Positions 1-64,000 of a stretch of DNA of 64,000 nt are shown here, piece after piece. The stretch comes from an uncultured Ruminiclostridium sp. GTDB taxonomy: Bacteria; Bacillota; Clostridia; Oscillospirales; Ruminococcaceae. Both the position numbers and the translations under genes were made by a program. The stretch spans positions 119,247-183,246 of the forward strand of contig CANRFO010000002.1 in the NCBI GenBank assembly GCA_947629925.1. Direction: 5' to 3'. How positions within the stretch are numbered: position 1 is the first letter of the stretch; each line of letters begins with the position of its first letter. The notes below the pieces were generated by a model. It ran no database searches. It had not been told where the DNA came from and saw nothing but the letters and a program-made list of their open reading frames with translations.

Positions 1-702
1 AGCTTCAAGGCTTTTCGGCAGGGACTTTCCCTGATCGGCGCGGATATAAGCGCAGTTAAAGCGGTACTTGTGACCCACGGACATTCCGATCATGTAAAAG
101 GCTTGCTCACGCTGACAAAAAATACAAAAATACCGCTCTACGCCACCGAAAGCACCTTGTCCCTGCTCATAAGGGACAACCTCGTTTCCTCGACCGCAGA
201 GCTTCATACAGCGGAAGAGTTGGGAAAAATAGAATTTGACGGAGCAGTGACCTGTTTTTCCACTCCTCATGATTGCAGCGGGAGCTGCGGGTACAGGATA
301 GCGCTGAATAAGTACAGCGTCGGCTTCTGCACCGATCTGGGAACAGTTACCGATGAAGTTAGGGAAAACCTTATTGGCTGTCGCACAGTGTTTATAGAGT
401 CGAATTACGAGCCTGAAATGCTTAGGATGAATTTCAGATACCCTCCCTATCTTAAACAGCGTATCGCTTCCGACCACGGTCACCTGTCAAATCCCGATTC
501 GGCGGCTTTTTGCGGGGAGCTGGTGAAAAGCGGAACGGTGAATCTTATGCTGGGACACCTCAGCCGTGAAAACAACACTCCCGAAACTGCATTTAACCGT
601 GTAAAAGACGTTCTGGAACGCCTCGGCATGAGATATGAGTCTGATTATACTCTCGCCGTTGCGCCTGTGATAAATACCGACGGAAAATATCTTTCAGTGT
701 GA
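1..702 (+). CDS. WalJ/YycJ-like metallo-beta-lactamase-fold hydrolase, 5' partial
   Basis: The reading frame is open from base 1, so the true start lies outside the window; the GTG listed by the ORF track at base 70 is inside the domain. The visible 233 residues carry the zinc-ligand motif THGHSDH near residue 25 and a later conserved histidine in SDHGHLSN. In Firmicutes this family (WalJ/YycJ) is a single-domain phosphohydrolase or nuclease-like protein, usually encoded after the walRK two-component genes. About 35 residues appear to be missing at the N-terminus. The walK context cannot be checked here. The family call is firm; the substrate is not known. Confidence 0.8.
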   Translation, partial: SFKAFRQGLSLIGADISAVKAVLVTHGHSDHVKGLLTLTKNTKIPLYATESTLSLLIRDNLVSSTAELHTAEELGKIEFDGAVTCFSTPHDCSGSCGYRIALNKYSVGFCTDLGTVTDEVRENLIGCRTVFIESNYEPEMLRMNFRYPPYLKQRIASDHGHLSNPDSAAFCGELVKSGTVNLMLGHLSRENNTPETAFNRVKDVLERLGMRYESDYTLAVAPVINTDGKYLSV

Positions 703-784
703 AAAGCAGCCAATTAGATCGTAATTTAAAGGCACGACCGTGAAATTGATAAAGAAATTTTAAATACATAGCAGGAGAACAAAA

Positions 785-1555
785 ATGCCCGAATGGAATG
801 CAGAACAATACAGCAAATTTGAAAAAGAACGAACTTTGCCTGCAATTGATTTAGCTGATTCGATAAATTCAGAGAACGTTCGGACAGTCCTTGACGTTGG
901 ATGCGGGATCGGCAACAGCACCGCAGTATTAAAAAGAAGATTTCCCAATGCAAGAGTGATCGGTGCGGATAATTCAGACGATATGCTCAATGCTGCAGGA
1001 AAAAATTATCCTGAACTTGAATTTATTAAATTAGATGCAGGAAAAGACATTGTCAGTATCTCCGATAGATACGACGTTGTTTTTTCAAATGCCTGTATAC
1101 AATGGATACCTGATCACAGACTTCTTATAAAAAGCTTGATGGAGCTTCTTAATGAGAAAGGTACTCTCGCAGTACAGATACCTCAGCAGGACAAACATCC
1201 AATGCACAGAATTATAAAAAGCGTCGCCGAATCTGAAAAATGGACGCATAAGCTTCCTGTTTCGAGAGTTTTCTATACCTTGACTGAAGAAGAATACTTT
1301 GACATATTATCGGAGCTTTCTGATAATTTCCGAATGTGGGAGACTGTTTATTTTCACACAATGCCCTCTCATAAAAGTATCGTTGAATGGTACAAGGGTA
1401 CGGGTTTGCGACCATATCTTGAACAGCTTAGCGGCAGCGATAAGGATGAATTTGAAAATGATGTCTTGACGGAAACTCAAAAATACTATCCTATTCAGCA
1501 AAACGGTAAGATCATATTCAGATTTCCTCGGTTGTTTTTTACTGCTGTAAAATAA
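785..1555 (+). CDS. tam: trans-aconitate 2-methyltransferase
   Basis: This 256-residue protein is a class I SAM-dependent methyltransferase. Motif I, LDVGCGIGN, is at residues 36-44, and the C-terminal half shows the Tam-specific blocks PSHKSIVEWYKGTGLRP and a FPRLFF terminus, which I recognise from E. coli Tam (252 residues). Tam methylates trans-aconitate, a spontaneous inhibitory by-product of cis-aconitate, and so protects aconitase; it is cytosolic. The ATG is preceded by AGGAGAACAAAA. The gene stands alone between the WalJ-like gene and a terminator shared with the convergent hsp20. A related methyltransferase with another small-acid substrate is possible. Confidence 0.8.
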   Translation: MPEWNAEQYSKFEKERTLPAIDLADSINSENVRTVLDVGCGIGNSTAVLKRRFPNARVIGADNSDDMLNAAGKNYPELEFIKLDAGKDIVSISDRYDVVFSNACIQWIPDHRLLIKSLMELLNEKGTLAVQIPQQDKHPMHRIIKSVAESEKWTHKLPVSRVFYTLTEEEYFDILSELSDNFRMWETVYFHTMPSHKSIVEWYKGTGLRPYLEQLSGSDKDEFENDVLTETQKYYPIQQNGKIIFRFPRLFFTAVK

Positions 1556-1673
1556 TTTTAAGATCCCGATTTGCATATGGAACGCAAAAGCCGTTAAGGG
1601 CTTATTAAAGACAAATTGTTATATAAATTATAAACTTCGGTTTATAAAAATCCTAAAAGATATTTATCAGCGC

Positions 1674-1705
1674 AAAGGCGGTCTGATCGCGTCAGACCGC
1701 CTTTT
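1674..1705. terminator. bidirectional terminator between tam and hsp20
   Basis: An inverted repeat, AAAGGCGGTCTGA and its complement around a 5-base loop, is followed by a T-run on the plus strand and bounded by A residues on the other side. It can stop both convergent genes. Confidence 0.8.
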
Positions 1706-1716
1706 TGTGATATGCG

Positions 1717-2130
1717 CTACTTGATCTCCAGCCGTTTTGTCTGCGGCTGTGTTTTCTGCATTTTCGGGCAGGTGACTTTAAGCACTCCGTTTTTGTACTC
1801 TGCTTCTATCCCGTCCGAAACGCAACCTGAAATATTGAAGCTTCTCTGATATGAGCAAACCGAGCGTTCTCTTCGGATATAGCTGTCCTTCTGTTCATCG
1901 TCGCCGCAGTTTCTCTGCGCGGTTATGGTGAGATAGTCGCCGTTCAGCTCAACGCCGATCTCTTCCTTGTCAAATCCCGGCAGTTCACTTTCCAGCACAT
2001 ATTTGTCTCCCATATCGCGTATATCCGTCTTGCAGCCCGCCGAGGACGAGCCTCTGAAGAAGCTGTCCTCAAAATCGCGGAAAGCGCCCCAGATGTCGTT
2101 TCTTCTTTCATAAGGTGTAAGCATGCTCAT
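1717..2130 (-). CDS. Hsp20/alpha-crystallin small heat shock protein
   Basis: This is an ATP-independent holdase chaperone of 137 residues. The alpha-crystallin domain fills residues 35-137 and ends with the family's AxxxnGVL signature, seen as AEYKNGVLKVTCPK. I place the start at base 2130 (MSML...) because GGAGGGAC sits at the right distance before it; the ORF-track start 38 codons upstream has no ribosome site and its extension is not Hsp20-like. No CIRCE element is visible upstream. It is a monocistronic gene convergent with tam. Confidence 0.9.
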   Translation of the reverse strand: MSMLTPYERRNDIWGAFRDFEDSFFRGSSSAGCKTDIRDMGDKYVLESELPGFDKEEIGVELNGDYLTITAQRNCGDDEQKDSYIRRERSVCSYQRSFNISGCVSDGIEAEYKNGVLKVTCPKMQKTQPQTKRLEIK

Positions 2131-2225
2131 TTTAAGTCCCTCCTGTTTGATATGATCTTCCGTCACGGTATTAGTATTTGTCATGAACGGCGAAATAAAC
2201 GAAGAAAATTTTCCTTTAAAAGATG

Positions 2226-2254
2226 TTGACAAACGCAAAGCCATGTGATATAAT
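2226..2254 (+). promoter_or_regulatory. consensus sigma-A promoter for tRNA-Ser
   Basis: TTGACA at 2226-2231 and TATAAT at 2249-2254 are separated by 17 bases, an exact match to the housekeeping consensus. The tRNA begins 35 bases after the -10 box. Confidence 0.9.
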
Positions 2255-2288
2255 ATTTAAGTCGCTGAATAAAAGAAAATTCGACCAT

Positions 2289-2379
2289 GGAGATGTCGCC
2301 TAGCTGGTCGAGGGCGCATGATTGGAAATCATGTAAACGCGAAAGTGTTTCGAGAGTTCGAATCTCTCCATCTCCGCCA
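2289..2379 (+). tRNA. tRNA-Ser (anticodon GGA)
   Basis: The sequence folds as a class II tRNA. The acceptor stem is GGAGATG/CATCTCC, the anticodon loop TTGGAAA reads GGA (serine, UCC/UCU), a long variable arm lies between the anticodon and T arms, and the T arm carries GTTCGAATC. The discriminator is G and the CCA end is encoded in the DNA. Confidence 0.95.
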
Positions 2380-2398
2380 GCCGCTGAGCGGCTTCAAC

Positions 2399-2428
2399 AC
2401 GCTCCCATCACACGGGAGCGTATTTTTT
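2399..2428 (+). terminator. first terminator after tRNA-Ser
   Basis: The stem ACGCTCCC/GGGAGCGT with a 7-base loop is followed by TATTTTTT. It lies 20 bases after the CCA end. Confidence 0.85.
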
Positions 2429-2487
2429 ACATTCATCACCCAAATATCTTTTCGGTCACACCACCACAACCGCTGACCCGCACCAAC

Positions 2488-2517
2488 ACGCTCCCACCCC
2501 ACGGGAGCTTTTTTTAT
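2488..2517 (+). terminator. second, look-alike terminator after tRNA-Ser
   Basis: The stem GCTCCC/GGGAGC is followed by seven T residues. Stem and loop closely resemble the preceding terminator, which suggests a local duplication. Confidence 0.8.
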
Positions 2518-2547
2518 TTTCCGCTTCGGTGCAAATTTCCCCGAAAC

Positions 2548-2576
2548 TTGACAAATTACCGCAAAAAAACTATAAT
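2548..2576 (+). promoter_or_regulatory. consensus sigma-A promoter for the CAP-domain gene
   Basis: TTGACA (2548-2553) and TATAAT (2571-2576) with a 17-base spacer match the consensus exactly, 38 bases before the ATG. Confidence 0.9.
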
Positions 2577-2614
2577 TAACACAGAAAACGGAAAAAAGAT
2601 CAGGGAAGTATAAA

Positions 2615-3817
2615 ATGATGAATAAGCAAATAAGGTTTTCAACAGCCGCGATAGTTTTGTCATCTCTTTCGATACTTTTGTCTGCGGTTATCATGATAAC
2701 AGGCGCGGTAAACAAGCCTCCTGCCGAAGAGGAGGGAACGACCGCTCCCGAAATCGTTTCGGTTCAGCCGAAGCAGACTGCTGCGGAGCGCGATAGAGCA
2801 AAGCCTGCCGTTTCCGATGTTACAAGCTCGGTTTTCGCCGAAACCTCCGTTTCTTCCGCTGCCGAAGAAACTGCCGATATCGAAGAAACGACTGCTGCTG
2901 AAGAGACTGCCGATACCGAAGCCACAGCCGAGGAAGAACCTGAAGAAACAGGATCCGAGTGGACAGAAGAAGAGGTATACGGAACGCTTTACGTCAACAC
3001 CGACGGCATATACAGCCGCGAGAAAGCGGTAATGGGAAGCGAAAAGGTAAAGCAGTATGAGCTGAACGCTCCCGTGGAAGTGGTGGCAGCTACAAATACA
3101 TATTATTACAAGCTGTCCGACGGAAGCTTCATACACTTCGATTATCTCAGCAATGAGCTTACCGAGGTCCCCGAATGGACCGAAGAAGCCGTAAGCATGA
3201 TACTTTATGTCAACACCGACGGCATATACAGCCGTGAAAAAGCGATAGAGGGAAGTACAAAGGCGGACATTTACAGCCTTAACGACGAGGTGGAGGCGGT
3301 CGCCTTTACGGATACCGATTATTACAAAATATCCGACGGTACTTTTATCCATTCCGATTACCTCAGCGAAGCTCCCGTAAGCGTTACCGAAGAGAGCAGC
3401 ATGCCTGATGTTTATATCGGCGATTCTGAGGTATTGTCGGTGGAATGGGAAATGTTCGAGCTTGTAAATCAGTACAGAGCGCAGTACGGTCTTGAACCTT
3501 TCCAATGGGACTACAACGCCTATCCTGCGGCGCGGATACGCTCAGGCGAGCTGCTCACGAGCATATCCCACACCCGCCCCAACGGCATGAGATTTTCCTC
3601 TGTTTTCAGCGAAGTAGGATATTCGCCTTCATCATCGGGAGAAAATATCGTCTATTACTATTCAAGTGCGCGGGACGCCCTTTCGGTGCTTATAAACTCA
3701 CCAAGTCACCGTGAACTTTTACTCAGCACGAATTACACTCACATAGCCATATCCTGCACCTATTCCGCCTCAAGCACATGGGGATACTACTGGGTCCAGG
3801 AGTTTACAAGACCATAA
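2615..3817 (+). CDS. secreted or anchored CAP/SCP-domain protein with two SH3-like repeats
   Basis: This 400-residue protein starts with a hydrophobic segment (about residues 8-32) that can act as an uncleaved anchor or signal. A Glu/Thr/Ala-rich linker follows to about residue 114. Two similar repeats of about 70 residues come next (115-183 and 187-254), both containing YVNTDGIYSREKA; they resemble bacterial SH3-like wall-binding modules. The C-terminal CAP domain (about 275-400) has the LVNQYR and SHTRPNG blocks of YkwD-type proteins. CAP proteins of this kind are extracellular and often of unknown activity. Start choice between two adjacent ATGs is uncertain; AGGGAAG precedes the first. 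Confidence 0.85.
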   Translation: MMNKQIRFSTAAIVLSSLSILLSAVIMITGAVNKPPAEEEGTTAPEIVSVQPKQTAAERDRAKPAVSDVTSSVFAETSVSSAAEETADIEETTAAEETADTEATAEEEPEETGSEWTEEEVYGTLYVNTDGIYSREKAVMGSEKVKQYELNAPVEVVAATNTYYYKLSDGSFIHFDYLSNELTEVPEWTEEAVSMILYVNTDGIYSREKAIEGSTKADIYSLNDEVEAVAFTDTDYYKISDGTFIHSDYLSEAPVSVTEESSMPDVYIGDSEVLSVEWEMFELVNQYRAQYGLEPFQWDYNAYPAARIRSGELLTSISHTRPNGMRFSSVFSEVGYSPSSSGENIVYYYSSARDALSVLINSPSHRELLLSTNYTHIAISCTYSASSTWGYYWVQEFTRP

Positions 3818-3826
3818 CAAAAAAAT

Positions 3827-3871
3827 TCAAAACAGCGGGATAAGAATCAATTTCTTATCCCGCCGTTTTGA
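3827..3871. terminator. bidirectional terminator between the CAP gene and murA
   Basis: A 20-bp inverted repeat with one mismatch (CAAAACAGCGGGATAAGAA and its complement) separates two convergent genes. Confidence 0.8.
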
Positions 3872-3895
3872 ATGTGGAGATTGATATTTTCTTAT

Positions 3896-5176
3896 TTAAA
3901 GCGCCTTTCTTACCCCATCGGGAAACACTCGTTTTACAATGTCGGCGCCAAGCTTGCACAATTTTCCTTCCATATCCTCGTATCCGCGTTCAATATGGAA
4001 AATGTCTTCTATCTCGGTCGTTCCTTCGGTGGAAAGCCCTGCTATGATAAGCGCAGCGCCTGCTCTGAGGTCGGAAGCCTTGACAGGCGCGCCTGTCAGA
4101 TGCTCAACGCCTTCTATTATGGCGACCTTTCCGTCAACGGAAATATCTGCGCCCATGCGGCGAAGCTCGTCCACATATCTGAAACGGTTGTCGAACATAC
4201 TTTCGGTGACTATGCTGGTTCCCTTAGCCATGGTAAGCAGCGCCGTGAGCTGAGGCTGCATATCCGTGGGGAAACCGGGGTGAGGCATTGTCTTTACAGT
4301 AGCCTTTTCGTATCTGTCCTGTCCGATAACACGGACATATTCATCATGTTCTTCTATGATAACGCCTATCTTGCGGAGCTTTGAGGTGATAGGCTCAAGA
4401 TGTTTCGGAATTATATTGTTTACTATGACGTCGCCCTTTGTTGCGGCAGCGGCTATCATATAAGTTCCCGCCTCGATCTGGTCGGGGATTATGGTATACT
4501 CTGTACCGTGAAGCGAAGTAACGCCTCTTATTTTAATGACGTCCGTACCTGCGCCCATTATATCGGCGCCCATTGAGTTGAGGAAGTTTGCCAGATCAAC
4601 TATGTGAGGTTCCTTTGCAGCGTTTTCGAGAATGGTAAGACCTTCCGCCTTACAAGCCGCCAGCATTGCGTTTATCGTAGCGCCGACAGTCACCCTGTCG
4701 AAGTATATCTGTGTTCCTATCAGCTTTTCCGCCTGTATATCCACAATGCCGTGTTCGATATTGTAGCTTGCACCCAGAGCCTTGAAGCACTTCAGGTGCT
4801 GATCTATCGGTCTGTCGCCCAGATCGCAGCCGCCGGGCATTGAAACTCTCGCCCTGTTGAAGCGGTTGAGCATAGTGCTGAGGAAGTAGTAGCTTGCTCT
4901 CATCGAACGCGCCAGCTCATAAGGAACGACCATATCCCTTACATGGGTAGCGTCTATCCTGATAGTTGATTTGTTGAGGATCTTTACCTCCGCGCCCATT
5001 TCGGTAAGTATGCGAAGGTCGATAGTAACGTCATTTATGTTAGGCACATTGTACAATGTGCAGGGTCCGTCAGCCAGTATCGTGGCGGGGATTATGGCGA
5101 CAGCAGCGTTTTTCGCGCCGCTTATGTCCACGGTCCCGACCAGTCTTTTTCCGCCGTTTATAATAAACTTATCCAA
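3896..5176 (-). CDS. murA: UDP-N-acetylglucosamine 1-carboxyvinyltransferase
   Basis: MurA transfers enolpyruvate from PEP to UDP-GlcNAc, the first committed step of peptidoglycan synthesis in the cytosol. The 426-residue length is typical. The Lys22-Asn23 pair is present (SGAKNAA), and the catalytic cysteine, the fosfomycin target, is at residue 117 in PGGCDLGDRP. The start is a TTG: the N-terminus MDKFIINGGK matches the family, and AGAGGCAGG precedes it. The gene is flanked by a terminator downstream and 318 bases of non-coding DNA upstream, so it is probably transcribed alone. Confidence 0.95.
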   Translation of the reverse strand: MDKFIINGGKRLVGTVDISGAKNAAVAIIPATILADGPCTLYNVPNINDVTIDLRILTEMGAEVKILNKSTIRIDATHVRDMVVPYELARSMRASYYFLSTMLNRFNRARVSMPGGCDLGDRPIDQHLKCFKALGASYNIEHGIVDIQAEKLIGTQIYFDRVTVGATINAMLAACKAEGLTILENAAKEPHIVDLANFLNSMGADIMGAGTDVIKIRGVTSLHGTEYTIIPDQIEAGTYMIAAAATKGDVIVNNIIPKHLEPITSKLRKIGVIIEEHDEYVRVIGQDRYEKATVKTMPHPGFPTDMQPQLTALLTMAKGTSIVTESMFDNRFRYVDELRRMGADISVDGKVAIIEGVEHLTGAPVKASDLRAGAALIIAGLSTEGTTEIEDIFHIERGYEDMEGKLCKLGADIVKRVFPDGVRKAL

Positions 5177-5494
5177 TTTTTATGCCTGCCTCTGTAATTT
5201 TTTGAGGAGTTCAGGTGAATAAACTCACCGATATATGAATCGCCGATCAAGGCGTGAAATCATCTGAACAATAATATTATCCCGAAAATTTAACGGGATA
5301 TTTATGAACAAAAGCTTTTTTGCGGCTTTTTTCACAACTTTACACAGGTAAATATAGTTTTCATTATTTACCAATGATTTATTATAGCATATTTGAACAA
5401 AAAATGAAAGTAATTTTTTCAAATTCTGCGAAATGACCAATAAAACGCCGAAAAAGTTCACTGTTTTTGATACACAATGAACATTAAAGCGTCG
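5177..5494. other. 318-base intergenic region upstream of murA
   Basis: I see no gene here. On the minus strand a TATAAT (5381-5386) with a weak -35 TTTCAT (5404-5409) at 17 bases is a plausible murA promoter. A 7-bp inverted repeat TATCCCG/CGGGATA lies at 5278-5300 in the presumed murA leader; it lacks a T-run, so it is not a clear terminator. Confidence 0.45.
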
Positions 5495-6238
5495 TCAGTC
5501 AGCCATATCCTTTGAAAATTCAGTGATCTCCACATGATACACGATAATTTCCTCAAGAGGCGCATAAGTCTCATCTGCCGTCGGCACCGCCATTATCTCC
5601 TCAAGAACGTCCATTCCGCCGACTATCTGCCCGAATACCGTGAAAAATCCGCTCATTCCGGGGATAGCGCCATGTTCCTTCCACGCCTTGATTAGTTCGT
5701 CGGGGAATATCTGCTCTCCGTCGGCGTTTTTAGGCTTTCTCATTTCTTCGTCAGCTTCCTCGGTGAACTCCGAAGTGTTCAGTATCATATATCTGCTGTC
5801 GCCGTAGCCGATAGTCGAGGACAGAGAGCATAATGCTCCCTTGAAAGGCCAGAGCTTCGGAGTGTATTCGTTTTCTATAAGCTGACCGTCGTTGGAAGCG
5901 CCTGTTGAGCCGTCCTTGCTTTTTGAACCTGTTGCGGCGTAAGCGCCCTGAAATACCATGAAAATGTCGGTATTATCGTAATAGCCGTCCTTTGCACGAT
6001 TGACAAAATTATCCACTGTTTTCGGAGCATATTCGGGATACAGCACTGCGATCATATCGCCCATCGAGGTCTGTATCACAGCGGTGAGCCGCCCTTCTTC
6101 AGGCTCTTCGAGCTGTATCAGCTCCATTTCGGAAAAATCATAGTCCAGCGCTCTGCTTCGGTAGTTTTCACCAAACATGGTTGAACAGCCGCTGAGCAGC
6201 AGCGAAGCCGCGGCTGCAAGTATAACAAGCTTTTTCAA
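5495..6238 (-). CDS. cyclophilin-like lipoprotein with altered active site
   Basis: The 247-residue protein has a signal peptide with a lipobox (LLSGC, Cys18), so it should be a lipoprotein on the outer face of the membrane. Residues 50-240 align with cyclophilin-type peptidyl-prolyl isomerases: TSMGDMIAVLYPEYAPKTV and the C-terminal VFGQIVGGMDVLEEI are typical. The catalytic FHRV and the QGGD motifs are replaced (IFMVFQGAYAATG), so isomerase activity is doubtful. The start is TTG with GGAG eight bases before it. It lies between cysS and murA on the same strand. Confidence 0.75.
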   Translation of the reverse strand: MKKLVILAAAASLLLSGCSTMFGENYRSRALDYDFSEMELIQLEEPEEGRLTAVIQTSMGDMIAVLYPEYAPKTVDNFVNRAKDGYYDNTDIFMVFQGAYAATGSKSKDGSTGASNDGQLIENEYTPKLWPFKGALCSLSSTIGYGDSRYMILNTSEFTEEADEEMRKPKNADGEQIFPDELIKAWKEHGAIPGMSGFFTVFGQIVGGMDVLEEIMAVPTADETYAPLEEIIVYHVEITEFSKDMAD

Positions 6239-6305
6239 GTCCTTTTCTCCTTTTTGCGTTTTATTTTTCTGCGATTATCTTTCCCATAAGCAAACGTGAA
6301 AATGT

Positions 6306-7700
6306 TCAGGCGCGCTTTATATTTGTTCCCTGCCTTGTTTCTTCCACAATGAAGCCCTTTGCAGTTATCTCATCGCGTATCTTGTCAGCAAGGGCGAAAT
6401 CCTTTGCCTTTCTCGCTTCGGCTCTTTTTGCCGCAAGCTCCAGTATCTCGGCGGGTATCTCTTCTTCCTTTTCATAGATTATCCCAAGCACGTCTGTAAG
6501 TTCGCAGAACGCCTTATAAAGCGTTTCCAGCGTTCCCTTTGAAGCGTTTTTGTCCAGCATTTCGGTGTTTATCTCACGGACAAGCTCAAACACCGCCGTT
6601 ATGCCGTCCGCAGTGTTAAGGTCGTCGTCCATCGCCTCTATGAACTGCTCTCTCCTGCTTTCGGCGGTCTGCAAAGCCTTTTCGCTTGTTTCACCGTCGG
6701 GAGCGGCAGCTATTGCCTTTTCCAGAGCCGCCTTGCAGGTCTTGAGCCTGTTCAGTGACGCAACTGCGCTTTCCATAACTTCAACGGTATAGTTGAGCTG
6801 CGCTCTGTACTGCGCCTGCAAAAGCATAAATCTTACAGGCTCGTAGCCGAATTTTTCCGCCAGGTCTCTCACAAGGAAGAAATTGCCCTTGGATTTGCTC
6901 ATCTTGCGGTTGTCCACGTTCAGCATACCGTTGTGTACCCAGATATTTGCAAGAGGGCAGCCGTTTGCACATTCGGACTGGGCTATCTCGTTTTCATGGT
7001 GAGGGAAGATAAGGTCCGCTCCGCCGCCGTGAATATCAAGTGTTCCGCCCACAAAATGGCTTGACATGGCGCTGCACTCGATATGCCAGCCGGGTCTGCC
7101 CTTTCCGTAGGGTGAATCCCAGTAAGGCTCGCCCTCCTTTGCCGCTTTCCATACGGCAAAATCCATTGGGTCGCGCTTTTGCTCCCCTGAATCAACGCGC
7201 TCGCTGGCGCCTGCTCTCAGCTCGTCCAGCGGCATATGTGACAGCTTGCCGTATTCGGGATATTTGCTCGTATCAAAGTAAACGTCCCCGCCGCTTTGAT
7301 AGGCGTAGCCCTTGTCTATCAGCGTCTTTACCATATCCAGTATTATGCCTATGCTTTCGGTGGCTTTGGGGTGAACGTCAGCGTCCGCAATATTCAAGCC
7401 GTGAGCGTCGGTGAAATATTCCTTTATCATCGCCTCGGCGTGGTCAAAGGGCGAAACGCCCTTTTCATTGGCTATGCGGATTATCTTGTCGTCAACGTCG
7501 GTGAAATTCTGAACGTAGAAAACGTCGTAACCTCTGTATTTCAGGTATCTTCTCAGCACGTCGAAAACGCAGAGCTGTCTTGCATTCCCCACATGGATAA
7601 GGTTGTAGACCGTAGGACCGCAGGCGTAGATATTAACTCTTTTCCCGTTTATGGGGACAAGCTCTTCCTTTTTCCTGCTCATTGTGTTATAAAGCTGCAT
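6306..7700 (-). CDS. cysS: cysteinyl-tRNA synthetase
   Basis: CysRS charges tRNA-Cys in the cytosol. The 464-residue class I synthetase shows the ACGPTVY zinc-site cysteine, the HIGH-type motif as HVGN, zinc ligands in ECSAM and HHENE, and KMSKS in DNRKMSKSKGN. I start it at base 7700 (MQLYNTMSRK) because GAAAGGAAA precedes this ATG and the 25 extra residues of the longer ORF are not conserved. It begins 19 bases after the cysE stop, forming a cysE-cysS operon under the T-box upstream of cysE. Confidence 0.95.
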   Translation of the reverse strand: MQLYNTMSRKKEELVPINGKRVNIYACGPTVYNLIHVGNARQLCVFDVLRRYLKYRGYDVFYVQNFTDVDDKIIRIANEKGVSPFDHAEAMIKEYFTDAHGLNIADADVHPKATESIGIILDMVKTLIDKGYAYQSGGDVYFDTSKYPEYGKLSHMPLDELRAGASERVDSGEQKRDPMDFAVWKAAKEGEPYWDSPYGKGRPGWHIECSAMSSHFVGGTLDIHGGGADLIFPHHENEIAQSECANGCPLANIWVHNGMLNVDNRKMSKSKGNFFLVRDLAEKFGYEPVRFMLLQAQYRAQLNYTVEVMESAVASLNRLKTCKAALEKAIAAAPDGETSEKALQTAESRREQFIEAMDDDLNTADGITAVFELVREINTEMLDKNASKGTLETLYKAFCELTDVLGIIYEKEEEIPAEILELAAKRAEARKAKDFALADKIRDEITAKGFIVEETRQGTNIKRA

Positions 7701-7719
7701 AATGTTGTTTCCTTTCAGG

Positions 7720-8361
7720 CTATTTATTTTGTGTTTCCTGCTCGTGTTCGCTTTTGATAAGCTGTTCCAGCTCATGCCGCATCACGCACATTTCCTGCGA
7801 AACAGGGTCGGGAAAATGTATCTGGTCAAGGTCGCCCACACGAACGCCGTCTCTTTTCACTATTCTTGCGGGAACGCCCACTGCGGTGCAGTTAGGCGGG
7901 ACTTCGCTGAGGACTACGGCGTTTGCCGCTATCTTGCTGTTGTCGCCCACCTTGAAAGGACCGAGAACTCTCGCTCCCGCTCCCACCATAACGTTGTTGC
8001 CGAGGGTCGGGTGGCGCTTGCCTGTTTCCTTGCCCGTTCCGCCGAGGGTAACGCCCTGATAGATGGTACAGTTGTCGCCTATCTCCGTAGTCTCGCCTAT
8101 TACAACGCCCGTGCCGTGGTCGATGAACAGATTTTTTCCTATTTTTGCGCCAGGGTGTATCTCTATCCCCGTTTTCCGCAGGGCGCGCTGACTTATTGCT
8201 CTCGCGCGGAAGAAATGCCCTTTTTCATAATGCTTGTGAGCCTTGCGATATGCTCTCACCGCTTTGAAGCTGGGGTACAGGAAATATACCTCGATACGGC
8301 TTTTTGCGGCGGGGTCGCGCTCGATTATGGAGTCAAGCTCCGCTTTAAGATCTTTGAACAT
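7720..8361 (-). CDS. cysE: serine O-acetyltransferase
   Basis: CysE makes O-acetylserine from serine and acetyl-CoA, the first step of cysteine synthesis. The 213-residue protein has an N-terminal helical region and a left-handed beta-helix of hexapeptide repeats (GIEIHPGAKIGKNLFIDHGT). The active-site histidines lie in IDHGTGVVIGE and GKRHPTLG. The start at 8361 follows GAGGGAAAAC; the longer ORF start lies inside the T-box terminator. It is the first gene of the T-box-controlled cysES operon, the arrangement known from Bacillus. Confidence 0.95.
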   Translation of the reverse strand: MFKDLKAELDSIIERDPAAKSRIEVYFLYPSFKAVRAYRKAHKHYEKGHFFRARAISQRALRKTGIEIHPGAKIGKNLFIDHGTGVVIGETTEIGDNCTIYQGVTLGGTGKETGKRHPTLGNNVMVGAGARVLGPFKVGDNSKIAANAVVLSEVPPNCTAVGVPARIVKRDGVRVGDLDQIHFPDPVSQEMCVMRHELEQLIKSEHEQETQNK

Positions 8362-8373
8362 ATGTTTTCCCTC

Positions 8374-8625
8374 AAATAAAAATAAACACCGCCCCGCAAA
8401 ACTTGCGCGAAGGCGGCGTAAAAGCCACGGTTCCACTCCGATTTTCCCCGTAAAACGGGGCTCTCTCCCTTAACGCGGGAAACGTGCGGGAATAGTCGCA
8501 AAGGTTTTCCTCCCGCCGACTCAGAGCCGCACTTCACGTTCCGAAGCTGCCGTCATCACAGCGCCGACGGCTCTCTGTAAGCTTCCTTTCCGAACGTTAC
8601 TCTGACTCGTCAAAGTCTTTGTAAA
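8374..8625 (-). promoter_or_regulatory. cysteine-specific T-box riboswitch upstream of cysE
   Basis: On the minus strand the leader ends with the T-box signature GGAGTGGAACCGTGG (8425-8440), followed by an intrinsic terminator (8374-8419, ACGCCGCC/GGCGGTGT then a T-rich run). The 5' part forms a long Stem I closed by GAGTCAGAG with CTCTGAGTC. The probable specifier codon is TGC at 8529-8531, in the context GAAG-TGC-GGC just before the 3' strand of Stem I. Uncharged tRNA-Cys should stabilise the antiterminator and switch on cysE-cysS. Boundaries are approximate. Confidence 0.9.
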
Positions 8626-8628
8626 AAC

Positions 8629-8679
8629 ATTATATGCATTTATCAAATGAATTGTAACACATTCGGCAGGAAATGTCAA
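8629..8679 (-). promoter_or_regulatory. two overlapping promoters for the T-box cysES transcript
   Basis: One promoter has TTGACA (8674-8679) and TACAAT (8651-8656), the other TTACAA (8652-8657) and TATAAT (8629-8634), each with a 17-base spacer. They lie just past the end of the arsC/spx-like gene. Confidence 0.75.
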
Positions 8680-8691
8680 CGGTTTTTCGCT

Positions 8692-9036
8692 TTATTTTCC
8701 CTCGCTTATCCACTTCTTCCACACATCGGGACAGTTTCCCACGGTAACTCTTTTCCCGTCCTTTACGATAGGCGTCCTGAACAGGGAAGGCGTTTCAAGT
8801 ATTTTTTCCGTTTTTGCCTCGTCAAGCAGATACTTCACCTGAAAATATTCCTCCGCTTCGGTGTCTATCACCTTTTCAAGCCCTCCCGCAGCAGAGCATA
8901 CCGAGTTGAACTCGCCCCTGCTCATCGCTTTTTCATTAAGGTCGATGAACTGAAATTTTATTCCTCTTTCCTTGAAAAACCTCTGCGCTTTTTTGGTATC
9001 AAAGCACTTTTTAGTGCCGAATATCTGAATGTTCAT
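8692..9036 (-). CDS. Spx/ArsC-family (thioredoxin-fold) protein
   Basis: The 114-residue protein belongs to the ArsC/Spx/MgsR family: an N-terminal thioredoxin-like strand followed by a single cysteine (GTKKCFDTKKA, Cys11) and the family's LFRTPIVKDGK segment near the C-terminus. Family members act either as glutaredoxin-dependent arsenate reductases or as RNA-polymerase-binding regulators; the lone cysteine, without CxxC, and the lack of ars neighbours do not settle which. Its start overlaps the 3' end of recQ by 26 bases, so the two are probably co-transcribed and translationally coupled. Confidence 0.8.
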   Translation of the reverse strand: MNIQIFGTKKCFDTKKAQRFFKERGIKFQFIDLNEKAMSRGEFNSVCSAAGGLEKVIDTEAEEYFQVKYLLDEAKTEKILETPSLFRTPIVKDGKRVTVGNCPDVWKKWISEGK

Positions 9037-10870
9037 TTTTATTCTCCCCTAAATTTTTATAGCCGTTTATCTCCTCGATAAACGCTTTTCCGTACATCAT
9101 AAGCTTTGCCGCGCCAACACCGTTTACCTGAAGAAACTCGGTCTCGTCCGACGGCTTTTTCCTTGCCATATCTTCAAGCGCGGCGTTGCTGAATATCATA
9201 TAAGCGGGAAGCCTTTTCTGCCTTGCCGTTTCCGCCCTCAGCGCCTTTAGCCTGCTGTAAAGCTCTGTATCGTAATCCTCAGCTTCATTTCTTTTCTGCC
9301 TTTTTCCGACTTTTACCGTTTTCTTTACTCTGACGCATATCCTCTCTCCGCCGATAACGGCGTTATGTCCCTTTTCCGTTATGTATATCAGCCGATATTC
9401 GTCGTCCGTCCTGCCGAGATAGCCTCCGTTTACCAGCATATCTGTCAGATCGGAAACCTCTTTTCTGTGATACTGTGACATTATCCCATAGGTTGAAAGG
9501 CTGTCAAGACCCATCTGCAAAACCTTTTCCGCTTTGCTTCCCGTGAGCACCGAGCTTATCATAGCCTGTCCGAGGCGAAGCCCTCTCTGCCGCAGCCTGA
9601 ACACACAGCTTATTATCCTTCGTGCTTCGTCTGTTATATCCTTTTCCGTAAATTCCGTGCCGCAGTTTGAACAGCCCGAGCAGCTTGTGCATTTCTCCCC
9701 GAAATAAGCGAGGAGAAACTCCCTCAGACACTTCGTGGTCGTACAGTAGTCCACCATAGCGTTGAGCCGCCGTTTTTCCTGTTTTTTGAACTCTCTCAGC
9801 TCGTTGGGAGAAAGCCCTTCGCCCTCGGTATTCTCAATAAAATACCTTGCCGTATTCACATCAGCGGGACTGTAAAGCAGCACGCAGTCCGCCGCCGTGC
9901 CGTCACGCCCGGCCCGTCCCGCTTCCTGGTAGTAAGCCTCAGGGCTTTTGGGCATATTGTAGTGTATCACAAATCCCACATTGGACTTGTCAATTCCCAT
10001 TCCGAAAGCGTTTGTGGCGGACATGATCCTTACTCTGTCAAAGATGAAATCGTTCTGATTTCTGCTCCTGTCCGCGTCTGACATTCCCGCATGATACATT
10101 GCGGCAGGAACGCCGTTTTCCCTGCATATTTCCAAAGTCTGCTCCGTCTGTTTTCTTGTGGAGCAGTAAACTATCCCGCTTTTCCCGTCGAATTTTTTCA
10201 GAAGCTCCGCCAGCAAAGCGGGTTTACTTCTTGTGTCTGTCTTTATCACTTCAAAATAAAGATTAGGTCTGTCAAAGCCTGTGACTATCTCCATCGGCTC
10301 CTTCAGCCTCAGCTTTTCCTTTATATCCTGACGCACTTTTTCGGTTGCGGTAGCGGTGAACGCTCCCACTGCGGGGCGTTTCGGGAGAACTTCGATAAAC
10401 TCTGCTATTTTCAGATAGCTTGGTCTGAAATCCTGTCCCCACTGACTTACGCAGTGCGCCTCGTCAACAGCCGTTAACGCTATCCTGTTTTCCTGCGCGA
10501 ACCGCCTGAACATCTCTGTTTCAAGCCTTTCGGGAGCGACAAAAAGTATCTTGTAAGCTCCCTTTTCAGCCATCTGAAGCGTCATCATAAATTCCTGCTG
10601 CGAAAGGGAACTGTTCAGGAACGCTGCCGCAACGCCGTTTTGCGAAAGAGCTGCCGCCTGATCCTGCATAAGCGAGATTAGCGGGGAAATAACCAGCGTT
10701 ATCCCCTCTATCATCACAGCGGGGAGCTGATAGCAGACCGATTTTCCCGCGCCCGTCGGCATAACGGCAAGCAAGTCCCGTCCCGATAGCAGACAGTCAA
10801 CCGCCTGCTCCTGTCCCTCGCGGAAATTTGAGTGACCGAATATATCTTTAAGCGTTTTCAGCTTGTCCAT
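9011..10870 (-). CDS. recQ: ATP-dependent DNA helicase RecQ
   Basis: RecQ is a 3'-5' superfamily 2 helicase acting in recombination and replication-fork repair. The 619-residue protein has Walker A (MPTGAGKS, residues 37-44), a DEAH box followed by the RecQ-specific aromatic loop (CVSQWGQDFRPSY), helicase motif VI (QEAGRAGRDG), a zinc-binding cysteine cluster (CTSCSGCSNC), a winged-helix RQC region and a C-terminal HRDC domain with FLQVNGVGAAKL. ATG is at 10870. It heads a two-gene unit with the overlapping Spx/ArsC gene. Confidence 0.95.
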   Translation of the reverse strand: MDKLKTLKDIFGHSNFREGQEQAVDCLLSGRDLLAVMPTGAGKSVCYQLPAVMIEGITLVISPLISLMQDQAAALSQNGVAAAFLNSSLSQQEFMMTLQMAEKGAYKILFVAPERLETEMFRRFAQENRIALTAVDEAHCVSQWGQDFRPSYLKIAEFIEVLPKRPAVGAFTATATEKVRQDIKEKLRLKEPMEIVTGFDRPNLYFEVIKTDTRSKPALLAELLKKFDGKSGIVYCSTRKQTEQTLEICRENGVPAAMYHAGMSDADRSRNQNDFIFDRVRIMSATNAFGMGIDKSNVGFVIHYNMPKSPEAYYQEAGRAGRDGTAADCVLLYSPADVNTARYFIENTEGEGLSPNELREFKKQEKRRLNAMVDYCTTTKCLREFLLAYFGEKCTSCSGCSNCGTEFTEKDITDEARRIISCVFRLRQRGLRLGQAMISSVLTGSKAEKVLQMGLDSLSTYGIMSQYHRKEVSDLTDMLVNGGYLGRTDDEYRLIYITEKGHNAVIGGERICVRVKKTVKVGKRQKRNEAEDYDTELYSRLKALRAETARQKRLPAYMIFSNAALEDMARKKPSDETEFLQVNGVGAAKLMMYGKAFIEEINGYKNLGENKNEHSDIRH

Positions 10871-10901
10871 TTTTCTCTCCCAATGAATAAATTACAAAAT
10901 T

Positions 10902-10930
10902 ATGTTATCACTTCTTTTTTCAAAAGTCAA
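10902..10930 (-). promoter_or_regulatory. promoter for recQ
   Basis: On the minus strand TTGACT (10925-10930) and TAACAT (10902-10907) are separated by 17 bases, 32 bases before the recQ ATG. Confidence 0.65.
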
Positions 10931-10958
10931 TATCGCCTGATAAAATCGCTTTTTCCAC

Positions 10959-10987
10959 TGGACTTTTTATCTTTTATGTGTTATACT
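10959..10987 (+). promoter_or_regulatory. possible promoter for glmS
   Basis: TGGACT (10959-10964) and TATACT (10982-10987) with a 17-base spacer lie 74 bases before the glmS ATG. The match is moderate. The leader is too short for a glmS ribozyme. Confidence 0.45.
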
Positions 10988-11061
10988 TAATCATATATCT
11001 GAACATAACTGACAGATTTTTTCAGTAAAATAGAAACAAACCGATGAAAGGAAGAAACACC

Positions 11062-12885
11062 ATGTGCGGAATAGTAGGATATGTAGGCGACAAAGCCTGC
11101 CAACAGATACTTGTACATTCTCTGAAAAATCTTGAATACAGGGGTTACGACTCAGCGGGTATCGCCGTGTTCGAGGGCGATAAGCTGAAAACGGTAAAAG
11201 CCAAGGGCAAGATAGACGAGGGACTTGTCCCCAGACTTCTTGAAAACGGCGAGCTTAAAGCAGTTGCGGGAATAGGACACACCCGCTGGGCGACCCACGG
11301 CGAGCCGTCAGACATAAACGCTCACCCTCACGGCAACGCCAGAGTCAGCATAGTACATAACGGCATAATCGAAAATTACCGCAAAATAAAGGACTTTTTG
11401 ATCAACAACGGCTACTCCTTCGAGAGCCAGACCGACACCGAAACCGTCGCAAAGCTTCTTGATTATCACTACAACGGCAACCCGCTGGAAACCATAGCCG
11501 CTACCGTTTCGGAGCTTGAGGGTGCATATTCTCTGGGAATAATTTTCCGTGAGCATAAGAACAAGATATACGCCGTCCGCAAGGAAAGCCCGTTAATAGT
11601 AGGCATAGGCGAGGGCGAAATGTTTATCGCCTCCGATATGACCGCTATCCTTGAATACACAAAAAATTACTACCTCCCCGAGGCGGGCGAGATAGCCGAA
11701 ATAGACAAAAACGGCGTCACCTTCTACGACATTCACGGAAACGTGATAGAAAAGGAGATACAGACTGCTCAGTGGGACGTCACCGCCGCTCAGAAAGGCG
11801 GCTATGAGCATTTTATGCTTAAAGAGATACACGAACAGCCCGCCGCCTTGAAAAACACCCTGACCCCCAGAATATCCGACGGAATGCCTTCCTTTGAGGA
11901 ATGCGGGCTCACCGACGAAATGCTCCGCAATTACCGCAACGTGTTCATCGTGGGCTGCGGCTCCGCAATGCATGCGGGAATGGTAGGGAAGTATGTCATC
12001 GAGCAGATTGCCCGCACACCCGTAACGGTGGACATCGCCTCCGAATTTAAATACCGCGACCCCCTCATCACCAAGGACGACCTGCTGATAATCATTTCCC
12101 AGTCAGGCGAAACTGCCGACACTCTTTCCGCTCTGCGTCTCGGCAACAGCATAGGAGCTGACACCTTGGCGGCTGTAAACGTGGCGGGAAGCTCTATCGA
12201 CCGCGAGGCAAAAATGTCCGTCAAGACCCTTGCAGGACCTGAGATAAGCGTCTGCTCCACTAAAGCCTATATGGTACAGTGCGCATTTATGTATATGTTC
12301 GCTTTCCGCCTTGCCTATGCCAGAGGAAAAATATCGGCGGAAACCTGCCGTGACTACACCGCCAAGCTGCTCCAACTCCCCGACCTTATACAGGAATGTA
12401 TCGACCGTAAGGAGCAGTATCAGCGCGTAGCCGCAAAGCTGATGAACGCAGTGAGCCTTTTGTACATCGGCAGAGGACTTGATTATGCGCTGAGTATGGA
12501 GGGAAGCCTGAAGCTAAAGGAGATAAGCTATATCCACTCCGAAAGCTATGCGGGCGGCGAGCTGAAACACGGCACCATTTCTCTTATCGACGACGAAATG
12601 CCCGTTATCGCCGTAGCTACCCAGACAAATCTCTTTGCCAAAACCATAGCCAACGTTGAGGAAGTAAAAGCGAGAGGAGCAAAGGTAGTTCTCGTCTGCC
12701 GTGACAGCGCCGAGGTGACCGCCGACATCGCCGACCACTTTATCCGCATACCCGACACCGACGACCTGCTCATGCCCCTTGTAACGGCAGTACCTTTGCA
12801 AATGACAGCCTATTACACCGCCCTTGACAGGGAATGTTCAATAGACACTCCGAGAAATCTGGCAAAATCCGTAACGGTAGAATAA
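11062..12885 (+). CDS. glmS: glutamine-fructose-6-phosphate aminotransferase (isomerizing)
   Basis: GlmS makes glucosamine-6-phosphate from fructose-6-phosphate and glutamine, feeding UDP-GlcNAc and MurA. The start is fixed at 11062 because the mature N-terminal cysteine of MCGIVGYVG is the glutaminase nucleophile; AAAGGAAG precedes it. The 607 residues contain the class II glutaminase domain (to about 230) and two SIS sugar-binding domains (GCGSAMHAG and the later FIGRG-like IGRGLDYALSMEG), ending with LAKSVTVE. No glmS ribozyme is visible in the leader. The FkbM gene follows after 11 bases. Confidence 0.96.
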   Translation: MCGIVGYVGDKACQQILVHSLKNLEYRGYDSAGIAVFEGDKLKTVKAKGKIDEGLVPRLLENGELKAVAGIGHTRWATHGEPSDINAHPHGNARVSIVHNGIIENYRKIKDFLINNGYSFESQTDTETVAKLLDYHYNGNPLETIAATVSELEGAYSLGIIFREHKNKIYAVRKESPLIVGIGEGEMFIASDMTAILEYTKNYYLPEAGEIAEIDKNGVTFYDIHGNVIEKEIQTAQWDVTAAQKGGYEHFMLKEIHEQPAALKNTLTPRISDGMPSFEECGLTDEMLRNYRNVFIVGCGSAMHAGMVGKYVIEQIARTPVTVDIASEFKYRDPLITKDDLLIIISQSGETADTLSALRLGNSIGADTLAAVNVAGSSIDREAKMSVKTLAGPEISVCSTKAYMVQCAFMYMFAFRLAYARGKISAETCRDYTAKLLQLPDLIQECIDRKEQYQRVAAKLMNAVSLLYIGRGLDYALSMEGSLKLKEISYIHSESYAGGELKHGTISLIDDEMPVIAVATQTNLFAKTIANVEEVKARGAKVVLVCRDSAEVTADIADHFIRIPDTDDLLMPLVTAVPLQMTAYYTALDRECSIDTPRNLAKSVTVE

Positions 12886-12896
12886 AGGAAACTGAA

Positions 12897-13958
12897 ATGC
12901 AGATAAAAACCGTATGGCAAAGGCTTAAAGAGACCACCAAGCCCATAGTTATGTACGGAATGGGCGACGGAGCTGAAAAGATAATGAAAGTATTCGGAGG
13001 GCTTGAAATACAGCCCTCCGCATTTATGGCAAGCGACGAGTTCGTCCGCGGGCAGAGCTTTTTAGGCTATAAAGTCCACACCCTCTCTCAGATACAGGAA
13101 ATGTACAGCGATTTCATCATCGTCGTCTGCTTTGGGAGCAGCCTTCCCGAAGTGACCTCCCGCCTTTACGACCTTGACAGCAGGTACGAGCTTTACGCTC
13201 CCGACGTCCCCGTAACAGGCGGCGGACTTTTTGACGAAAAATATCTTGAAGAAAATCGCGATAAGCTGGAGCAGGTCCGTTCTCTCCTTGCCGACGATTT
13301 TTCAAGAAAGGTCCTTGATGATATAATAACTTACAAGCTGACAGGGCAGATAAAATATCTAAAATCCTGCGAAACCCCTGAGGAAGAGGCATACAGTCTT
13401 TTAAACCTCACTCAACGTGAAATATACGTTGATATGGGCGCCTACAACGGCGACACCGTTGAAAAATTTCTCAGTCAAACGGACGGAAAATTCAACGAGA
13501 TATACGCCCTTGAGCCTGACAGCCGCAGTTTCAAAAAAATGCTGAAACGCCTCGAAAATCTTGACAACAGCGTTTTTCACCCCATAAACGCCGCCGCATG
13601 GAATGAAAACGCCACGCTGAAATTTCAGAAAAGCGGCAGCAGGAGCAGCTCCGCCGACAATTCCTACGGCAGGGGGAAAGTAATCGACATACCCGCCGTT
13701 TCAGTTGATTCTGTCCTTGGCGGCTCTCCCGCCACATTTATGAAACTGGACGTGGAGGGAAGTGAGCGCGAGGCTCTTGACGGAGCGGCAAAGACCATTT
13801 CAACATACAAGCCGAAGCTGCTCCTCTCCCTCTATCACCGCACCGAGGACTTGCTTGACCTGCCCTTGAAGATAATGGAAATGAACAGCAAATACAGTCT
13901 GTATCTCCGCCACCACCCCTACATTCCCGCCTGGGACACAAATTTATACTGCATATAA
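12897..13958 (+). CDS. FkbM-family SAM-dependent methyltransferase with extra N-terminal domain
   Basis: Residues from about 175 to 353 form an FkbM-type methyltransferase: the motif I region reads YVDMGAYNGDTVEKF, followed by ALEPDSRSF and the FMKLDVEGSE block. The N-terminal 170 residues look like a Rossmann-type domain (VMYGMGDGAEKI) of unknown role. FkbM proteins methylate sugars or glycolipids, but the substrate cannot be read here. ATG at 12897 follows AAAGGAAACTGA, 11 bases after glmS, so it is probably in the glmS operon and may modify a cell-surface glycan. Confidence 0.8.
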   Translation: MQIKTVWQRLKETTKPIVMYGMGDGAEKIMKVFGGLEIQPSAFMASDEFVRGQSFLGYKVHTLSQIQEMYSDFIIVVCFGSSLPEVTSRLYDLDSRYELYAPDVPVTGGGLFDEKYLEENRDKLEQVRSLLADDFSRKVLDDIITYKLTGQIKYLKSCETPEEEAYSLLNLTQREIYVDMGAYNGDTVEKFLSQTDGKFNEIYALEPDSRSFKKMLKRLENLDNSVFHPINAAAWNENATLKFQKSGSRSSSADNSYGRGKVIDIPAVSVDSVLGGSPATFMKLDVEGSEREALDGAAKTISTYKPKLLLSLYHRTEDLLDLPLKIMEMNSKYSLYLRHHPYIPAWDTNLYCI

Positions 13959-13962
13959 AAAC

Positions 13963-13995
13963 TCCCCCGTCCGTCAGGACAGGGGAATTTGTTTT
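13963..13995. terminator. terminator between the FkbM gene and ribU
   Basis: A G/C-rich inverted repeat (CCCCCGTCC with GGACAGGGG) followed by AATTTGTTTT separates convergent genes. Confidence 0.7.
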
Positions 13996-14614
13996 ACCAT
14001 AATTTTTTCAGCGCATTTGAAAGCGGCTTGTAAATAATGAAGGTTATCGCCGAAACCAGAACGCCTTTTACAAAAGTGAACGGAGCGTTGAACCAGATGA
14101 GAGCGTCCCATAAATTTCCCACATTGGGATTTATCAGTCTGTAAAGATCGAGAATAGTTTCTTCGGGAGCAAAAATATTAAAGTAAACGGGATAGCTGAT
14201 GTAATAGTTTATCAGTATGCTTGCCCCCGCCATTATGACGCACCCTGTAAGGCAGGCTATCAGCGCCCCTGCACGGGTCTTTTTGTATTTGTAGATAAGC
14301 CCTGCGGGAACTACCATCATAACCCCAAGCAAAAAGTTGCACACCTCGCCGATACCGCCCGTCGTTGTGAAAAGCGCGTTTATCAGATTTTTCACAAGGC
14401 ATACCGCCGCTCCCGCCCAAGGGGAAATGACGAACGCCGCCACCAGTGCGGGCAGCTCTGAAAAGTCCATCTTCACAAAGCTTGGTATCAGTGCGGGAAC
14501 AGGGAAACTGAGGAACATCAGCACCGTTGACAGCGCCGCCAGCATAGCTGTAACGGCTATCTTGCGTACATGAGAATTTACCATTCTCTGAGTTTTTTCT
14601 GTTTTAACAGCCAT
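13994..14614 (-). CDS. ribU: ECF transporter substrate-binding component, riboflavin type
   Basis: This 206-residue membrane protein has about six hydrophobic segments. The region FVKMDFSELPALVAAFVISP with a later NLINALFTT is typical of RibU S-components, which capture riboflavin and work with a shared EcfAAT energising module (not in this window). The assignment is strongly supported by the FMN riboswitch directly upstream. ATG at 14614 follows GAAAGGTGTT. It is the only gene visible in the riboswitch-controlled transcript. Confidence 0.9.
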   Translation of the reverse strand: MAVKTEKTQRMVNSHVRKIAVTAMLAALSTVLMFLSFPVPALIPSFVKMDFSELPALVAAFVISPWAGAAVCLVKNLINALFTTTGGIGEVCNFLLGVMMVVPAGLIYKYKKTRAGALIACLTGCVIMAGASILINYYISYPVYFNIFAPEETILDLYRLINPNVGNLWDALIWFNAPFTFVKGVLVSAITFIIYKPLSNALKKLW

Positions 14615-14643
14615 AATAACACCTTTCCATAATCTGTATGATT

Positions 14644-14680
14644 TTTGGGAAAAAGGAAAGCCCCCGATAAACGGGGGCGT
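14644..14680 (-). terminator. riboswitch-controlled terminator before ribU
   Basis: On the minus strand GCCCCCGTTTATCGGGGGC is followed by TTTCCTTTTT. It sits between the FMN aptamer and the ribU start, as expected for a transcription-terminating expression platform. Confidence 0.85.
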
Positions 14681-14705
14681 AAATGTTTTATGTAACGTAA
14701 AACAT

Positions 14706-14815
14706 TCTGTTCTTTCATCCGGACTTTACCGTCGGTATCGGAATTTCACCGATTCAACCCTTAAAGGCTCGCGGACTTTACCGCCGGTGGGGAATTGCAC
14801 CCCGCCCCGAAACAG
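14706..14815 (-). promoter_or_regulatory. FMN (RFN) riboswitch
   Basis: The minus strand carries the conserved RFN blocks in order: CGGGGCGGGGTGCAATTCC, CACCGGCGGTAAAGTCCGCG, TCGGTGAAATTCCGATACCG and ACGGTAAAGTCCGGATG, closed by CTGTT/AACAG. FMN binding should favour the downstream terminator and shut off ribU. Confidence 0.96.
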
Positions 14816-14826
14816 ATTATGTTTAT

Positions 14827-14854
14827 ATTATACTCTCTTTTTTATTTTTGTCAA
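14827..14854 (-). promoter_or_regulatory. promoter of the FMN riboswitch, inside the feoB 3' end
   Basis: TTGACA (14849-14854) and TATAAT (14827-14832) are 16 bases apart on the minus strand. The -35 box is the Leu-Thr codon pair of feoB, and the -10 box contains the feoB stop codon. Confidence 0.8.
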
Positions 14855-16930
14855 CAATGTTTTTACATTTTTTGATTTTTTGCAGTTCTTCAGTATCATG
14901 ACCGCCGCAAGACCTGCGGAAAAAGCCGCCGTAGCGGTCGCAAAACTGAAAATTCCCGTCCTGACAAACATTCCCGTCTGATAAATGCAAAGCGCCGTCC
15001 CATAAGCAAAAACTGTCTGATACAGCAAAGCGAATCCCGTCCACCAAACGCTGTCCATTTCCTTTCGTATTGCGGACATTGCCGCAACGCAGGGCATACA
15101 AAGCAGATTGAACATCATAAAAGAGAACGCCGAAAGGCTGTCACGGAAAATTTCTCCTGCGTCCCCCAGAACGCCGAAAACTCCCACCAGCTCTTCCTTT
15201 GCCAGCAGTCCCAGAACAGACGCCACCACCGCCTGCCAGTTCCCGAACCCAAGCGGCTGAAATCCCGCCGCCAGAAGATCGCCCATATTTCTTAAAACAC
15301 TGTCGGCAGGCTCACGGACAAACGCAAATCCTCCTGCGCTCCACCCCACGTTCAGCAATATCCACACAACGCAGGACGCAGGCAGTATCACCGTTCCCGC
15401 CCTTTTCACAAAGGAAACGCACCTTTCTTTCATCGTTCTGAAAACGATATTGGCTTTCGGCAAATGATAATCGGGCAGCTCCATAACAAACGGCGCGTCA
15501 TTATCCCTGAAAATTTTCAGCCCTTTGAGAATAAGCCCCGATATCAGCACCGCCGCCGCCCCTGTAAAATACGCCAGCACAGCTACCCACCACGCTCCGC
15601 CGAAAAACGTCCCTGCGATCATTGATATAACAGGCAGCTTTGCCCCGCAGGGCATGAACGTAGCTGTGATTATAGTCATTCTCCGCTGACTTTCGTTGTC
15701 CACCGTCCTTGAGGACATCACGGCGGGAACTCCGCACCCCGTCGCAATAAGCATAGGGATAAAGGATTTTCCCGACAGCCCGAACGCTCTGAAAAACCTG
15801 TCCATTATGAAAGCCACCCTCGCCATATACCCGCATTCTTCAAGCAGCGACAGCATAACAAAAAGCAATGCCAGCTGAGGCAAGAACCCTACTACCGTCC
15901 CCACTCCTCCCATTATCCCGTCGATAACCAACCCGACGAGCCAGTCGGCGCAATCAACGTATATCAAAAACTCTCTCAGCGGCTGCGTTATCCACCCGTT
16001 TATAACCGTATCCTCAAAAAACCCGCTCAGCATACTTCCCACAGGACCCGCCGACAAAAAATACACCGCCGTCATCACAACGGCAAACACAGGCAGCGCC
16101 GTAAATTTTCCCGTAACTATTCTGTCGATTTTTTCCGAAAGTGAGCTTTCCTTTTTCGTTTTCAAAACGCACTGCTCCGCCGCCTTTTCCGCAATATCGT
16201 ACCGTTCGCTTATAATAATGCTGTCAGCGCTGTCATCACATTCCCGCTCCCTTTTTCGTATAACGGCTTCGATTTGATTTTTTGTATCCTGATTTAAGGA
16301 CAGATCTTTATAAACCCTTTCGTCCCGCTGAAACAGCGCCGCCGCATACCACCTTGTTTTCTCCGCTTGACCTTTCAGCATATTTTCTATATTCAGTATC
16401 GCCCTTTCTGTCCCCGTCGAAAACGCCTTTGGAACAGCCGCCTTTTTTCCTGCCGCATTGACAGCCTTTTCCACCGCCTCATCAAGTCCGATACCCTTTA
16501 CCGCCGACATTTTCACCACAGGAACGCCAAGTATCCTCCCCAGCCTTTCCGTGTCAATGACAACCCCCTGCTTTTCCGCCACGTCCGCCATATTAAGCCC
16601 CAATACCAGCGGCAGCCCCATATCCATAAGCTGTAACGTGAGATAAAGGCTTCTTTGCAGCTTTGTAGCGTCCGCAACGTTCAGTATCACCTGCGGCCTT
16701 CCGCTCAGCAAATGCTCTCTCGTTATAACTTCCTCCGCCGTATAAGGACTCAGCGAGTATATTCCCGGGAGATCCGTCACCAAAACGTCTTTTCTGCCCC
16801 TCAGGAATTTTTCCTTTTTCTCAACGGTAACGCCCGCCCTGTTTCCCACATATTCCTCCGCCCCTGTCAGCATATTGAACACCGTAGTTTTTCCGCAGTT
16901 CGGATTTCCCGCCAAAGCGATATTTATCAT
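14828..16930 (-). CDS. feoB: ferrous iron transport protein B
   Basis: FeoB is the Fe(II) transporter of the cytoplasmic membrane. The 700-residue protein has an N-terminal G domain with G1 GNPNCGKTT (8-16), G3 DLPG (53-56) and G4 NMAD (about 113), a helical guanine-dissociation-inhibitor region, and a C-terminal membrane domain with the Gate and Core motifs (GFLPQLALLF, SRTVDNESQRR, FMPCGAKLPV). No feoA or feoC is next to it. GTGGGG precedes the ATG. A weak divergent promoter (TTGAAC 16992-16997, TATTGT 16970-16975, minus strand) overlaps the queT promoter. Confidence 0.96.
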   Translation of the reverse strand: MINIALAGNPNCGKTTVFNMLTGAEEYVGNRAGVTVEKKEKFLRGRKDVLVTDLPGIYSLSPYTAEEVITREHLLSGRPQVILNVADATKLQRSLYLTLQLMDMGLPLVLGLNMADVAEKQGVVIDTERLGRILGVPVVKMSAVKGIGLDEAVEKAVNAAGKKAAVPKAFSTGTERAILNIENMLKGQAEKTRWYAAALFQRDERVYKDLSLNQDTKNQIEAVIRKRERECDDSADSIIISERYDIAEKAAEQCVLKTKKESSLSEKIDRIVTGKFTALPVFAVVMTAVYFLSAGPVGSMLSGFFEDTVINGWITQPLREFLIYVDCADWLVGLVIDGIMGGVGTVVGFLPQLALLFVMLSLLEECGYMARVAFIMDRFFRAFGLSGKSFIPMLIATGCGVPAVMSSRTVDNESQRRMTIITATFMPCGAKLPVISMIAGTFFGGAWWVAVLAYFTGAAAVLISGLILKGLKIFRDNDAPFVMELPDYHLPKANIVFRTMKERCVSFVKRAGTVILPASCVVWILLNVGWSAGGFAFVREPADSVLRNMGDLLAAGFQPLGFGNWQAVVASVLGLLAKEELVGVFGVLGDAGEIFRDSLSAFSFMMFNLLCMPCVAAMSAIRKEMDSVWWTGFALLYQTVFAYGTALCIYQTGMFVRTGIFSFATATAAFSAGLAAVMILKNCKKSKNVKTLLTKIKKRV

Positions 16931-16945
16931 CTTTTATTACCCCAC

Positions 16946-16974
16946 TTGATTTTTTTGCAAATGTATGCTACAAT
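16946..16974 (+). promoter_or_regulatory. promoter for queT
   Basis: TTGATT (16946-16951) and TACAAT (16969-16974) are separated by 17 bases. Transcription would begin near 16981, at the foot of a stem-loop. Confidence 0.7.
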
Positions 16975-16980
16975 ATCATA

Positions 16981-17010
16981 TTGTTCGGACTGTTCAATTA
17001 TGTCCGACAA
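16981..17010 (+). promoter_or_regulatory. stem-loop / inverted repeat at the queT 5' end
   Basis: TTGTtCGGAC and GTCCGACAA form a 9-bp stem with one bulged base and an 11-base loop. It lies at the predicted queT transcript start and also covers the possible feoB -35 box, so it could be an RNA hairpin or a protein-binding site. Confidence 0.5.
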
Positions 17011-17013
17011 ATA

Positions 17014-17050
17014 ACGGTGTGCTTGATAACCACCTTACAAAAAAACAAGG
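17014..17050 (+). promoter_or_regulatory. preQ1-I-like riboswitch (H-type pseudoknot) before queT
   Basis: GGTG (17016-17019) pairs with CACC (17031-17034), and the loop CTTG (17022-17025) pairs with CAAG (17046-17049) inside the AAGGAG ribosome site. Between them are ATAAC before the 3' stem and an A-rich tail, ACAAAAAAACAAGG. This matches the layout of preQ1-I aptamers such as the Thermoanaerobacter example. Ligand binding would mask the ribosome site. The class rests on layout; I could not run a covariance model. Confidence 0.75.
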
Positions 17051-17060
17051 AGAAAAAACT

Positions 17061-17573
17061 ATGTTCCAACTCAAAAACACAGCTCCCGTTCGGCTGGTAA
17101 GACTGGCGGCGGTCGCTGCTATCTACGTCGTTTTGACGGTATTTTTGCCATTTACTTACGAGGCGGTGCAGTTTCGTATTGCGGAAATGCTTATGCTGCT
17201 CTGCTTCTACAACAAGGATTATTGCGTGAGCCTCACCTTAGGCTGCGCCATAGCCAACCTGTTCAGCCCGTTTATGCTTCTTGACGTGCCTATCGGAACA
17301 GCGGCTACCCTTATTGCGGCGGTGCTGATGTGGAAATGCCCCAACATTTACGTCGCCTCTCTTTTCCCCGTTATCACAAACGCTCTTATGGTAGGAGCGG
17401 AGCTTACTTACATCGAAAACACTCCCTTCCTTTTGAACGCAGGCTTTGTCGCTCTGGGAGAATTTGTGGTAGTAAGCATACTGGGCGTCGCAGTATTCAG
17501 ATTTATACTTCAGAGGAACAAACCATTTATGCGGCTTATCGGCAACGAAAAGAACATTGAAAAAGCCGCCTGA
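17061..17573 (+). CDS. queT: QueT-family ECF transporter component (queuosine precursor uptake)
   Basis: The 170-residue membrane protein has about five hydrophobic segments and the QueT signature AVQFRIAEMLMLL near residue 35, plus FSPFMLLDVPIGT. QueT is the predicted S-component for preQ1/preQ0 or queuosine uptake, working with a shared ECF module. I start at 17061, after AAGGAGAAAAAACT, rather than at the ORF-track start, which falls in the leader. The preQ1-type pseudoknot over the ribosome site supports the assignment. A terminator follows. Confidence 0.85.
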   Translation: MFQLKNTAPVRLVRLAAVAAIYVVLTVFLPFTYEAVQFRIAEMLMLLCFYNKDYCVSLTLGCAIANLFSPFMLLDVPIGTAATLIAAVLMWKCPNIYVASLFPVITNALMVGAELTYIENTPFLLNAGFVALGEFVVVSILGVAVFRFILQRNKPFMRLIGNEKNIEKAA

Positions 17574-17587
17574 TAAGATAACAGCAA

Positions 17588-17629
17588 AATCTGCCGACTT
17601 CACGGAAAAGTAGATCGGCAGATTTTTTA
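17588..17629 (+). terminator. terminator after queT
   Basis: AATCTGCCGA and TCGGCAGATT around a 17-base loop are followed by TTTTTAT. Confidence 0.8.
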
Positions 17630-17656
17630 TACAACAAATCATAGAGGTGGAAATAA

Positions 17657-18472
17657 ATGCAGCTTGAAAATTACCGCCCCATAACCTCAACGCCCTTTCT
17701 GAAAAGCGGAAATTATTGCGAGGTACCGCCCAGCGCCGCCCTGAAACCGTATATCCGCTGTTTCTGGGGAAACAGCACTTCTCTTGAAACATCAAAACGC
17801 CTCGTTATCCCCGACACCTGTATGGATATTATCATCAAAGCCGATAATTCAAATAACACGCTGACCTCGGTATTCTGCACCCTCGACGAAAAAAGCTACC
17901 TTTCCCATAACTCAGAATCGGACATATTCGGTATCCGCTTTTATTGCCATAGCGCCGTTTTATTCAGCACCGAGAGTTTTCGTGATACGAAAAACAGCGC
18001 ATACTTTCCCGACGACTTTTTCCGTGGAATAACTTCGGAGCTGACCGATATAGTTTTTCGCCATAATACCCTGCCTGAACGTGCAAAAGCGGCGGAAAAA
18101 GTCCTTCTCCGCCGCTTTAACCTGAACCGTATGAACTTTGACGTAATGAACGTGATAAACGATATGATAAAGCATAACTGCCGTATGAAAATCTCCGAGA
18201 TCGCCCGCAGAAACGCCCTTTCCCAGCGCAGAGCAGAGCGCATTTTTGCAGAGAACATCGGCGTCAGCCCAAAAACTCTTTCCAACCTTATCCGCTATCA
18301 GCTCGTATGGCAGGAGATTGCCCGCGGCGGCGCAAATATCCTTGATATGACGGAAAAATACAATTATACCGATCAGGCTCACCTTCTGAACGATTTTCGC
18401 TCTCATCACGGTATGACCCCAACGCAGGCTTTTCAAAGCGCAATGTCGGATTTTTACAATACAGACAGATAA
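17657..18472 (+). CDS. AraC-family transcriptional regulator
   Basis: This 271-residue protein has an N-terminal domain of the type found in AraC proteins with a conserved IPDTCMDIII block (about residues 50-60) and a C-terminal double helix-turn-helix (about 165-265; MKISEIARRNALSQRRAERIF and a second helix ending in HHGMTPTQAF). It should activate or repress nearby genes in response to an unknown signal. GAGGTGGAAATAA precedes the ATG. The two genes downstream on the same strand, after 59 and 28 bases, are the likely co-transcribed partners or targets. Confidence 0.85.
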   Translation: MQLENYRPITSTPFLKSGNYCEVPPSAALKPYIRCFWGNSTSLETSKRLVIPDTCMDIIIKADNSNNTLTSVFCTLDEKSYLSHNSESDIFGIRFYCHSAVLFSTESFRDTKNSAYFPDDFFRGITSELTDIVFRHNTLPERAKAAEKVLLRRFNLNRMNFDVMNVINDMIKHNCRMKISEIARRNALSQRRAERIFAENIGVSPKTLSNLIRYQLVWQEIARGGANILDMTEKYNYTDQAHLLNDFRSHHGMTPTQAFQSAMSDFYNTDR

Positions 18473-18531
18473 AAATATTGTAAAATAAATGAGGATAAAA
18501 ATATCCGAATTTATATTAAAAGGAGTTTTAT

Positions 18532-19440
18532 ATGAACACTTTTGAAAAAGCCCGCAGATTTATCTACCGCAACGCCAGACCCATCGACCTTGCGCTCTTT
18601 AAGTATCATTTTGAAAACTGCTCCGCCAATGATATTATCACCGCCCTTTCCGCCTATCAGAACCCCGACGGCGGCTTTGGACACGGCATAGAGGCGGACA
18701 ACTTCAACCCAAACTCTATTCCCCTCGGCGTATGGAAAGCCACCGAGTATATCAAGGAAACAGGCGGCCTTGAGCCTGATCACCCTGTAATACAAGGCAT
18801 ACTGAAATACCTTTCAAGCGGCTCTGATTTTGACACCGAACACAATCAATGGCTGAATACCGTCCCCTCAAGCAACGACTACCCCTGCGCAATGTGGTGG
18901 AAGTATTCAGAAGAAGGCAGTACCTTTGGATATAACCCCACCGCCGCCCTTGCAGGATTTATCATCAGATATGCACAAAAGCAAACCCCTTTGTACGAAA
19001 AAGGCGTACAGATAGCAAAAACAGCCGCAGACTGGTTCATCAAAAACGCTCCCCTTGAACGCCATATAGCGGTGTGCTTCATCTCGCTTATTGATTACTG
19101 CAAGGAGGCGGGCGATATGCCTTTTGACGGCGCAGCTTTATCCGCAAAGCTGGACGAAGTGATAGACAGATCTATCTGCCGCGACACCTCGCGCTGGGGC
19201 GAATATATCCCAAGACCGTCAGCATTCCCGAAATGGCACGGACTTCACAGCGACGAGCTTAAAAAGCTCTGCCATGCCGAATGTGAGTATATAAAAAGCA
19301 CTCAGCTTGCCGACGGTTCATTTTACGTTCCGTGGCAGTGGAGCGATTATAACGAGTGGTATATTGCCGAAAACTGGTGTAAAGCAACTATCACCATTGA
19401 TAATATGCTGTTCTTGCGTGAATTCGGCTCTTTGGAGTAA
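18532..19440 (+). CDS. terpenoid-cyclase-like alpha/alpha-toroid protein of unknown function
   Basis: The 302-residue protein has the QxPDGGFG motif (about residues 44-51) and similar helix-pair repeats (for example TQLADGSFYVPWQW near the C-terminus) seen in prenyltransferase and squalene-cyclase folds. It lacks a signal peptide, and I do not see the DxDD catalytic motif of class II cyclases. It could bind or modify a glycan, peptide or lipid. AAGGAGTTTTAT precedes the ATG. It sits between an AraC regulator and a radical SAM gene. Confidence 0.65.
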   Translation: MNTFEKARRFIYRNARPIDLALFKYHFENCSANDIITALSAYQNPDGGFGHGIEADNFNPNSIPLGVWKATEYIKETGGLEPDHPVIQGILKYLSSGSDFDTEHNQWLNTVPSSNDYPCAMWWKYSEEGSTFGYNPTAALAGFIIRYAQKQTPLYEKGVQIAKTAADWFIKNAPLERHIAVCFISLIDYCKEAGDMPFDGAALSAKLDEVIDRSICRDTSRWGEYIPRPSAFPKWHGLHSDELKKLCHAECEYIKSTQLADGSFYVPWQWSDYNEWYIAENWCKATITIDNMLFLREFGSLE

Positions 19441-19468
19441 ACCTTATTTTAATTAAAGGAGTTTACAT

Positions 19469-20338
19469 ATGCACTTTGTCAGCGCCAAGGGCATACTTTC
19501 CCCAAAAGGCGGATTTAACGTCTACCGTGGCTGCACTCACGGCTGTATCTACTGTGACAGCCGCAGTGAATGCTACAATATAAATCACGCCTTTGAGGAC
19601 ATAGAGGTGAAGCAGAACGCCCCCGAACTTATGAAGGACGCTCTCCGCCGCAAACGCACGAAATGTATGATAAGCACAGGCGCAATGTGCGACCCCTATC
19701 TTCACTGCGAAAGGGAACTGAAAATCACCCGCTGCTGCCTTGAAATAGCGGAAAAATACAGCTTTGGCGTCTGCCTGCTGACAAAGTCCGACCTTATCCT
19801 CCGTGATATGGACATTATTCAGAAAATCAACAGCAATACAAAATTCGTCGCTCAGATGACACTGACTACCTTTGACGAGGAATTATGCCGCTTTGTGGAG
19901 CCAAACGTCTGCACCACCCGCCGCCGATACGAGGTATTAAAGGAATTTCAGCACGAACATATCCCCACAGTCGTCTGGCTCACCCCTCTTCTGCCTTTCA
20001 TAAATGACACGGTGGAAAACGTAAAGGGAATACTTGATTACTGTATAGACGCAGGCGTAAAAGGCGTCCTGACCTTTGGCGGCGGAGGAATGACCCTGCG
20101 CAAAGGCGACAGGGAATACTACTACGCCGCCCTTGACCGCCGTTTTCCCACTCTTAGAAAAAAGTACGAGGAAACATACGGCGACGCGTATGAACTCCCC
20201 TCTCCCAACGCCGAACAGCTTTTTTCCCTCATCGAAACTCAGTGCGAACGCCACGGCATAATGTATAAGCCCCACGAGATATTCTCCTACCTTAACGAAT
20301 TTCCCTCAGCCTCTCAACAACTCAGCTTTGATATCTGA
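19469..20338 (+). CDS. radical SAM protein, spore-photoproduct-lyase-like branch
   Basis: The 289-residue protein has the CxxxCxxC cluster motif as CTHGCIYC (Cys22, 26, 29), followed by a glycine-rich SAM site and a STGAMCDPYLHCE block typical of SPL-like radical SAM proteins that are common in Firmicutes but functionally undefined. It would generate a 5'-deoxyadenosyl radical; the substrate is unknown. AAGGAGTTTACAT precedes the ATG. It closes the AraC, toroid, radical SAM unit and is followed by a terminator. Confidence 0.8.
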   Translation: MHFVSAKGILSPKGGFNVYRGCTHGCIYCDSRSECYNINHAFEDIEVKQNAPELMKDALRRKRTKCMISTGAMCDPYLHCERELKITRCCLEIAEKYSFGVCLLTKSDLILRDMDIIQKINSNTKFVAQMTLTTFDEELCRFVEPNVCTTRRRYEVLKEFQHEHIPTVVWLTPLLPFINDTVENVKGILDYCIDAGVKGVLTFGGGGMTLRKGDREYYYAALDRRFPTLRKKYEETYGDAYELPSPNAEQLFSLIETQCERHGIMYKPHEIFSYLNEFPSASQQLSFDI

Positions 20339-20361
20339 ACATACGATTTTCATAAAAATAA

Positions 20362-20395
20362 ACGTCCGCTGTAAATTTTTTACAGCGGGCGTCTT
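20362..20395. terminator. terminator between the radical SAM gene and the zinc-ribbon gene
   Basis: ACGTCCGCTGTAAA pairs with TTTACAGCGGGCGT with a 3-base loop; it separates convergent genes. Confidence 0.75.
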
Positions 20396-20398
20396 ATG

Positions 20399-21094
20399 TT
20401 ATTTTTCTTTTCCGCAGGACTTGCAGGTAACTGCGGAACGCGGATTTTCATATCCGCAGAATTTGCAGATCCATTTGTTCGGGTCTTGCTTGTTTGCCGC
20501 CTTTGCCGCTACTGAGAATATCTCTATATTCTCTCCTTGGCGCAGTCTTCCCAGCAGCTTGTCGATAAGATATATTTCAAGCACGCGGTATTCTCTCACT
20601 GTGAGCTGTACGATCTGTCTGTGCGAGGCTTTGACCTTTCTGGTGCCGTAAGGCCTTATAAGACCTGTTACTGTTGTTATTATCGCGATCTTGTAATTCA
20701 GATTGCTTTTAAAAAAATCTTTTCTGAAGAAATACAGCTTCGCTTCCACAAAAACGGAATATCCCCCGAACAATACCAGAGCAAGCAAAGGTATTATCCC
20801 TGCAAGTCCCGCCAATACCGACGATGACGTAAACGCGTGAGAACTCAGTATAATGCTGATAAGCGCCGCCATAACAATTATACAAGCAAAAACGACAATG
20901 GACAGCATGACGATATGATATGAGACCGCTTCTCTGAGCGTATCCTGCTCATAATCGTTAAGCGGCGTCTTATCCTCTTCTCTTATTTTTCTGTATAAAT
21001 GGTCGACAGCTTCTCCGTCTTTGCGGCATTTATAACAGAACGCGTCCTTGGGCTGCGGCATTTTTTCGCCGCAATGTCTGCAATATTTTGCCAT
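20399..21094 (-). CDS. membrane protein with zinc ribbons at both ends
   Basis: I do not recognise a named family. The 231-residue protein begins with a zinc ribbon (CRHCG...CYKC, residues 5-23) and ends with a second one (CKFCG...CKSCG). In between are two strong membrane segments (about 57-80 and 88-110) and a basic cytosolic stretch with HRQIVQLTVREYRVLEIYLID. The double-ribbon and two-helix layout suggests a membrane scaffold or regulator. GGAGGAAAAAATA precedes the ATG. It is transcribed alone, behind the GH3 terminator. Confidence 0.6.
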   Translation of the reverse strand: MAKYCRHCGEKMPQPKDAFCYKCRKDGEAVDHLYRKIREEDKTPLNDYEQDTLREAVSYHIVMLSIVVFACIIVMAALISIILSSHAFTSSSVLAGLAGIIPLLALVLFGGYSVFVEAKLYFFRKDFFKSNLNYKIAIITTVTGLIRPYGTRKVKASHRQIVQLTVREYRVLEIYLIDKLLGRLRQGENIEIFSVAAKAANKQDPNKWICKFCGYENPRSAVTCKSCGKEK

Positions 21095-21177
21095 TATTTT
21101 TTCCTCCGTTGTACACTGTATATTAAAAACATTGTATCATAAATGACCGCGTTTTTGTTGTGCATATCTGCAATATT

Positions 21178-21212
21178 GAAAAAACAAGCGTGATTTTTTT
21201 AAATCACGCTTG
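21178..21212 (-). terminator. terminator after the GH3 gene
   Basis: On the minus strand CAAGCGTGATTT and its complement around a 4-base loop are followed by TTTTTTC. Confidence 0.8.
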
Positions 21213-21220
21213 CTTTTTAT

Positions 21221-23467
21221 TTATTCGCTGTTTGCTTCGTCTATTATCTTCATAAGCTGCGGCATTGTAAGCGGTGACTTATACATCTGTACCAGCGTTC
21301 TCAGCGGCCAGTCCATAGGAAGGTACTTGAACTCTTTTTTAAGCTTTGTTCCCGTCACCTTGAACAGCTTTTTCATAAAGATTTTTCCCTTGGGATTGTC
21401 GTCCAGATCGCAGAACCGTGTATGTATAGTTATATCGTCGAAGATCTTTTCCGCCTTTACCTTGACCTCACAGCTGAGCGGGCAGTTGTCGCTGCTGCCT
21501 CCTGCCGTCACGGTAAACGTTCCGCTGTCGGCGGCGAAGCAGTGATGAACTTCGTCCCAGTAAGTAAAAGCCTCTCTGTCAAGCGTAAATGTCACCTCGG
21601 CGCTCACTCCCGCCTTGATAAACACTTTCTTAAACGCTTTCAGCTCCTTTTCGGGTCTTGAGACTCTCGGAGCGTTCTCTCTGACGTAAAGCTGAACGAC
21701 TTCCTTTCCGTCCGTCTTTCCGATATTTGTGACCTTGACGGTGACGGTGAGCTTGTCGTTTTCGTTTATTTTATCGCTTGACAGCTTCATTTCATCATAT
21801 CTGAAATCGGTGTAGGAAAGCCCGTATCCGAAGGGGAACAGCGGCTTTATACCGCGCTTTTCGTACCAGCGGTAGCCCACATATATTCCCTCCGCATATG
21901 TTACCTCGCAGTTTTCACCGGGGAAGTTTCCGTAAGCGGGAGTATCCTCTATCCTTTGCGGGAACGTTTCCGCCAGCTTGCCGCAGGGATTTGCCTTTCC
22001 GTAAAGCAGGTCGGCTATTGCCTCGCCTGCTCCCTCGCCGCCCAGATACGCCTCAAGTATCGCATTTACCTTGTCAACAAAAGGCATAGTGACAGGCGCG
22101 CCGTTGCACAGCACCACTATTGTGTTTTTCTGCCTTTTTGCAACTTCATCTATCAGCTTTATATGACTTGCGGGAATATTCAGGTGCGTGCGGTCGAAGC
22201 CCTCGCTCTCATATTCATCAGGCAGTCCGCAGATTATCACCGCTCTGTCGCAGGAAGCGGCAAGCTCAGCCGCCGCATTTATCCTGCTGTAATCCGAATC
22301 GTCCGAAAGGGAATAGCCTTCCGCATATTCCACCTCGCCGTACTGCCTCATCGCCTCCAGCGGCTGCGTTACGTTTATCGCGTTTACGCACGAGCTTCCG
22401 CCGCCCTGATAGCGCGGCTTCACAGCCATTTCACCTATAACGGCGGTTTTTCCTCCGCGAATTGGCAGAGCGCCCTTGTTTTTCAAAAGCACCATGCTCT
22501 CCTTGGCAACTTCGACAGCGGTTTTATGATGCTTTTCGTAGTCGCACTTTGCTCCCGTTTTCTTTTCGTGCAGCGCGAAAACCACTTCCAGAAGCCTTGT
22601 GACAGCTTTGTCTATCTGTTTTTCCGTGAGCTTGTTTTTAAACCTTTTGTCAACTGCGGGCATAGCGACCTCGCCGCCTGTCACCGCGTTTTTAAGCTCT
22701 CTGTCATTTTCCTTTCCTGTTCCGGGCATTTCCAGCTCAAGTCCTGCATAAACGCCCTGCGCTCTGTTGTCAACAGCGCCCCAGTCGGACATCACGAACC
22801 CCTTGAAGCCCCATTCGCTTCTCAGAACGTCGCTGAGGAGCCATTTGCTTTGGGAGCAGTAGTCCCCGTTTATCTTGTTGTAAGCGCACATCAGCGTTGT
22901 AGGCTTAGCGTTTTTGACAGGGTACTCATAGCTTTTGAGGTATATCTCCCTCAGCGCTCTTTCACCTATTTTTTCGTTCACTACAAAGCGGTCTGTCTCC
23001 TGACTGTTGCAGGCAAAATGTTTCAGCGAAGTACCGACCTTTTTGGACTGTATGCCTTTTATCACGCCTGCCGCCATATGACCTGACAAAACAGGATCCT
23101 CCGAAAAATACTCGAAGCAGCGTCCGCCGAGCGGTGTGCGCTTGATATTGTTGCCCGGACCCAGAACTATCTGAACGTCCTGCGCCTGCGCCTCTTCGCC
23201 TATCGCCGCACCCTGCTTTTTCGCCAGCTCCTCGTCAAATGAGCAGGCAAGCAGTACCGCAGGCGGGAAACAGGTAGCGGGAACGCTTTCTCCCCAACCA
23301 AGCCCCTGACAGCATCTCAGCCCGTGAGGACCGTCGGACAGGTTTATTGACGGAATACCCAGTCTTGGAATGGGAACGGTGCTCCACGCGTCCTTTCCCG
23401 ACAGAAGCGACACCTTTTCATCAAGCGTCATCTTTTCCACAAGCGCCTTTATGTCATTTTTCTTCAT
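21221..23467 (-). CDS. glycoside hydrolase family 3 beta-glucosidase
   Basis: The 748-residue enzyme has the GH3 N-terminal barrel with KHFACNSQETDR and the nucleophile Asp228 in FVMSDWGA, the C-terminal sandwich domain, and a fibronectin-III-like domain (about 570-690). It has no signal peptide, so it should hydrolyse beta-glucosides or short oligosaccharides in the cytosol. I start at 23467 after AAAGGAAAAGGTCA; the upstream ORF extension is not GH3-like. It is the last gene of the lacI, nitroreductase, GH26, mutarotase, GH3 series. The specific sugar (gluco- or manno-) is inferred only. Confidence 0.92.
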   Translation of the reverse strand: MKKNDIKALVEKMTLDEKVSLLSGKDAWSTVPIPRLGIPSINLSDGPHGLRCCQGLGWGESVPATCFPPAVLLACSFDEELAKKQGAAIGEEAQAQDVQIVLGPGNNIKRTPLGGRCFEYFSEDPVLSGHMAAGVIKGIQSKKVGTSLKHFACNSQETDRFVVNEKIGERALREIYLKSYEYPVKNAKPTTLMCAYNKINGDYCSQSKWLLSDVLRSEWGFKGFVMSDWGAVDNRAQGVYAGLELEMPGTGKENDRELKNAVTGGEVAMPAVDKRFKNKLTEKQIDKAVTRLLEVVFALHEKKTGAKCDYEKHHKTAVEVAKESMVLLKNKGALPIRGGKTAVIGEMAVKPRYQGGGSSCVNAINVTQPLEAMRQYGEVEYAEGYSLSDDSDYSRINAAAELAASCDRAVIICGLPDEYESEGFDRTHLNIPASHIKLIDEVAKRQKNTIVVLCNGAPVTMPFVDKVNAILEAYLGGEGAGEAIADLLYGKANPCGKLAETFPQRIEDTPAYGNFPGENCEVTYAEGIYVGYRWYEKRGIKPLFPFGYGLSYTDFRYDEMKLSSDKINENDKLTVTVKVTNIGKTDGKEVVQLYVRENAPRVSRPEKELKAFKKVFIKAGVSAEVTFTLDREAFTYWDEVHHCFAADSGTFTVTAGGSSDNCPLSCEVKVKAEKIFDDITIHTRFCDLDDNPKGKIFMKKLFKVTGTKLKKEFKYLPMDWPLRTLVQMYKSPLTMPQLMKIIDEANSE

Positions 23468-23535
23468 TGACCTTTTCCTTTCGTGCAAAGCGGCATATTT
23501 CCCGTGAGCCGCTGTATTTTGAAAAAACTTTGTGT

Positions 23536-24405
23536 TCATACCGCCTCGATGGTCATAGTGTAGAAATTGGTCCCATCAGGCAGGCAGGTCTGTATCTCAG
23601 GCTTATCGCGGAAGTTCCCGCTTGTGTTTTCATAGTCGTCGCAGCCGCACCACGGTTCAAGACAGATGAAAGGTGCGTTCTTGCCTGCGGGGGTCCACAC
23701 GCCCAGCGAGCGGAAGCCTTCCCACGATACCTTTACGCCTTTGCCGCCGTCGTCAAGCAGGCAAACGCTCTTTGAAACGATATTCCTGAAATAGACCACG
23801 TCGTCGTCAAACAGCGGGTAGTCCAGCTTAAATTCGCTGCTGTTCTTCAGCCGCCATTTTCCGCTTTCTTTAAGCAGCCTTGTGCGAACGTCAAGAACAG
23901 GACTGCAAACCGTTTCCTTTTCCTGGAACACAAGGCGGTAGTCACTGAACTTTTTCCCTTCGGCAGGGCAGGCGAAAGCGGGGTGTGCGCCTATGCAGAA
24001 CGGCATAGGGATATCGCTTTTGTTGTGTACCTCGTAAAGTATCTCAAGGCTTTCGCCCTTCAGCTTGTAGGTCATGCGAAGATCGAACCTGAAAGGGAAC
24101 ATCTTCAGCGTTTCCTCGTTTTCGGATAATGAAAACGTTGCGCTGTCCTCGGTCTCGTTTACACAGACGAACTCGTTGTCCCTTGCGAAGCCGTGCTTCG
24201 TCATGGAGTATTCGATCCCGTCTATCATTGTCTTTCCGTTTTTAAGTCCGCCGATAGCGGGGAACAGCACGGGAGAGGTCTTGTTCCAGTATGCGGGATT
24301 TCCCTCCCACATAAGCTCCCTGCCGTTTACTGCAAAGCTTTTAAGCTCCGCTCCCGCGCTTTTTACAAGAGCGGACGAGCTGCCGCACCTCAGTATCTTT
24401 TCCAT
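23536..24405 (-). CDS. aldose 1-epimerase-like (LacX/GalM-type) protein
   Basis: The 289-residue protein belongs to the aldose-1-epimerase fold, LacX-like branch: GGLKNGKTMIDG and MTKHGFARDNEF, with the conserved histidine in IGAHPAFACP, and a C-terminal WTPAGKNAPFICLEPWCG. It would interconvert alpha and beta anomers of sugars released by GH26 and GH3 enzymes. The chosen ATG at 24405 has no normal ribosome site next to it; a hairpin separates it from an upstream AAAGGAG (see findings). GH3 follows after 68 bases. Confidence 0.8.
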   Translation of the reverse strand: MEKILRCGSSSALVKSAGAELKSFAVNGRELMWEGNPAYWNKTSPVLFPAIGGLKNGKTMIDGIEYSMTKHGFARDNEFVCVNETEDSATFSLSENEETLKMFPFRFDLRMTYKLKGESLEILYEVHNKSDIPMPFCIGAHPAFACPAEGKKFSDYRLVFQEKETVCSPVLDVRTRLLKESGKWRLKNSSEFKLDYPLFDDDVVYFRNIVSKSVCLLDDGGKGVKVSWEGFRSLGVWTPAGKNAPFICLEPWCGCDDYENTSGNFRDKPEIQTCLPDGTNFYTMTIEAV

Positions 24406-24460
24406 TTTTCTCACGCGCCCGTCAGTATTTGTGCAGGGCGCCGCTCCTTTCGGTTTAAGT

Positions 24461-25729
24461 TTAGCCTGCCGCAAGGTTTGCAAGCTTTATGCGAAGGTCG
24501 GTGGTTTCAGGAAGATTTCTCTCCGTTCCCTCAAAGTCGGGAAGCTCCTTCCAGGTAATGACGTTCTCGCTTGCAAAAAGCTCCGATATAAACTCTTCTG
24601 ACATACGGTCGGTGTTTATTTCGGGGATACCGTCAAGATTAAGGGTAGGAGTGCTTGAAGAGCCTGAAGTAGCATATACGAATTCGCCGCACCACGGCAT
24701 ACTGTAAGCCCACATTGCTCCCTTATCCTGCATATCCTTTATGTCGGGCCAGTATCCGCATTCGGACAAGGCTATCATTTTTCCTTCGTATGTCATGCCT
24801 TTAAGCTCGTTGTACTTTGCGAGCTGAGCGGAATGGTCCTCCGAGTTGGGATAAACGTCGGTGCCTGTTATGTCGTAGGTATTGGGATTAACCTCAAGTC
24901 TTTCACTCTGACCGTTCCATACCCAGATAAGGTTAGTGAGCTTGTGATAATTTTCAAGCCTGTCGAACACGATATACCAAAGCTTTTTGTAAGCTTCCTC
25001 AACGCTCTTGTCTCTGCTCACACCGCCCCACCAGAACCAGCCGCCTGAGGCTTCATGAAGCGGACGCCAGATAACGGGAACGCCTGCCGCTTCCATGCGC
25101 TGCAACTGTATAGCTACCTCGTCGATATCGTGGATTATCTGTTCATATTCCTTTGTTCCGGGAGTCACTGCGTTCTGCAAAGAGAAATTCACTATCTCAT
25201 CGGAATAAAACGCCACTCCTGAGCTTTCGGGATTGTTTATATCCCTTGGAACGAACCAGTGCCACGTCATCGCCACCAATCCGCCCGAATAGGTGTGCCA
25301 CTTTATCGCCTGATCCACCTGTGATGCGTCGCCGCTTCCAGTGACATGGAGCATATCAAATCCCTTTATGGCGGGAAGGTCGCCTGTTATGTTGTAATAA
25401 ACGGTGTCTTCATATTCGTCCTCAGAGTACATCTGCTGAGCGGTTATCATATTTTTCCCGTAGTTTTCCCTGAGGAAGTTGAACACCTGAAGCGTCTTTG
25501 CGTTCATATGCTGAGAAACGGGCTTTGTAGGGTCTACGGGTCTTGAATCAAGTTCCTCCAGAAGCGCGTCGATGTCCGTTTCATAAGCCAGCGCCACGTC
25601 CATGTCAACGTCCCCGTCCTCGTTCACCGCCACGGGATTTGAAGCTGTGCCGCTGCTGCTGCAGCTCGGCAGATAGGTGCAAAGCATTGCTCCTGCAAGA
25701 AATGCAGCCGTTATTTTTTTTGCTTTCAT
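24461..25729 (-). CDS. GH26 beta-mannanase lipoprotein
   Basis: The 422-residue protein has a lipoprotein signal (LPSC, Cys23), so it should be displayed on the cell surface. The GH26 barrel shows the acid/base Glu226 in WRPLHEASGGWFWWG and the nucleophile Glu323 in ALSECGYWPD. Family members are mainly endo-beta-1,4-mannanases, some beta-1,3-1,4-glucanases. No carbohydrate-binding or dockerin module is visible. Oligosaccharides it releases would be handled by the mutarotase and GH3 genes downstream. Confidence 0.9.
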   Translation of the reverse strand: MKAKKITAAFLAGAMLCTYLPSCSSSGTASNPVAVNEDGDVDMDVALAYETDIDALLEELDSRPVDPTKPVSQHMNAKTLQVFNFLRENYGKNMITAQQMYSEDEYEDTVYYNITGDLPAIKGFDMLHVTGSGDASQVDQAIKWHTYSGGLVAMTWHWFVPRDINNPESSGVAFYSDEIVNFSLQNAVTPGTKEYEQIIHDIDEVAIQLQRMEAAGVPVIWRPLHEASGGWFWWGGVSRDKSVEEAYKKLWYIVFDRLENYHKLTNLIWVWNGQSERLEVNPNTYDITGTDVYPNSEDHSAQLAKYNELKGMTYEGKMIALSECGYWPDIKDMQDKGAMWAYSMPWCGEFVYATSGSSSTPTLNLDGIPEINTDRMSEEFISELFASENVITWKELPDFEGTERNLPETTDLRIKLANLAAG

Positions 25730-25772
25730 AATGTAGAGATCCTTTCTTTCTTGTTTTGCATCGTTGTATTTA

Positions 25773-26288
25773 TCAAAATATCTTTACCTGAGCGGTCCTT
25801 TCTATTTTGCGGTATTCTCCGCTTTTTGAGTGACCGAGCGCCGCCATTCCGTACACCACATGATTTTCGGGTATTTCGTACTTAGTCAGCAGCTTTCTTA
25901 TTTCAGGCTCGTTGCAAATGCCGTGGAGCTGATTTATCCACACCGAGCCTATTCCCAGAGACTGCGCCGCGAGGAAGATATTTTCCAGCGCGCAGGCGTT
26001 GTCGTCCCGCCCGTAAAGCGAGTCCCTGTCGTTTGACGGAATGATAAGAGCCGCACGCTTGTACATATCGTAGCCCTCTCTGCCCAGCGTTTTTCCGATA
26101 GCCTGAGCAAGCTCGTCGATATCCTCTCTGCGTGTAAGCACAGTGAAGCGGAAGGTCTGCCTGTTCATGGCGGTAGGCGCATGGACTGCCGCTTTTATCA
26201 GCAGCTCCAGCTCCTCTCTTGAAACAGCCTTATCGGAAAAATCCCTCGTGCTTCTTCTTGTGAGAATCGTGTTCATTGTTTCGTTCAT
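25773..26288 (-). CDS. nitroreductase-family flavoprotein
   Basis: The 171-residue protein is a short FMN-dependent nitroreductase: RRSTRDFSDKAVS at the N-terminus for FMN phosphate contact, AAVHAPTAMNRQ, and GIGSVWINQ near the C-terminus. It should reduce quinone- or nitro-type substrates with NAD(P)H in the cytosol. GGAGGAAATATC precedes the ATG. Its place between lacI and GH26 in a sugar locus is unexpected; gaps of 28 and 43 bases suggest one transcript. Confidence 0.85.
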   Translation of the reverse strand: MNETMNTILTRRSTRDFSDKAVSREELELLIKAAVHAPTAMNRQTFRFTVLTRREDIDELAQAIGKTLGREGYDMYKRAALIIPSNDRDSLYGRDDNACALENIFLAAQSLGIGSVWINQLHGICNEPEIRKLLTKYEIPENHVVYGMAALGHSKSGEYRKIERTAQVKIF

Positions 26289-26316
26289 GATATTTCCTCC
26301 TTGCGTGAAAAATATG

Positions 26317-27312
26317 TCAGTCTCCCGTAGATTCCCTCAGTACAAGGCTGTGCGGGAGCATATAAATGCTTTTGTCGGGAATGTCGCTTTTCATATTTTC
26401 AATAAGCTTTTCTATCACCAGCTTGCCCTGCGCATAAAGCGGCTGTTCCACCGTGGACAGGTGCGGCACGAAAATATGTGAGTATGCGATATTGTCAAAT
26501 CCGAAGAACAGAACGTCCTTTCCTATGTTTACGCCCTTTGAGATGGCATAATTCATGGCGCCTATGGCTATCATGTCGGAGATGGAGAAGATAGCCGTGG
26601 GCGGGTCCTCAAGCCCCAGCAGATACCTGCAGCCTGTCGTGCCTGATTCCGACTCATATGTACCGAGGTATATAAGCCCCTCGTCATACGGTATCCCGTT
26701 TTCCTCCAAGGCTTTTCTGTATCCTTTTTCTCTGTCTACCGAGCTTTGGCTTCTGGTTTCTGTGGAGATAAGCCCTATCCGCCTGTGACCCTTGCCGATA
26801 AGATAATTTACCGCGTCTTTTCCTGCTTTTACATTATCTATCGTGACGGTGAGCGCGTTGCAGCCCTCTATTCGTTCAAGGCAAAGCGCGATGTTGTGAT
26901 TTTCCGCCAGCTTTGAGATCACCGACGCCTCCTGCTTTGCCCCCAGCAGAACGGCTCCGTCCACCGAGTGCGAGAAAAGCATATTCAGCAGGTGCATCTC
27001 GTGCTTCGGGTCGTCATGGGTGGCAGCTATAAGCACGTCGTACCCCTGAGCGAACGCCGCTTCCTCCATTCCTTTCAGAACCTCCGAGTAAAAGCTCTGC
27101 TCCGCCGAAGCGGTTATGGCGAGAATACGTTTTGTCTCGCTTTTCCTGAGATCTCTCCCCAGATGGTTCGGACTGTATCCAAGCTGTTCCATCACCTTGC
27201 TGACCCGCTCATAGGTGTCCTCTGAAACGCTTGAATGATTGTTGAGGACTCTCGACACAGTAGCAACAGAGACCCCTGCGGCTTTCGCCACGTCCTTTAT
27301 CGTAACGCTCAA
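26317..27312 (-). CDS. LacI-family transcriptional regulator of the mannan locus
   Basis: The 331-residue protein starts with a LacI helix-turn-helix (TIKDVAKAAGVSVATVSRVL) and hinge (LGYSPNHLGRDLR), then a periplasmic-binding-like sensor domain for a sugar. I choose the TTG at 27312 because AAAGGAG lies 8 bases before it; the ATG 12 codons upstream has no ribosome site. It is the first gene of the minus-strand nitroreductase, GH26, mutarotase, GH3 series and probably controls it. Confidence 0.9.
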   Translation of the reverse strand: MSVTIKDVAKAAGVSVATVSRVLNNHSSVSEDTYERVSKVMEQLGYSPNHLGRDLRKSETKRILAITASAEQSFYSEVLKGMEEAAFAQGYDVLIAATHDDPKHEMHLLNMLFSHSVDGAVLLGAKQEASVISKLAENHNIALCLERIEGCNALTVTIDNVKAGKDAVNYLIGKGHRRIGLISTETRSQSSVDREKGYRKALEENGIPYDEGLIYLGTYESESGTTGCRYLLGLEDPPTAIFSISDMIAIGAMNYAISKGVNIGKDVLFFGFDNIAYSHIFVPHLSTVEQPLYAQGKLVIEKLIENMKSDIPDKSIYMLPHSLVLRESTGD

Positions 27313-27618
27313 ATGACTCACTCCTTTAAAGCGTAAAATATCATACATATTTATTTTATCATATCCTATTTTTCAATACAATCAGTGTTTTTAACCAAAA
27401 TTTAAGTACCGATTTAGCAAAAATGACGCCTTTTTCTGTAAACCTTTTCATTAAGCGCAGAAAAGGCTTTGCATTAACAATGTTAAAGTAATGACCGTCG
27501 TTTTTTACAATACTTTCACCTTATTTTTGTATATTTTCTTACTTTACAAAATGTGTTTATTTACTTAAAATAAGAAATACAGTAATTACTTTTGCTGAGA
27601 TCATGAGAGGTGAGCGAA
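27313..27618. promoter_or_regulatory. divergent control region between the two lacI genes
   Basis: The 306 bases hold no gene. A minus-strand promoter for the first lacI has TTGTAT (27376-27381) and TAAAAT (27353-27358); a plus-strand promoter for the second has TTTACA (27543-27548) and TAAAAT (27566-27571), both with 17-base spacers. Midway lies a perfect palindrome, TTAACAATGTTAA (27474-27486), a candidate LacI-type operator. Confidence 0.6.
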
Positions 27619-28638
27619 ATGATAAAGAAAAGCGTTACAATGAGCGATATCGCCAAGGAAATGGGCTGCAGCACCGTTACCGTATCAAAGGCTCTCGGAG
27701 ATAAGGAAGGCGTGAGCGACGAGCTTCGTCAGCGCATAAAGCAGAAGGCGAACGATATGGGCTACCGCTTCAGCTTTGTTTCCAAAAGCAGCAGCGAAGC
27801 CCTTACCCATAACATAGGCGTTATCGTTGCGAAGCGTTTCATAAACGACGCCAGCGCCTTTTACTGGGTAGTTTACCGCTATATAGTGGAGCTGCTCCAG
27901 AAGCAGAGCTACTACGGCATACTTGAGGTGGTTTCCGAGGCTGACGAGCGTGAAGGAAGCGTTCCTTCCTCGATTTCCGACCGAAAGATCGACGGCGTGA
28001 TCGTTCTCGGACAGTTTGCCGACAGCTATGTTGAAAAAGTGCTTGACTGCGATATGCCTGTTGTATTTCTTGATTTTTACAGCAGCCGCTCAGATGTTGA
28101 AACGGTTTTGTCCGACAATTTCTTCGGGGCATACACTCTCACCAATTACCTTATCGACAAGGGACACCGTTCTATCGGCTTTATCGGCACCATAACCGCC
28201 ACCTCCAGCATACAGGACAGATACATGGGCTATTATAAATCTCTTCTCGAACACGGGATACCCCTGCGTGACGACTGGGTGATAGGAGACCGTGACAGCG
28301 ACGGGCTCAGCTACAAGTCTATCCGTCTTCCCGACGAAATGCCCACCGCATTCGTCTGCAACTGCGACCGCATAGCATATCAGCTTATAACACAGCTTAA
28401 ATCCATAGGGTACAGAGTTCCTGAGGATATTTCCATCGTCGGCTATGATAACCACATATATTCCACCATCAGCAATCCGAGGATAACGACCATGGACATA
28501 AACAGCTACCGCATGAGCAGCGAGGCTGTCGAGATACTTGTAAAAAAGATACGCGACGGGAATTATCACTGCGGGAGAATACTTGTTACAGGAAAGCTTA
28601 TTGAACGCGACAGCGTGAAGGATCTGAAAAATGATTAA
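27619..28638 (+). CDS. LacI-family transcriptional regulator (second)
   Basis: The 339-residue protein has an N-terminal LacI helix-turn-helix (TMSDIAKEMGCSTVTVSKAL) and a sensor domain with the late IVGYDNHIYSTISNPRITT block. ATG at 27619 follows GAGAGGTGAGCGAA; the GTG nine bases earlier is possible. It is divergent from the mannan-locus lacI and overlaps tatD by 8 bases, so no sugar gene lies downstream; it may act on the divergent locus or elsewhere. Confidence 0.88.
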   Translation: MIKKSVTMSDIAKEMGCSTVTVSKALGDKEGVSDELRQRIKQKANDMGYRFSFVSKSSSEALTHNIGVIVAKRFINDASAFYWVVYRYIVELLQKQSYYGILEVVSEADEREGSVPSSISDRKIDGVIVLGQFADSYVEKVLDCDMPVVFLDFYSSRSDVETVLSDNFFGAYTLTNYLIDKGHRSIGFIGTITATSSIQDRYMGYYKSLLEHGIPLRDDWVIGDRDSDGLSYKSIRLPDEMPTAFVCNCDRIAYQLITQLKSIGYRVPEDISIVGYDNHIYSTISNPRITTMDINSYRMSSEAVEILVKKIRDGNYHCGRILVTGKLIERDSVKDLKND

Positions 28639-29395
28639 AGTTACCGACACTCATGCTCATTATGATGACGAAGCCTTTGACGCAGACAGATATGAACTGC
28701 TTGACAGACTTCTTTCGGAAAGCGTGAATAAAATAGTTACGGTCGGCTGTGCCTTTGACCGCTGGGAAGCGGCTTTAGAGCTTGCAGAACGCTATGAAAA
28801 CGTATATGCCGCCTTAGGCGTACACCCTGAGGATATTTACGATATGCCCTCCGATTATCTTGAGCGTCTGAGAGAGCTTTCAAAGCACCCGAAAGTGGCA
28901 GCTGTCGGCGAGATAGGGCTTGACTATCACTATGACGAATACGACCGCGAAAAGCAGATAGAAGCCTTCCGCAGTCAGCTTATGCTTGCCGACGAGCTTT
29001 CGATGCCTGTGATAATCCACAGCCGTGACGCGACTTCGGATACGCTGGAGATATTAAGGGAGCTTCGCCCGAAAAAAGCGGTTATGCATTGTTTTTCGGG
29101 AAGTGTCGAAACGACCCGTCAGCTTCTTTCGCTTGGGCTTTACATCAGCTTTACGGGGCTTCTCACCTTTAAAAATGCAAAAAAAGCAGTTGAAGCCTGC
29201 GCTGAGGTGCCGCTCGACTGCCTTATGCTGGAGACCGACTGCCCCTACATGGCGCCCGTTCCCTTCAGAGGTGAGCGCTGCGACAGCTCAATGGTGCATA
29301 TGACCGCCGCTAAAGCCGCTGAGATAAAGGGATTGGATACCGACGAGCTTATTCGGATATGCAACGAAAATGCTGACAAATTTTTCGGAATTTGA
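28631..29395 (+). CDS. tatD: TatD-family metal-dependent DNase/hydrolase
   Basis: The 254-residue TIM-barrel hydrolase shows the metal-binding DTHAHYDD at residues 6-13, GEIGLDYH, a histidine in IIHSRDA, and LETDCPYMAP near the end. TatD proteins are 3'-5' DNases or deacylases acting in DNA repair and quality control. The start lies inside the end of the upstream lacI, so translation is likely coupled. Confidence 0.92.
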   Translation: MIKVTDTHAHYDDEAFDADRYELLDRLLSESVNKIVTVGCAFDRWEAALELAERYENVYAALGVHPEDIYDMPSDYLERLRELSKHPKVAAVGEIGLDYHYDEYDREKQIEAFRSQLMLADELSMPVIIHSRDATSDTLEILRELRPKKAVMHCFSGSVETTRQLLSLGLYISFTGLLTFKNAKKAVEACAEVPLDCLMLETDCPYMAPVPFRGERCDSSMVHMTAAKAAEIKGLDTDELIRICNENADKFFGI

Positions 29396-29424
29396 ATTTT
29401 TATCAATTTTTCACCTTGCTGCAC

Positions 29425-29453
29425 TTGAAATATCCGTAAAAATGTGATATAGT
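29425..29453 (+). promoter_or_regulatory. promoter for the CBS/CorC gene
   Basis: TTGAAA (29425-29430) and TATAGT (29448-29453) are 17 bases apart. Confidence 0.7.
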
Positions 29454-29502
29454 ATCCACAAATGAATATGTTGAATGAATAACAAGGAGATTATTTTTTA
29501 TT

Positions 29503-30399
29503 ATGGACGCTGACGGGCGAAAACGAAAACCTGCCTATTACCTTCTTTATCCTTTGATACTGCTTGAAAAGGGGCTTGGCGCCCTGCTCAAAAAAGCCCT
29601 CGGGGACAGCTTCAGGGGTCCCGCGGAGGACGAGATACTTTCCCTTGCGGACGCGGGGGCGGAAAGCGGCGAGATCGAAACCTCCTCTGCGGAGCTTATC
29701 AGCAACGTGTTCGAGTTCAACGACCTGAAAGCCTCGGACGTTATGACCCACCGCGTTAATATAACTGCCGTGTCTGAGGAGGAAAGCCTTGACGACATAG
29801 TTTACCTTGCCCTTGAGGAAGGCTTTTCCAGAATACCCGTCTACCGTGAAAGCATAGACGACATAGTCGGCATAATCATTGTAAAAGACCTTCTCTGTCT
29901 TATCGGAAGCGATGATACCGAAAAGTATACCGCCAAGGATTTTATAAGAGAAGTTGCATATATCCCCGAAAGCTGTTCCTGTGCAGACGCATTCAAACAG
30001 CTTACCGAAAGCAAATCGGGCATGGCTGTCGTGGTTGACGAATACGGCGGCACCGCAGGGCTGATAACGGTGGAAGACCTTATCGAATCGGTAATGGGAA
30101 ACATTCAGGACGAATACGACGACGAAGAAGCCAAAATAAAGGCAATAGGAAAAGAAAAATACGAGATAGACGGCGAATGTGATCCCGAAGAAGTCCTTGA
30201 GCTTTTCGGCTATGAGCTTCCTGAGGATCACGAATACGACACCATAGCGGGCTTTGTCACCGACCTGCTGGGATATATTCCCGAAGACGTATCAAAGCCT
30301 CCCCATGCGGATTATAAAGACATTCGCTTTGTGGTCATCGCAGTTGATGATAACTGTATAAGCAGGCTTATCGCCGTGCGGAATGAGCAGAATAGCTGA
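29503..30399 (+). CDS. CBS-pair / CorC-HlyC domain protein
   Basis: The 298-residue protein has a short N-terminal region, a CBS pair (about 75-190; VMTHRVNITAV and EYGGTAGLITVEDL) and a C-terminal CorC/HlyC domain (about 215-295; YDTIAGFVTDLLGYIP). The DUF21 membrane domain of full-length HlyC/CNNM transporters is missing, as in E. coli CorC. It probably modulates divalent cation export, perhaps with a partner elsewhere. AAGGAG lies 14 bases before the ATG. Confidence 0.85.
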   Translation: MDADGRKRKPAYYLLYPLILLEKGLGALLKKALGDSFRGPAEDEILSLADAGAESGEIETSSAELISNVFEFNDLKASDVMTHRVNITAVSEEESLDDIVYLALEEGFSRIPVYRESIDDIVGIIIVKDLLCLIGSDDTEKYTAKDFIREVAYIPESCSCADAFKQLTESKSGMAVVVDEYGGTAGLITVEDLIESVMGNIQDEYDDEEAKIKAIGKEKYEIDGECDPEEVLELFGYELPEDHEYDTIAGFVTDLLGYIPEDVSKPPHADYKDIRFVVIAVDDNCISRLIAVRNEQNS

Positions 30400-30405
30400 T
30401 TTTAC

Positions 30406-30436
30406 GGAGTTTTTCGTCAGAAGCGGAAAACTCCTT
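30406..30436 (+). terminator. terminator after the CBS/CorC gene
   Basis: GGAGTTTTTCG pairs with CGGAAAACTCC, followed by TTTGCTGT. The T-run is short. Confidence 0.55.
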
Positions 30437-30474
30437 TGCTGTCTGCGTCAGGTGGAAGTGGCATATATTGGCGC

Positions 30475-30503
30475 TTGAAATCGCAGCGTGTTTGCTGTAT
30501 AAT
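30475..30503 (+). promoter_or_regulatory. promoter for lon-engB
   Basis: TTGAAA (30475-30480) and TATAAT (30498-30503) with a 17-base spacer lie 91 bases before the lon ATG. No CIRCE or other heat-shock operator is visible. Confidence 0.75.
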
Positions 30504-30594
30504 GTTTAATGACATTTACTTTGAACGAAACAAGTTTTATGACATAAAATAGAAAAGGCTTTCCTCGGGAAAGCGAGAAAGGAGAAAATACATA

Positions 30595-33009
30595 ATGGAC
30601 AAAGACAGAAAAGTAATGCCCGCCGTAGCTATGCGCGGACTTGTGATATTCCCCGGAATGATACTTCATTTTGAGGTGGGGAGGGATTATTCGATAAAAG
30701 CTATCCAGGCTGCGTCAAAGGGAGGGCATAAGGTATTCCTTGCCGCTCAGAAGGACGCCTCGGTGGTAGACCCCGAACCTTCCGACGTATATCAGGTGGG
30801 AGTAGTCGCCGAGGTAAGGCAGGTGCTGAAAACTCCCGACGGCACCACGCGCGTGCTGGTGGAAGGGCTTTACCGCGCCAGAACGTTGGATTTTCACCGC
30901 GAGGGCGAATACTACATATGCACTCCCGTGAAGCTTGACGACCGCAGGAACACCCTTCTGAACGAGGAGGAGACCACCGCTTTTCTCCGTTCGCTGAAAA
31001 GCATTTACGCCGAATATTGCAGCTATGCTCCCAAGGTATCTAAGGAGCTTTACGAAAATATCATGGGCGAAAACGATCTGCGCAAGCTGGCAGATATGAT
31101 AATTTTCAACACCTACATTCGCCCCGAGGACAGACAGGACCTTCTTGAGACCGTTTCCGAGAAAAAGCGCATGGAGCTTTTGCTCAGGATACTCAGCGAT
31201 GAAACGGAGATACTTCGCCTTGAGTCGGAGATAAACATGGAGGTATGCGAAAATCTTGATAAAAACCAGCGTGAATATTATCTTCGCGAGCAGATGAAGG
31301 TCATCTCCCGTCAGCTCGGGGACGAGGATTCGCCTGAGGACGCATACGAATATATCGACAAGATAACTCAAGTGGGCTTCCCCAAGGAAACGGAGGAAAA
31401 GCTGCTTAAAGAAGCGGAAAAGCTGCTTCATATGTCCCCTTCGTCACAGGATTACGGGCTTATAAGGACATATCTTGACACTGTGCTTGACCTGCCGTGG
31501 AACATAAAGACAGGCGGAAAGATAAGTATGGAAAAAGCTGCGAAGCAGCTTGACAAAGACCATTACGGGCTTAAGAAGGTGAAGGAGCGCATACTGGAAA
31601 CGATCGCCGTCCGCGCTCTTAATCCCGAAGTAAAGGGTCAGATACTTTGTCTTGTAGGACCTCCCGGCGTGGGCAAGACTTCGGTGGGACGCTCCATCGC
31701 CGACGCGATAGACCGTTCCTACGCCCGTATATCTCTCGGCGGCGTAGGAGACGAGGCTGAGATACGCGGCCACAGAAAGACTTATATCGGCGCCATGCCG
31801 GGAAGGATCGTGAAGGCTGTCCGTCAGGCAAAATCCATGAACCCTGTGATCGTTCTGGACGAGATAGATAAGCTTTGCGCCGATTATAAGGGCGACCCTG
31901 CTTCCGCGCTTCTTGAAGTACTTGACCCCGAACAAAACGTGGGCTTTGTAGACCATTATCTTGAGATCCCCCTTGACCTCAGCGACGTTATGTTCATCAC
32001 CACCGCCAACACCACCGATACCATACCCGAGCCTCTCCTTGACCGTATGGAGGTTATCGAGCTGCCCTCATATACCAGAGAAGAAAAATTCCATATCGCC
32101 AAGCTCCACCTTATCCCCAAGCAGCTTAAAAAGCACGGCGAAAAGCCTTCTCAGCTCAAGATCACCGACAGCGCGCTTTACGGCGTGATCGACGGCTACA
32201 CAAGGGAAGCGGGAGTGCGCAAGCTTGAACAGAGGATAGCTTCTCTCTGCCGCAAGGCGGCAAAGGAGCTTGTAGAGGGCAAAACAAGGGTGACTGTTAC
32301 CGACAGAAACCTTTCCGATTATCTGGGCGTTAAAAAGTATCTCCCCGAGACTCTTCCCGAACAGGATCAGGTCGGAGCGGTCACAGGGCTTGCTTGGACG
32401 TCGGCAGGCGGCGTTACTATGCCTCTTGAAGTCCTTGTCCTTGACGGGAGCGGAAAGCTGGAGCTTACAGGTTCGCTGGGCCAGGTCATGACTGAGTCGG
32501 GCAAAATAGCTGTCAGCCTTGTGCGCAGCCTTGCGGATAAATACCACATCGACCCTGAGTTCTATAAAAACAAAGACCTTCATATCCATGCGCCTGAAGG
32601 AGCCGTTCCCAAGGACGGTCCTTCCGCAGGCGTCACCATGACCACCGCCCTTGTCTCCGCCCTCACGGGAATAGCTGTAAAGCGCGAGGTCGCTATGACA
32701 GGCGAGATCACGCTTCACGGAAACGTCCTCCCCATCGGCGGGCTTCGCGAAAAATCCATGGCGGCTTATAAAGCGGGCGTGAAAAGCGTTATCATTCCTT
32801 ATGACAACAAGCCCGACCTTGAGGAAGTGGATGACGTGGTAAAGAAAAACGTCACCTTCCTGCCTGTCAAGAACATAGTCGACGTTCTCGACAACGCTCT
32901 CACAAAGCCGAATACCTTCAGCACCGACCGCTACGCCAAGCGCAGCGGAAAGGGCAGTATCCCCTCCGAAGGAAAGCGCGGCGGAAGAAAAAATATCGTT
33001 ATAAAGTAG
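30595..33009 (+). CDS. lon: ATP-dependent protease La
   Basis: Lon degrades damaged and regulatory proteins in the cytosol. The 804-residue protein has the N-terminal LonN domain, the AAA+ module with Walker A GPPGVGKT (355-362) and Walker [10 protein letters not shown], and the C-terminal protease domain with the Ser677-Lys720 dyad ([19 protein letters not shown]). A basic tail follows. GAAAGGAGAAAA precedes the ATG. engB follows after 8 bases, the usual lon-ysxC linkage of Firmicutes. Confidence 0.97.
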
Positions 33010-33017
33010 GGACAGCT

Positions 33018-33605
33018 ATGAATTTCAGTCAGGCGCAGTTTGTTTCCTCCTACGGGAAGTACAGTCAGATACCTAAGTCCGACCGCACGGAGATAGCCTT
33101 TTCAGGCCGTTCCAACGTGGGAAAATCCTCTCTGATAAATAAGCTTTTCAACAGAAAAAGCCTTGCCAGAGTAAGCTCTGTCCCCGGCAAGACGGTGACC
33201 GTAAACTTTTATTCACTTGAGAATATATACATCGTTGATCTTCCCGGCTACGGCTACGCAAAAGTTGCAAAGACCGAAAAGCTCCGCTGGGCAGGGCTTA
33301 TCGAAGGCTACCTCAACGCCGACAGGGAACTGGGGCTTGTGTTTCAGCTTATCGACTTTCGCCACCCGCCCACCGCTGACGACTTAATGATGATAAATTT
33401 CCTGATAGACAGCGGCATACCCTTTGTCGTGATACTTACAAAGGCTGACAAGCTGAAAAAAACACAGCGTGAGGAGCGCCTCAGATTGCTTCAAAGCGAG
33501 CTTCCCTGCGCCGATCAGATAACTATCATCCCTTTTTCCTCGGAAACGGGAGAGGGCGTTGAAGAAATACGGGCGATAGTTGAAGAGATAGCTGCCGATC
33601 AGTAA
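33018..33605 (+). CDS. engB: ribosome biogenesis GTP-binding protein EngB/YsxC
   Basis: This 195-residue TrmE-Era-like GTPase takes part in assembly of the 50S subunit. It has G1 GRSNVGKSS (about 30-38), the VPGKTVTVNF G2 region, G3 DLPGYGYA and G4 TKADK. It lies directly after lon and ends the operon at a terminator. Confidence 0.96.
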   Translation: MNFSQAQFVSSYGKYSQIPKSDRTEIAFSGRSNVGKSSLINKLFNRKSLARVSSVPGKTVTVNFYSLENIYIVDLPGYGYAKVAKTEKLRWAGLIEGYLNADRELGLVFQLIDFRHPPTADDLMMINFLIDSGIPFVVILTKADKLKKTQREERLRLLQSELPCADQITIIPFSSETGEGVEEIRAIVEEIAADQ

Positions 33606-33612
33606 AAATAAC

Positions 33613-33662
33613 AAGCCGCCTTGACGTCGGAAAACACTGTTTTCCATGTCGGGGCGGCTTTA
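33613..33662. terminator. terminator between engB and the flippase-like gene
   Basis: AAGCCGCC and GGCGGCTT close a longer interrupted stem that contains GGAAAACACTGTTTTCC; the genes on either side converge. Confidence 0.7.
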
Positions 33663-33675
33663 TCCATGCGTTTTA

Positions 33676-34719
33676 TTATTCGGATTTTTCCTTTACTTTT
33701 TCGTTTTCTCCGAAGCCTGATTTCCTGTTGATATATATGGACACCGCCATACCTGCGATTATCGCAAGATAGAAGGTGAGAAACCTCCATATCACAGTGG
33801 AAAGACTGACATAATCTCCGAAGATCCTGCCGTAGAAAAGAACGTAGCTTCCTTCAGCGGCTCCCAGCGCCCCCGGCAGCGGAACGAACGCCGAGATCAT
33901 GCTTACAAACGCCTGACAGGAAATGATAGTGAGAAAATCCCAGCCCTCCAGCCCGAAAGCAAGGTAAATAACATAGGAGATACCGAAAAACACAGTGAGC
34001 TGAAGCGCAGTATAAATGCACATTTTTATGAGAAGCACAGGACGTTTCTTGATGAACAGGAAATTTTCATAGTACATTTCCATTTCACTGTCCATATACT
34101 TTATTTTTTCGTCAACATCCTTGATAATGTGTATTTTTCCCAGAAGCCTTACCACGAAATGAGCGATCTTTGTAGTGGGCTTCCTGAAAAACGCCAGCAT
34201 AAGAAGTCCCATGATGACCGCTGTGTTCACGATGAAGCCGATTATTACCAGCGGGAGCATAAGACCGTTTGTTTCCGTGACATAGCTGAGGCGGAATATG
34301 AGTATCACTACCGAGTAAACGGTAAGCACAGCCTGATAAATGATGAATTTGCTCAGCAGTGCTGTCAGCGCCGAGCCGAGCGGCATACCGAACTTCACCA
34401 GATAGTACGCCTGAATGGGCTGCCCGCCTGAAGCGAAAGGCGTTATACAGTTGAAATACTGCCCTATCATTGAGGTGGAAAAGCTGTCCTTGAATTTATG
34501 GTCGGGCTTGACTTCCTTTGAAACAAGGTGCAGATTTACCGATTCAAGGAACCAGTATACCAGCATACACGCCACCGCCAGCACCAGATAAAGCGGCTTC
34601 GCACTGCATATGGCGTTCCATATCGTCTTGGGATCGTCTACAAAGAACAGAAACACGATCATTACCACGAAAGCGATCCCGCAGATTATAAGATTTAACC
34701 TTTTGGATTTATTGTTCAT
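33676..34719 (-). CDS. lysylphosphatidylglycerol-synthase/AglD-like membrane protein (UPF0104)
   Basis: The 347-residue protein has about eight membrane segments and the family block FVPLPGALGAAEGSYVLFY in the C-terminal half. It resembles the flippase half of MprF but lacks the aminoacyl transferase domain. Such stand-alone proteins are thought to move lipids or glycolipids across the membrane. The GT4 gene lies 27 bases upstream on the same strand, suggesting a shared glycolipid job. Confidence 0.8.
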   Translation of the reverse strand: MNNKSKRLNLIICGIAFVVMIVFLFFVDDPKTIWNAICSAKPLYLVLAVACMLVYWFLESVNLHLVSKEVKPDHKFKDSFSTSMIGQYFNCITPFASGGQPIQAYYLVKFGMPLGSALTALLSKFIIYQAVLTVYSVVILIFRLSYVTETNGLMLPLVIIGFIVNTAVIMGLLMLAFFRKPTTKIAHFVVRLLGKIHIIKDVDEKIKYMDSEMEMYYENFLFIKKRPVLLIKMCIYTALQLTVFFGISYVIYLAFGLEGWDFLTIISCQAFVSMISAFVPLPGALGAAEGSYVLFYGRIFGDYVSLSTVIWRFLTFYLAIIAGMAVSIYINRKSGFGENEKVKEKSE

Positions 34720-34746
34720 AAAATTTCCCCGAAGCGCGAAAGCGCT

Positions 34747-35778
34747 TTATTTATTTTTGAGAACGGAGCAGTAGAAATCGTCCCACATCTGAAGGATATG
34801 CTCTTTCTTGTAAAATTCGTTTCCTTTTTTGGAATCGGCGGAGCATTTTTCATAGAACGCCTTGTCGCTTTTCAGCCCTGAAAGCAGCTTTACAAAGCCG
34901 TCCACGTCCTTTTCCGCCTGATAAAAGTCAAACAGAATGTTTTCATATATCGGCAGCTCTCTGAGTACTACAGGCATATTTACGCACATAGCCTCCAGCA
35001 CCGTCATAGGGAACAGCTCGTCATATGACGGCAGAAACATAACGTCAGCGGCGTTGTATACTGCGTTCATATCCTCACGCTCCACAATGCCGAGAAACTT
35101 CACATTATGGGGAGGAGCTTCCGTCACCTTTTTCAGCTCGTTGTACCCGTCGGAGATGTGACCGAAGCTGAAACCGCCCGCCCATACGAACTGAACGTCA
35201 GGCATAAGCTCAGCGCATTTGAGAAAGTCAAAAGCGCCCTTTCTCACCTGCAATTGCCCCGCGCAAAGCACCACGAACTTGTCCTTTAGAATGCCGAACC
35301 TTTCCCTCGCCTTTTCCTTTTCTTCGGCGTTCAGCGGGTGGAACTGCTCTGTTGAAACAAAATTGGGTATGTATGTGACCCGCTCTCTCTTGACGCCGTA
35401 ATTTTCCAGCGCGTCGATAAAATACGGGTTCACCACAACCAGATGTTCCATTATCTTGTAAAACTTGATTATGTAAGCGTAAAATATCTTTTTGGCAAGC
35501 TTCGGCAGCTTTATGCTTTTTTCCATAGTTTCGGGCAATGTATGCACATAGCAGACCGAAGTCCCCTTGCGGCACCGCCACGGCTTCAGCAGGAAATAGC
35601 TTGGGTTGAATGTATGATAATGAGTTATATCCGCCGCCATATGAGCGTTTTCGTAAATTTCAAACTTATCGCTCAGACCCTCTTTTACCAGCTTCACCTG
35701 TTCCATATAGGCGGAGCCTACGCCCTGTCCTTTAACGCTGGTAGCCTGAGACACCATGTTTATGGTTTTCTTTTCCAT
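34747..35778 (-). CDS. GT4-family glycosyltransferase, probably glycolipid-forming
   Basis: The 343-residue GT-B enzyme has an N-terminal acceptor domain with a glycine-rich start (SVKGQGVGSAYMEQV), CAGQLQVRKGAFDF at the domain junction, and the retaining-GT4 E-x7-E motif in DELFPMTVLEAM. The likely donor is a nucleotide sugar and the acceptor could be diacylglycerol or a wall intermediate; this is inferred from the flippase-like neighbour. AAGGATATTGA precedes the ATG. No signal peptide is present. Confidence 0.8.
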   Translation of the reverse strand: MEKKTINMVSQATSVKGQGVGSAYMEQVKLVKEGLSDKFEIYENAHMAADITHYHTFNPSYFLLKPWRCRKGTSVCYVHTLPETMEKSIKLPKLAKKIFYAYIIKFYKIMEHLVVVNPYFIDALENYGVKRERVTYIPNFVSTEQFHPLNAEEKEKARERFGILKDKFVVLCAGQLQVRKGAFDFLKCAELMPDVQFVWAGGFSFGHISDGYNELKKVTEAPPHNVKFLGIVEREDMNAVYNAADVMFLPSYDELFPMTVLEAMCVNMPVVLRELPIYENILFDFYQAEKDVDGFVKLLSGLKSDKAFYEKCSADSKKGNEFYKKEHILQMWDDFYCSVLKNK

Positions 35779-35938
35779 TCAATATCCTTCCTCCCAAGCC
35801 TAAAATACAGCAGGGAATTTTGATACAGCAGTAAATTATATTATACCCTTTTCTGAATAATTTGTCAATCTTGCAGAAGGCAGTTGCCGCCATATACAAA
35901 AATTTTTCACCCGAAAACCGCTTTTTGTAAAATTTTTC

Positions 35939-35967
35939 TTGCATTTTTGCACGTTATAGTGTATAAT
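35939..35967 (+). promoter_or_regulatory. promoter-like sequence at the head of the hairpin region
   Basis: TTGCAT (35939-35944) and a consensus TATAAT (35962-35967) are 17 bases apart. The -10 box forms the outer end of a 15-bp inverted repeat. Confidence 0.5.
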
Positions 35968-35994
35968 AAAAACTGTGCTACAGTTTTTATTATA
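35962..35994. repeat. 15-bp perfect inverted repeat with divergent -10 boxes
   Basis: TATAATAAAAACTGT and its exact complement flank the 3 bases GCT. Each strand reads TATAAT at the outer edge, so the repeat could be an operator over divergent promoters or a hairpin. Confidence 0.8.
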
Positions 35995-36351
35995 TTTTTA
36001 TGTCCAACGCCTCGTCATTCTGATTCCATCAGAATGACAACCGGCTTTTGATGGACGATTATATCATATCCTGCGGATATGATATAATAAATAACGACCG
36101 ACAGAGCGGAGCGGAAAACCGCTCCACAAGAAATAATCAGCCTCGGACAGCTGGGTCAAATGCCGACGGCAACGGCAGTTGCCTTATTGATTTAAGCGCA
36201 GGCTATGCGCTTTGGTTTCTAATCCTTGAGGATAGGGTTAAAAATTTTCTTTGAGCGTCAGCTCTCAATATCAATAAGAGTGGTAAAAGTAATTATTTCT
36301 TGCTGTATAGACTCTGAAAGCGGTCACCCGCGTTATTTTGATATTGTATGT
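35968..36351 (+). ncRNA. candidate structured non-coding RNA (hairpin array)
   Basis: The perfect stems are GTCATTCTGA (36014-36038), ATTATATCATATCC (36058-36088), GGAGCGG (36108-36125), GGCAAC (36168-36183), AAGCGCA (36194-36212) and GAGC (36253-36264). CTTATTGAT (36183-36191) pairs with ATCAATAAG (36270-36278) and encloses the last two. The element lies between a promoter-like sequence and a terminator. It does not show the marks I know of RNase P RNA, tmRNA, SRP RNA, 6S RNA or a T-box. It could also be a cluster of palindromic DNA repeats. Confidence 0.4.
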
Positions 36352-36386
36352 ATGCTCAAGGGAAGCTTTTCCTTGAGCATTTTTGC
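36352..36386 (+). terminator. terminator ending the hairpin region
   Basis: ATGCTCAAGG pairs perfectly with CCTTGAGCAT around a 9-base loop, followed by TTTTGCTTGTTTT. It lies just before the ribosome site of the next gene, so it could also act as an attenuator. Confidence 0.8.
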
Positions 36387-36403
36387 TTGTTTTGGAGGAC
36401 GTT

Positions 36404-37267
36404 ATGGCATTTATCGGTATGGTTATCGCAGGAATAGCAGTGATAATATTTATTGCTATCCTTATAATTATGCTTGTTTTGCTTGTTACCGCCATAACGC
36501 TGAAAATCGTGGGGAAAAATAAAAACAGCAAAAAAATGCGCACCGCAGGCAACGTCCTTCTTATAATCGGCATAGTCTTTGCAGTCCCCGTCGTATTGAT
36601 AACAGGTCTTCTGGCTTTCAACTCCATGTATGAGCAGATCACTCTCCCAGATGAAAGTCATAAATATATCCTTATCCAGAATATTACAAAAATGCGCGAG
36701 CTTGCTGAAGAAGGCACAGACAGCTCCGTTGAAGAGCTTGACCGCCTTTTGGAGAAAGAGCCTGATCTTGTGTATTATCTTGACGTGAATAAAAAAGGCG
36801 TCATTGATTTTGGTTTGGAGCAGGGAAATGCAAAGCTCGTTGAAACAGCTTTGGCTCACGGCGCAGAGTTTGACGACCCGCACAGATATGAACATATGGC
36901 ATATTTTCACAACAGTATGGAATATTTCATCGGTTCTTTAAGCGATCGGAAAATAACTCAGGACGATGTGAGAATAATAGAGCTTATGTTTGAGAACAAC
37001 GCTTCCACCGCATATGAGGACACACCGTATCAGGTCTATTCCAACCTTTTCGGAGAAGCGGTATGGGCTGTTCTTTATAACGACGGGGAAGTAACAGACA
37101 CGGAGCTTGAATTTATACAGGTCTTTATCGACAACGGTCTTGATTCTGATGAAAATTTGCTGCTGTATGACGAAAAGCCCTCTAACGTATCTTTTTCGGG
37201 AAAATATTATGATAATGTCAAACAGGACGAAAATTACAGCGCCCTTATGAAAATCATCGGAAAATGA
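36404..37267 (+). CDS. hypothetical membrane protein with ankyrin-like region
   Basis: I do not recognise the family. The 287-residue protein has two N-terminal membrane segments (about 5-33 and 48-72) and a long soluble part. The stretch VIDFGLEQGNAKLVETALAHGAEFDD resembles one ankyrin repeat, and the later DNGLDSDENLL fits a second, degenerate one. ATG at 36404 follows TTGGAGGAC, directly after a terminator-like hairpin. The next two genes follow after 16 and 31 bases. Confidence 0.65.
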   Translation: MAFIGMVIAGIAVIIFIAILIIMLVLLVTAITLKIVGKNKNSKKMRTAGNVLLIIGIVFAVPVVLITGLLAFNSMYEQITLPDESHKYILIQNITKMRELAEEGTDSSVEELDRLLEKEPDLVYYLDVNKKGVIDFGLEQGNAKLVETALAHGAEFDDPHRYEHMAYFHNSMEYFIGSLSDRKITQDDVRIIELMFENNASTAYEDTPYQVYSNLFGEAVWAVLYNDGEVTDTELEFIQVFIDNGLDSDENLLLYDEKPSNVSFSGKYYDNVKQDENYSALMKIIGK

Positions 37268-37283
37268 GTCGAAAGGTTAAAAT

Positions 37284-37712
37284 ATGAACCCGTGGTATTT
37301 TCTTTTTATTGAATTGTTTATTGCCGCTTTTATGATGTTGGGCATTCTTGTATGCATTATATTTTTAGTTATAGCCATAGCAAAAAATAAACCAAAATCA
37401 AAAATAATCGTTTCGCTTTGCATAAACATCGCAGTGATCAGCGGAATAAATTTATTCCAAGCCTCCCACAGCACATATTACGCTTACAACGACCGGGCGA
37501 TACTGGGGCAGGATATAAACGACATTCGTGAAAAATACGGAGAATTTGACGAGGGAACATTGAAACAAGGACAACAGGGCGAAGTAGGTTATTATATCTA
37601 CACCGACAACGGACCTATTATGCCCGACCATTTGAAACATTACTACCGCCTTAAATATGACGAAAACGGAATAGTTTACAAAGTGTATGAATCCTGTCAA
37701 AAGGGCGGGTAA
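37284..37712 (+). CDS. hypothetical small membrane protein with BamE/SmpA-like tail
   Basis: The 142-residue protein has two membrane segments (about 5-32 and 42-55) followed by an 80-residue domain. ILGQDINDIREKYGEFD and the final YYRLKYDENGIVYKVYE recall the small alpha/beta fold of BamE/SmpA-like lipoproteins; this is pattern-based only. GAAAGGTTAAAAT precedes the ATG. It is probably co-transcribed with its neighbours. Confidence 0.6.
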   Translation: MNPWYFLFIELFIAAFMMLGILVCIIFLVIAIAKNKPKSKIIVSLCINIAVISGINLFQASHSTYYAYNDRAILGQDINDIREKYGEFDEGTLKQGQQGEVGYYIYTDNGPIMPDHLKHYYRLKYDENGIVYKVYESCQKGG

Positions 37713-37743
37713 ACATTCAAAACTTTTATCGGAGAGATACGAT

Positions 37744-38346
37744 ATGACCAAGAAACGTTTGGACAGGGACAAAAAATGGTTTTTTCAACCGTTTCCGTAT
37801 TATCAGATGAGAATGGACACGGACGATTTTCACGGTCTTGTCAGTATTATAGAATTATTGGACGGAGAATACTTCTTTTGGGATATGCTTAAAGCCGGCA
37901 GAACTCCCGTATGCGGTAAAGGAATGCTTTGGCTTCAGCTTATTCCCGATAATCAGCATCGTGCGATAACCGCAAAGTTTCTCCCCAAATCCCGAACCGT
38001 TCAAGGCGTAGAGTATTCAAAGTCAGTTTCATTATGGTATGTGGATGTTATAGACGGCTGGGGATATGATGAGGATAAAGTTGCTTATTTTACTGATTTG
38101 TATTTAGACGTATATTTTGATATTGAGGGCGATGTTGTTATAGATGACCGTGATGAATTGGACACCGCCTATAAATCAGGAGAGATATCTGAAGCACAGT
38201 ACCGAATGGCAATTGCGGAAGGAAACGCTATTGTTGAGGATTTGTGTTCAGACACAGAAAAAACACAGCTTTGGTGTGAAAAAATTTTACAGCTTGCTAT
38301 GCAAAGAATTGAAAGAAACGATAGTGTATTCAAGAAGAATGTGTAA
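37744..38346 (+). CDS. DUF402-family protein
   Basis: The 200-residue protein matches the DUF402 pattern: WYVDVIDGWGYDEDKVAYFTDLYLDVYFD followed by DRDELDTAYKSGEISEAQYRMA. Members of this family include nucleoside phosphatases and FAU-1-type RNases, so a nucleotide or RNA role is possible. I start at 37744, after GGAGAGATACG, not at the ORF-track start inside the preceding gene. It ends the three-gene group of unknown role, before speD. Confidence 0.65.
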   Translation: MTKKRLDRDKKWFFQPFPYYQMRMDTDDFHGLVSIIELLDGEYFFWDMLKAGRTPVCGKGMLWLQLIPDNQHRAITAKFLPKSRTVQGVEYSKSVSLWYVDVIDGWGYDEDKVAYFTDLYLDVYFDIEGDVVIDDRDELDTAYKSGEISEAQYRMAIAEGNAIVEDLCSDTEKTQLWCEKILQLAMQRIERNDSVFKKNV

Positions 38347-38399
38347 ATTTAATTGAGATAAATTCCAATTTATATAATCCCCGAAAGGAAAAATAAAAA

Positions 38400-39170
38400 A
38401 TGGAAAACAAACTGCGCCTTTACGGCTTCAACAACCTGACAAAATCCCTCAGCTTCAACATCTACGACGTATGCTACGCCAAGACCGAGCGTGAGCAAAG
38501 GGATTACATCGCCTATATCGACGAGCAGTACAACAGCGAGCGCCTTACCTCCATACTTATGACCTTGACCGAGATGATAGGCGCACAGGTGCTTAATATC
38601 TCCCGTCAGGATTATGAGCCGCAGGGCGCTTCAGTGACCTGCCTCATCTCCGAAAGCTCTAAAAAGAAAAAGGGAGAAAGCGGCGAAACGGTGATAGCTC
38701 ACCTTGACAAAAGCCATGTCACCGTTCACACCTATCCCGAATACCACCCTGAAAACGCCATAGCCACCTTCCGTGTTGACATAGATGTTGCCACCTGCGG
38801 AAAGATAACCCCTCTTTCCACTCTTGATTATCTTATCGGAAGCTTTGACAGCGACATCATAACTATGGATTACCGCATAAGGGGCTTTACCCGTGATATT
38901 TCGGGGAAAAAGCTGTTCACCGACCACAGCATAACCTCTATCCAGGACTACATCGACGACAACACCTTGAAAAAGTACGACGCCGTTGACGTGAACGTGT
39001 ACCAGTCCAATATTTTCCACACAAAAATGCTGATAAAGGAAATAGACCTGCAAAACTACCTGTTCAATCAGGACGTTTACGAACTCCCTCCCAAGACAAG
39101 ACTTGATATAACAAACAATCTCCGCCGTGAAATGATAGAAATTTTCAGCGGCAGCAATATCTACACCTGA
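38400..39170 (+). CDS. speD: S-adenosylmethionine decarboxylase proenzyme
   Basis: SpeD makes decarboxylated SAM, the aminopropyl donor for spermidine synthase. The 256-residue protein is of the E. coli type; self-cleavage before Ser105 in [15 protein letters not shown] would form the pyruvoyl group. AAAGGAAAAATAA precedes the ATG. It is the first gene of the polyamine operon; speA follows after 10 bases. Confidence 0.93.
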
Positions 39171-39180
39171 AGGAAAAATA

Positions 39181-40626
39181 ATGAAACTTGACCAAAACAG
39201 AGCGCCTATCAAAGAGGCGCTGGAGGAACTGCAAAACAACAGGGTGGTACCCTTTGACGTACCCGGGCATAAGCGCGGAAAAGGCAATCCTGAGCTTACC
39301 GAGTTTCTTGGAAAGCGCTGTATGAGCCTTGACGTGAACTCAATGCGCCCGCTGGACAATCTCTGCCACCCCGTTTCTGTGATAAAGGAGGCGGAGGAGC
39401 TTGCCGCAGACGCATTCGGCGCAGGCTACGCCTTTTTTATGGTTGGAGGGACTACCTCTGCCGTGCAGGCTATGGTACTTTTTGCCGCAAAGCGCGGCGA
39501 AAAAATAATCCTCCCCCGCAACGTCCACAGAAGTGTTATAAACGCAATGGTATTGAGCGGCGCAGTTCCTGTTTATGTAAATCCCGCGGTTGATAAGCGC
39601 CTCGGCATTTCTCTCGGCATGAGCGTCAGCGACGTTGAAGCCGCCATAAGGGAAAACCCCGACGCAAAGGCTATCCTTGTGAACAATCCAACCTATTACG
39701 GCATTTGCAGCGACATAAAGAAAATAACCGACCTTGCTCATTCCCACAATATGCTTATGCTTGCGGACGAGGCTCACGGAACGCACTTTTATTTCGGCGA
39801 GGACCTGCCCTTGAGCGCAATGGCGGCGGGTGCGGATATGGCGGCGGTAAGTATGCACAAAAGCGGCGGCAGCCTTACCCAAAGCAGCTTTCTCCTTACA
39901 GGTCAGAACATAAATCCCGCAAGCGTCCGCCAGATAATCAACCTCACCCAGACCACCAGCGGCTCGTATCTTTTCATGTCCAGCCTTGACATAAGCCGCC
40001 AGAATCTTGCCGTAAAAGGAAAGGAGATCTTCCGCCGCGTCTGCTCCCTCGCCGAATATGCAAGGGAAGAGATAAACAGGATAGGGGATTACTACGCTTA
40101 TTCCCGTGAAATAATAAACGGCGACAGCATTTACGATTTTGACGCCACAAAGCTGTCCATAAACACCATAGACGTCGGCTTGGCGGGAATAGAGGTATAC
40201 GACATTCTTCGCGACGATTACGACATACAGATAGAGTTCGGCGATATGGGCAATATTTTGGCCTATATCAGCGTCGGTGACAGGGAACGCGACATCGAGC
40301 GCCTTGTGGGAGCGTTGTCCGAGATACGCCGCCGCTATAAAAAGGACAAAAGCGGTATGCTCATTTCCGAGTATATCAGCCCCGCAGTTGAAATGACCCC
40401 ACAGGAGGCTTTCTATGCGGAGAAAGAATCCGTTCCCCTTGAGGACAGCGAGGGCAGAATATGCAGCGAGTTCGTTATGTGCTATCCACCCGGTATACCC
40501 ATTCTTTCCCCCGGCGAAAGGATAACGAACGACATAATCCGCTATATAAAATACGCCAAGGAAAAGGGCTGCTTCCTGACAGGAGCCGAGGATATGAACA
40601 CCGACAGGCTCAACGTCACACGGTAA
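39181..40626 (+). CDS. speA: biosynthetic arginine decarboxylase (Orn/Lys/Arg decarboxylase fold I)
   Basis: The 481-residue PLP enzyme has VPFDVPGHKRGKGNPE at the N-terminus, the DEAHGTHF block, and the PLP lysine Lys227 in SMHKSGGSL. It resembles Bacillus SpeA. The agmatinase gene in the same operon supports arginine as substrate, giving agmatine; lysine or ornithine specificity cannot be excluded from sequence alone. It lies 10 bases after speD and 19 before speE. Confidence 0.88.
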   Translation: MKLDQNRAPIKEALEELQNNRVVPFDVPGHKRGKGNPELTEFLGKRCMSLDVNSMRPLDNLCHPVSVIKEAEELAADAFGAGYAFFMVGGTTSAVQAMVLFAAKRGEKIILPRNVHRSVINAMVLSGAVPVYVNPAVDKRLGISLGMSVSDVEAAIRENPDAKAILVNNPTYYGICSDIKKITDLAHSHNMLMLADEAHGTHFYFGEDLPLSAMAAGADMAAVSMHKSGGSLTQSSFLLTGQNINPASVRQIINLTQTTSGSYLFMSSLDISRQNLAVKGKEIFRRVCSLAEYAREEINRIGDYYAYSREIINGDSIYDFDATKLSINTIDVGLAGIEVYDILRDDYDIQIEFGDMGNILAYISVGDRERDIERLVGALSEIRRRYKKDKSGMLISEYISPAVEMTPQEAFYAEKESVPLEDSEGRICSEFVMCYPPGIPILSPGERITNDIIRYIKYAKEKGCFLTGAEDMNTDRLNVTR

Positions 40627-40645
40627 AAAAGGAGATAATTTCAAA

Positions 40646-41506
40646 ATGGATCTATGGTTCAGCGAGTTTCACGCCAAAGGCGTAAAGCTCTCTATAAAGG
40701 TAACAAAACAGCTTTGCTCCGTGCAAAGCGATTTTCAGCAGATAGATGTGTTTGATTCCGAGGAATTCGGAAAATTTCTCACTCTTGACGGCTATATGAT
40801 GCTCACACAGCGTGACGAGTTTATTTATCACGAAATGATAACCCACGTTCCAATGGCTGTAAATCCCGACATAAAAAATGTCCTTGTTATAGGAGCAGGG
40901 GACGGGGGAGCAGTCCGCGAGCTTGCCCGCTATAAGACTATCGAAAAGATAGATTTAGTTGAAATAGACGAAAAGGTGGTGGAGGTCTGCAAGGAATATC
41001 TTCCCGATATTGCCTGCTGCTTCGATGACCCAAGACTTACCGTTTATTATCAGGACGGGCTTAAATTTGTCCGCAGGTGCGAAAATGAATACGACCTTAT
41101 AATCGTTGACAGCACTGACCCTTTCGGACCGGGAGAAGGACTGTTCACAAAGGAATTTTACGGCAACTGCTGTAAGGCTCTTACCAAAGACGGAATAATG
41201 GTGAACCAGTGCGAAAGTCCGTTCTATCAGGAGGACAGAGTCGCTATGCAGCGAGCTCACAAGCGCATTGTTGAGAGCTTTCCCATAAGCAAGGTATATC
41301 AGGCGCATATCCCCACCTACCCGTCTGGACACTGGCTTTTCGGCTTTGCAAGCAAGCACTTTCACCCCATAAAGGATTACGACGGCAAACGCTGGCAGGA
41401 GCTGGGCATTTCCACCCGCTACTACAATCCTCAACTTCATATCGGCGCATTTGCCCTGCCCAATTACGTTCAGGAACTGCTTGAAAACGTGGAGGGGATA
41501 GTGTGA
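40646..41506 (+). CDS. speE: spermidine synthase (polyamine aminopropyltransferase)
   Basis: SpeE transfers the aminopropyl group from decarboxylated SAM to putrescine. The 286-residue protein has the substrate gate DEFIYHEMITHVP, the nucleotide-binding GAGDGGAVREL, and catalytic DSTDPFGPG. AAAAAGGAGATAAT precedes the ATG. The stop overlaps the speB start. Confidence 0.95.
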   Translation: MDLWFSEFHAKGVKLSIKVTKQLCSVQSDFQQIDVFDSEEFGKFLTLDGYMMLTQRDEFIYHEMITHVPMAVNPDIKNVLVIGAGDGGAVRELARYKTIEKIDLVEIDEKVVEVCKEYLPDIACCFDDPRLTVYYQDGLKFVRRCENEYDLIIVDSTDPFGPGEGLFTKEFYGNCCKALTKDGIMVNQCESPFYQEDRVAMQRAHKRIVESFPISKVYQAHIPTYPSGHWLFGFASKHFHPIKDYDGKRWQELGISTRYYNPQLHIGAFALPNYVQELLENVEGIV

Positions 41507-42357
41507 TGAAAGAAAAAAACATAGAGACCTTTATCGCCTGCGACAGCGATTACGAAACGGCAAAAGCCGTGATATTCGGCGCTCCCTTTGACGGCACCAC
41601 CAGCTACCGTCCGGGCACCCGCTTCGGCAGCAAAGCGATAAGAAGCGAAAGTTACGGAATAGAAACGTACAGCCCCTATCAGGACAAGGACCTTGAGGAC
41701 ATCGCCGTTTTTGACGGCGGCGAGCTTGATTTTCCTTTTGGCAACACTCAGCGCGTCCTGCAAATGATAGAGGAATACACGGCTGATATCCTGAATGACA
41801 ACAAGCTCCCTGTTATGATCGGCGGGGAACACCTTGTGACTTTGGGAGCGGTAAGAGCCGCTGCGAAGAAATACCCCGACCTGCATATAATTCATTTTGA
41901 CGCACACGCCGACCTGCGCCAGGAATATCTGGGCGAGGAGCTGTCCCATGCCTGCGTTCTGCGCCGCTGCTATGACATTTTAGGCGACGGCAGGATATTT
42001 CAGTTCGGTATCCGAAGCGGCGACCGTGAGGAATTTCGCTTTGCCGCAAATCACACATATATGAATAAATTCGACCTTGATACCCTTGACGAAATATGTG
42101 ATAAATTAAAAGACAAGCCCGTATATTTTACCATAGACCTTGACGTGCTGGATTCCTCCGTTTTCCCCGGAACAGGAACTCCCGAAGCGGGAGGGATATG
42201 TTTCAGCGAGCTTATACGGGGCATAATCAAGGTGGGAAAAACAAACGTAGTGGCGGCGGATATAAACGAGCTTTCTCCGCCCTACGACCCGTCAGGCGTC
42301 AGCACTGCCGCCGCCTGTAAGACCCTGCGTGAGCTTTTGCTTGCAGTTGTCCGCTGA
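41506..42357 (+). CDS. speB: agmatinase
   Basis: Agmatinase hydrolyses agmatine to putrescine and urea. The 283-residue ureohydrolase has the Mn ligands in GGEHLVT, HFDAHADLR and TIDLDVLDSS, which fit agmatinase rather than arginase. I use the ATG at 41506, which overlaps the speE stop (TGATG); GGAGGGG precedes it. With SpeA it supplies putrescine to both spermidine routes in this operon. Confidence 0.93.
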   Translation: MKEKNIETFIACDSDYETAKAVIFGAPFDGTTSYRPGTRFGSKAIRSESYGIETYSPYQDKDLEDIAVFDGGELDFPFGNTQRVLQMIEEYTADILNDNKLPVMIGGEHLVTLGAVRAAAKKYPDLHIIHFDAHADLRQEYLGEELSHACVLRRCYDILGDGRIFQFGIRSGDREEFRFAANHTYMNKFDLDTLDEICDKLKDKPVYFTIDLDVLDSSVFPGTGTPEAGGICFSELIRGIIKVGKTNVVAADINELSPPYDPSGVSTAAACKTLRELLLAVVR

Positions 42358-42372
42358 CCGAAAGGAGCATAA

Positions 42373-43023
42373 ATGAACCGTTTACTTGACAGACTTTCCT
42401 ACAAATTCCGCCGTATCTGCATACCGAACCTTATGCTTTATCTTGTCATAGCGATGGCGGGAGTGTATATAGTTGAGCTTTTTGTCCCGAACGTATCCCT
42501 TATCAGCTATATGATATTTGACCGTGAGCTGATTTTTGCTGGACAGTGGTGGCGTGTGATAACGTGGATACTTATCCCACCGTCAAGCAGTATAATATTC
42601 ATAATCTTCAGCTTGTATTTTTACTATCTCATCGGTCTGGGACTTGAGCATAGCTGGGGCAGTTTCAAGTTCAACCTCTACTATCTTGTTGGAATAATTG
42701 CCACCATAATCGGAGGCTTTATAACAGGCACTACGGACAACACATTTCTGAACTACTCTCTCTTTTTTGCCTTTGCGATTTTGTATCCCGATTTTCAGGT
42801 CATGCTTTTCTTCATTATCCCCATAAAGATAAAATGGCTTGCTTTGGTTGACCTGCTGTTCTTTATCATTTCGCTCATATTCTCCCCTATGTATATAAGG
42901 GTTGCGATAATCGCCTCAATGCTTAACTTTATCCTGTTTTTCTATGAGGATTTCGGCAAGTTTATCAAAAACCAGGTTTACTATTTCAAGCATCGCAATA
43001 AGTATAAGAATAATAAATACTGA
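42373..43023 (+). CDS. rhomboid-like membrane protein without visible catalytic motif
   Basis: The 216-residue protein has six membrane segments; WWRVITWILIPP in loop 1 and the GLGLEHSWGSFKFNLYYLVG region are rhomboid-like. The GxSG serine motif and the partner histidine of active rhomboids are not evident, so it is probably a pseudoprotease or a distant relative. GAAAGGAGCATAA precedes the ATG, 15 bases after speB. Its codon use looks more AT-rich than the spe genes on each side. Confidence 0.65.
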   Translation: MNRLLDRLSYKFRRICIPNLMLYLVIAMAGVYIVELFVPNVSLISYMIFDRELIFAGQWWRVITWILIPPSSSIIFIIFSLYFYYLIGLGLEHSWGSFKFNLYYLVGIIATIIGGFITGTTDNTFLNYSLFFAFAILYPDFQVMLFFIIPIKIKWLALVDLLFFIISLIFSPMYIRVAIIASMLNFILFFYEDFGKFIKNQVYYFKHRNKYKNNKY

Positions 43024-43052
43024 TAAATTATAATATTTACAGGAGGATAAGT

Positions 43053-43544
43053 ATGAATGAAGAAATCAAAATTGAGATTCATAACACCGATTCAGGTATT
43101 ACCGCTCTTACGGTTATAATATTTGTTTTGACGCTTTTTTTCTCAGCATTTACAATAACATACTTCTCTCCTGTATTGTTATTGATTACGCTGCTGCTCT
43201 GCGGGCTGTTTATAGCTTTCATATATTTATTTGATTATCGACCTATGGTAATTTGGTCTGATGGAAATTATTTATATTGGAAACGTGTTTGCAGATTACA
43301 TAGTTTAAAGCTCAGCAATATTACAGATATTTGCTGTAAACCTTATTCTGTACACTATCGCGGTGCAACACAGCAGTGTATCCGTTTGACGCTATGCACA
43401 AAGATAGACATGGATAGTGAGATCGAGTTTAATGACAGTGTAGATACCGATAAACTTCTCGACGAAAAACTCAACGGTATAAATGCAGATGTTCCGCTTA
43501 TTCAGCTTTATGATTATCTGAGATCAAATTGCTGCTTAAATTGA
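43053..43544 (+). CDS. hypothetical two-helix membrane protein
   Basis: I do not recognise this 163-residue protein. Two membrane segments (about 15-35 and 40-60) are followed by a soluble domain beginning MVIWSDGNYLYWKRVCRL, similar in pattern to small bacterial PH-like membrane proteins. AGGAGGATAAGT precedes the ATG. Like the preceding gene it is AT-rich and has no obvious link to polyamines. Confidence 0.55.
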   Translation: MNEEIKIEIHNTDSGITALTVIIFVLTLFFSAFTITYFSPVLLLITLLLCGLFIAFIYLFDYRPMVIWSDGNYLYWKRVCRLHSLKLSNITDICCKPYSVHYRGATQQCIRLTLCTKIDMDSEIEFNDSVDTDKLLDEKLNGINADVPLIQLYDYLRSNCCLN

Positions 43545-43579
43545 AATTTTGATTTATAAAACGAAAGGAAAAACAAAAA

Positions 43580-44788
43580 ATGGGAAAATGTCTTATAATC
43601 GGCTGCGGCGGCGTAGCGGGCGTAGCTATCCACAAATGCTGTCAGAACGACGAAGTGTTTGAGGGAATAATGATAGCCAGCCGCACCAAATCAAAATGCG
43701 ACAAAATAAAGGCTGAAATAGAGGCGGCGGGCAAAAGCAAAACTGTTATCGAAACCGCTCAGGTGAACGCCGACAACGTGGACGAGCTTATAGCGCTGAT
43801 AAACAGCTACAAGCCCGACGTTGTGCTGAACCTCGCCCTGCCTTATCAGGACCTTACCATAATGGATGCCTGCCTTGCCACAAAAACAAATTATGTTGAC
43901 ACCGCAAACTATGAGCCGCCCGATACCGCAAAATTCGAGTACAAATGGCAATGGGCTTACCGTGAAAAATTCAAAGAGGCAGGTATAACCGCCCTTTTGG
44001 GCAGCGGCTTTGACCCCGGCGTTACGGGAGTATTCTGCGCCTATGCTATGAAACACTACTTTGACGAGATAAACTATATCGATATTCTCGACTGCAACGG
44101 CGGCGACCACGGCTATCCCTTTGCCACCAACTTCAACCCCGAAATAAATATCCGTGAAGTAAGCGCAAACGGCAGCTACTGGGAAAACGGCGGCTGGGTA
44201 GAGACCAAGCCTATGGAGATAAAGCGTGTTTACAACTTTGAGGGCGTTGGCGAAAAGGACATGTACCTGCTCCACCATGAGGAGCTTGAGAGCCTTGCCC
44301 TGAACATCAAGGGAATAAAGCGCATACGTTTCTTCATGACCTTCGGACAAAGCTATTTAACTCACCTGAAATGCCTTGAAAACGTGGGAATGACTTCGAT
44401 AGAACCCATAGAATTTGAGGGTAAACAGATAGTGCCTCTGCAATTTTTGAAAGCCGTTCTCCCCGACCCCGCCTCTCTCGGTCCCCGCACCAAGGGCAAA
44501 ACCAACATCGGCTGCATAATGCAGGGCAAAAAGGACGGCAAGGACGTAAAATATTACGTCTACAACATCTGTGACCATCAGGAATGTTACAAAGAGGTAG
44601 GAAGTCAGGCTGTAAGCTATACCACTGGCGTTCCCGCCATGATAGGCGCAATGCTGCTGATGAATAAAACATGGAGCGGTGCAGGCGTATTCAACATTGA
44701 GGAATTTGACCCCGACCCGTTTATGGACGCGCTGAACAAGTGGGGGCTCCCTTGGAAAGAAACCTTTGACCCCACGCTGGTAGACTGA
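43580..44788 (+). CDS. carboxy(nor)spermidine dehydrogenase (saccharopine-dehydrogenase family)
   Basis: This 402-residue enzyme has an NAD(P) Rossmann motif at the N-terminus (CLIIGCGGVAGVAI) and the family blocks ALPYQDLTIMDACL, GFDPGVTGVFCAYA and GGDHGYPFATNF, which match CASDH/Lys1-type proteins. CASDH condenses putrescine with aspartate semialdehyde and reduces the product to carboxyspermidine. The decarboxylase gene follows after 4 bases. The neighbouring polyamine genes exclude a lysine-pathway reading in practice. Confidence 0.88.
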   Translation: MGKCLIIGCGGVAGVAIHKCCQNDEVFEGIMIASRTKSKCDKIKAEIEAAGKSKTVIETAQVNADNVDELIALINSYKPDVVLNLALPYQDLTIMDACLATKTNYVDTANYEPPDTAKFEYKWQWAYREKFKEAGITALLGSGFDPGVTGVFCAYAMKHYFDEINYIDILDCNGGDHGYPFATNFNPEINIREVSANGSYWENGGWVETKPMEIKRVYNFEGVGEKDMYLLHHEELESLALNIKGIKRIRFFMTFGQSYLTHLKCLENVGMTSIEPIEFEGKQIVPLQFLKAVLPDPASLGPRTKGKTNIGCIMQGKKDGKDVKYYVYNICDHQECYKEVGSQAVSYTTGVPAMIGAMLLMNKTWSGAGVFNIEEFDPDPFMDALNKWGLPWKETFDPTLVD

Positions 44789-44792
44789 TTTT

Positions 44793-45929
44793 ATGAACGA
44801 TTTTGAACATCTTATGAGCCTAAATACCCCCGCCTATATAATTGACGGGGAACAGCTCAGAAAAAATCTTGAACTTCTTCATCAGGTGGAAACCGCCAGC
44901 GGCGCACACATTCTCCTTGCGCAAAAATGCTACTCCGTCTATCAGACCTATCCGCTGATAGGGAAGTACATCAGCGGCTGCACTGCCAGCGGACTTTACG
45001 AGGCGCGTCTGGGTCACGAGGAAATGGGAAAGGAAAATCACATCTTTTCCCCCGCCTATACTGATGACGAGTTTGACGAGATACTTGACATCTGCGACCA
45101 CATCAGCTTCAACAGCGTTTCCCAGTGGGAAAAATTCAGGCAGAGTGTCCAAAGCTCCCCCAAAAAGCCCAGCTGCGGTATAAGGGTAAACCCCGAACAC
45201 TCCACCCAGTCCCACGGAATATACGACCCCTGCGCTCCTTTTTCAAGGCTCGGAGCCACCCGCAGCAGCTTTAAAAACGGATTTCCCGACGGCATAGAGG
45301 GACTTCATTTTCACACTCTTTGCGAGCAGAACGCTGACGCTTTGGCTGAAACGGCGAAAGCCTTTGAGGAAAAATTCGCCGATTTTCTTCCCAAAATAAA
45401 ATGGCTGAATATGGGTGGCGGACATCACATAACCCGTTCTGATTACGATATAGACCTGCTTGTAAAAACCGTAAAGCACTTCACCGAAACCTACGGCGTG
45501 ACCGTTTACCTTGAGCCCGGCGAAGCGATAGCGCTTAACGCAGGCCGGCTTGCGGCGACCGTTCTTGACACCGTACACAACGGTATGGATATTGCTATAC
45601 TTGACGCCTCCGCCGCCTGTCATATGCCCGATGTGCTGGAAATGCCCTACCGACCCAATATCGTAAACGCAGGCGAACCAAACGAAAAGCCCTATACTTA
45701 CCGCCTTGGCGGGAACACCTGCCTTGCGGGGGATATTATCGGGGATTACAGCTTTGACCGCCCGCTGAAAGCAGGCGACCGCCTTTTCTTTGAGGATATG
45801 GCAATCTACTCCATGGTAAAAAACAACACCTTCAACGGAATGGCTCTTCCATGGATATACTTTTATTCCGACGGAAAACTGAAGCTTTTAAAAAGCTTCG
45901 GATACGAAGATTTTAAAGGAAGGCTTTAA
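44793..45929 (+). CDS. nspC: carboxy(nor)spermidine decarboxylase
   Basis: NspC is a PLP-dependent alanine-racemase-fold decarboxylase that converts carboxyspermidine to spermidine. The 378-residue protein has the PLP lysine in LLAQKCYS (about residue 45), GLHFHTLCEQ, a glycine-rich MGGGHHIT and the LEPGEAIA block. No clear ribosome site precedes the ATG; with the CASDH stop 4 bases away, translation is probably coupled. It closes the polyamine operon at a strong terminator. Confidence 0.92.
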   Translation: MNDFEHLMSLNTPAYIIDGEQLRKNLELLHQVETASGAHILLAQKCYSVYQTYPLIGKYISGCTASGLYEARLGHEEMGKENHIFSPAYTDDEFDEILDICDHISFNSVSQWEKFRQSVQSSPKKPSCGIRVNPEHSTQSHGIYDPCAPFSRLGATRSSFKNGFPDGIEGLHFHTLCEQNADALAETAKAFEEKFADFLPKIKWLNMGGGHHITRSDYDIDLLVKTVKHFTETYGVTVYLEPGEAIALNAGRLAATVLDTVHNGMDIAILDASAACHMPDVLEMPYRPNIVNAGEPNEKPYTYRLGGNTCLAGDIIGDYSFDRPLKAGDRLFFEDMAIYSMVKNNTFNGMALPWIYFYSDGKLKLLKSFGYEDFKGRL

Positions 45930-45965
45930 AAAAGCCCGAAGGAAAAAATTCCTTCGGGCTTTTTG
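45930..45965. terminator. terminator of the polyamine operon
   Basis: AAAAGCCCGAAGGAA pairs with TTCCTTCGGGCTTTT around a 4-base loop; it serves convergent genes. Confidence 0.9.
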
Positions 45966-45979
45966 CAGGACTACTATTA

Positions 45980-46672
45980 TTAACTTTTTATCTCAAAAGA
46001 CGTTATCTTTTCAAAGGTTCCGTTTGTGATACCGTCGGTGACTGTTCCGATCTCAGAATATTGAAGCATAAATTCCTCGGCGGTCACAGTAATGCTGACG
46101 CTGTCCTTTTCTTCCAGCTCGTCAGCTATCTGCTGATAATACTCGCTGTCAGTTCCGAAAGTAAAGTATATATTCTCATTTGTATATTTTTCATCAGGAG
46201 TTGACCACGGCTCATAATAAGGCGTAAGGCTTGGCAGAGACCTGCGGCTTTCTTCGTCAAGCTCAAAACTAATCGTATACATTTCTCGCTCTTTGTCAAG
46301 ATAAGAAGCTGTGCCGTTTAAAGTGATACCGCCTTTAAGATGAACTTCCTGTAAATATACATAAGAAGGATTTTCGTACATATCTGTGCCGTATCGTGAC
46401 ACCGCCTTTGTAACGGTAAATCCGTTCCAGTTGGAATTTTCCTTCAGCTGCTTCCAGCTTCCCGAACCTGTTTTCCTGTCGTCCTTCGGTGTTCCGTAAG
46501 GAACGGCGAAGCAGAGATCAAGAGCGTAATCCTTGTCGTTGTTTTCTGTTACATCGTCCATTAAAGCTGCGTTGCCGTCAAGCATTTCAAAAGGCGCCTT
46601 TTCCGCCTCGGAACAAGCGGAAAATGAGAGCGCTGCAGCGCAGGATATAATAATTGCGATAATCTTTTTCAT
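45980..46672 (-). CDS. hypothetical lipoprotein
   Basis: The 230-residue protein has a signal peptide with lipobox FSAC (about Cys20). I do not recognise the mature domain; it has a DYALDLCFAVPYGTP start and alternating beta-type segments. I start at 46672 because AAAAAGGAGGAAAAATTT precedes this ATG. It is divergent from a small Xre regulator and probably controlled by it. Confidence 0.65.
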   Translation of the reverse strand: MKKIIAIIISCAAALSFSACSEAEKAPFEMLDGNAALMDDVTENNDKDYALDLCFAVPYGTPKDDRKTGSGSWKQLKENSNWNGFTVTKAVSRYGTDMYENPSYVYLQEVHLKGGITLNGTASYLDKEREMYTISFELDEESRRSLPSLTPYYEPWSTPDEKYTNENIYFTFGTDSEYYQQIADELEEKDSVSITVTAEEFMLQYSEIGTVTDGITNGTFEKITSFEIKS

Positions 46673-46694
46673 AAATTTTTCCTCCTTTTTCATT

Positions 46695-46741
46695 ATTTTA
46701 GCACATTTTATTCTAAAAGTCAATAGAATATTTTATTCTAA
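46695..46741 (-). promoter_or_regulatory. lipoprotein promoter with operator-like repeats
   Basis: On the minus strand TTGACT (46718-46723) and TAAAAT (46695-46700) are 17 bases apart. The plus strand carries ATTTTATTCTAA twice (46705-46716 and 46730-46741), and the palindrome TAGAATA-TTT-TATTCTA lies at 46724-46740. The copies flank the -35 box, a good site for the divergent Xre protein. Confidence 0.65.
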
Positions 46742-46779
46742 CATAAAATAATATCATAACACTAAAGGGGTATTGTTTT

Positions 46780-46992
46780 ATGTACAGAAGAATACGCGAT
46801 ATGCGGGAAGACAGAGACCTTAATCAGACGCAGCTCGCCCAGGTGCTTCATTGTAGTCAGCGAACATACAGCTACTACGAGTCGGGCGGGCATGACATAC
46901 CGACAGGAATATTGATACGCCTTGCGGATTTTTACGGCGTATCGGTGGATTATCTTTTGGAACGCACAGATAAAAAAGAGATCAATAAATGA
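46780..46992 (+). CDS. small Xre-family transcriptional regulator
   Basis: The 70-residue protein is a single helix-turn-helix domain (LNQTQLAQVLHCSQRTYSYYE) with the typical C-terminal end GVSVDYLLERTDK. AAAGGGGTATT precedes the ATG. It is divergent from the lipoprotein gene, and repeats in between suggest that it represses that gene and possibly its own. Confidence 0.85.
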   Translation: MYRRIRDMREDRDLNQTQLAQVLHCSQRTYSYYESGGHDIPTGILIRLADFYGVSVDYLLERTDKKEINK

Positions 46993-47020
46993 CTTTGTTC
47001 ATAAGAACCAAGTCATTTTT
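46987..47020 (+). terminator. terminator after the Xre gene
   Basis: AAATGACTT-GTTC and GAAC-AAGTCATTTTT form an interrupted stem with a T-run; it overlaps the end of the coding region. Confidence 0.65.
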
Positions 47021-47055
47021 ATTTTAAAATTTGTAAATAAATTTATATAAAACAC

Positions 47056-47084
47056 TTGACAAATTATTAAAACGTTGCTATAAT
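47056..47084 (+). promoter_or_regulatory. consensus promoter for the RHH-clpB operon
   Basis: TTGACA (47056-47061) and TATAAT (47079-47084) have a 17-base spacer, an exact consensus match. Confidence 0.9.
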
Positions 47085-47118
47085 TATTACAGAAATTCAA
47101 AAGAACAGGAGCAGGAAT

Positions 47119-47784
47119 ATGAGCAAAAGCGTATACAGTCTTGTCCTCACCGATCAGGTGGTGGACGCGATAGACTCCCTCGCCTACACAATGGGCGTCA
47201 GCCGCTCCGCCCTTATCGACCGTATCTTAGCGGGACACGTCAGCTACACCACCCCCGAAATGCGCATAAACAGCATATTCGACAGCGTCAGCCGACTTAT
47301 GGGACAGCGGGGCGGATTTATCGTGCAGAATATGCAGGCGGGGGATCAGATGATGTCAATCCGCTCTTCTCTGAAATACAAATACAAGCCCACCGTCCGT
47401 TACAGCTTACAGCTTTTCCGTGACGGGGAAAAGACTGAGGGGGAGCTGAAGGTCAGCTTCCGCACTCAGTCCGCCGAGCTTAAAGCTCTGATGGAGGATT
47501 TTCTCAGGATATGGGCGGCGCTGGAAAACAAATATATTGCTGAAAAGCTCCCCGCCGACATTCATTACGTCATTGAGGACGGAAGATTTACCCGCTCCTT
47601 TACCCTTCCCGAAAGCTACAAAAGCAAGACTGACGAAGAAACAGCCGCCGCCATAACCTCATACATCCATATGTTTGACGATGTGCTGAAAGTATACTTT
47701 GCAAATCTTGACGGCGGGAACGCTGCGGGAGCGGTAGTCGAACGTTACGGCGAATATCTGAAAAAAGGAATACCCATATTATAG
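47119..47784 (+). CDS. ribbon-helix-helix-domain protein upstream of clpB
   Basis: The 221-residue protein begins with a ribbon-helix-helix DNA-binding motif (VYSLVLTDQVVDAIDSLAYT and GVSRSALIDRIL, residues 5-38). The rest has no family I can name. ClpB starts 40 bases downstream on the same strand, so this protein may be an operon regulator of the chaperone gene. That role is inferred from position only. AACAGGAGCAGGAAT precedes the ATG. Confidence 0.65.
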   Translation: MSKSVYSLVLTDQVVDAIDSLAYTMGVSRSALIDRILAGHVSYTTPEMRINSIFDSVSRLMGQRGGFIVQNMQAGDQMMSIRSSLKYKYKPTVRYSLQLFRDGEKTEGELKVSFRTQSAELKALMEDFLRIWAALENKYIAEKLPADIHYVIEDGRFTRSFTLPESYKSKTDEETAAAITSYIHMFDDVLKVYFANLDGGNAAGAVVERYGEYLKKGIPIL

Positions 47785-47824
47785 AGAGATTTCCTAACAA
47801 CAAACGCAGGAAAGGAGAACACCT

Positions 47825-50431
47825 ATGAACACTCAGAAATTGACAAAAAAATCCCTTGAAATTTTGCAGGAGGCGCAGACCATAGCCACGCAGAACAGCA
47901 ATCAGCAGATAGGTCAGTGCCACCTGCTCCTTGCCCTTTTGCAGCAGGAGGAGGGGCTTATCCCTCAGCTCTTGCAGTCTATGAACAAGGACGTTCCCGC
48001 CATAACGACCGCCGCTGCCCGCATAGTTGACGGCGAGCCGAAGGTAACAGGCAGCGGCGCAAGGGAACTGAACAGCCTTTACATCACCTCCGAGCTTGAC
48101 AAAGCATTGACTGCCGCCGAGGAGGAGGCAGGACGAATGAATGACGAATTTACCAGCGTGGAGCATTTGTTCTTAGGACTTCTTGACAAAGCGGCAGGCA
48201 GAGTAAACGACCTGTTCAAGACCCACGGCATAGACAAAAACGCCTTCCTTGCCGCCCTGAAAACGGTTAGAGGGAACACCAGAGTCACCACCGACAGCCC
48301 TGAGGATACCTACGACGTGCTGAAAAAATACGGTCAGGACCTTGTAGAGCTTGCCCGACAGAACAAGCTTGACCCCGTCATCGGCAGGGACAGCGAAATA
48401 AGGAGCGTTATACGTATCCTCAGCCGCAAGACCAAGAACAACCCCGTCCTGATAGGCGAGCCCGGCGTTGGCAAGACCGCCATAGCCGAGGGACTTGCCC
48501 TGCGTATCGTCCGCGGGGACGTTCCCGTGGGACTTAAAGACCGCCAGCTTTTCAGCCTTGATATGGGAGCATTGGTAGCGGGCGCAAAATACAGAGGCGA
48601 GTTTGAGGAACGTCTTAAAGCGGTTTTGCAGGAGATAAAGAAAAGCGAGGGCAAAATAATCCTCTTTATCGACGAGCTTCACCTGATAGTCGGCGCAGGA
48701 AAGACCGACGGCGCTATGGACGCGGGAAATATCTTAAAGCCAATGCTTGCCCGCGGCGAGCTTCACTGCATAGGCGCCACGACACTTGACGAGTACCGCA
48801 AGTACATTGAAAAGGACGCCGCCCTCGAACGCCGTTTCCAGCCTGTTCAGGTGGACGAACCTACCGTTGAGGACACCGTTTCCATACTTCGTGGGCTTAA
48901 AGAGCGTTACGAGGTTTACCACGGCGTAAAGATACAGGACCAGGCGCTTATCTCCGCCGCAGTCCTCTCCAACCGCTATATCAGCGACCGTTTCCTCCCC
49001 GACAAGGCGATAGACCTTGTGGACGAGGCCTGCGCTTTGATAAAGACGGAAATGGAATCAATGCCCACCGAGCTTGACGAGCTTTCCCGCCGCATAATGC
49101 AGCACGAGATAGAGGAGGCCGCCTTGAAAAAGGAGGACGACAAGCTGTCCCAGGAGCATCTTGCCGAGATACAGCAGGAGCTTTCCGAAATGCGTGAGCA
49201 GTTCAGTGAAATGAAAGCCAAGTGGGAAAACGAAAAGAACGGCATAAACCGTGTTCAGGCTCTCCGCAAGGAGATAGAGCAGTTAGGCGGCGAGATCGAG
49301 CAGGCAAAGCGCGAATACAACCTGAACAAAGCCGCCGAATTGCAGTACGGCAAACTGCCCAAGCTGCAAGCAGAGCTAAAGGAGCAGGAAAAGCTGGCGG
49401 AGGAACAAAAAAGCTCCTCGCTTCTCCGTGACAAGGTGACTGAGGAGGAGATAGCCCGCATAATCTCCCGCTGGACGGGAATACCCGTTTCAAAGCTTAT
49501 GGAGGGCGAGCGTGCCAAGCTGCTGGGAATGGAGGACATTCTTCATCAGCGTGTCATCGGACAAAATGAGGCGGTGGAAAAGGTTAGCGAGGCTATCCTC
49601 CGCTCAAGGGCTGGAATACAGGACCCCAACCGTCCAATAGGCTCCTTCCTGTTTCTCGGACCCACAGGCGTAGGCAAGACCGAGCTTGCCAAAGCCCTTG
49701 CGCAGGCGTTGTTTGACGACGAGCGGAGCATAGTGCGCATAGATATGACCGAGTATATGGAAAAGTACAGCGTAAGCCGTCTTATCGGCGCACCTCCGGG
49801 ATATGTAGGCTACGAGGAGGGCGGACAGCTTACCGAGGCGGTACGCCGCAAGCCCTATTCGGTAGTGCTTTTTGATGAGATAGAAAAGGCTCACCCCGAC
49901 GTGTTCAACATTCTCCTGCAAGTCCTTGACGACGGCAGGATAACCGACAGTCAGGGCAGAACAGTGGATTTCAAGAACACCATAATAATCCTCACCAGCA
50001 ACTTAGGCTCAAGCCTTATCCTTGACGGCATAACCGAGAACAACGAGATATCCCCCGACGCCAAGTCGCAGGTGGAGCAGCTTTTAAAATCTCAGTTCCG
50101 CCCCGAATTTCTCAACCGTCTTGATGAGATAGTATTCTACAAGCCCCTTGCCAAGTCTGAGATTGGCAGCATAGTTGACCTTATGATAAAGGACCTCTCC
50201 CGCCGCCTTGAGGACAAGCGCCTTGAAGTAACAGTGACCGAAGCGGCAAAGGACTTCATAATCGAAAACGGCTACGACCCCGTATACGGCGCAAGACCAC
50301 TGAAACGCTTCATTCAGAGCAAGGTGGAAACTCTTATCGCAAGAGCCATAATTGCCGACAGATTAAAAGAGGGCGACAAGCTGACGATAGACTGCGACGA
50401 AAACGGATTGACCCTTTCGGAAAATAAGTAA
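47825..50431 (+). CDS. clpB: ATP-dependent disaggregase ClpB
   Basis: ClpB is a hexameric AAA+ chaperone that resolves protein aggregates with DnaK. The 868-residue protein has the Clp N-domain pair, AAA1 with GEPGVGKT, a long coiled-coil M-domain (about 410-525, rich in E/K/Q) and AAA2 with GPTGVGKTE; the full M-domain separates it from ClpC. AAAGGAGAACACCT precedes the ATG. No CIRCE or CtsR operator is visible upstream; the promoter in front of the RHH gene drives the pair. Confidence 0.96.
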   Translation: MNTQKLTKKSLEILQEAQTIATQNSNQQIGQCHLLLALLQQEEGLIPQLLQSMNKDVPAITTAAARIVDGEPKVTGSGARELNSLYITSELDKALTAAEEEAGRMNDEFTSVEHLFLGLLDKAAGRVNDLFKTHGIDKNAFLAALKTVRGNTRVTTDSPEDTYDVLKKYGQDLVELARQNKLDPVIGRDSEIRSVIRILSRKTKNNPVLIGEPGVGKTAIAEGLALRIVRGDVPVGLKDRQLFSLDMGALVAGAKYRGEFEERLKAVLQEIKKSEGKIILFIDELHLIVGAGKTDGAMDAGNILKPMLARGELHCIGATTLDEYRKYIEKDAALERRFQPVQVDEPTVEDTVSILRGLKERYEVYHGVKIQDQALISAAVLSNRYISDRFLPDKAIDLVDEACALIKTEMESMPTELDELSRRIMQHEIEEAALKKEDDKLSQEHLAEIQQELSEMREQFSEMKAKWENEKNGINRVQALRKEIEQLGGEIEQAKREYNLNKAAELQYGKLPKLQAELKEQEKLAEEQKSSSLLRDKVTEEEIARIISRWTGIPVSKLMEGERAKLLGMEDILHQRVIGQNEAVEKVSEAILRSRAGIQDPNRPIGSFLFLGPTGVGKTELAKALAQALFDDERSIVRIDMTEYMEKYSVSRLIGAPPGYVGYEEGGQLTEAVRRKPYSVVLFDEIEKAHPDVFNILLQVLDDGRITDSQGRTVDFKNTIIILTSNLGSSLILDGITENNEISPDAKSQVEQLLKSQFRPEFLNRLDEIVFYKPLAKSEIGSIVDLMIKDLSRRLEDKRLEVTVTEAAKDFIIENGYDPVYGARPLKRFIQSKVETLIARAIIADRLKEGDKLTIDCDENGLTLSENK

Positions 50432-50435
50432 AATA

Positions 50436-50469
50436 AAAAACCGAGGTAAATTTTACCTCGGTTTTTTTA
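50436..50469. terminator. terminator between clpB and flotillin
   Basis: AAAAACCGAGGTAAA and its complement form a near-perfect stem with T-runs on both strands; the genes converge. Confidence 0.85.
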
Positions 50470-50481
50470 TTCAAGGATTGC

Positions 50482-51873
50482 TTATTCAGCCTTTTCCTCT
50501 GTTTCCTTATTTTCATTGTCCGCAGGCGTTCCCAGGAACGCAGGCAAGTCCATACCCGCCTGTTTGAACACCTCGCCCAAAGGAGGAACAGACTTCATCA
50601 GCCCCGAAATAAAGTTTGCGGTGGAGCTTTTTCCGTCTGACGCGCCGCTGTCCCAGACAGTTACCTTGTCTATCTTGATGTTCTTGATAGCGTCTACCTG
50701 TATCCTCATCAGCTCTTCCAGCTTGTCGGAAACTATCAGCTTAACTGCGTCGTCAGCATTTCCGCCTGCCGCGTTTACAATTTCACGCAAACCTTCCGCC
50801 TGCTTTTGCAGTATCTCCTTGGCACCGTTTGCCTGCGCCTCCATTTTAGCGAAGATAGCGTCAGCCTCACCCTTTGCCTTGCGGCGCATAACCTCAGCCT
50901 CCGCGTCAGCGGCTATCTGAGCCTGCTCCTTAGCGATCTGAGCCTTTACGATAACGTCCGCCTGCTGAGTAGCTCTTTCCAGTTCCGCACGGGTCTGCTC
51001 CGCCTCCCTCTGAGCAATGTAGGCCTCTTCCTTCGCCTTAGCCTCCTGAACAGCCTCTGCGGCGGTAGCCAGCTTCAGCGCTTCCGCTTCCTTTTCACGC
51101 CTGTTCGCTTCGGATTGAGCAACTTCTATCTTGGCGTCGTTTTCACCCTTGATAGCAAGAGCGTTAGCGGCAGAAACCTGGATACGCTGATCTCTCAGTG
51201 CGTTTGCACGGCCGATCTCACCGTCTCTCTCCTTTTCAGCAACGCTCTTTTTCGCGTCGTTGATAGCTTTTGCGGCGGCCTCTTTACCGAGAGCGTCGAT
51301 ATATCCGCTTTCGTCGTTTATATCGGTCACGTTTACGTTGATAAGTCTCAGACCGATCTTCTTCAGCTCTATTTCCACGTTGTTTGAAACAGCCAGCAGG
51401 AACTTGTCACGGTCGGTGTTTATCTCCTCAATGTCCATGGTAGCAACTACCAGACGGAGCTGACCAAAGATTATGTCCTTTGCAAGCTCCTGTATCTCAT
51501 TCATACGCAGTCCCAACAGACGTTCTGCAGCGTTCTGCATAATGCCCGGCTCGGTGGAGATACCTACCGTGAAACGGGAGGGAACGTCGATACGGATATT
51601 CTGCTTAGACAGCGCATTTTTCAGATCCACGTTTATTGAGATAGGAGTAAGGTCCAGATACTGAAAAGACTGAAGCACAGGGAAAATGAATGCGGCGCCG
51701 CCGTGGATACATTTTGCGGAACGCGCCTGACCGTTTTTCTCCGAGCCGACCTTACCGTAAATTACCAGCACCTTGTCGGAAGGGCACTTGCGGTAACGTG
51801 AAAGTATTGCGATCACAAGCGCTACTAGTATCAGTACGCCTACGCCGATCGCTATGATGATTGTTTCGGGCAT
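50482..51873 (-). CDS. floT: flotillin (SPFH-domain membrane scaffold)
   Basis: The 463-residue protein has one N-terminal membrane hairpin (about 3-24), an SPFH domain (about 28-200) and a long Glu/Ala-rich coiled-coil (about 205-370), then a short tail. Flotillins form membrane microdomains and hold signalling or secretion proteins. GGAGGAAATTTACA precedes the ATG. The NfeD-like gene lies 50 bases upstream on the same strand, the usual pairing (yuaF-floT in Bacillus). Confidence 0.92.
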   Translation of the reverse strand: MPETIIIAIGVGVLILVALVIAILSRYRKCPSDKVLVIYGKVGSEKNGQARSAKCIHGGAAFIFPVLQSFQYLDLTPISINVDLKNALSKQNIRIDVPSRFTVGISTEPGIMQNAAERLLGLRMNEIQELAKDIIFGQLRLVVATMDIEEINTDRDKFLLAVSNNVEIELKKIGLRLINVNVTDINDESGYIDALGKEAAAKAINDAKKSVAEKERDGEIGRANALRDQRIQVSAANALAIKGENDAKIEVAQSEANRREKEAEALKLATAAEAVQEAKAKEEAYIAQREAEQTRAELERATQQADVIVKAQIAKEQAQIAADAEAEVMRRKAKGEADAIFAKMEAQANGAKEILQKQAEGLREIVNAAGGNADDAVKLIVSDKLEELMRIQVDAIKNIKIDKVTVWDSGASDGKSSTANFISGLMKSVPPLGEVFKQAGMDLPAFLGTPADNENKETEEKAE

Positions 51874-51923
51874 TGTAAATTTCCTCCGTCATTTTATATA
51901 TTGCGCAGTGTTGTTTCTGCGCT

Positions 51924-52586
51924 TCAAACCTTTTCCACCACCACAGTGGAGCCTGAGATTATATCCACCACCCTGACTGTCACGCCTGTGGGAATGGAAT
52001 TTTCTCCCTCGCACACGGCGTCAAATTCCATAAATCTTTCGCCGCAGCTTACGTTTATTTTACCCATACCTTTTCCCTGCGGGGGAATGGGAATGTACAC
52101 CGTTCCGTTTTCGCCAAGCAGATTTTTAACATTGAAGTTTCCGTTCTGCGCCAGCTTTGAAGACCATTGTATTATCTTTGCCACCAACACCATGCCTCCG
52201 AAGCCCAGCGCCGCTGCCAGAAACATAGCCGCCCATGCGGGGATACCGCAGGAGATAGCCGCTATGCCGCTCCAGCCGAAAATGCAGAGAAAAGCGATAA
52301 CGCTCTGCACCGACAGCAGCCTGAAATCCGCTATATCTGCGGGACTGCTTATATCGTGCTGGGAAATATCCCCAACATCCGCGTCAAAGCTGTCTGCGCC
52401 GTCAAATCCGTCAGGCGTATCAAGCCCTGAGGTGTCGCTGGGATTTATTCCTCCTCCGCCGTCGCCAAGTCCCACCAGCAGCAGGATAGTCTGTATTATC
52501 AGAACAAGTGTTGCGGGAACGGCTATACAATAAAGTATCTGTTCAGTGAGCTGAAGTCCGTCCCACCATGCGCTGAACCATTCCAT
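51924..52586 (-). CDS. NfeD/YuaF-like membrane protein
   Basis: The 220-residue protein has one membrane segment near residues 18-40, an acidic Gly/Asp loop, two or three further segments (about 90-140), and a C-terminal OB-fold domain (LLGENGTVYIPIPP onward). This is the stand-alone NfeD form that partners flotillins. It is the first gene of the nfeD-floT unit. Confidence 0.85.
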   Translation of the reverse strand: MEWFSAWWDGLQLTEQILYCIAVPATLVLIIQTILLLVGLGDGGGGINPSDTSGLDTPDGFDGADSFDADVGDISQHDISSPADIADFRLLSVQSVIAFLCIFGWSGIAAISCGIPAWAAMFLAAALGFGGMVLVAKIIQWSSKLAQNGNFNVKNLLGENGTVYIPIPPQGKGMGKINVSCGERFMEFDAVCEGENSIPTGVTVRVVDIISGSTVVVEKV

Positions 52587-52905
52587 AGTCCTCTTCCTTT
52601 CAAAGCATTACTGTTATTTGTCTTTTTTTCGTGTTTATCCCACATTTTTCGCCGCTAACGGCAGGGAAAGATCATATTTTTCCGATATTTTCATCACCTG
52701 ATTGTAAATTTTATTTACATACATTATATCATATTATATTTTCTTGTCAATACAAAAATCAAACTTCCCCTTAAAATCGTCCCTTTGCATAAAACCCGCA
52801 AAATCTTTTGTGCAAAACATAGAAAAGCATATTTGCCTATTGCTATTATTATAAAAAGGTGCTATTATGTAAGTAAATGATATTTACTAAAAAGGAGGGA
52901 GACAT
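52587..52905. promoter_or_regulatory. divergent promoter region between nfeD and the Xre/TPR gene
   Basis: The 319 bases hold no gene. For nfeD the minus strand has TTGACA (52745-52750) and TATAAT (52723-52728), 16 bases apart. For the Xre gene the plus strand has TTGCTA (52840-52845) and TATTAT (52863-52868), 17 bases apart. Confidence 0.65.
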
Positions 52906-53430
52906 ATGAACCGTTCCGAACTGGGAAAGAAAATAAAGGAAGCCCGTCTTGCGAAGAAAATGACCCAGACGGAGGTGGTAGGCAATTTTATAACCCGCAA
53001 TATGCTCAGTCAGATAGAAAGCGGCGTAGCCACGCCCTCCCTGAACACTCTTGAATACCTTGCGGGAGTGCTTGACATTCCCGTGCAGACTCTCATTCCC
53101 GACAGCAGGGAAGCTCAGGCGGAAACAGAAAGCGACGCCGACAAGCTGTGCGAAGCGAAGCAGCTTTTCCGTGACGGTGAATACGACCGCTGTTCTCAGA
53201 TAGCGAAAACTCTTGCCGACAGTAAGTTCAGCGATGAAGCCGCCGCCCTTGACGCCCGCTGCTATTTTAACATGGCAGTCATGGCGGAGAAAAACGGCGA
53301 TTACGGAAAAGCCGCCTTTCTCGTTCAGCAGGCTGACGAGCTTGCCGACGTAGGCATTTACGCTTCCCGTGACATCAAGATAGCAGGCGCTCTCGTGCTG
53401 AACCGCGTGGCGGAAAAGCTGACAAAATGA
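52906..53430 (+). CDS. Xre-family regulator with TPR-like C-terminal region
   Basis: The 174-residue protein has an N-terminal helix-turn-helix (KMTQTEVVGNFITRNMLSQIESG, residues 19-41) and a C-terminal part with paired helices (AKQLFRDGEYDRCSQIAKTL, AVMAEKNGDYGKAAFLVQQAD) that resemble tetratricopeptide repeats. Such regulators may sense a peptide or partner protein. AAAGGAGGGAGACAT precedes the ATG. SdpI follows after 21 bases. Confidence 0.8.
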   Translation: MNRSELGKKIKEARLAKKMTQTEVVGNFITRNMLSQIESGVATPSLNTLEYLAGVLDIPVQTLIPDSREAQAETESDADKLCEAKQLFRDGEYDRCSQIAKTLADSKFSDEAAALDARCYFNMAVMAEKNGDYGKAAFLVQQADELADVGIYASRDIKIAGALVLNRVAEKLTK

Positions 53431-53451
53431 TTTTATTCAGAGGGGATAAAA

Positions 53452-53817
53452 ATGATCTGGTTCCGGATTTTTATGCTGATATGCTTGCTTTTGACTCCAT
53501 TGACAATGCTGCTTATCGGCCGCAGCTTCAAAAATCATCCTCCAAAGGAAATAAACGGCATATACGGCTACCGCACCAAGCGTTCCCGTCAAAGCGAGGA
53601 AGCGTGGGAGTTTGCTCACATATACTGCGGTAAGATCTGGCAGACAGCGGGAATGATAATGCTTCCTCTTTCCGCCGCCGCAATGCTTCCTTTTTTCGGC
53701 AGCAGCGTGAATACGACAGCAATTGCAGGACTTATTATTTTAACTTTGCAAACGCTTGTTATGTGCATTACCATAATTCCCGTTGAAAACGCATTGAAGA
53801 AAAAATTCGGCAAATAA
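53452..53817 (+). CDS. SdpI-family membrane protein
   Basis: The 121-residue protein has three or four membrane segments and the SdpI signature NGIYGYRTKRSRQSEEAWEFAHIYCGKIW. In Bacillus, SdpI gives immunity to the SdpC toxin and takes part in signalling through its repressor; other members are of unknown role. GAGGGGATAAAA precedes the ATG. The neighbouring Xre/TPR gene is its likely regulator. Confidence 0.85.
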   Translation: MIWFRIFMLICLLLTPLTMLLIGRSFKNHPPKEINGIYGYRTKRSRQSEEAWEFAHIYCGKIWQTAGMIMLPLSAAAMLPFFGSSVNTTAIAGLIILTLQTLVMCITIIPVENALKKKFGK

Positions 53818-53862
53818 ACATACGCTTTCCGAAGCTCACAAAATGATTTCATTCATAAAAAC

Positions 53863-53898
53863 AAAAAGCAGGCATAACCTCGGTTATACCTGCTTTTA
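53863..53898. terminator. terminator between the SdpI gene and GH94
   Basis: AAAAGCAGGCATAACC pairs with GGTTATACCTGCTTTT; the genes converge. Confidence 0.85.
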
Positions 53899-53911
53899 TC
53901 ATATATAAACC

Positions 53912-56293
53912 TTACATCTCAATCAGAACGTCATTAACATCTTCCAGAATATCCGCCTTTATGAGAATACCGTCAAGTTTCTTTCCGTTGACGGTGACGG
54001 ACTTAACGCCGTGCTGACTTCCGTCAGGATTTTTAACGGTAACGTTCAGCTTCTTTCCTCTGAAATTCTTTTCCATCGTGAATTCTTTCCAGGAAGAGGG
54101 AATTGACGGGTCGATAACGATGCCTTCCGTGTTGGGATTAAGACCCAGGATACCCTCAGTCGTTCCCACCATAACAGTGGACGCGGTACCTGTCAGCCAG
54201 TGAACGTGGGCTCTTCCTGCGAAAGGACTGTCCTTGCCCTCAACGAACTGACCGTAAACGTACGGCTCAAGCACTCTGTGCTCAGCGTTGTCGTTATATG
54301 TTGCAGGAGCGGCTTCCGTCCAGTATTTGTACGCTCTGTCGCCGTGACCCAGTTTTGACTCTGCCAGTATCAGCCAGCCCTGGGGCTGAGAGAAGATACC
54401 CGCGTTTTCCTTGGTGCAGGCGTTGAAGCACTGCATAAGCGCTCCGTCAAAGCCGTGCTCAAAGTAAGGAGGATACATTACCATAGCGCCGTAAGGAGTG
54501 TTCAGCTCACGCTCAACGCTGTCCATAGCCTTTTCGCCCTGTTCCTTTGACGCAAAGCCCGAAATTACCGACCAGGACTGAGGATTGAGCCACATTGAAG
54601 CTTCGGGATCGGTGCGCTGACCGATAACGGTGCCGTCCTCCTTATAACCTCTTATCCATCTGTCCTCATTCCAGCAGTCAGCCAGAATGTTGTCCAGCTT
54701 AGCCTTGATCTCATCAAGATACTTGATATATTCGGTATCGTTCTTCTCCACAGCGTAAGTTCTCAGTATCTTTACAGCGTAAACAAGCTGGAACGCAACG
54801 AAGGTGGATTCACCCTTCTTGCCAAGTCTCAGACAGTCGTTCCAGTCTGCGTGCAGACCTGCGGGCATGCCGTGGTTGCCCAGATTGTTCATCGAGAAGT
54901 CGATAGCTCTCTTCAGGTGGTCGTAAACCGTACCCTTTTCGCCGTTGTTTGCGTAGTATATCTCTTCATCAAGGAACGCGCTGTTTCCGCTTTCGGAGAT
55001 GTACTTGTAAACGGTGGGGAACAGCCACAAAGCGTCGTCCGCACGGTATGAGGGGTGACCTGTTTCCTTTACATATTCGGGATCGTCAGGAGTATTTTCC
55101 TGTCCTGCCTTATGGGTATATTTTACCAGCGGCAGACCTGCGCCGTTAGTCACCTGCGCCGACAGCATGAATTTTATCTGCTCATAAGCCATTTCAGGCG
55201 CAAGGTGGATTATGCCCTGAATATCCTGTACCGTATCGCGGTAGCCGTAGCCGTTTCTAAGTCCGCAGTACTGGAATGACGCTGCTCTCGACCAGATAAA
55301 GGTGATAAAGCAGTTGTAAGCGTTCCACACGTTCACCATATTGTTGAAGTTTTCATCGGGAGTGTGTACCTGCAAATTGTTCAGCTTGCTGTGCCAGTAA
55401 TTTTTCAGCTCGGCCAGCTCTTTTTCAACCTGACCTGCGTCCTCGTATTTAGCGATTATTTCCTTGGCAATATTTTCAGGGCGCTGACCCATAACGTAGG
55501 TTATGTTTTTGCTTTCGCCGGGCTGAAGAACAATATCACTCTGCAAAGCGCCGCAGGAGTTAGTGTTGTAGTTAAGGTTGCCCTTTAAGCCTTCCTCAAT
55601 ACCTTTAGGATTTGCATATCCTCTGTAAGCGCCCACAAAAGCGTCCCTGTCGCCGCAGTAAGCGGAAACTTCCGCTCCAGCAACGCCGAGAAAACGCTCA
55701 TTATCGGGATTTCTGAACACTTCGTTCTGCTTTTGCTGAATGAAGTTGCCCTTGAAATAGGTCCTTGTGATGAACAGCGTGTATTGCAGATTTACCTGAT
55801 CCTGCTCATAGTTGTTGTCGTTTACAAATTCGCAGTAGCCTGTGACTGACAGCTTGCGGGGCTTTGTATCATTGTTTGTTATCTTCGCCGCCCACACCTC
55901 ATAAGTGGCGTCCTTGGGAACGTAGTAGGTGACCTCGGACTTTATATTCTTGTACTCCGAGGTGATAACGGAATAAGCCGTACCGTGGCGGCACTCGCTT
56001 TTGTACTGATCCAGCGGCTTGCACACGGGGGACCAGGAAGCGGACCAGAAGTCCCCGTCCTCATTGTCCTTTATGTAGACATATCTGCCCGGCTGATCGT
56101 TGGGGACGCTGTTAAAGCGGTAACGGATAACACGACCGTTTGCGCCCGATTTAACGAAGCTGTAACCGCCTGCGTTGTTTGAGATGATAGCGCCGTATTC
56201 GGGAGAGCCGAGGTAATTCGCCCAAGCCGAAGGCGTATCGGGACGGGTGATGACGTATTCCCGATTTTTTTCGTCAAAATGACCGTAATTCAT
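53912..56293 (-). CDS. GH94 phosphorylase (cellobiose/chitobiose-phosphorylase type)
   Basis: The 793-residue protein has the GH94 N-terminal beta-sandwich (YGHFDEKNREYVITRPD), a linker, the (alpha/alpha)6 barrel with general acid Asp483 in GLHADWNDCLRL, and the C-terminal jelly roll. It has no signal peptide. It would phosphorolyse a beta-linked disaccharide to sugar-1-phosphate plus a free sugar, saving ATP. Cellobiose is the most likely substrate in a fibre degrader, but the sequence also resembles chitobiose phosphorylase. GGAAGGTCAGCAGT precedes the ATG. Its promoter holds a cre-like palindrome. Confidence 0.85.
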   Translation of the reverse strand: MNYGHFDEKNREYVITRPDTPSAWANYLGSPEYGAIISNNAGGYSFVKSGANGRVIRYRFNSVPNDQPGRYVYIKDNEDGDFWSASWSPVCKPLDQYKSECRHGTAYSVITSEYKNIKSEVTYYVPKDATYEVWAAKITNNDTKPRKLSVTGYCEFVNDNNYEQDQVNLQYTLFITRTYFKGNFIQQKQNEVFRNPDNERFLGVAGAEVSAYCGDRDAFVGAYRGYANPKGIEEGLKGNLNYNTNSCGALQSDIVLQPGESKNITYVMGQRPENIAKEIIAKYEDAGQVEKELAELKNYWHSKLNNLQVHTPDENFNNMVNVWNAYNCFITFIWSRAASFQYCGLRNGYGYRDTVQDIQGIIHLAPEMAYEQIKFMLSAQVTNGAGLPLVKYTHKAGQENTPDDPEYVKETGHPSYRADDALWLFPTVYKYISESGNSAFLDEEIYYANNGEKGTVYDHLKRAIDFSMNNLGNHGMPAGLHADWNDCLRLGKKGESTFVAFQLVYAVKILRTYAVEKNDTEYIKYLDEIKAKLDNILADCWNEDRWIRGYKEDGTVIGQRTDPEASMWLNPQSWSVISGFASKEQGEKAMDSVERELNTPYGAMVMYPPYFEHGFDGALMQCFNACTKENAGIFSQPQGWLILAESKLGHGDRAYKYWTEAAPATYNDNAEHRVLEPYVYGQFVEGKDSPFAGRAHVHWLTGTASTVMVGTTEGILGLNPNTEGIVIDPSIPSSWKEFTMEKNFRGKKLNVTVKNPDGSQHGVKSVTVNGKKLDGILIKADILEDVNDVLIEM

Positions 56294-56351
56294 ACTGCTG
56301 ACCTTCCTTTTTTAAATTATTTTGAAGCAATAAGGATCACCTATTATTCTA

Positions 56352-56380
56352 ATTATAACAATAAAACGTTTTCAGTACAA
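56352..56380 (-). promoter_or_regulatory. GH94 promoter with cre/LacI-type operator in the spacer
   Basis: On the minus strand TTGTAC (56375-56380) and TATAAT (56352-56357) are 17 bases apart. The palindrome AAAACGTTTT (56363-56372) fills the spacer; TGAAAACGTTTTAT fits the Firmicute cre consensus at all but one defined position. Confidence 0.7.
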
Positions 56381-56465
56381 GGGCGGTATTTTTAACAAAT
56401 AATTTTGCCTGATTTTGTATAGGTTGTACAATAATGAAATCTTCCTTTTTCGCCATTGTTCAGTA

Positions 56466-56494
56466 TTGCAATAAAAGGGAAATTATGCTATAAT
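56466..56494 (+). promoter_or_regulatory. promoter for the GNAT gene
   Basis: TTGCAA (56466-56471) and TATAAT (56489-56494) are 17 bases apart. Confidence 0.75.
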
Positions 56495-56525
56495 TTATAT
56501 AAATGTTTACATAGAGGAATTGCGG

Positions 56526-56975
56526 ATGTTAGATATAAAACCCCTTACAAAGGACAGCAAATACTGGAACGAAACTATCGCCTTCGCTGAGGATTGTTCG
56601 TGGTCGGCAGGACCTTTTCTTGCAGACAAAATGCGCAAAAACGATTTTCTTAAGTGGGAACGTGTTTTCGCTGCGCTGGAGGACGAAAGACCGATAGGAT
56701 ACTGCACCTTTTGCAAAACTGACGAATTGCCTGAAAAATACGGTTTTTATCCATTTATAGGATTTGTGTTCGTGGACGAAGCACACCGCGGGCACAGAGT
56801 CTCCGAAAAGCTGATAAAAAGCGTCATTATTTACGCCAAAGAGCTGGGTTTTGACTGCATTTATATTATGAGCGGAGAGAAAGGACTGTACGAAAAATAC
56901 GGCTTTGAAAAGATAGGGGATTACGAAACGGTTTTCGGAACGGTGGACCAGCTGTTTAAAATGGCAATAAAATAA
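56526..56975 (+). CDS. GNAT-family N-acetyltransferase
   Basis: The 149-residue protein has the GNAT core: PFIGFVFVDEAHRGHRVSEKLI gives motif A (VxxxxRGxxVxxxLI) for acetyl-CoA, and EKYGFEKIGDYET the C-terminal strand. The substrate is unknown. I use the ATG at 56526, after AGAGGAATTGC, rather than the TTG two codons upstream. It appears to be transcribed alone. Confidence 0.85.
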   Translation: MLDIKPLTKDSKYWNETIAFAEDCSWSAGPFLADKMRKNDFLKWERVFAALEDERPIGYCTFCKTDELPEKYGFYPFIGFVFVDEAHRGHRVSEKLIKSVIIYAKELGFDCIYIMSGEKGLYEKYGFEKIGDYETVFGTVDQLFKMAIK

Positions 56976-57065
56976 CAGTGATTTTAATAAATTTTAAAAA
57001 GAAAAAGTAAAATGACTTCTTCTAATTAAACACTATATTAAATTATAAAAAACGAGGTACATAAA

Positions 57066-57467
57066 ATGCAAACAGGCATAAAATACAAGCTCACCAAAAC
57101 CGTGAATGACAGCGATCTTGCCACCGCTTACGACAGCGGCACGCTCCCCGTGTTCGCTACGCCCGCTATGATAGCTCTTATGGAAAGCACCGCCATGCGA
57201 AGCGTAATGCCCTATCTTGCCGAGGACGAGGCAACGGTGGGCGCCGCCCTTGACGTAAAGCACCTGAGCGCCACCCCTTGCGGCTGTGAGGTCTGCTGCG
57301 AAAGCGAGCTTATCGAGATAGACGGCAGAAAGCTTACATTCAAAGTGACCGTCCGCGACAGCAAAGGCGTTATAGGCGAGGGGATCCACGTTCGTTTCAT
57401 AGTGAAAAGCGAAAAATTTCTTGCAAAAGCAAGTGAAAAACTTATAGAATCAGGAGAAGAACAATGA
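57066..57467 (+). CDS. hotdog-fold thioesterase (FlK-like)
   Basis: The 133-residue protein resembles FlK-type acyl-CoA thioesterases: FATPAMIALMESTA supplies the Thr and Glu, and DVKHLSATP the His of the catalytic set. It would hydrolyse a small acyl-CoA. The stop overlaps the next gene by 4 bases (ATGA), so it is coupled to the esterase-like hydrolase. Confidence 0.8.
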   Translation: MQTGIKYKLTKTVNDSDLATAYDSGTLPVFATPAMIALMESTAMRSVMPYLAEDEATVGAALDVKHLSATPCGCEVCCESELIEIDGRKLTFKVTVRDSKGVIGEGIHVRFIVKSEKFLAKASEKLIESGEEQ

Positions 57468-58273
57468 AAACAAAAATATTCTATCTCAACAATGAAAAAA
57501 CCGTTTACCTCAAGGCGTACCTTCTTGATATGGTAGAATCCGTCCCATTCGGAAGAAGCCGTCCCGCCATACTCATTATGCCCGGCGGCGGATATGAATA
57601 CTGCTCCGACAGAGAGGGCGAGCCTATCGCCATGCATTATCTTGCGGAGGGCTACAACGCCTTCGTGCTTTATTACACCTGCAATAAAAAATACCCCGCC
57701 GCTTTCACCAACGCCGCCTACGCTCTTTACAAAATCAGAGCGAGAGCAGAAGAATTCGGCATAAACAAGGATAAGATAGCGGTATGGGGAGCCAGCGCAG
57801 GCGCTCACCTTGCAGGCTGCCTTGCCACTATGTGGAACGACAGCGGCATACTTAACGCTTTGGGCTGCGAGCCCCAGGACATTCGCCCCAACGCCGCCAT
57901 TCTCAGCTACCCCGTTATAAGCGGCATAACCTCTCCTCATCAGGGCAGTTTTAACGTTCTGCTGGGGGATGACCCTTCCGCTTCTGCCTTGTCAAGGCTG
58001 TCCCTTGAAAACAGGGTAACTCCCAGAACTCCTCCCTGCTTTGTCTGGTGTACAGCCAACGACGACTGCGTTTCCGCTCACAACAGCCTTGTTTTTGCAA
58101 AAGCCTGCGTCTCCAACAAGGTCCCCTGCGAGCTGCATATGTTTGACGAAGGACCTCACGGACTTTCCGACTGCTCGAAAAATACGGGCTGGAACGAGTA
58201 TTTTTACAACGACAACTGCAAACAATGGGTAAAGATGTCGATAAAATTCCTTGAAAAATATATGGACATCTGA
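57464..58273 (+). CDS. alpha/beta hydrolase, acetyl-xylan-esterase-like
   Basis: The 269-residue protein has the oxyanion motif PGGGYEYCSDREGEP, the nucleophile serine in GASAGAH, and a late histidine in EGPHGLSD. This pattern is that of cytosolic acetyl esterases of the BD-FAE/CE group. It has no signal peptide, so it may remove acetyl groups from imported oligosaccharides. CAGGAGAAGAACA precedes the ATG. A small membrane gene and lysA follow closely. Confidence 0.8.
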   Translation: MKTKIFYLNNEKTVYLKAYLLDMVESVPFGRSRPAILIMPGGGYEYCSDREGEPIAMHYLAEGYNAFVLYYTCNKKYPAAFTNAAYALYKIRARAEEFGINKDKIAVWGASAGAHLAGCLATMWNDSGILNALGCEPQDIRPNAAILSYPVISGITSPHQGSFNVLLGDDPSASALSRLSLENRVTPRTPPCFVWCTANDDCVSAHNSLVFAKACVSNKVPCELHMFDEGPHGLSDCSKNTGWNEYFYNDNCKQWVKMSIKFLEKYMDI

Positions 58274-58281
58274 GGATAGAA

Positions 58282-58647
58282 ATGATCGTAAGAACAAAAT
58301 ACAAGCGCTGGCAGTTCGTTATGGAATGGGTAACGCTGGGACTTTACATCGCGTGGTTCGCGGCGGGGCTTATCCTGCTCAACTTTTTCTGCGATTATGA
58401 GCATGAGATACTTAAACGCAATCTCCTGCTCATAAGCTTTGTGCTGGATATACTGGCGTATCTCGGCTTTACACATATGAGCCTTCTCCCCCATAACAAC
58501 AGCCTTATAAAAACGCAGAAATATCAGAAAGGTACCGCCGAGTATCAGTATCTTAAAGAAAGTCGGCTGCGTTCGGCGGCGCTTATCGCAAAAACCGCCT
58601 GCATATTGGTCATAGCTTTTGTAGGCGTATCTCAGTATATTTTTTAG
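58282..58647 (+). CDS. hypothetical small membrane protein
   Basis: The 121-residue protein has about three membrane segments (14-35, 46-65, 96-117) and a basic N-terminus. I know no family. It lies 8 bases after the esterase-like gene and 20 before lysA, so it is in the same transcript. Confidence 0.6.
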   Translation: MIVRTKYKRWQFVMEWVTLGLYIAWFAAGLILLNFFCDYEHEILKRNLLLISFVLDILAYLGFTHMSLLPHNNSLIKTQKYQKGTAEYQYLKESRLRSAALIAKTACILVIAFVGVSQYIF

Positions 58648-58667
58648 AGCAGCGAAAGGATAGACAA

Positions 58668-59933
58668 ATGAACAAGACCCCATTCATCACCAAAGAAAAA
58701 ATAGAGGAAATAACAAAGACGATTCCCACGCCCTTTCACGTTTATGACGAGCAGGGAATAAGGGAAAACGCCCGCAGATTAAAGCAGGCGTTTTCATGGA
58801 ACAAGGGCTTCCGCGAATATTTTGCCGTGAAAGCCACCCCCAACCCCTTTATAATGGAAATCCTTGCGGAGGAGGGCTGCGGCTTTGACTGCTCCTCCTA
58901 TACCGAGCTTATGCTCTCCGACAGAGTGGGCGCAAAGGGAAACGACATAATGTTCAGCTCCAACGCTACTCCCGACGAGGATTTTCTTCTTGCAAGAAAG
59001 CTGAACGCGCAGATAAATCTTGACGATTTCACCCACATTCAGATACTTGACGACCTTTGCGGCATACCTGAAACAATAAGCTGCCGCTACAATCCCGGCG
59101 GCGAGTTCAAAACCACCGAAACGGGGAACGTAATGGACACTCCCCGCGATGCAAAGTACGGATTTACCCACGACCAGCTTATAGAGGGCTACAAAATACT
59201 GAAGGAAAAGGGCGCAAAGCGCTTCGGAATGCATGCCTTTCTTGCCAGCAACACCCTCACCAACGATTATTACCCCGTCCTTGCGGAAATAATGTTCAGA
59301 ACTGCGGTGGAGATAAAGGAAAAAACAGGCGTTTCCCTCAGCTTTATCAACCTTTCGGGCGGCGTGGGAATTGCCTACCGCCCCGACCAGACTCCCAACG
59401 ACATCGCCGTTATCGGAAAGAAAGTCGAGGAGGTCTATAACAAGGTATTAGTCCCCGCAGGACTTGACGGGGTGGCGATTTTCACCGAGCTTGGCAGATT
59501 TATGCTCGCCCCTTACGGACATCTTGTAGCAAAGGCTATCCGTGAAAAGCACATCTACAAGGAATACATCGGTCTTGACGCCTGTGCCGCAAACCTTATG
59601 CGCCCAGCTATCTACGGCGCATATCATCATATAACTGTTGCGGGCAAGGAAAACGCCCCATGCGACCATAAGTATGACGTAACAGGCGGCTTGTGTGAGA
59701 ACTGCGACAAATTTGCCGTTGACAGAATGTTGCCGAAAATCGAAATGGGCGATTACATAATAATCCACGATACAGGCGCTCACGGCTTTTCCATGGGCTA
59801 TAATTACAACGGCAAGCTGAGAAGCGCAGAGGTTCTGTTAAAGCCCGACGGCAGCTTCAAGCTTATCCGCCGTGCCGAAACGCCCTCCGATTACTTCGCC
59901 ACATTTGATTTTACTGAAAAATATAAATTCTGA
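58668..59933 (+). CDS. lysA: diaminopimelate decarboxylase
   Basis: LysA makes lysine from meso-diaminopimelate. The 421-residue PLP enzyme has the alanine-racemase-type barrel with PLP lysine in FAVKATPNP (about residue 54), the HAFLAS block, the glycine-rich INLSGGVG, TELGRF for substrate binding, and CENCDKFA at the dimer active site. AGCGAAAGGATAGACA precedes the ATG. It ends the thioesterase-to-lysA group at a terminator. Confidence 0.92.
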   Translation: MNKTPFITKEKIEEITKTIPTPFHVYDEQGIRENARRLKQAFSWNKGFREYFAVKATPNPFIMEILAEEGCGFDCSSYTELMLSDRVGAKGNDIMFSSNATPDEDFLLARKLNAQINLDDFTHIQILDDLCGIPETISCRYNPGGEFKTTETGNVMDTPRDAKYGFTHDQLIEGYKILKEKGAKRFGMHAFLASNTLTNDYYPVLAEIMFRTAVEIKEKTGVSLSFINLSGGVGIAYRPDQTPNDIAVIGKKVEEVYNKVLVPAGLDGVAIFTELGRFMLAPYGHLVAKAIREKHIYKEYIGLDACAANLMRPAIYGAYHHITVAGKENAPCDHKYDVTGGLCENCDKFAVDRMLPKIEMGDYIIIHDTGAHGFSMGYNYNGKLRSAEVLLKPDGSFKLIRRAETPSDYFATFDFTEKYKF

Positions 59934-59938
59934 AAAAA

Positions 59939-59973
59939 TAAAACCGCTTTCACATGCTGAAAGCGGTTTTTTG
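59939..59973. terminator. terminator between lysA and the histidine kinase
   Basis: AAAACCGCTTTCA and TGAAAGCGGTTTT form a 13-bp stem with a 5-base loop and T-run; the genes converge. Confidence 0.9.
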
Positions 59974-59985
59974 TCAGTAGTCGTT

Positions 59986-61470
59986 TTAATGCGGAAGCGC
60001 CTTTATATCATCATCGGGAGTATCCTTTGACATGGCGAATTCAAACCAGAAACAGCTTCCCTCGCCCACTGTGCTGTCGCAGCCGAAGGTAAAGCCGTGG
60101 CGGGTAAGTATGCCTTTTACTATCGAAAGACCAAGCCCCGTTCCTTTTACTGCTCTTTTGTGATTTTCGGAGCGGTCCACCTTGTAGTATCTGTCCCAGA
60201 TATAAGGAAGCTGTTCAGCGGGAATACCTACGCCCCTGTCCGCCACTTCAAAGCGCGCGGTCTGAGCGTCCTTCCTGAACAGACGGACCGTCACCGCCTT
60301 GTCGTCGCCTATATAGTTTATTGCGTTGTTTATAAGATTATAAACGACCTGCTCAATCTTTTTCCTGTCTGCACAGATATATATTCCGTCCTCCACCTCT
60401 TGAATGACCTGATAGTCCTTTGCGTCGTCAAGAAGCGTGAACCTGTTCAGAAGCTCTTTGAGATGCCCCGAAAAATCAAACACGGCAAGCTCCGTCTGAA
60501 CGACGCCGCTTTCAAGCCTTGAAAGGTTCAGTATATCGTTTACCAGCAGCGTCAGACGGTCGGTCTCGTCGATAATGACCTGAAGGTGTTTTTCTCTTTT
60601 TTCAGGATTGTCCCCTGAAAGATCCCTTATCATCTCCGCATATGCCTTTATCATCGTAAGAGGAGTTTTAAGGTCGTGTGAAACATTTGCCAGAAGGTCC
60701 TTTCTCAGCGTTTCCGTTTTTGCGATCTCATTTGAAGCGGCATTCAGGTTTTCCGTCAGAACAGCCACTTCGTCGTATTCGCCCCGCCTTACCTTCATGT
60801 TGAAGTTTCCTGTTATCAGCTTGTCCGCGTTTTTGGATATTTTGACCAGCGGATTTGCGATATGGGAGGAAACGACAATGGATACTATGCACGCCGCAAG
60901 CAGTATAACGTTGGCAAAGATGAAGAACAGATTGTTTATGATATGGAGCGTCGTTCCGATAGGCTCAACATAGCTGTAAATGAAGATATACGCCTTGACG
61001 CCCTGCTCGTATCTTACGCAGGTAGCGAGTATCATTCCGTCCGCGCCCGTATTTTCTCCGCCCTCAACGTTTGTGATAACGATCCCGTCAGGGTCGTTGT
61101 CTATCGTTGTTCTTGTGCTGTCGCTTATCCACCTGAGCAGCATATCGCCGTTTCCTGATTTTGTGTTTATAAGGTTCACGCCCGTATCGGGAAAGTTTAC
61201 GATTATGTCGAACTGATGATCCACCGCAAGCTGTCCCGTCACAATATCAAGATTATTTATATCATTGACATCGTGATTGCTCCAGCCTTCCGAAGCTATG
61301 ATGCTTTTAACGTTATAAGCCGCGCTCATGCATTCGTTTGACTTTACATACCCGTAAAATATCGGGGTCAGCACAGACTGGGCGACAAAAAGCATAAGAA
61401 TGGTACAGATAGCGAACACTACGAAAGAGATCCATATCCTGAAGCGTATGCTTTTGAAATATTGTTTCAT
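59986..61470 (-). CDS. sensor histidine kinase
   Basis: The 494-residue kinase has a membrane segment at about 12-35, an extracytoplasmic sensor region to about 180, a second segment (about 180-202), a HAMP domain, the phosphoacceptor His265 in NVSHDLKTP, and HATPase motifs (NLINNAINY, DRGVGIP, GTGLGLSIV). The response regulator lies 36 bases upstream on the same strand and is the partner. The stimulus is unknown. Confidence 0.93.
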   Translation of the reverse strand: MKQYFKSIRFRIWISFVVFAICTILMLFVAQSVLTPIFYGYVKSNECMSAAYNVKSIIASEGWSNHDVNDINNLDIVTGQLAVDHQFDIIVNFPDTGVNLINTKSGNGDMLLRWISDSTRTTIDNDPDGIVITNVEGGENTGADGMILATCVRYEQGVKAYIFIYSYVEPIGTTLHIINNLFFIFANVILLAACIVSIVVSSHIANPLVKISKNADKLITGNFNMKVRRGEYDEVAVLTENLNAASNEIAKTETLRKDLLANVSHDLKTPLTMIKAYAEMIRDLSGDNPEKREKHLQVIIDETDRLTLLVNDILNLSRLESGVVQTELAVFDFSGHLKELLNRFTLLDDAKDYQVIQEVEDGIYICADRKKIEQVVYNLINNAINYIGDDKAVTVRLFRKDAQTARFEVADRGVGIPAEQLPYIWDRYYKVDRSENHKRAVKGTGLGLSIVKGILTRHGFTFGCDSTVGEGSCFWFEFAMSKDTPDDDIKALPH

Positions 61471-61506
61471 TTATCCTTCGTTCCTTTTTGATATGGAAAG
61501 TAAGGC

Positions 61507-62181
61507 TTACGCCTCGGTATCAAATTTATACCCCATGCCTCTGAGCGTTACTATGAATTTTCTATAAACGCCGAGATTGTTCCTCAGCATTTTTATATGA
61601 GTGTCAATGGTACGGTCGTCGCCGAAGAAATCATATCCCCACACCTCTTCAAGGAGCTTGTTTCTTGACAGCGCCACGTTTTTGTTCCTCACCAGATAGA
61701 ATAAAAGGTCGTATTCCTTCGGTGTAAGATTTGCTTTTACTCCGTCTATCCTCACGTCGCGGGAGGTAAAGTTTATCTCCAGTCCCTCGAAGCTGACGGT
61801 GTCCGCCTGAACGTCTGTCGTCTTGTTCCTTTTTATGATGGCGTTTATGCGCGCAAGAACTTCTTTAGGGGAAAACGGCTTTACCACATAATCGTCAGCG
61901 CCTATCTCAAAGCCGAACAGCTTGTCGTATTCCTCGCCTCTTGCCGAAAGCATGAGCACGGGAGTCTGCTTGAACTTTCTTATCTCCTTGCAGGCGGAAA
62001 ACCCGTCCAGTCTCGGCATCATGACGTCAAGGATTATTATATCGAAATCCTCCTGCTTTGCAAGCTCCACCGCCTGCATTCCATCCACCGCTTCCACGAC
62101 CTGATGCCCTTCATATTCCGCATATTCTCTTAAAACCTCGCGGATCTTCTGTTCGTCATCGGCAATAAGTATCTTGTACAT
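61507..62181 (-). CDS. OmpR/PhoB-family response regulator
   Basis: The 224-residue regulator has a receiver domain with Asp52 in IILDVMMP, the acidic pair at residues 8-9, and Lys in VVKPFSP; a winged-helix DNA-binding domain (about 128-222) ends with RGMGYKF. I start at 62181 because AAGGAGGGTCCCTCTT precedes this ATG; the longer ORF runs through the hairpin-bearing leader. It is co-transcribed with the kinase. Confidence 0.94.
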   Translation of the reverse strand: MYKILIADDEQKIREVLREYAEYEGHQVVEAVDGMQAVELAKQEDFDIIILDVMMPRLDGFSACKEIRKFKQTPVLMLSARGEEYDKLFGFEIGADDYVVKPFSPKEVLARINAIIKRNKTTDVQADTVSFEGLEINFTSRDVRIDGVKANLTPKEYDLLFYLVRNKNVALSRNKLLEEVWGYDFFGDDRTIDTHIKMLRNNLGVYRKFIVTLRGMGYKFDTEA

Positions 62182-62211
62182 AAGAGGGACCCTCCTTAAA
62201 ATTAAACTTCT

Positions 62212-62259
62212 TGAACTATAAAAAAATAGTTCAGTCGCAGCATGCAGCCTCAACTGAAC
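62212..62259 (-). promoter_or_regulatory. alternative hairpins in the response-regulator leader
   Basis: On the minus strand GTTCAGT (62253-62259) can pair with ACTGAAC (62229-62235), or the overlapping TGAACTAT (62226-62233) can pair with ATAGTTCA (62212-62219). The two pairings exclude each other. The loop of the second is a run of T. Confidence 0.45.
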
Positions 62260-62456
62260 GGTTTTGCACAAAACGTGCGAAATCAAATGAGATTATAGTT
62301 AAAATGTTGGGAGAGGAAATTATGATTAATTTGCATTAACCACTGTCAAGATTTCCCTTGACGTTTGTAATTATATCCTCTGAATATGATAGTTTTGTGA
62401 CAGCAGTTTAAAAACTAAGAAAAAGCTGTATAAAAGGCTGCGGTTTTTATGTAGAT

Positions 62457-63695
62457 TTATGTCTTTTTAACTGTTTTCCCGTCGGGATCTGCGGAACGCT
62501 TTTTTGACGCGGAGGATCTTTTCGCTGCGGCTTTTTTGGGAGCGGCTTTCTTTTCGGCGGGATTTTTTCTGGGCCTTCCCACGGGTCTGTTCACCTCATA
62601 AACCGTTTCCTCGTCATCAAATATGCTCTCGTCTGAAAGGGCGTCCGTTCCATGCACTTCCTCAGCTTCCTTTTCCGCAAGGTCCAGCATGAATATGTAA
62701 GCGGGTGAGAAAGTCCCCGCAAGATACGGCGAGTTCTGCATATTGAGCGCTGAGCCGCGGTTTTTCTTTATTACAGGTATCCTTATCGTCACCGTATTGT
62801 ATTTGTCGTCGGTTTTATATGCAAATTCCCCGCTGCAGTCGGAAATTATCAGCTTCCTTGAAAGCTCTCTCAGATACATCGAATGCATCAGAACGTCGCT
62901 TCCCGCTTCGGGATCTGCTTCTGTTTTTATGCTTATGCAGTATGCGCCGTCGGAAAAGACCGACGAGATATCCACGCTGCTTTTAAGCGTTGACGTTTCT
63001 ATGCCAGAGCGCAGCATACAAAGTATCGCCGAGGAGAAGAAATTGCTTTGTACTCTTGCATAGTAGCTTCTTGTGTCGATTTTTTTGTTTACCTTTCTGT
63101 CAGATCTTTTGAACAGCGCCGAAACCTCGTTGCATACCGCGTCCAGCAGCGCCGAAACGTTGCAGTTTATGTTTTCGCGGGGAGACATTATACAGTCGGA
63201 GAGTATAAGACTGCTGGAGATTTCGTTGTACATCTTTACAGAACTTTTGTGCTGGAGCGCCATAAGCGGTTTTACCTGCGTAATGTCGCCGCCCGTGGAA
63301 AGAATATGCTTGATGGCTTTATTTGTGCCGATTATGTTGCTGAGCTTTTCCTGACTGTCCTTTACCGATTTGACTGCGAAATCCGCAAGAAAAGTGTTGT
63401 TGACAAGGTTCAGCACATCATAGTTGTCCCTGAGCACAAGCGCGTAAGCGCACACGAGTCTTTTGCTCCTTAATATGGGGACCACGCTCAGCACGGATTT
63501 CATATCTCCGTCCCTGACAGCAAGATCTGTCTGCTTCCTTATCGGAAGATGTTTTTGAATAATACCGATATCGAAATTTTCAAAAAAATCTCTGCAATTT
63601 GTCCACACAAGGTTCATCTTTTCGTCGTAGAGTGCGCTTCGGGCGTTAAGAGATGAAAGATATGAAGCAATTGCCCTGCAAAAAGAAGACGTCAT
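62457..63695 (-). CDS. degenerate sensor-kinase-like protein with AT-hook and H1-like tail
   Basis: The 412-residue protein is not one I can name. The N-terminus (about 15-130) looks PAS-like. The middle (about 150-340) follows the order of a histidine kinase core, but the phosphoacceptor His and the N and G boxes are absent; NFFSSAILCMLRSGIE stands where the N box would be. The last 46 residues hold an AT-hook-type NRPVGRPRKNP and a Lys/Ala/Ser-rich tail like histone H1. It has no membrane segment. AAAGGAATAATT precedes the ATG; it starts 7 bases after the DUF896 stop. Confidence 0.6.
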   Translation of the reverse strand: MTSSFCRAIASYLSSLNARSALYDEKMNLVWTNCRDFFENFDIGIIQKHLPIRKQTDLAVRDGDMKSVLSVVPILRSKRLVCAYALVLRDNYDVLNLVNNTFLADFAVKSVKDSQEKLSNIIGTNKAIKHILSTGGDITQVKPLMALQHKSSVKMYNEISSSLILSDCIMSPRENINCNVSALLDAVCNEVSALFKRSDRKVNKKIDTRSYYARVQSNFFSSAILCMLRSGIETSTLKSSVDISSVFSDGAYCISIKTEADPEAGSDVLMHSMYLRELSRKLIISDCSGEFAYKTDDKYNTVTIRIPVIKKNRGSALNMQNSPYLAGTFSPAYIFMLDLAEKEAEEVHGTDALSDESIFDDEETVYEVNRPVGRPRKNPAEKKAAPKKAAAKRSSASKKRSADPDGKTVKKT

Positions 63696-63702
63696 CGCTC
63701 AA

Positions 63703-63948
63703 TTATTCCTTTCCTTTTACAAGCTTTCGCTTATTACCGTTCTCGTCTATAACGTACGTTCTTTCAAGCTGCCCGTTAAGGCTTTTGCGGATATTATCCC
63801 TGTATTCGTTTCTGAGCGCGTCCTGCTCGCTTTTCTCCTCATCGGTGAGACCTGTTTCTCTGGATTTTCTCGCAAGCAGGTTGAGCCTTTCGATTTTTTC
63901 CTTATCCGTATTCGGCACCTCCGAAATAATATTTATAGCCTTGAGCAA
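63703..63948 (-). CDS. DUF896 (YnzC-like) small protein, start uncertain
   Basis: The protein matches DUF896: KIERLNLLARKSRETGLTDEEKSEQ and a C-terminal NGQLERTYVIDENGNKRK. Bacillus YnzC (77 residues) is SOS-linked but its role is unclear. The listed start is a TTG without a good ribosome site, and the frame stays open to the window edge with hydrophobic residues upstream (LLCLATPLIYCVC), so the real start or a fused upstream gene lies beyond view. Confidence 0.7.
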   Translation of the reverse strand: MLKAINIISEVPNTDKEKIERLNLLARKSRETGLTDEEKSEQDALRNEYRDNIRKSLNGQLERTYVIDENGNKRKLVKGKE

Positions 63949-64000
63949 AACCGTACAAACGCAGTAAATAAGCGGTGTTGCAAGACATAATAAATAAATT

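Follow-up and report, generated by a model that had tools for sequence, protein, structure and literature searches.

A candidate polyamine riboswitch with a transcription terminator in the 5′ leader of polyamine genes of an uncultured Ruminiclostridium and other Bacillota

The window (the whole stretch of DNA that was analyzed, 64,000 nucleotides from an uncultured Ruminiclostridium sp.) carries a set of polyamine genes on the plus strand, preceded by a promoter-like sequence, a palindromic repeat, and a structured RNA, as follows.

35939-35967, plus strand: promoter-like TTGCAT-N17-TATAAT
35971-36091, plus strand: dispersed palindromic repeat of 121 bp with three hairpins, separating the −10 box from the RNA
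36092-36390, plus strand: leader RNA with its own terminator
36404-38346, plus strand: three small ORFs (36404-37267, 37284-37712, and 37744-38346) between the leader and speD
38400-39170, plus strand: speD, S-adenosylmethionine decarboxylase (TIGR03331, 412.8 bits; cutoff, 255.8)
39181-40626, plus strand: Orn/Lys/Arg decarboxylase of the speA type (PF01276, E = 4.8e-66)
40646-41506, plus strand: speE, spermidine synthase (TIGR00417, 320.5 bits; cutoff, 249.6)
41503-42357, plus strand: speB, agmatinase (TIGR01230, 284.3 bits; cutoff, 174.3)
43580-44788, plus strand: carboxynorspermidine synthase-like gene (NF043000, 416 bits, below the cutoff of 800)
44793-45929, plus strand: nspC (TIGR01047, 495.9 bits; cutoff, 409)

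Family profile searches of the three small ORFs gave no match above cutoff, and the start of the first looks membrane-bound. Elsewhere in the window, an FMN riboswitch (14704-14818) and a T-box leader (8406-8622), minus strand, are clear Rfam matches.

An earlier note on this DNA had drawn attention to the compact perfect stems of 6 to 15 bp in the gene-free segment 35939-36386 and to a terminator that follows them. The stems were found where noted, give or take a few bases, as were the terminator and the TTGCAT (35939-35944) and TATAAT (35962-35967) with 17 bases between them.

35962/35980: perfect stem, 15 bp
36014/36028: perfect stem, 11 bp
36058/36075: perfect stem, 14 bp
36108/36119: perfect stem, 7 bp
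36168/36178: perfect stem, 6 bp
36352/36368: terminator stem, 13 bp with one mismatch

The folding energy of this segment is −152.7 kcal/mol, against −103.8 ± 5.5 kcal/mol for dinucleotide shuffles (z = −9.0; 0/100 shuffles). Searched alone against Rfam, the window gave no match above threshold at the segment, in keeping with the statement that marks of RNase P RNA, tmRNA, SRP RNA, 6S RNA, and T-box are missing. The note had offered two readings, an undescribed structured RNA of about 400 nt or a cluster of palindromic repeats, and each holds for part of the segment: the 5′ third is a 121-bp repeat insertion, whereas the 3′ two thirds form a structured RNA of only about 300 nt including its terminator.

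Several observations bear on the 5′ third. The sequence TATAATAAA occurs twice, at 35962-35970 and 36083-36091, 121 bases apart, as a 9-bp duplication flanking the repeat. At the same locus of a genus-level relative (G005, locus L005), the first three hairpins are exactly missing, TATAATAAA runs straight into the RNA, and the aligned promoter-like sequence lies immediately 5′ of it. Relatives of the 121-bp repeat were found in 12 of the 60 genus genomes searched, its own genome among them, with 24 matches in one genome (G765). Given the absence from G005, the duplication of TATAATAAA, and the related copies in the genus, we read the 5′ hairpins (35962-36091) as an inserted or expanded dispersed repeat outside the RNA. 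The spacing of the first stems, previously suggested as a sign of repeats, does stem from the inserted repeat, but the repeat is no part of the RNA. Repeat copies start and finish in sequence that resembles TGATATAAT, which is an extended −10 box (window 35962-36091, L008, L023, and many G765 sites), and are often paired about 100 to 120 bp apart; the dispersed repeat may contain a promoter element or give rise to a second copy of one.

A blastn search with 36092-36392 returned homologues, 58 to 76% identical, from other families of the order. Ten of these homologues were used to build a covariance model (R1), which was later improved (R2). The aptamer-like domain of the window scores 120.9 bits with R1 and 96.5 bits with R2, but these scores are not independent, since the window sequence belongs to the training sets of both models; the blastn homology is independent. 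Of 147 genomes of the order, 38 contain the RNA according to R1, always as a single copy; in the class, R1 matched 39 of 292 genomes, again with one copy each except in G435, where two partial copies stand in tandem (G435:C99:37496-37891), possibly a tandem riboswitch. Across the phylum, R2 matched 18 of 300 genomes, one copy per genome. When the genome collection was scanned for an exact 20-base motif, 80/80 loci matched the full model, in genera that include Paenibacillus, Bacillus, Aquibacillus, Acetobacterium, Blautia, Gemmiger, and Flavonifractor. One copy (L097) lies in a MAG labeled Salinivirgaceae (Bacteroidota) and is probably a binning error or a transfer.

The architecture of the RNA is built from the following elements.

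36092-36316, plus strand: aptamer-like domain of the leader RNA
36096-36157, plus strand: P1, GACC (36096-36099) with GGTC (36154-36157), with two-sided changes; the RF02440 equivalent
36168-36183, plus strand: P2, GGCAAC/GTTGCC, 6/6 pairs changed on both sides in homologues
36184-36277, plus strand: P3, TTATTGAT (36184-36191) with ATCAATAA (36270-36277), closing a multibranch domain
36277-36315, plus strand: P4 (AGAGT/ACTCT) and P5 (AGTAA/TTGCT) with conserved AAGAGTRGTAAAAGT
36249-36256, plus strand: antiterminator strand CTTTGAGC, complementary to 36354-36361 (duplex, −16.9 kcal/mol)
36352-36384, plus strand: intrinsic terminator, whose 5′ arm GCTCAAGG (36354-36361) is common to the antiterminator

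P1 encloses a hairpin (36108-36125) and a conserved GGACAGCYGGGUC element. Across 100 aligned members, standard pairs fill 95.3% of the pair cells, and two-sided changes affect 32 of 52 pairs (409 cells, against 113 expected by shuffling and at most 89 on sliding); the covariation score reaches 0.239, compared with 0.110 for shuffled and at most 0.052 for slid alignments. The alignment had itself been fitted to this proposed fold. Examined for random changes within the stems, the homologue alignment leaves the structure unrefuted: the stems covary. Support is good for P1 and its inner hairpin, for P2, and for the hairpins P3a and P3c. P3 corresponds to the 9-bp long-range pair described earlier, CTTATTGAT (36183-36191) with ATCAATAAG (36270-36278); it is paired in 99/99 distinct sequences but is nearly invariant, so that covariation gives no test of it, and it is absent altogether from the unliganded energy model of the window member. 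G-U pairs are strongly conserved (for example, U-G in 95/98 sequences at columns 324/515) and, read from the opposite strand, would turn into A-C mismatches; this identifies the plus strand as the RNA. From the initial alignment of 10 sequences, RNAalifold missed most helices, and the CGG/CCG helix that it proposed and that R1 contained was replaced in R2 by P1 (UGACC/GGUCA). Between the window and G005, core and linker are identical (36127-36351; 225/225), while neighboring genes are 94 to 95% identical. Within this region, 36127-36137 and 36292-36302 show an 11-bp perfect complementarity, CAAGAAATAAT/ATTATTTCTTG, found partly in L006 and L007; judged from its sequence, it would compete with P5 in the window lineage only.

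A simple search found a candidate hairpin with a T-run downstream of the RNA in 133 of 135 loci, but because this search takes in some weak hairpins, later tests used the subset at or below −11 kcal/mol. The best partner of the terminator 5′ arm is one sharp site, the P3b 3′ strand, where the mean duplex energy is −11.3 kcal/mol; most other sites give about −2 to −6 kcal/mol. Arms paired with their own partners at −12.5 kcal/mol, compared with −10.4 kcal/mol for swapped pairs (0/2,000 permutations) and −7.4 kcal/mol for shuffled arms. In nearly every member, the arm has its partner in the 3′ strand of a helix inside the aptamer, and the two covary; the expression platform and the aptamer are mutually exclusive. 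In the window, 36249-36256 is the counterpart of this P3b strand, and CTTTGAGC pairs with GCTCAAGG where canonical members have ACUUG/CAAGU, so that the sequence has changed and the pairing has been kept. In an energy model of the growing transcript, the antiterminator has a probability of 0.9999 at 36372, while the 3′ arm of the terminator is still unfinished, and by 36380 the terminator has a probability of 0.99; the window member is predicted by this model to be a balanced switch. Pairing between the P3 3′ strand and the linker found no support as a general feature (−5.8 kcal/mol, against −5.6 ± 0.16 kcal/mol for shuffles), and this alternative helix occurs in the window lineage only.

We examined the gene context of the 131 loci whose downstream sequence extends for 600 nt or more. 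In 130 of them, a polyamine gene lies no more than 464 nt beyond the RNA, and the first recognized gene, which starts at a median of 142 nt 3′ of the RNA, is speD in 58, an Orn/Lys/Arg decarboxylase in 41, potA (spermidine/putrescine importer) in 18, and of the carboxynorspermidine synthase type in 13. The sole exception (L145) holds a partial RNA and lacks a polyamine gene across the 4.5 kb examined. Among genomes of the order, the RNA and speD co-occur (23/35 versus 15/112; Fisher p = 6e-9, a nominal value since the genomes are related).

Part of this RNA has a counterpart in Rfam. Canonical members match RF02440 (SpF59_sRNA, "ldcC RNA"), a 54-nt model of the first stem region of the leader, over their 5′ 54 nt at 67 to 74 bits, whereas the window member scores 23.3 bits, below the gathering threshold of 37.2, and its own genome gave no match. 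Through its canonical relatives, the RNA is not entirely undescribed. The weak match of the window, one of many chance-like lines, became meaningful through the matches of these homologues, among which L012 links the two (blastn to the window, E = 5e-8; 67.2 bits to RF02440). All of the other phylum-level RF02440 loci (9/9) contain the full RNA, and Lactococcus lactis, in the control set, is RF02440 positive. RF02440 spans about a quarter of the RNA and is filed as an sRNA gene; its "ldcC RNA" label shows that the gene association had already been noticed by someone. F59, also named SN20, srn235, and Spd_sr49, is the pneumococcal original and lies upstream of SP_0916. It sits between SP0915 and SP0916 in Streptococcus pneumoniae (PMC3395615), and SP_0916 is an arginine decarboxylase (PMC7531197). 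F59 has been listed as an sRNA with a lung phenotype (PMC4387999) and, in 2025, as a putative sRNA that all 385 strains carry (PMC12323649); the literature searched describes no cis-regulatory role for it.

Among described systems, the SAM-I-variant spermidine riboswitch of Salvail et al. (2023; PMC10853860) resembles the leader in its targets (speB, speD, speE, and ldcC), its transcription terminator, and its OFF logic. It differs in having the four-stem SAM-I architecture and in being known from 13 examples in Bacilli and relatives, plus metagenomes (PMC10853860), whereas the window RNA has a far wider distribution among the genomes searched. Searches for the SAM-I family gave no match in the window (E up to 5) or in the canonical Paenibacillus dendrobii member L099 (E up to 2). 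The odc1 and potE motifs also lie near polyamine genes but are set apart by their descriptions, odc1 being a small uORF-type element with a pseudoknot and potE a weak candidate without an expression platform (PMC8632094); they were the only polyamine-linked motifs found in the discovery papers searched. The speF motif, likewise a leader of a polyamine gene (ornithine decarboxylase), whose ligand was not found (PMC11477304), is alphaproteobacterial and gave no cmscan match on the window RNA.

Taken as a whole, we think it likely that 36092-36390 is the 5′ leader of a polyamine operon and acts as a transcription-terminating riboswitch, with spermidine its most likely ligand. The parts of this reading differ in strength. 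That the RNA is a cis-acting leader of polyamine genes with a terminator and antiterminator, instead of a free-standing RNA gene, is very likely, and we are fairly confident that it would sense a metabolite directly. When polyamine is scarce, the P3b-type 3′ strand (36249-36256) would pair with the terminator 5′ arm, and this antiterminator would let transcription read on into speD and the genes after it; with polyamine bound, the aptamer would retain the strand, the terminator would form, and transcription would stop, as in an OFF switch. Since synthesis genes (speD/speE; carboxynorspermidine synthase/nspC) and import genes share the RNA, polyamines would be the only sensible common signal. 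Polyamines bind RNA nonspecifically, which counts against this reading. Spermidine in particular has somewhat better than even chances by analogy with the SAM-I-derived class (PMC10853860), and putrescine or another polyamine is possible.

The same leader might instead sense another molecule of the pathway, namely, putrescine, agmatine, arginine, SAM, decarboxylated SAM, or MTA. Enzymes that use all of these are encoded in the operons behind the leader, and the published spermidine class itself comes from a SAM aptamer (PMC10853860). Yet potABCD-type import operons and operons that begin with carboxynorspermidine synthase have the same RNA, and a SAM-derived or arginine signal would not be common to all of these targets; we regard this alternative as unlikely, at perhaps one chance in several. 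Binding of a protein, which is common among leaders in general, could also control the terminator, but very high conservation across a compact multibranch domain some 200 nt long is what aptamers typically show, and a single-copy RNA with a self-contained terminator/antiterminator requires no protein, which makes protein control improbable. A trans-acting small RNA, as F59/SN20/srn235 has been reported to be (PMC3395615, PMC4387999, PMC12323649), is very improbable for an RNA that, at 130 of 131 loci, lies directly 5′ of polyamine genes on the same strand and whose antiterminator covaries; a leader ended at its terminator would itself resemble an sRNA. Attenuators that encode a peptide occur before biosynthetic operons too, but at most 4 of 100 members keep any one of the six frames open, and lengths show no constraint modulo 3, so that without a conserved reading frame a leader peptide was rejected and has next to no probability. 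Least probable of all is a functionless cluster of palindromic repeats, true of the 5′ 121 bp but refuted for 36092-36390 by covariation and single-copy distribution, and at odds with its tie to polyamine genes.

Polyamine riboswitches have been sought for years. To our knowledge, one validated class is known, and it is rare and derived from SAM-I. Further classes were expected by Salvail et al. (PMC10853860). The RNA described here occurs far more widely, combines a defined aptamer with an expression platform, and stands before genes of both synthesis and uptake, which makes the question of polyamine riboswitches directly testable. On balance, we lean toward its being a second natural class of spermidine riboswitch, widespread in Bacillota and with an aptamer unrelated to SAM-I, and that F59 would be one of its terminated transcripts. 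If this is true, the putative pneumococcal sRNA F59 becomes the leader of a polyamine operon.
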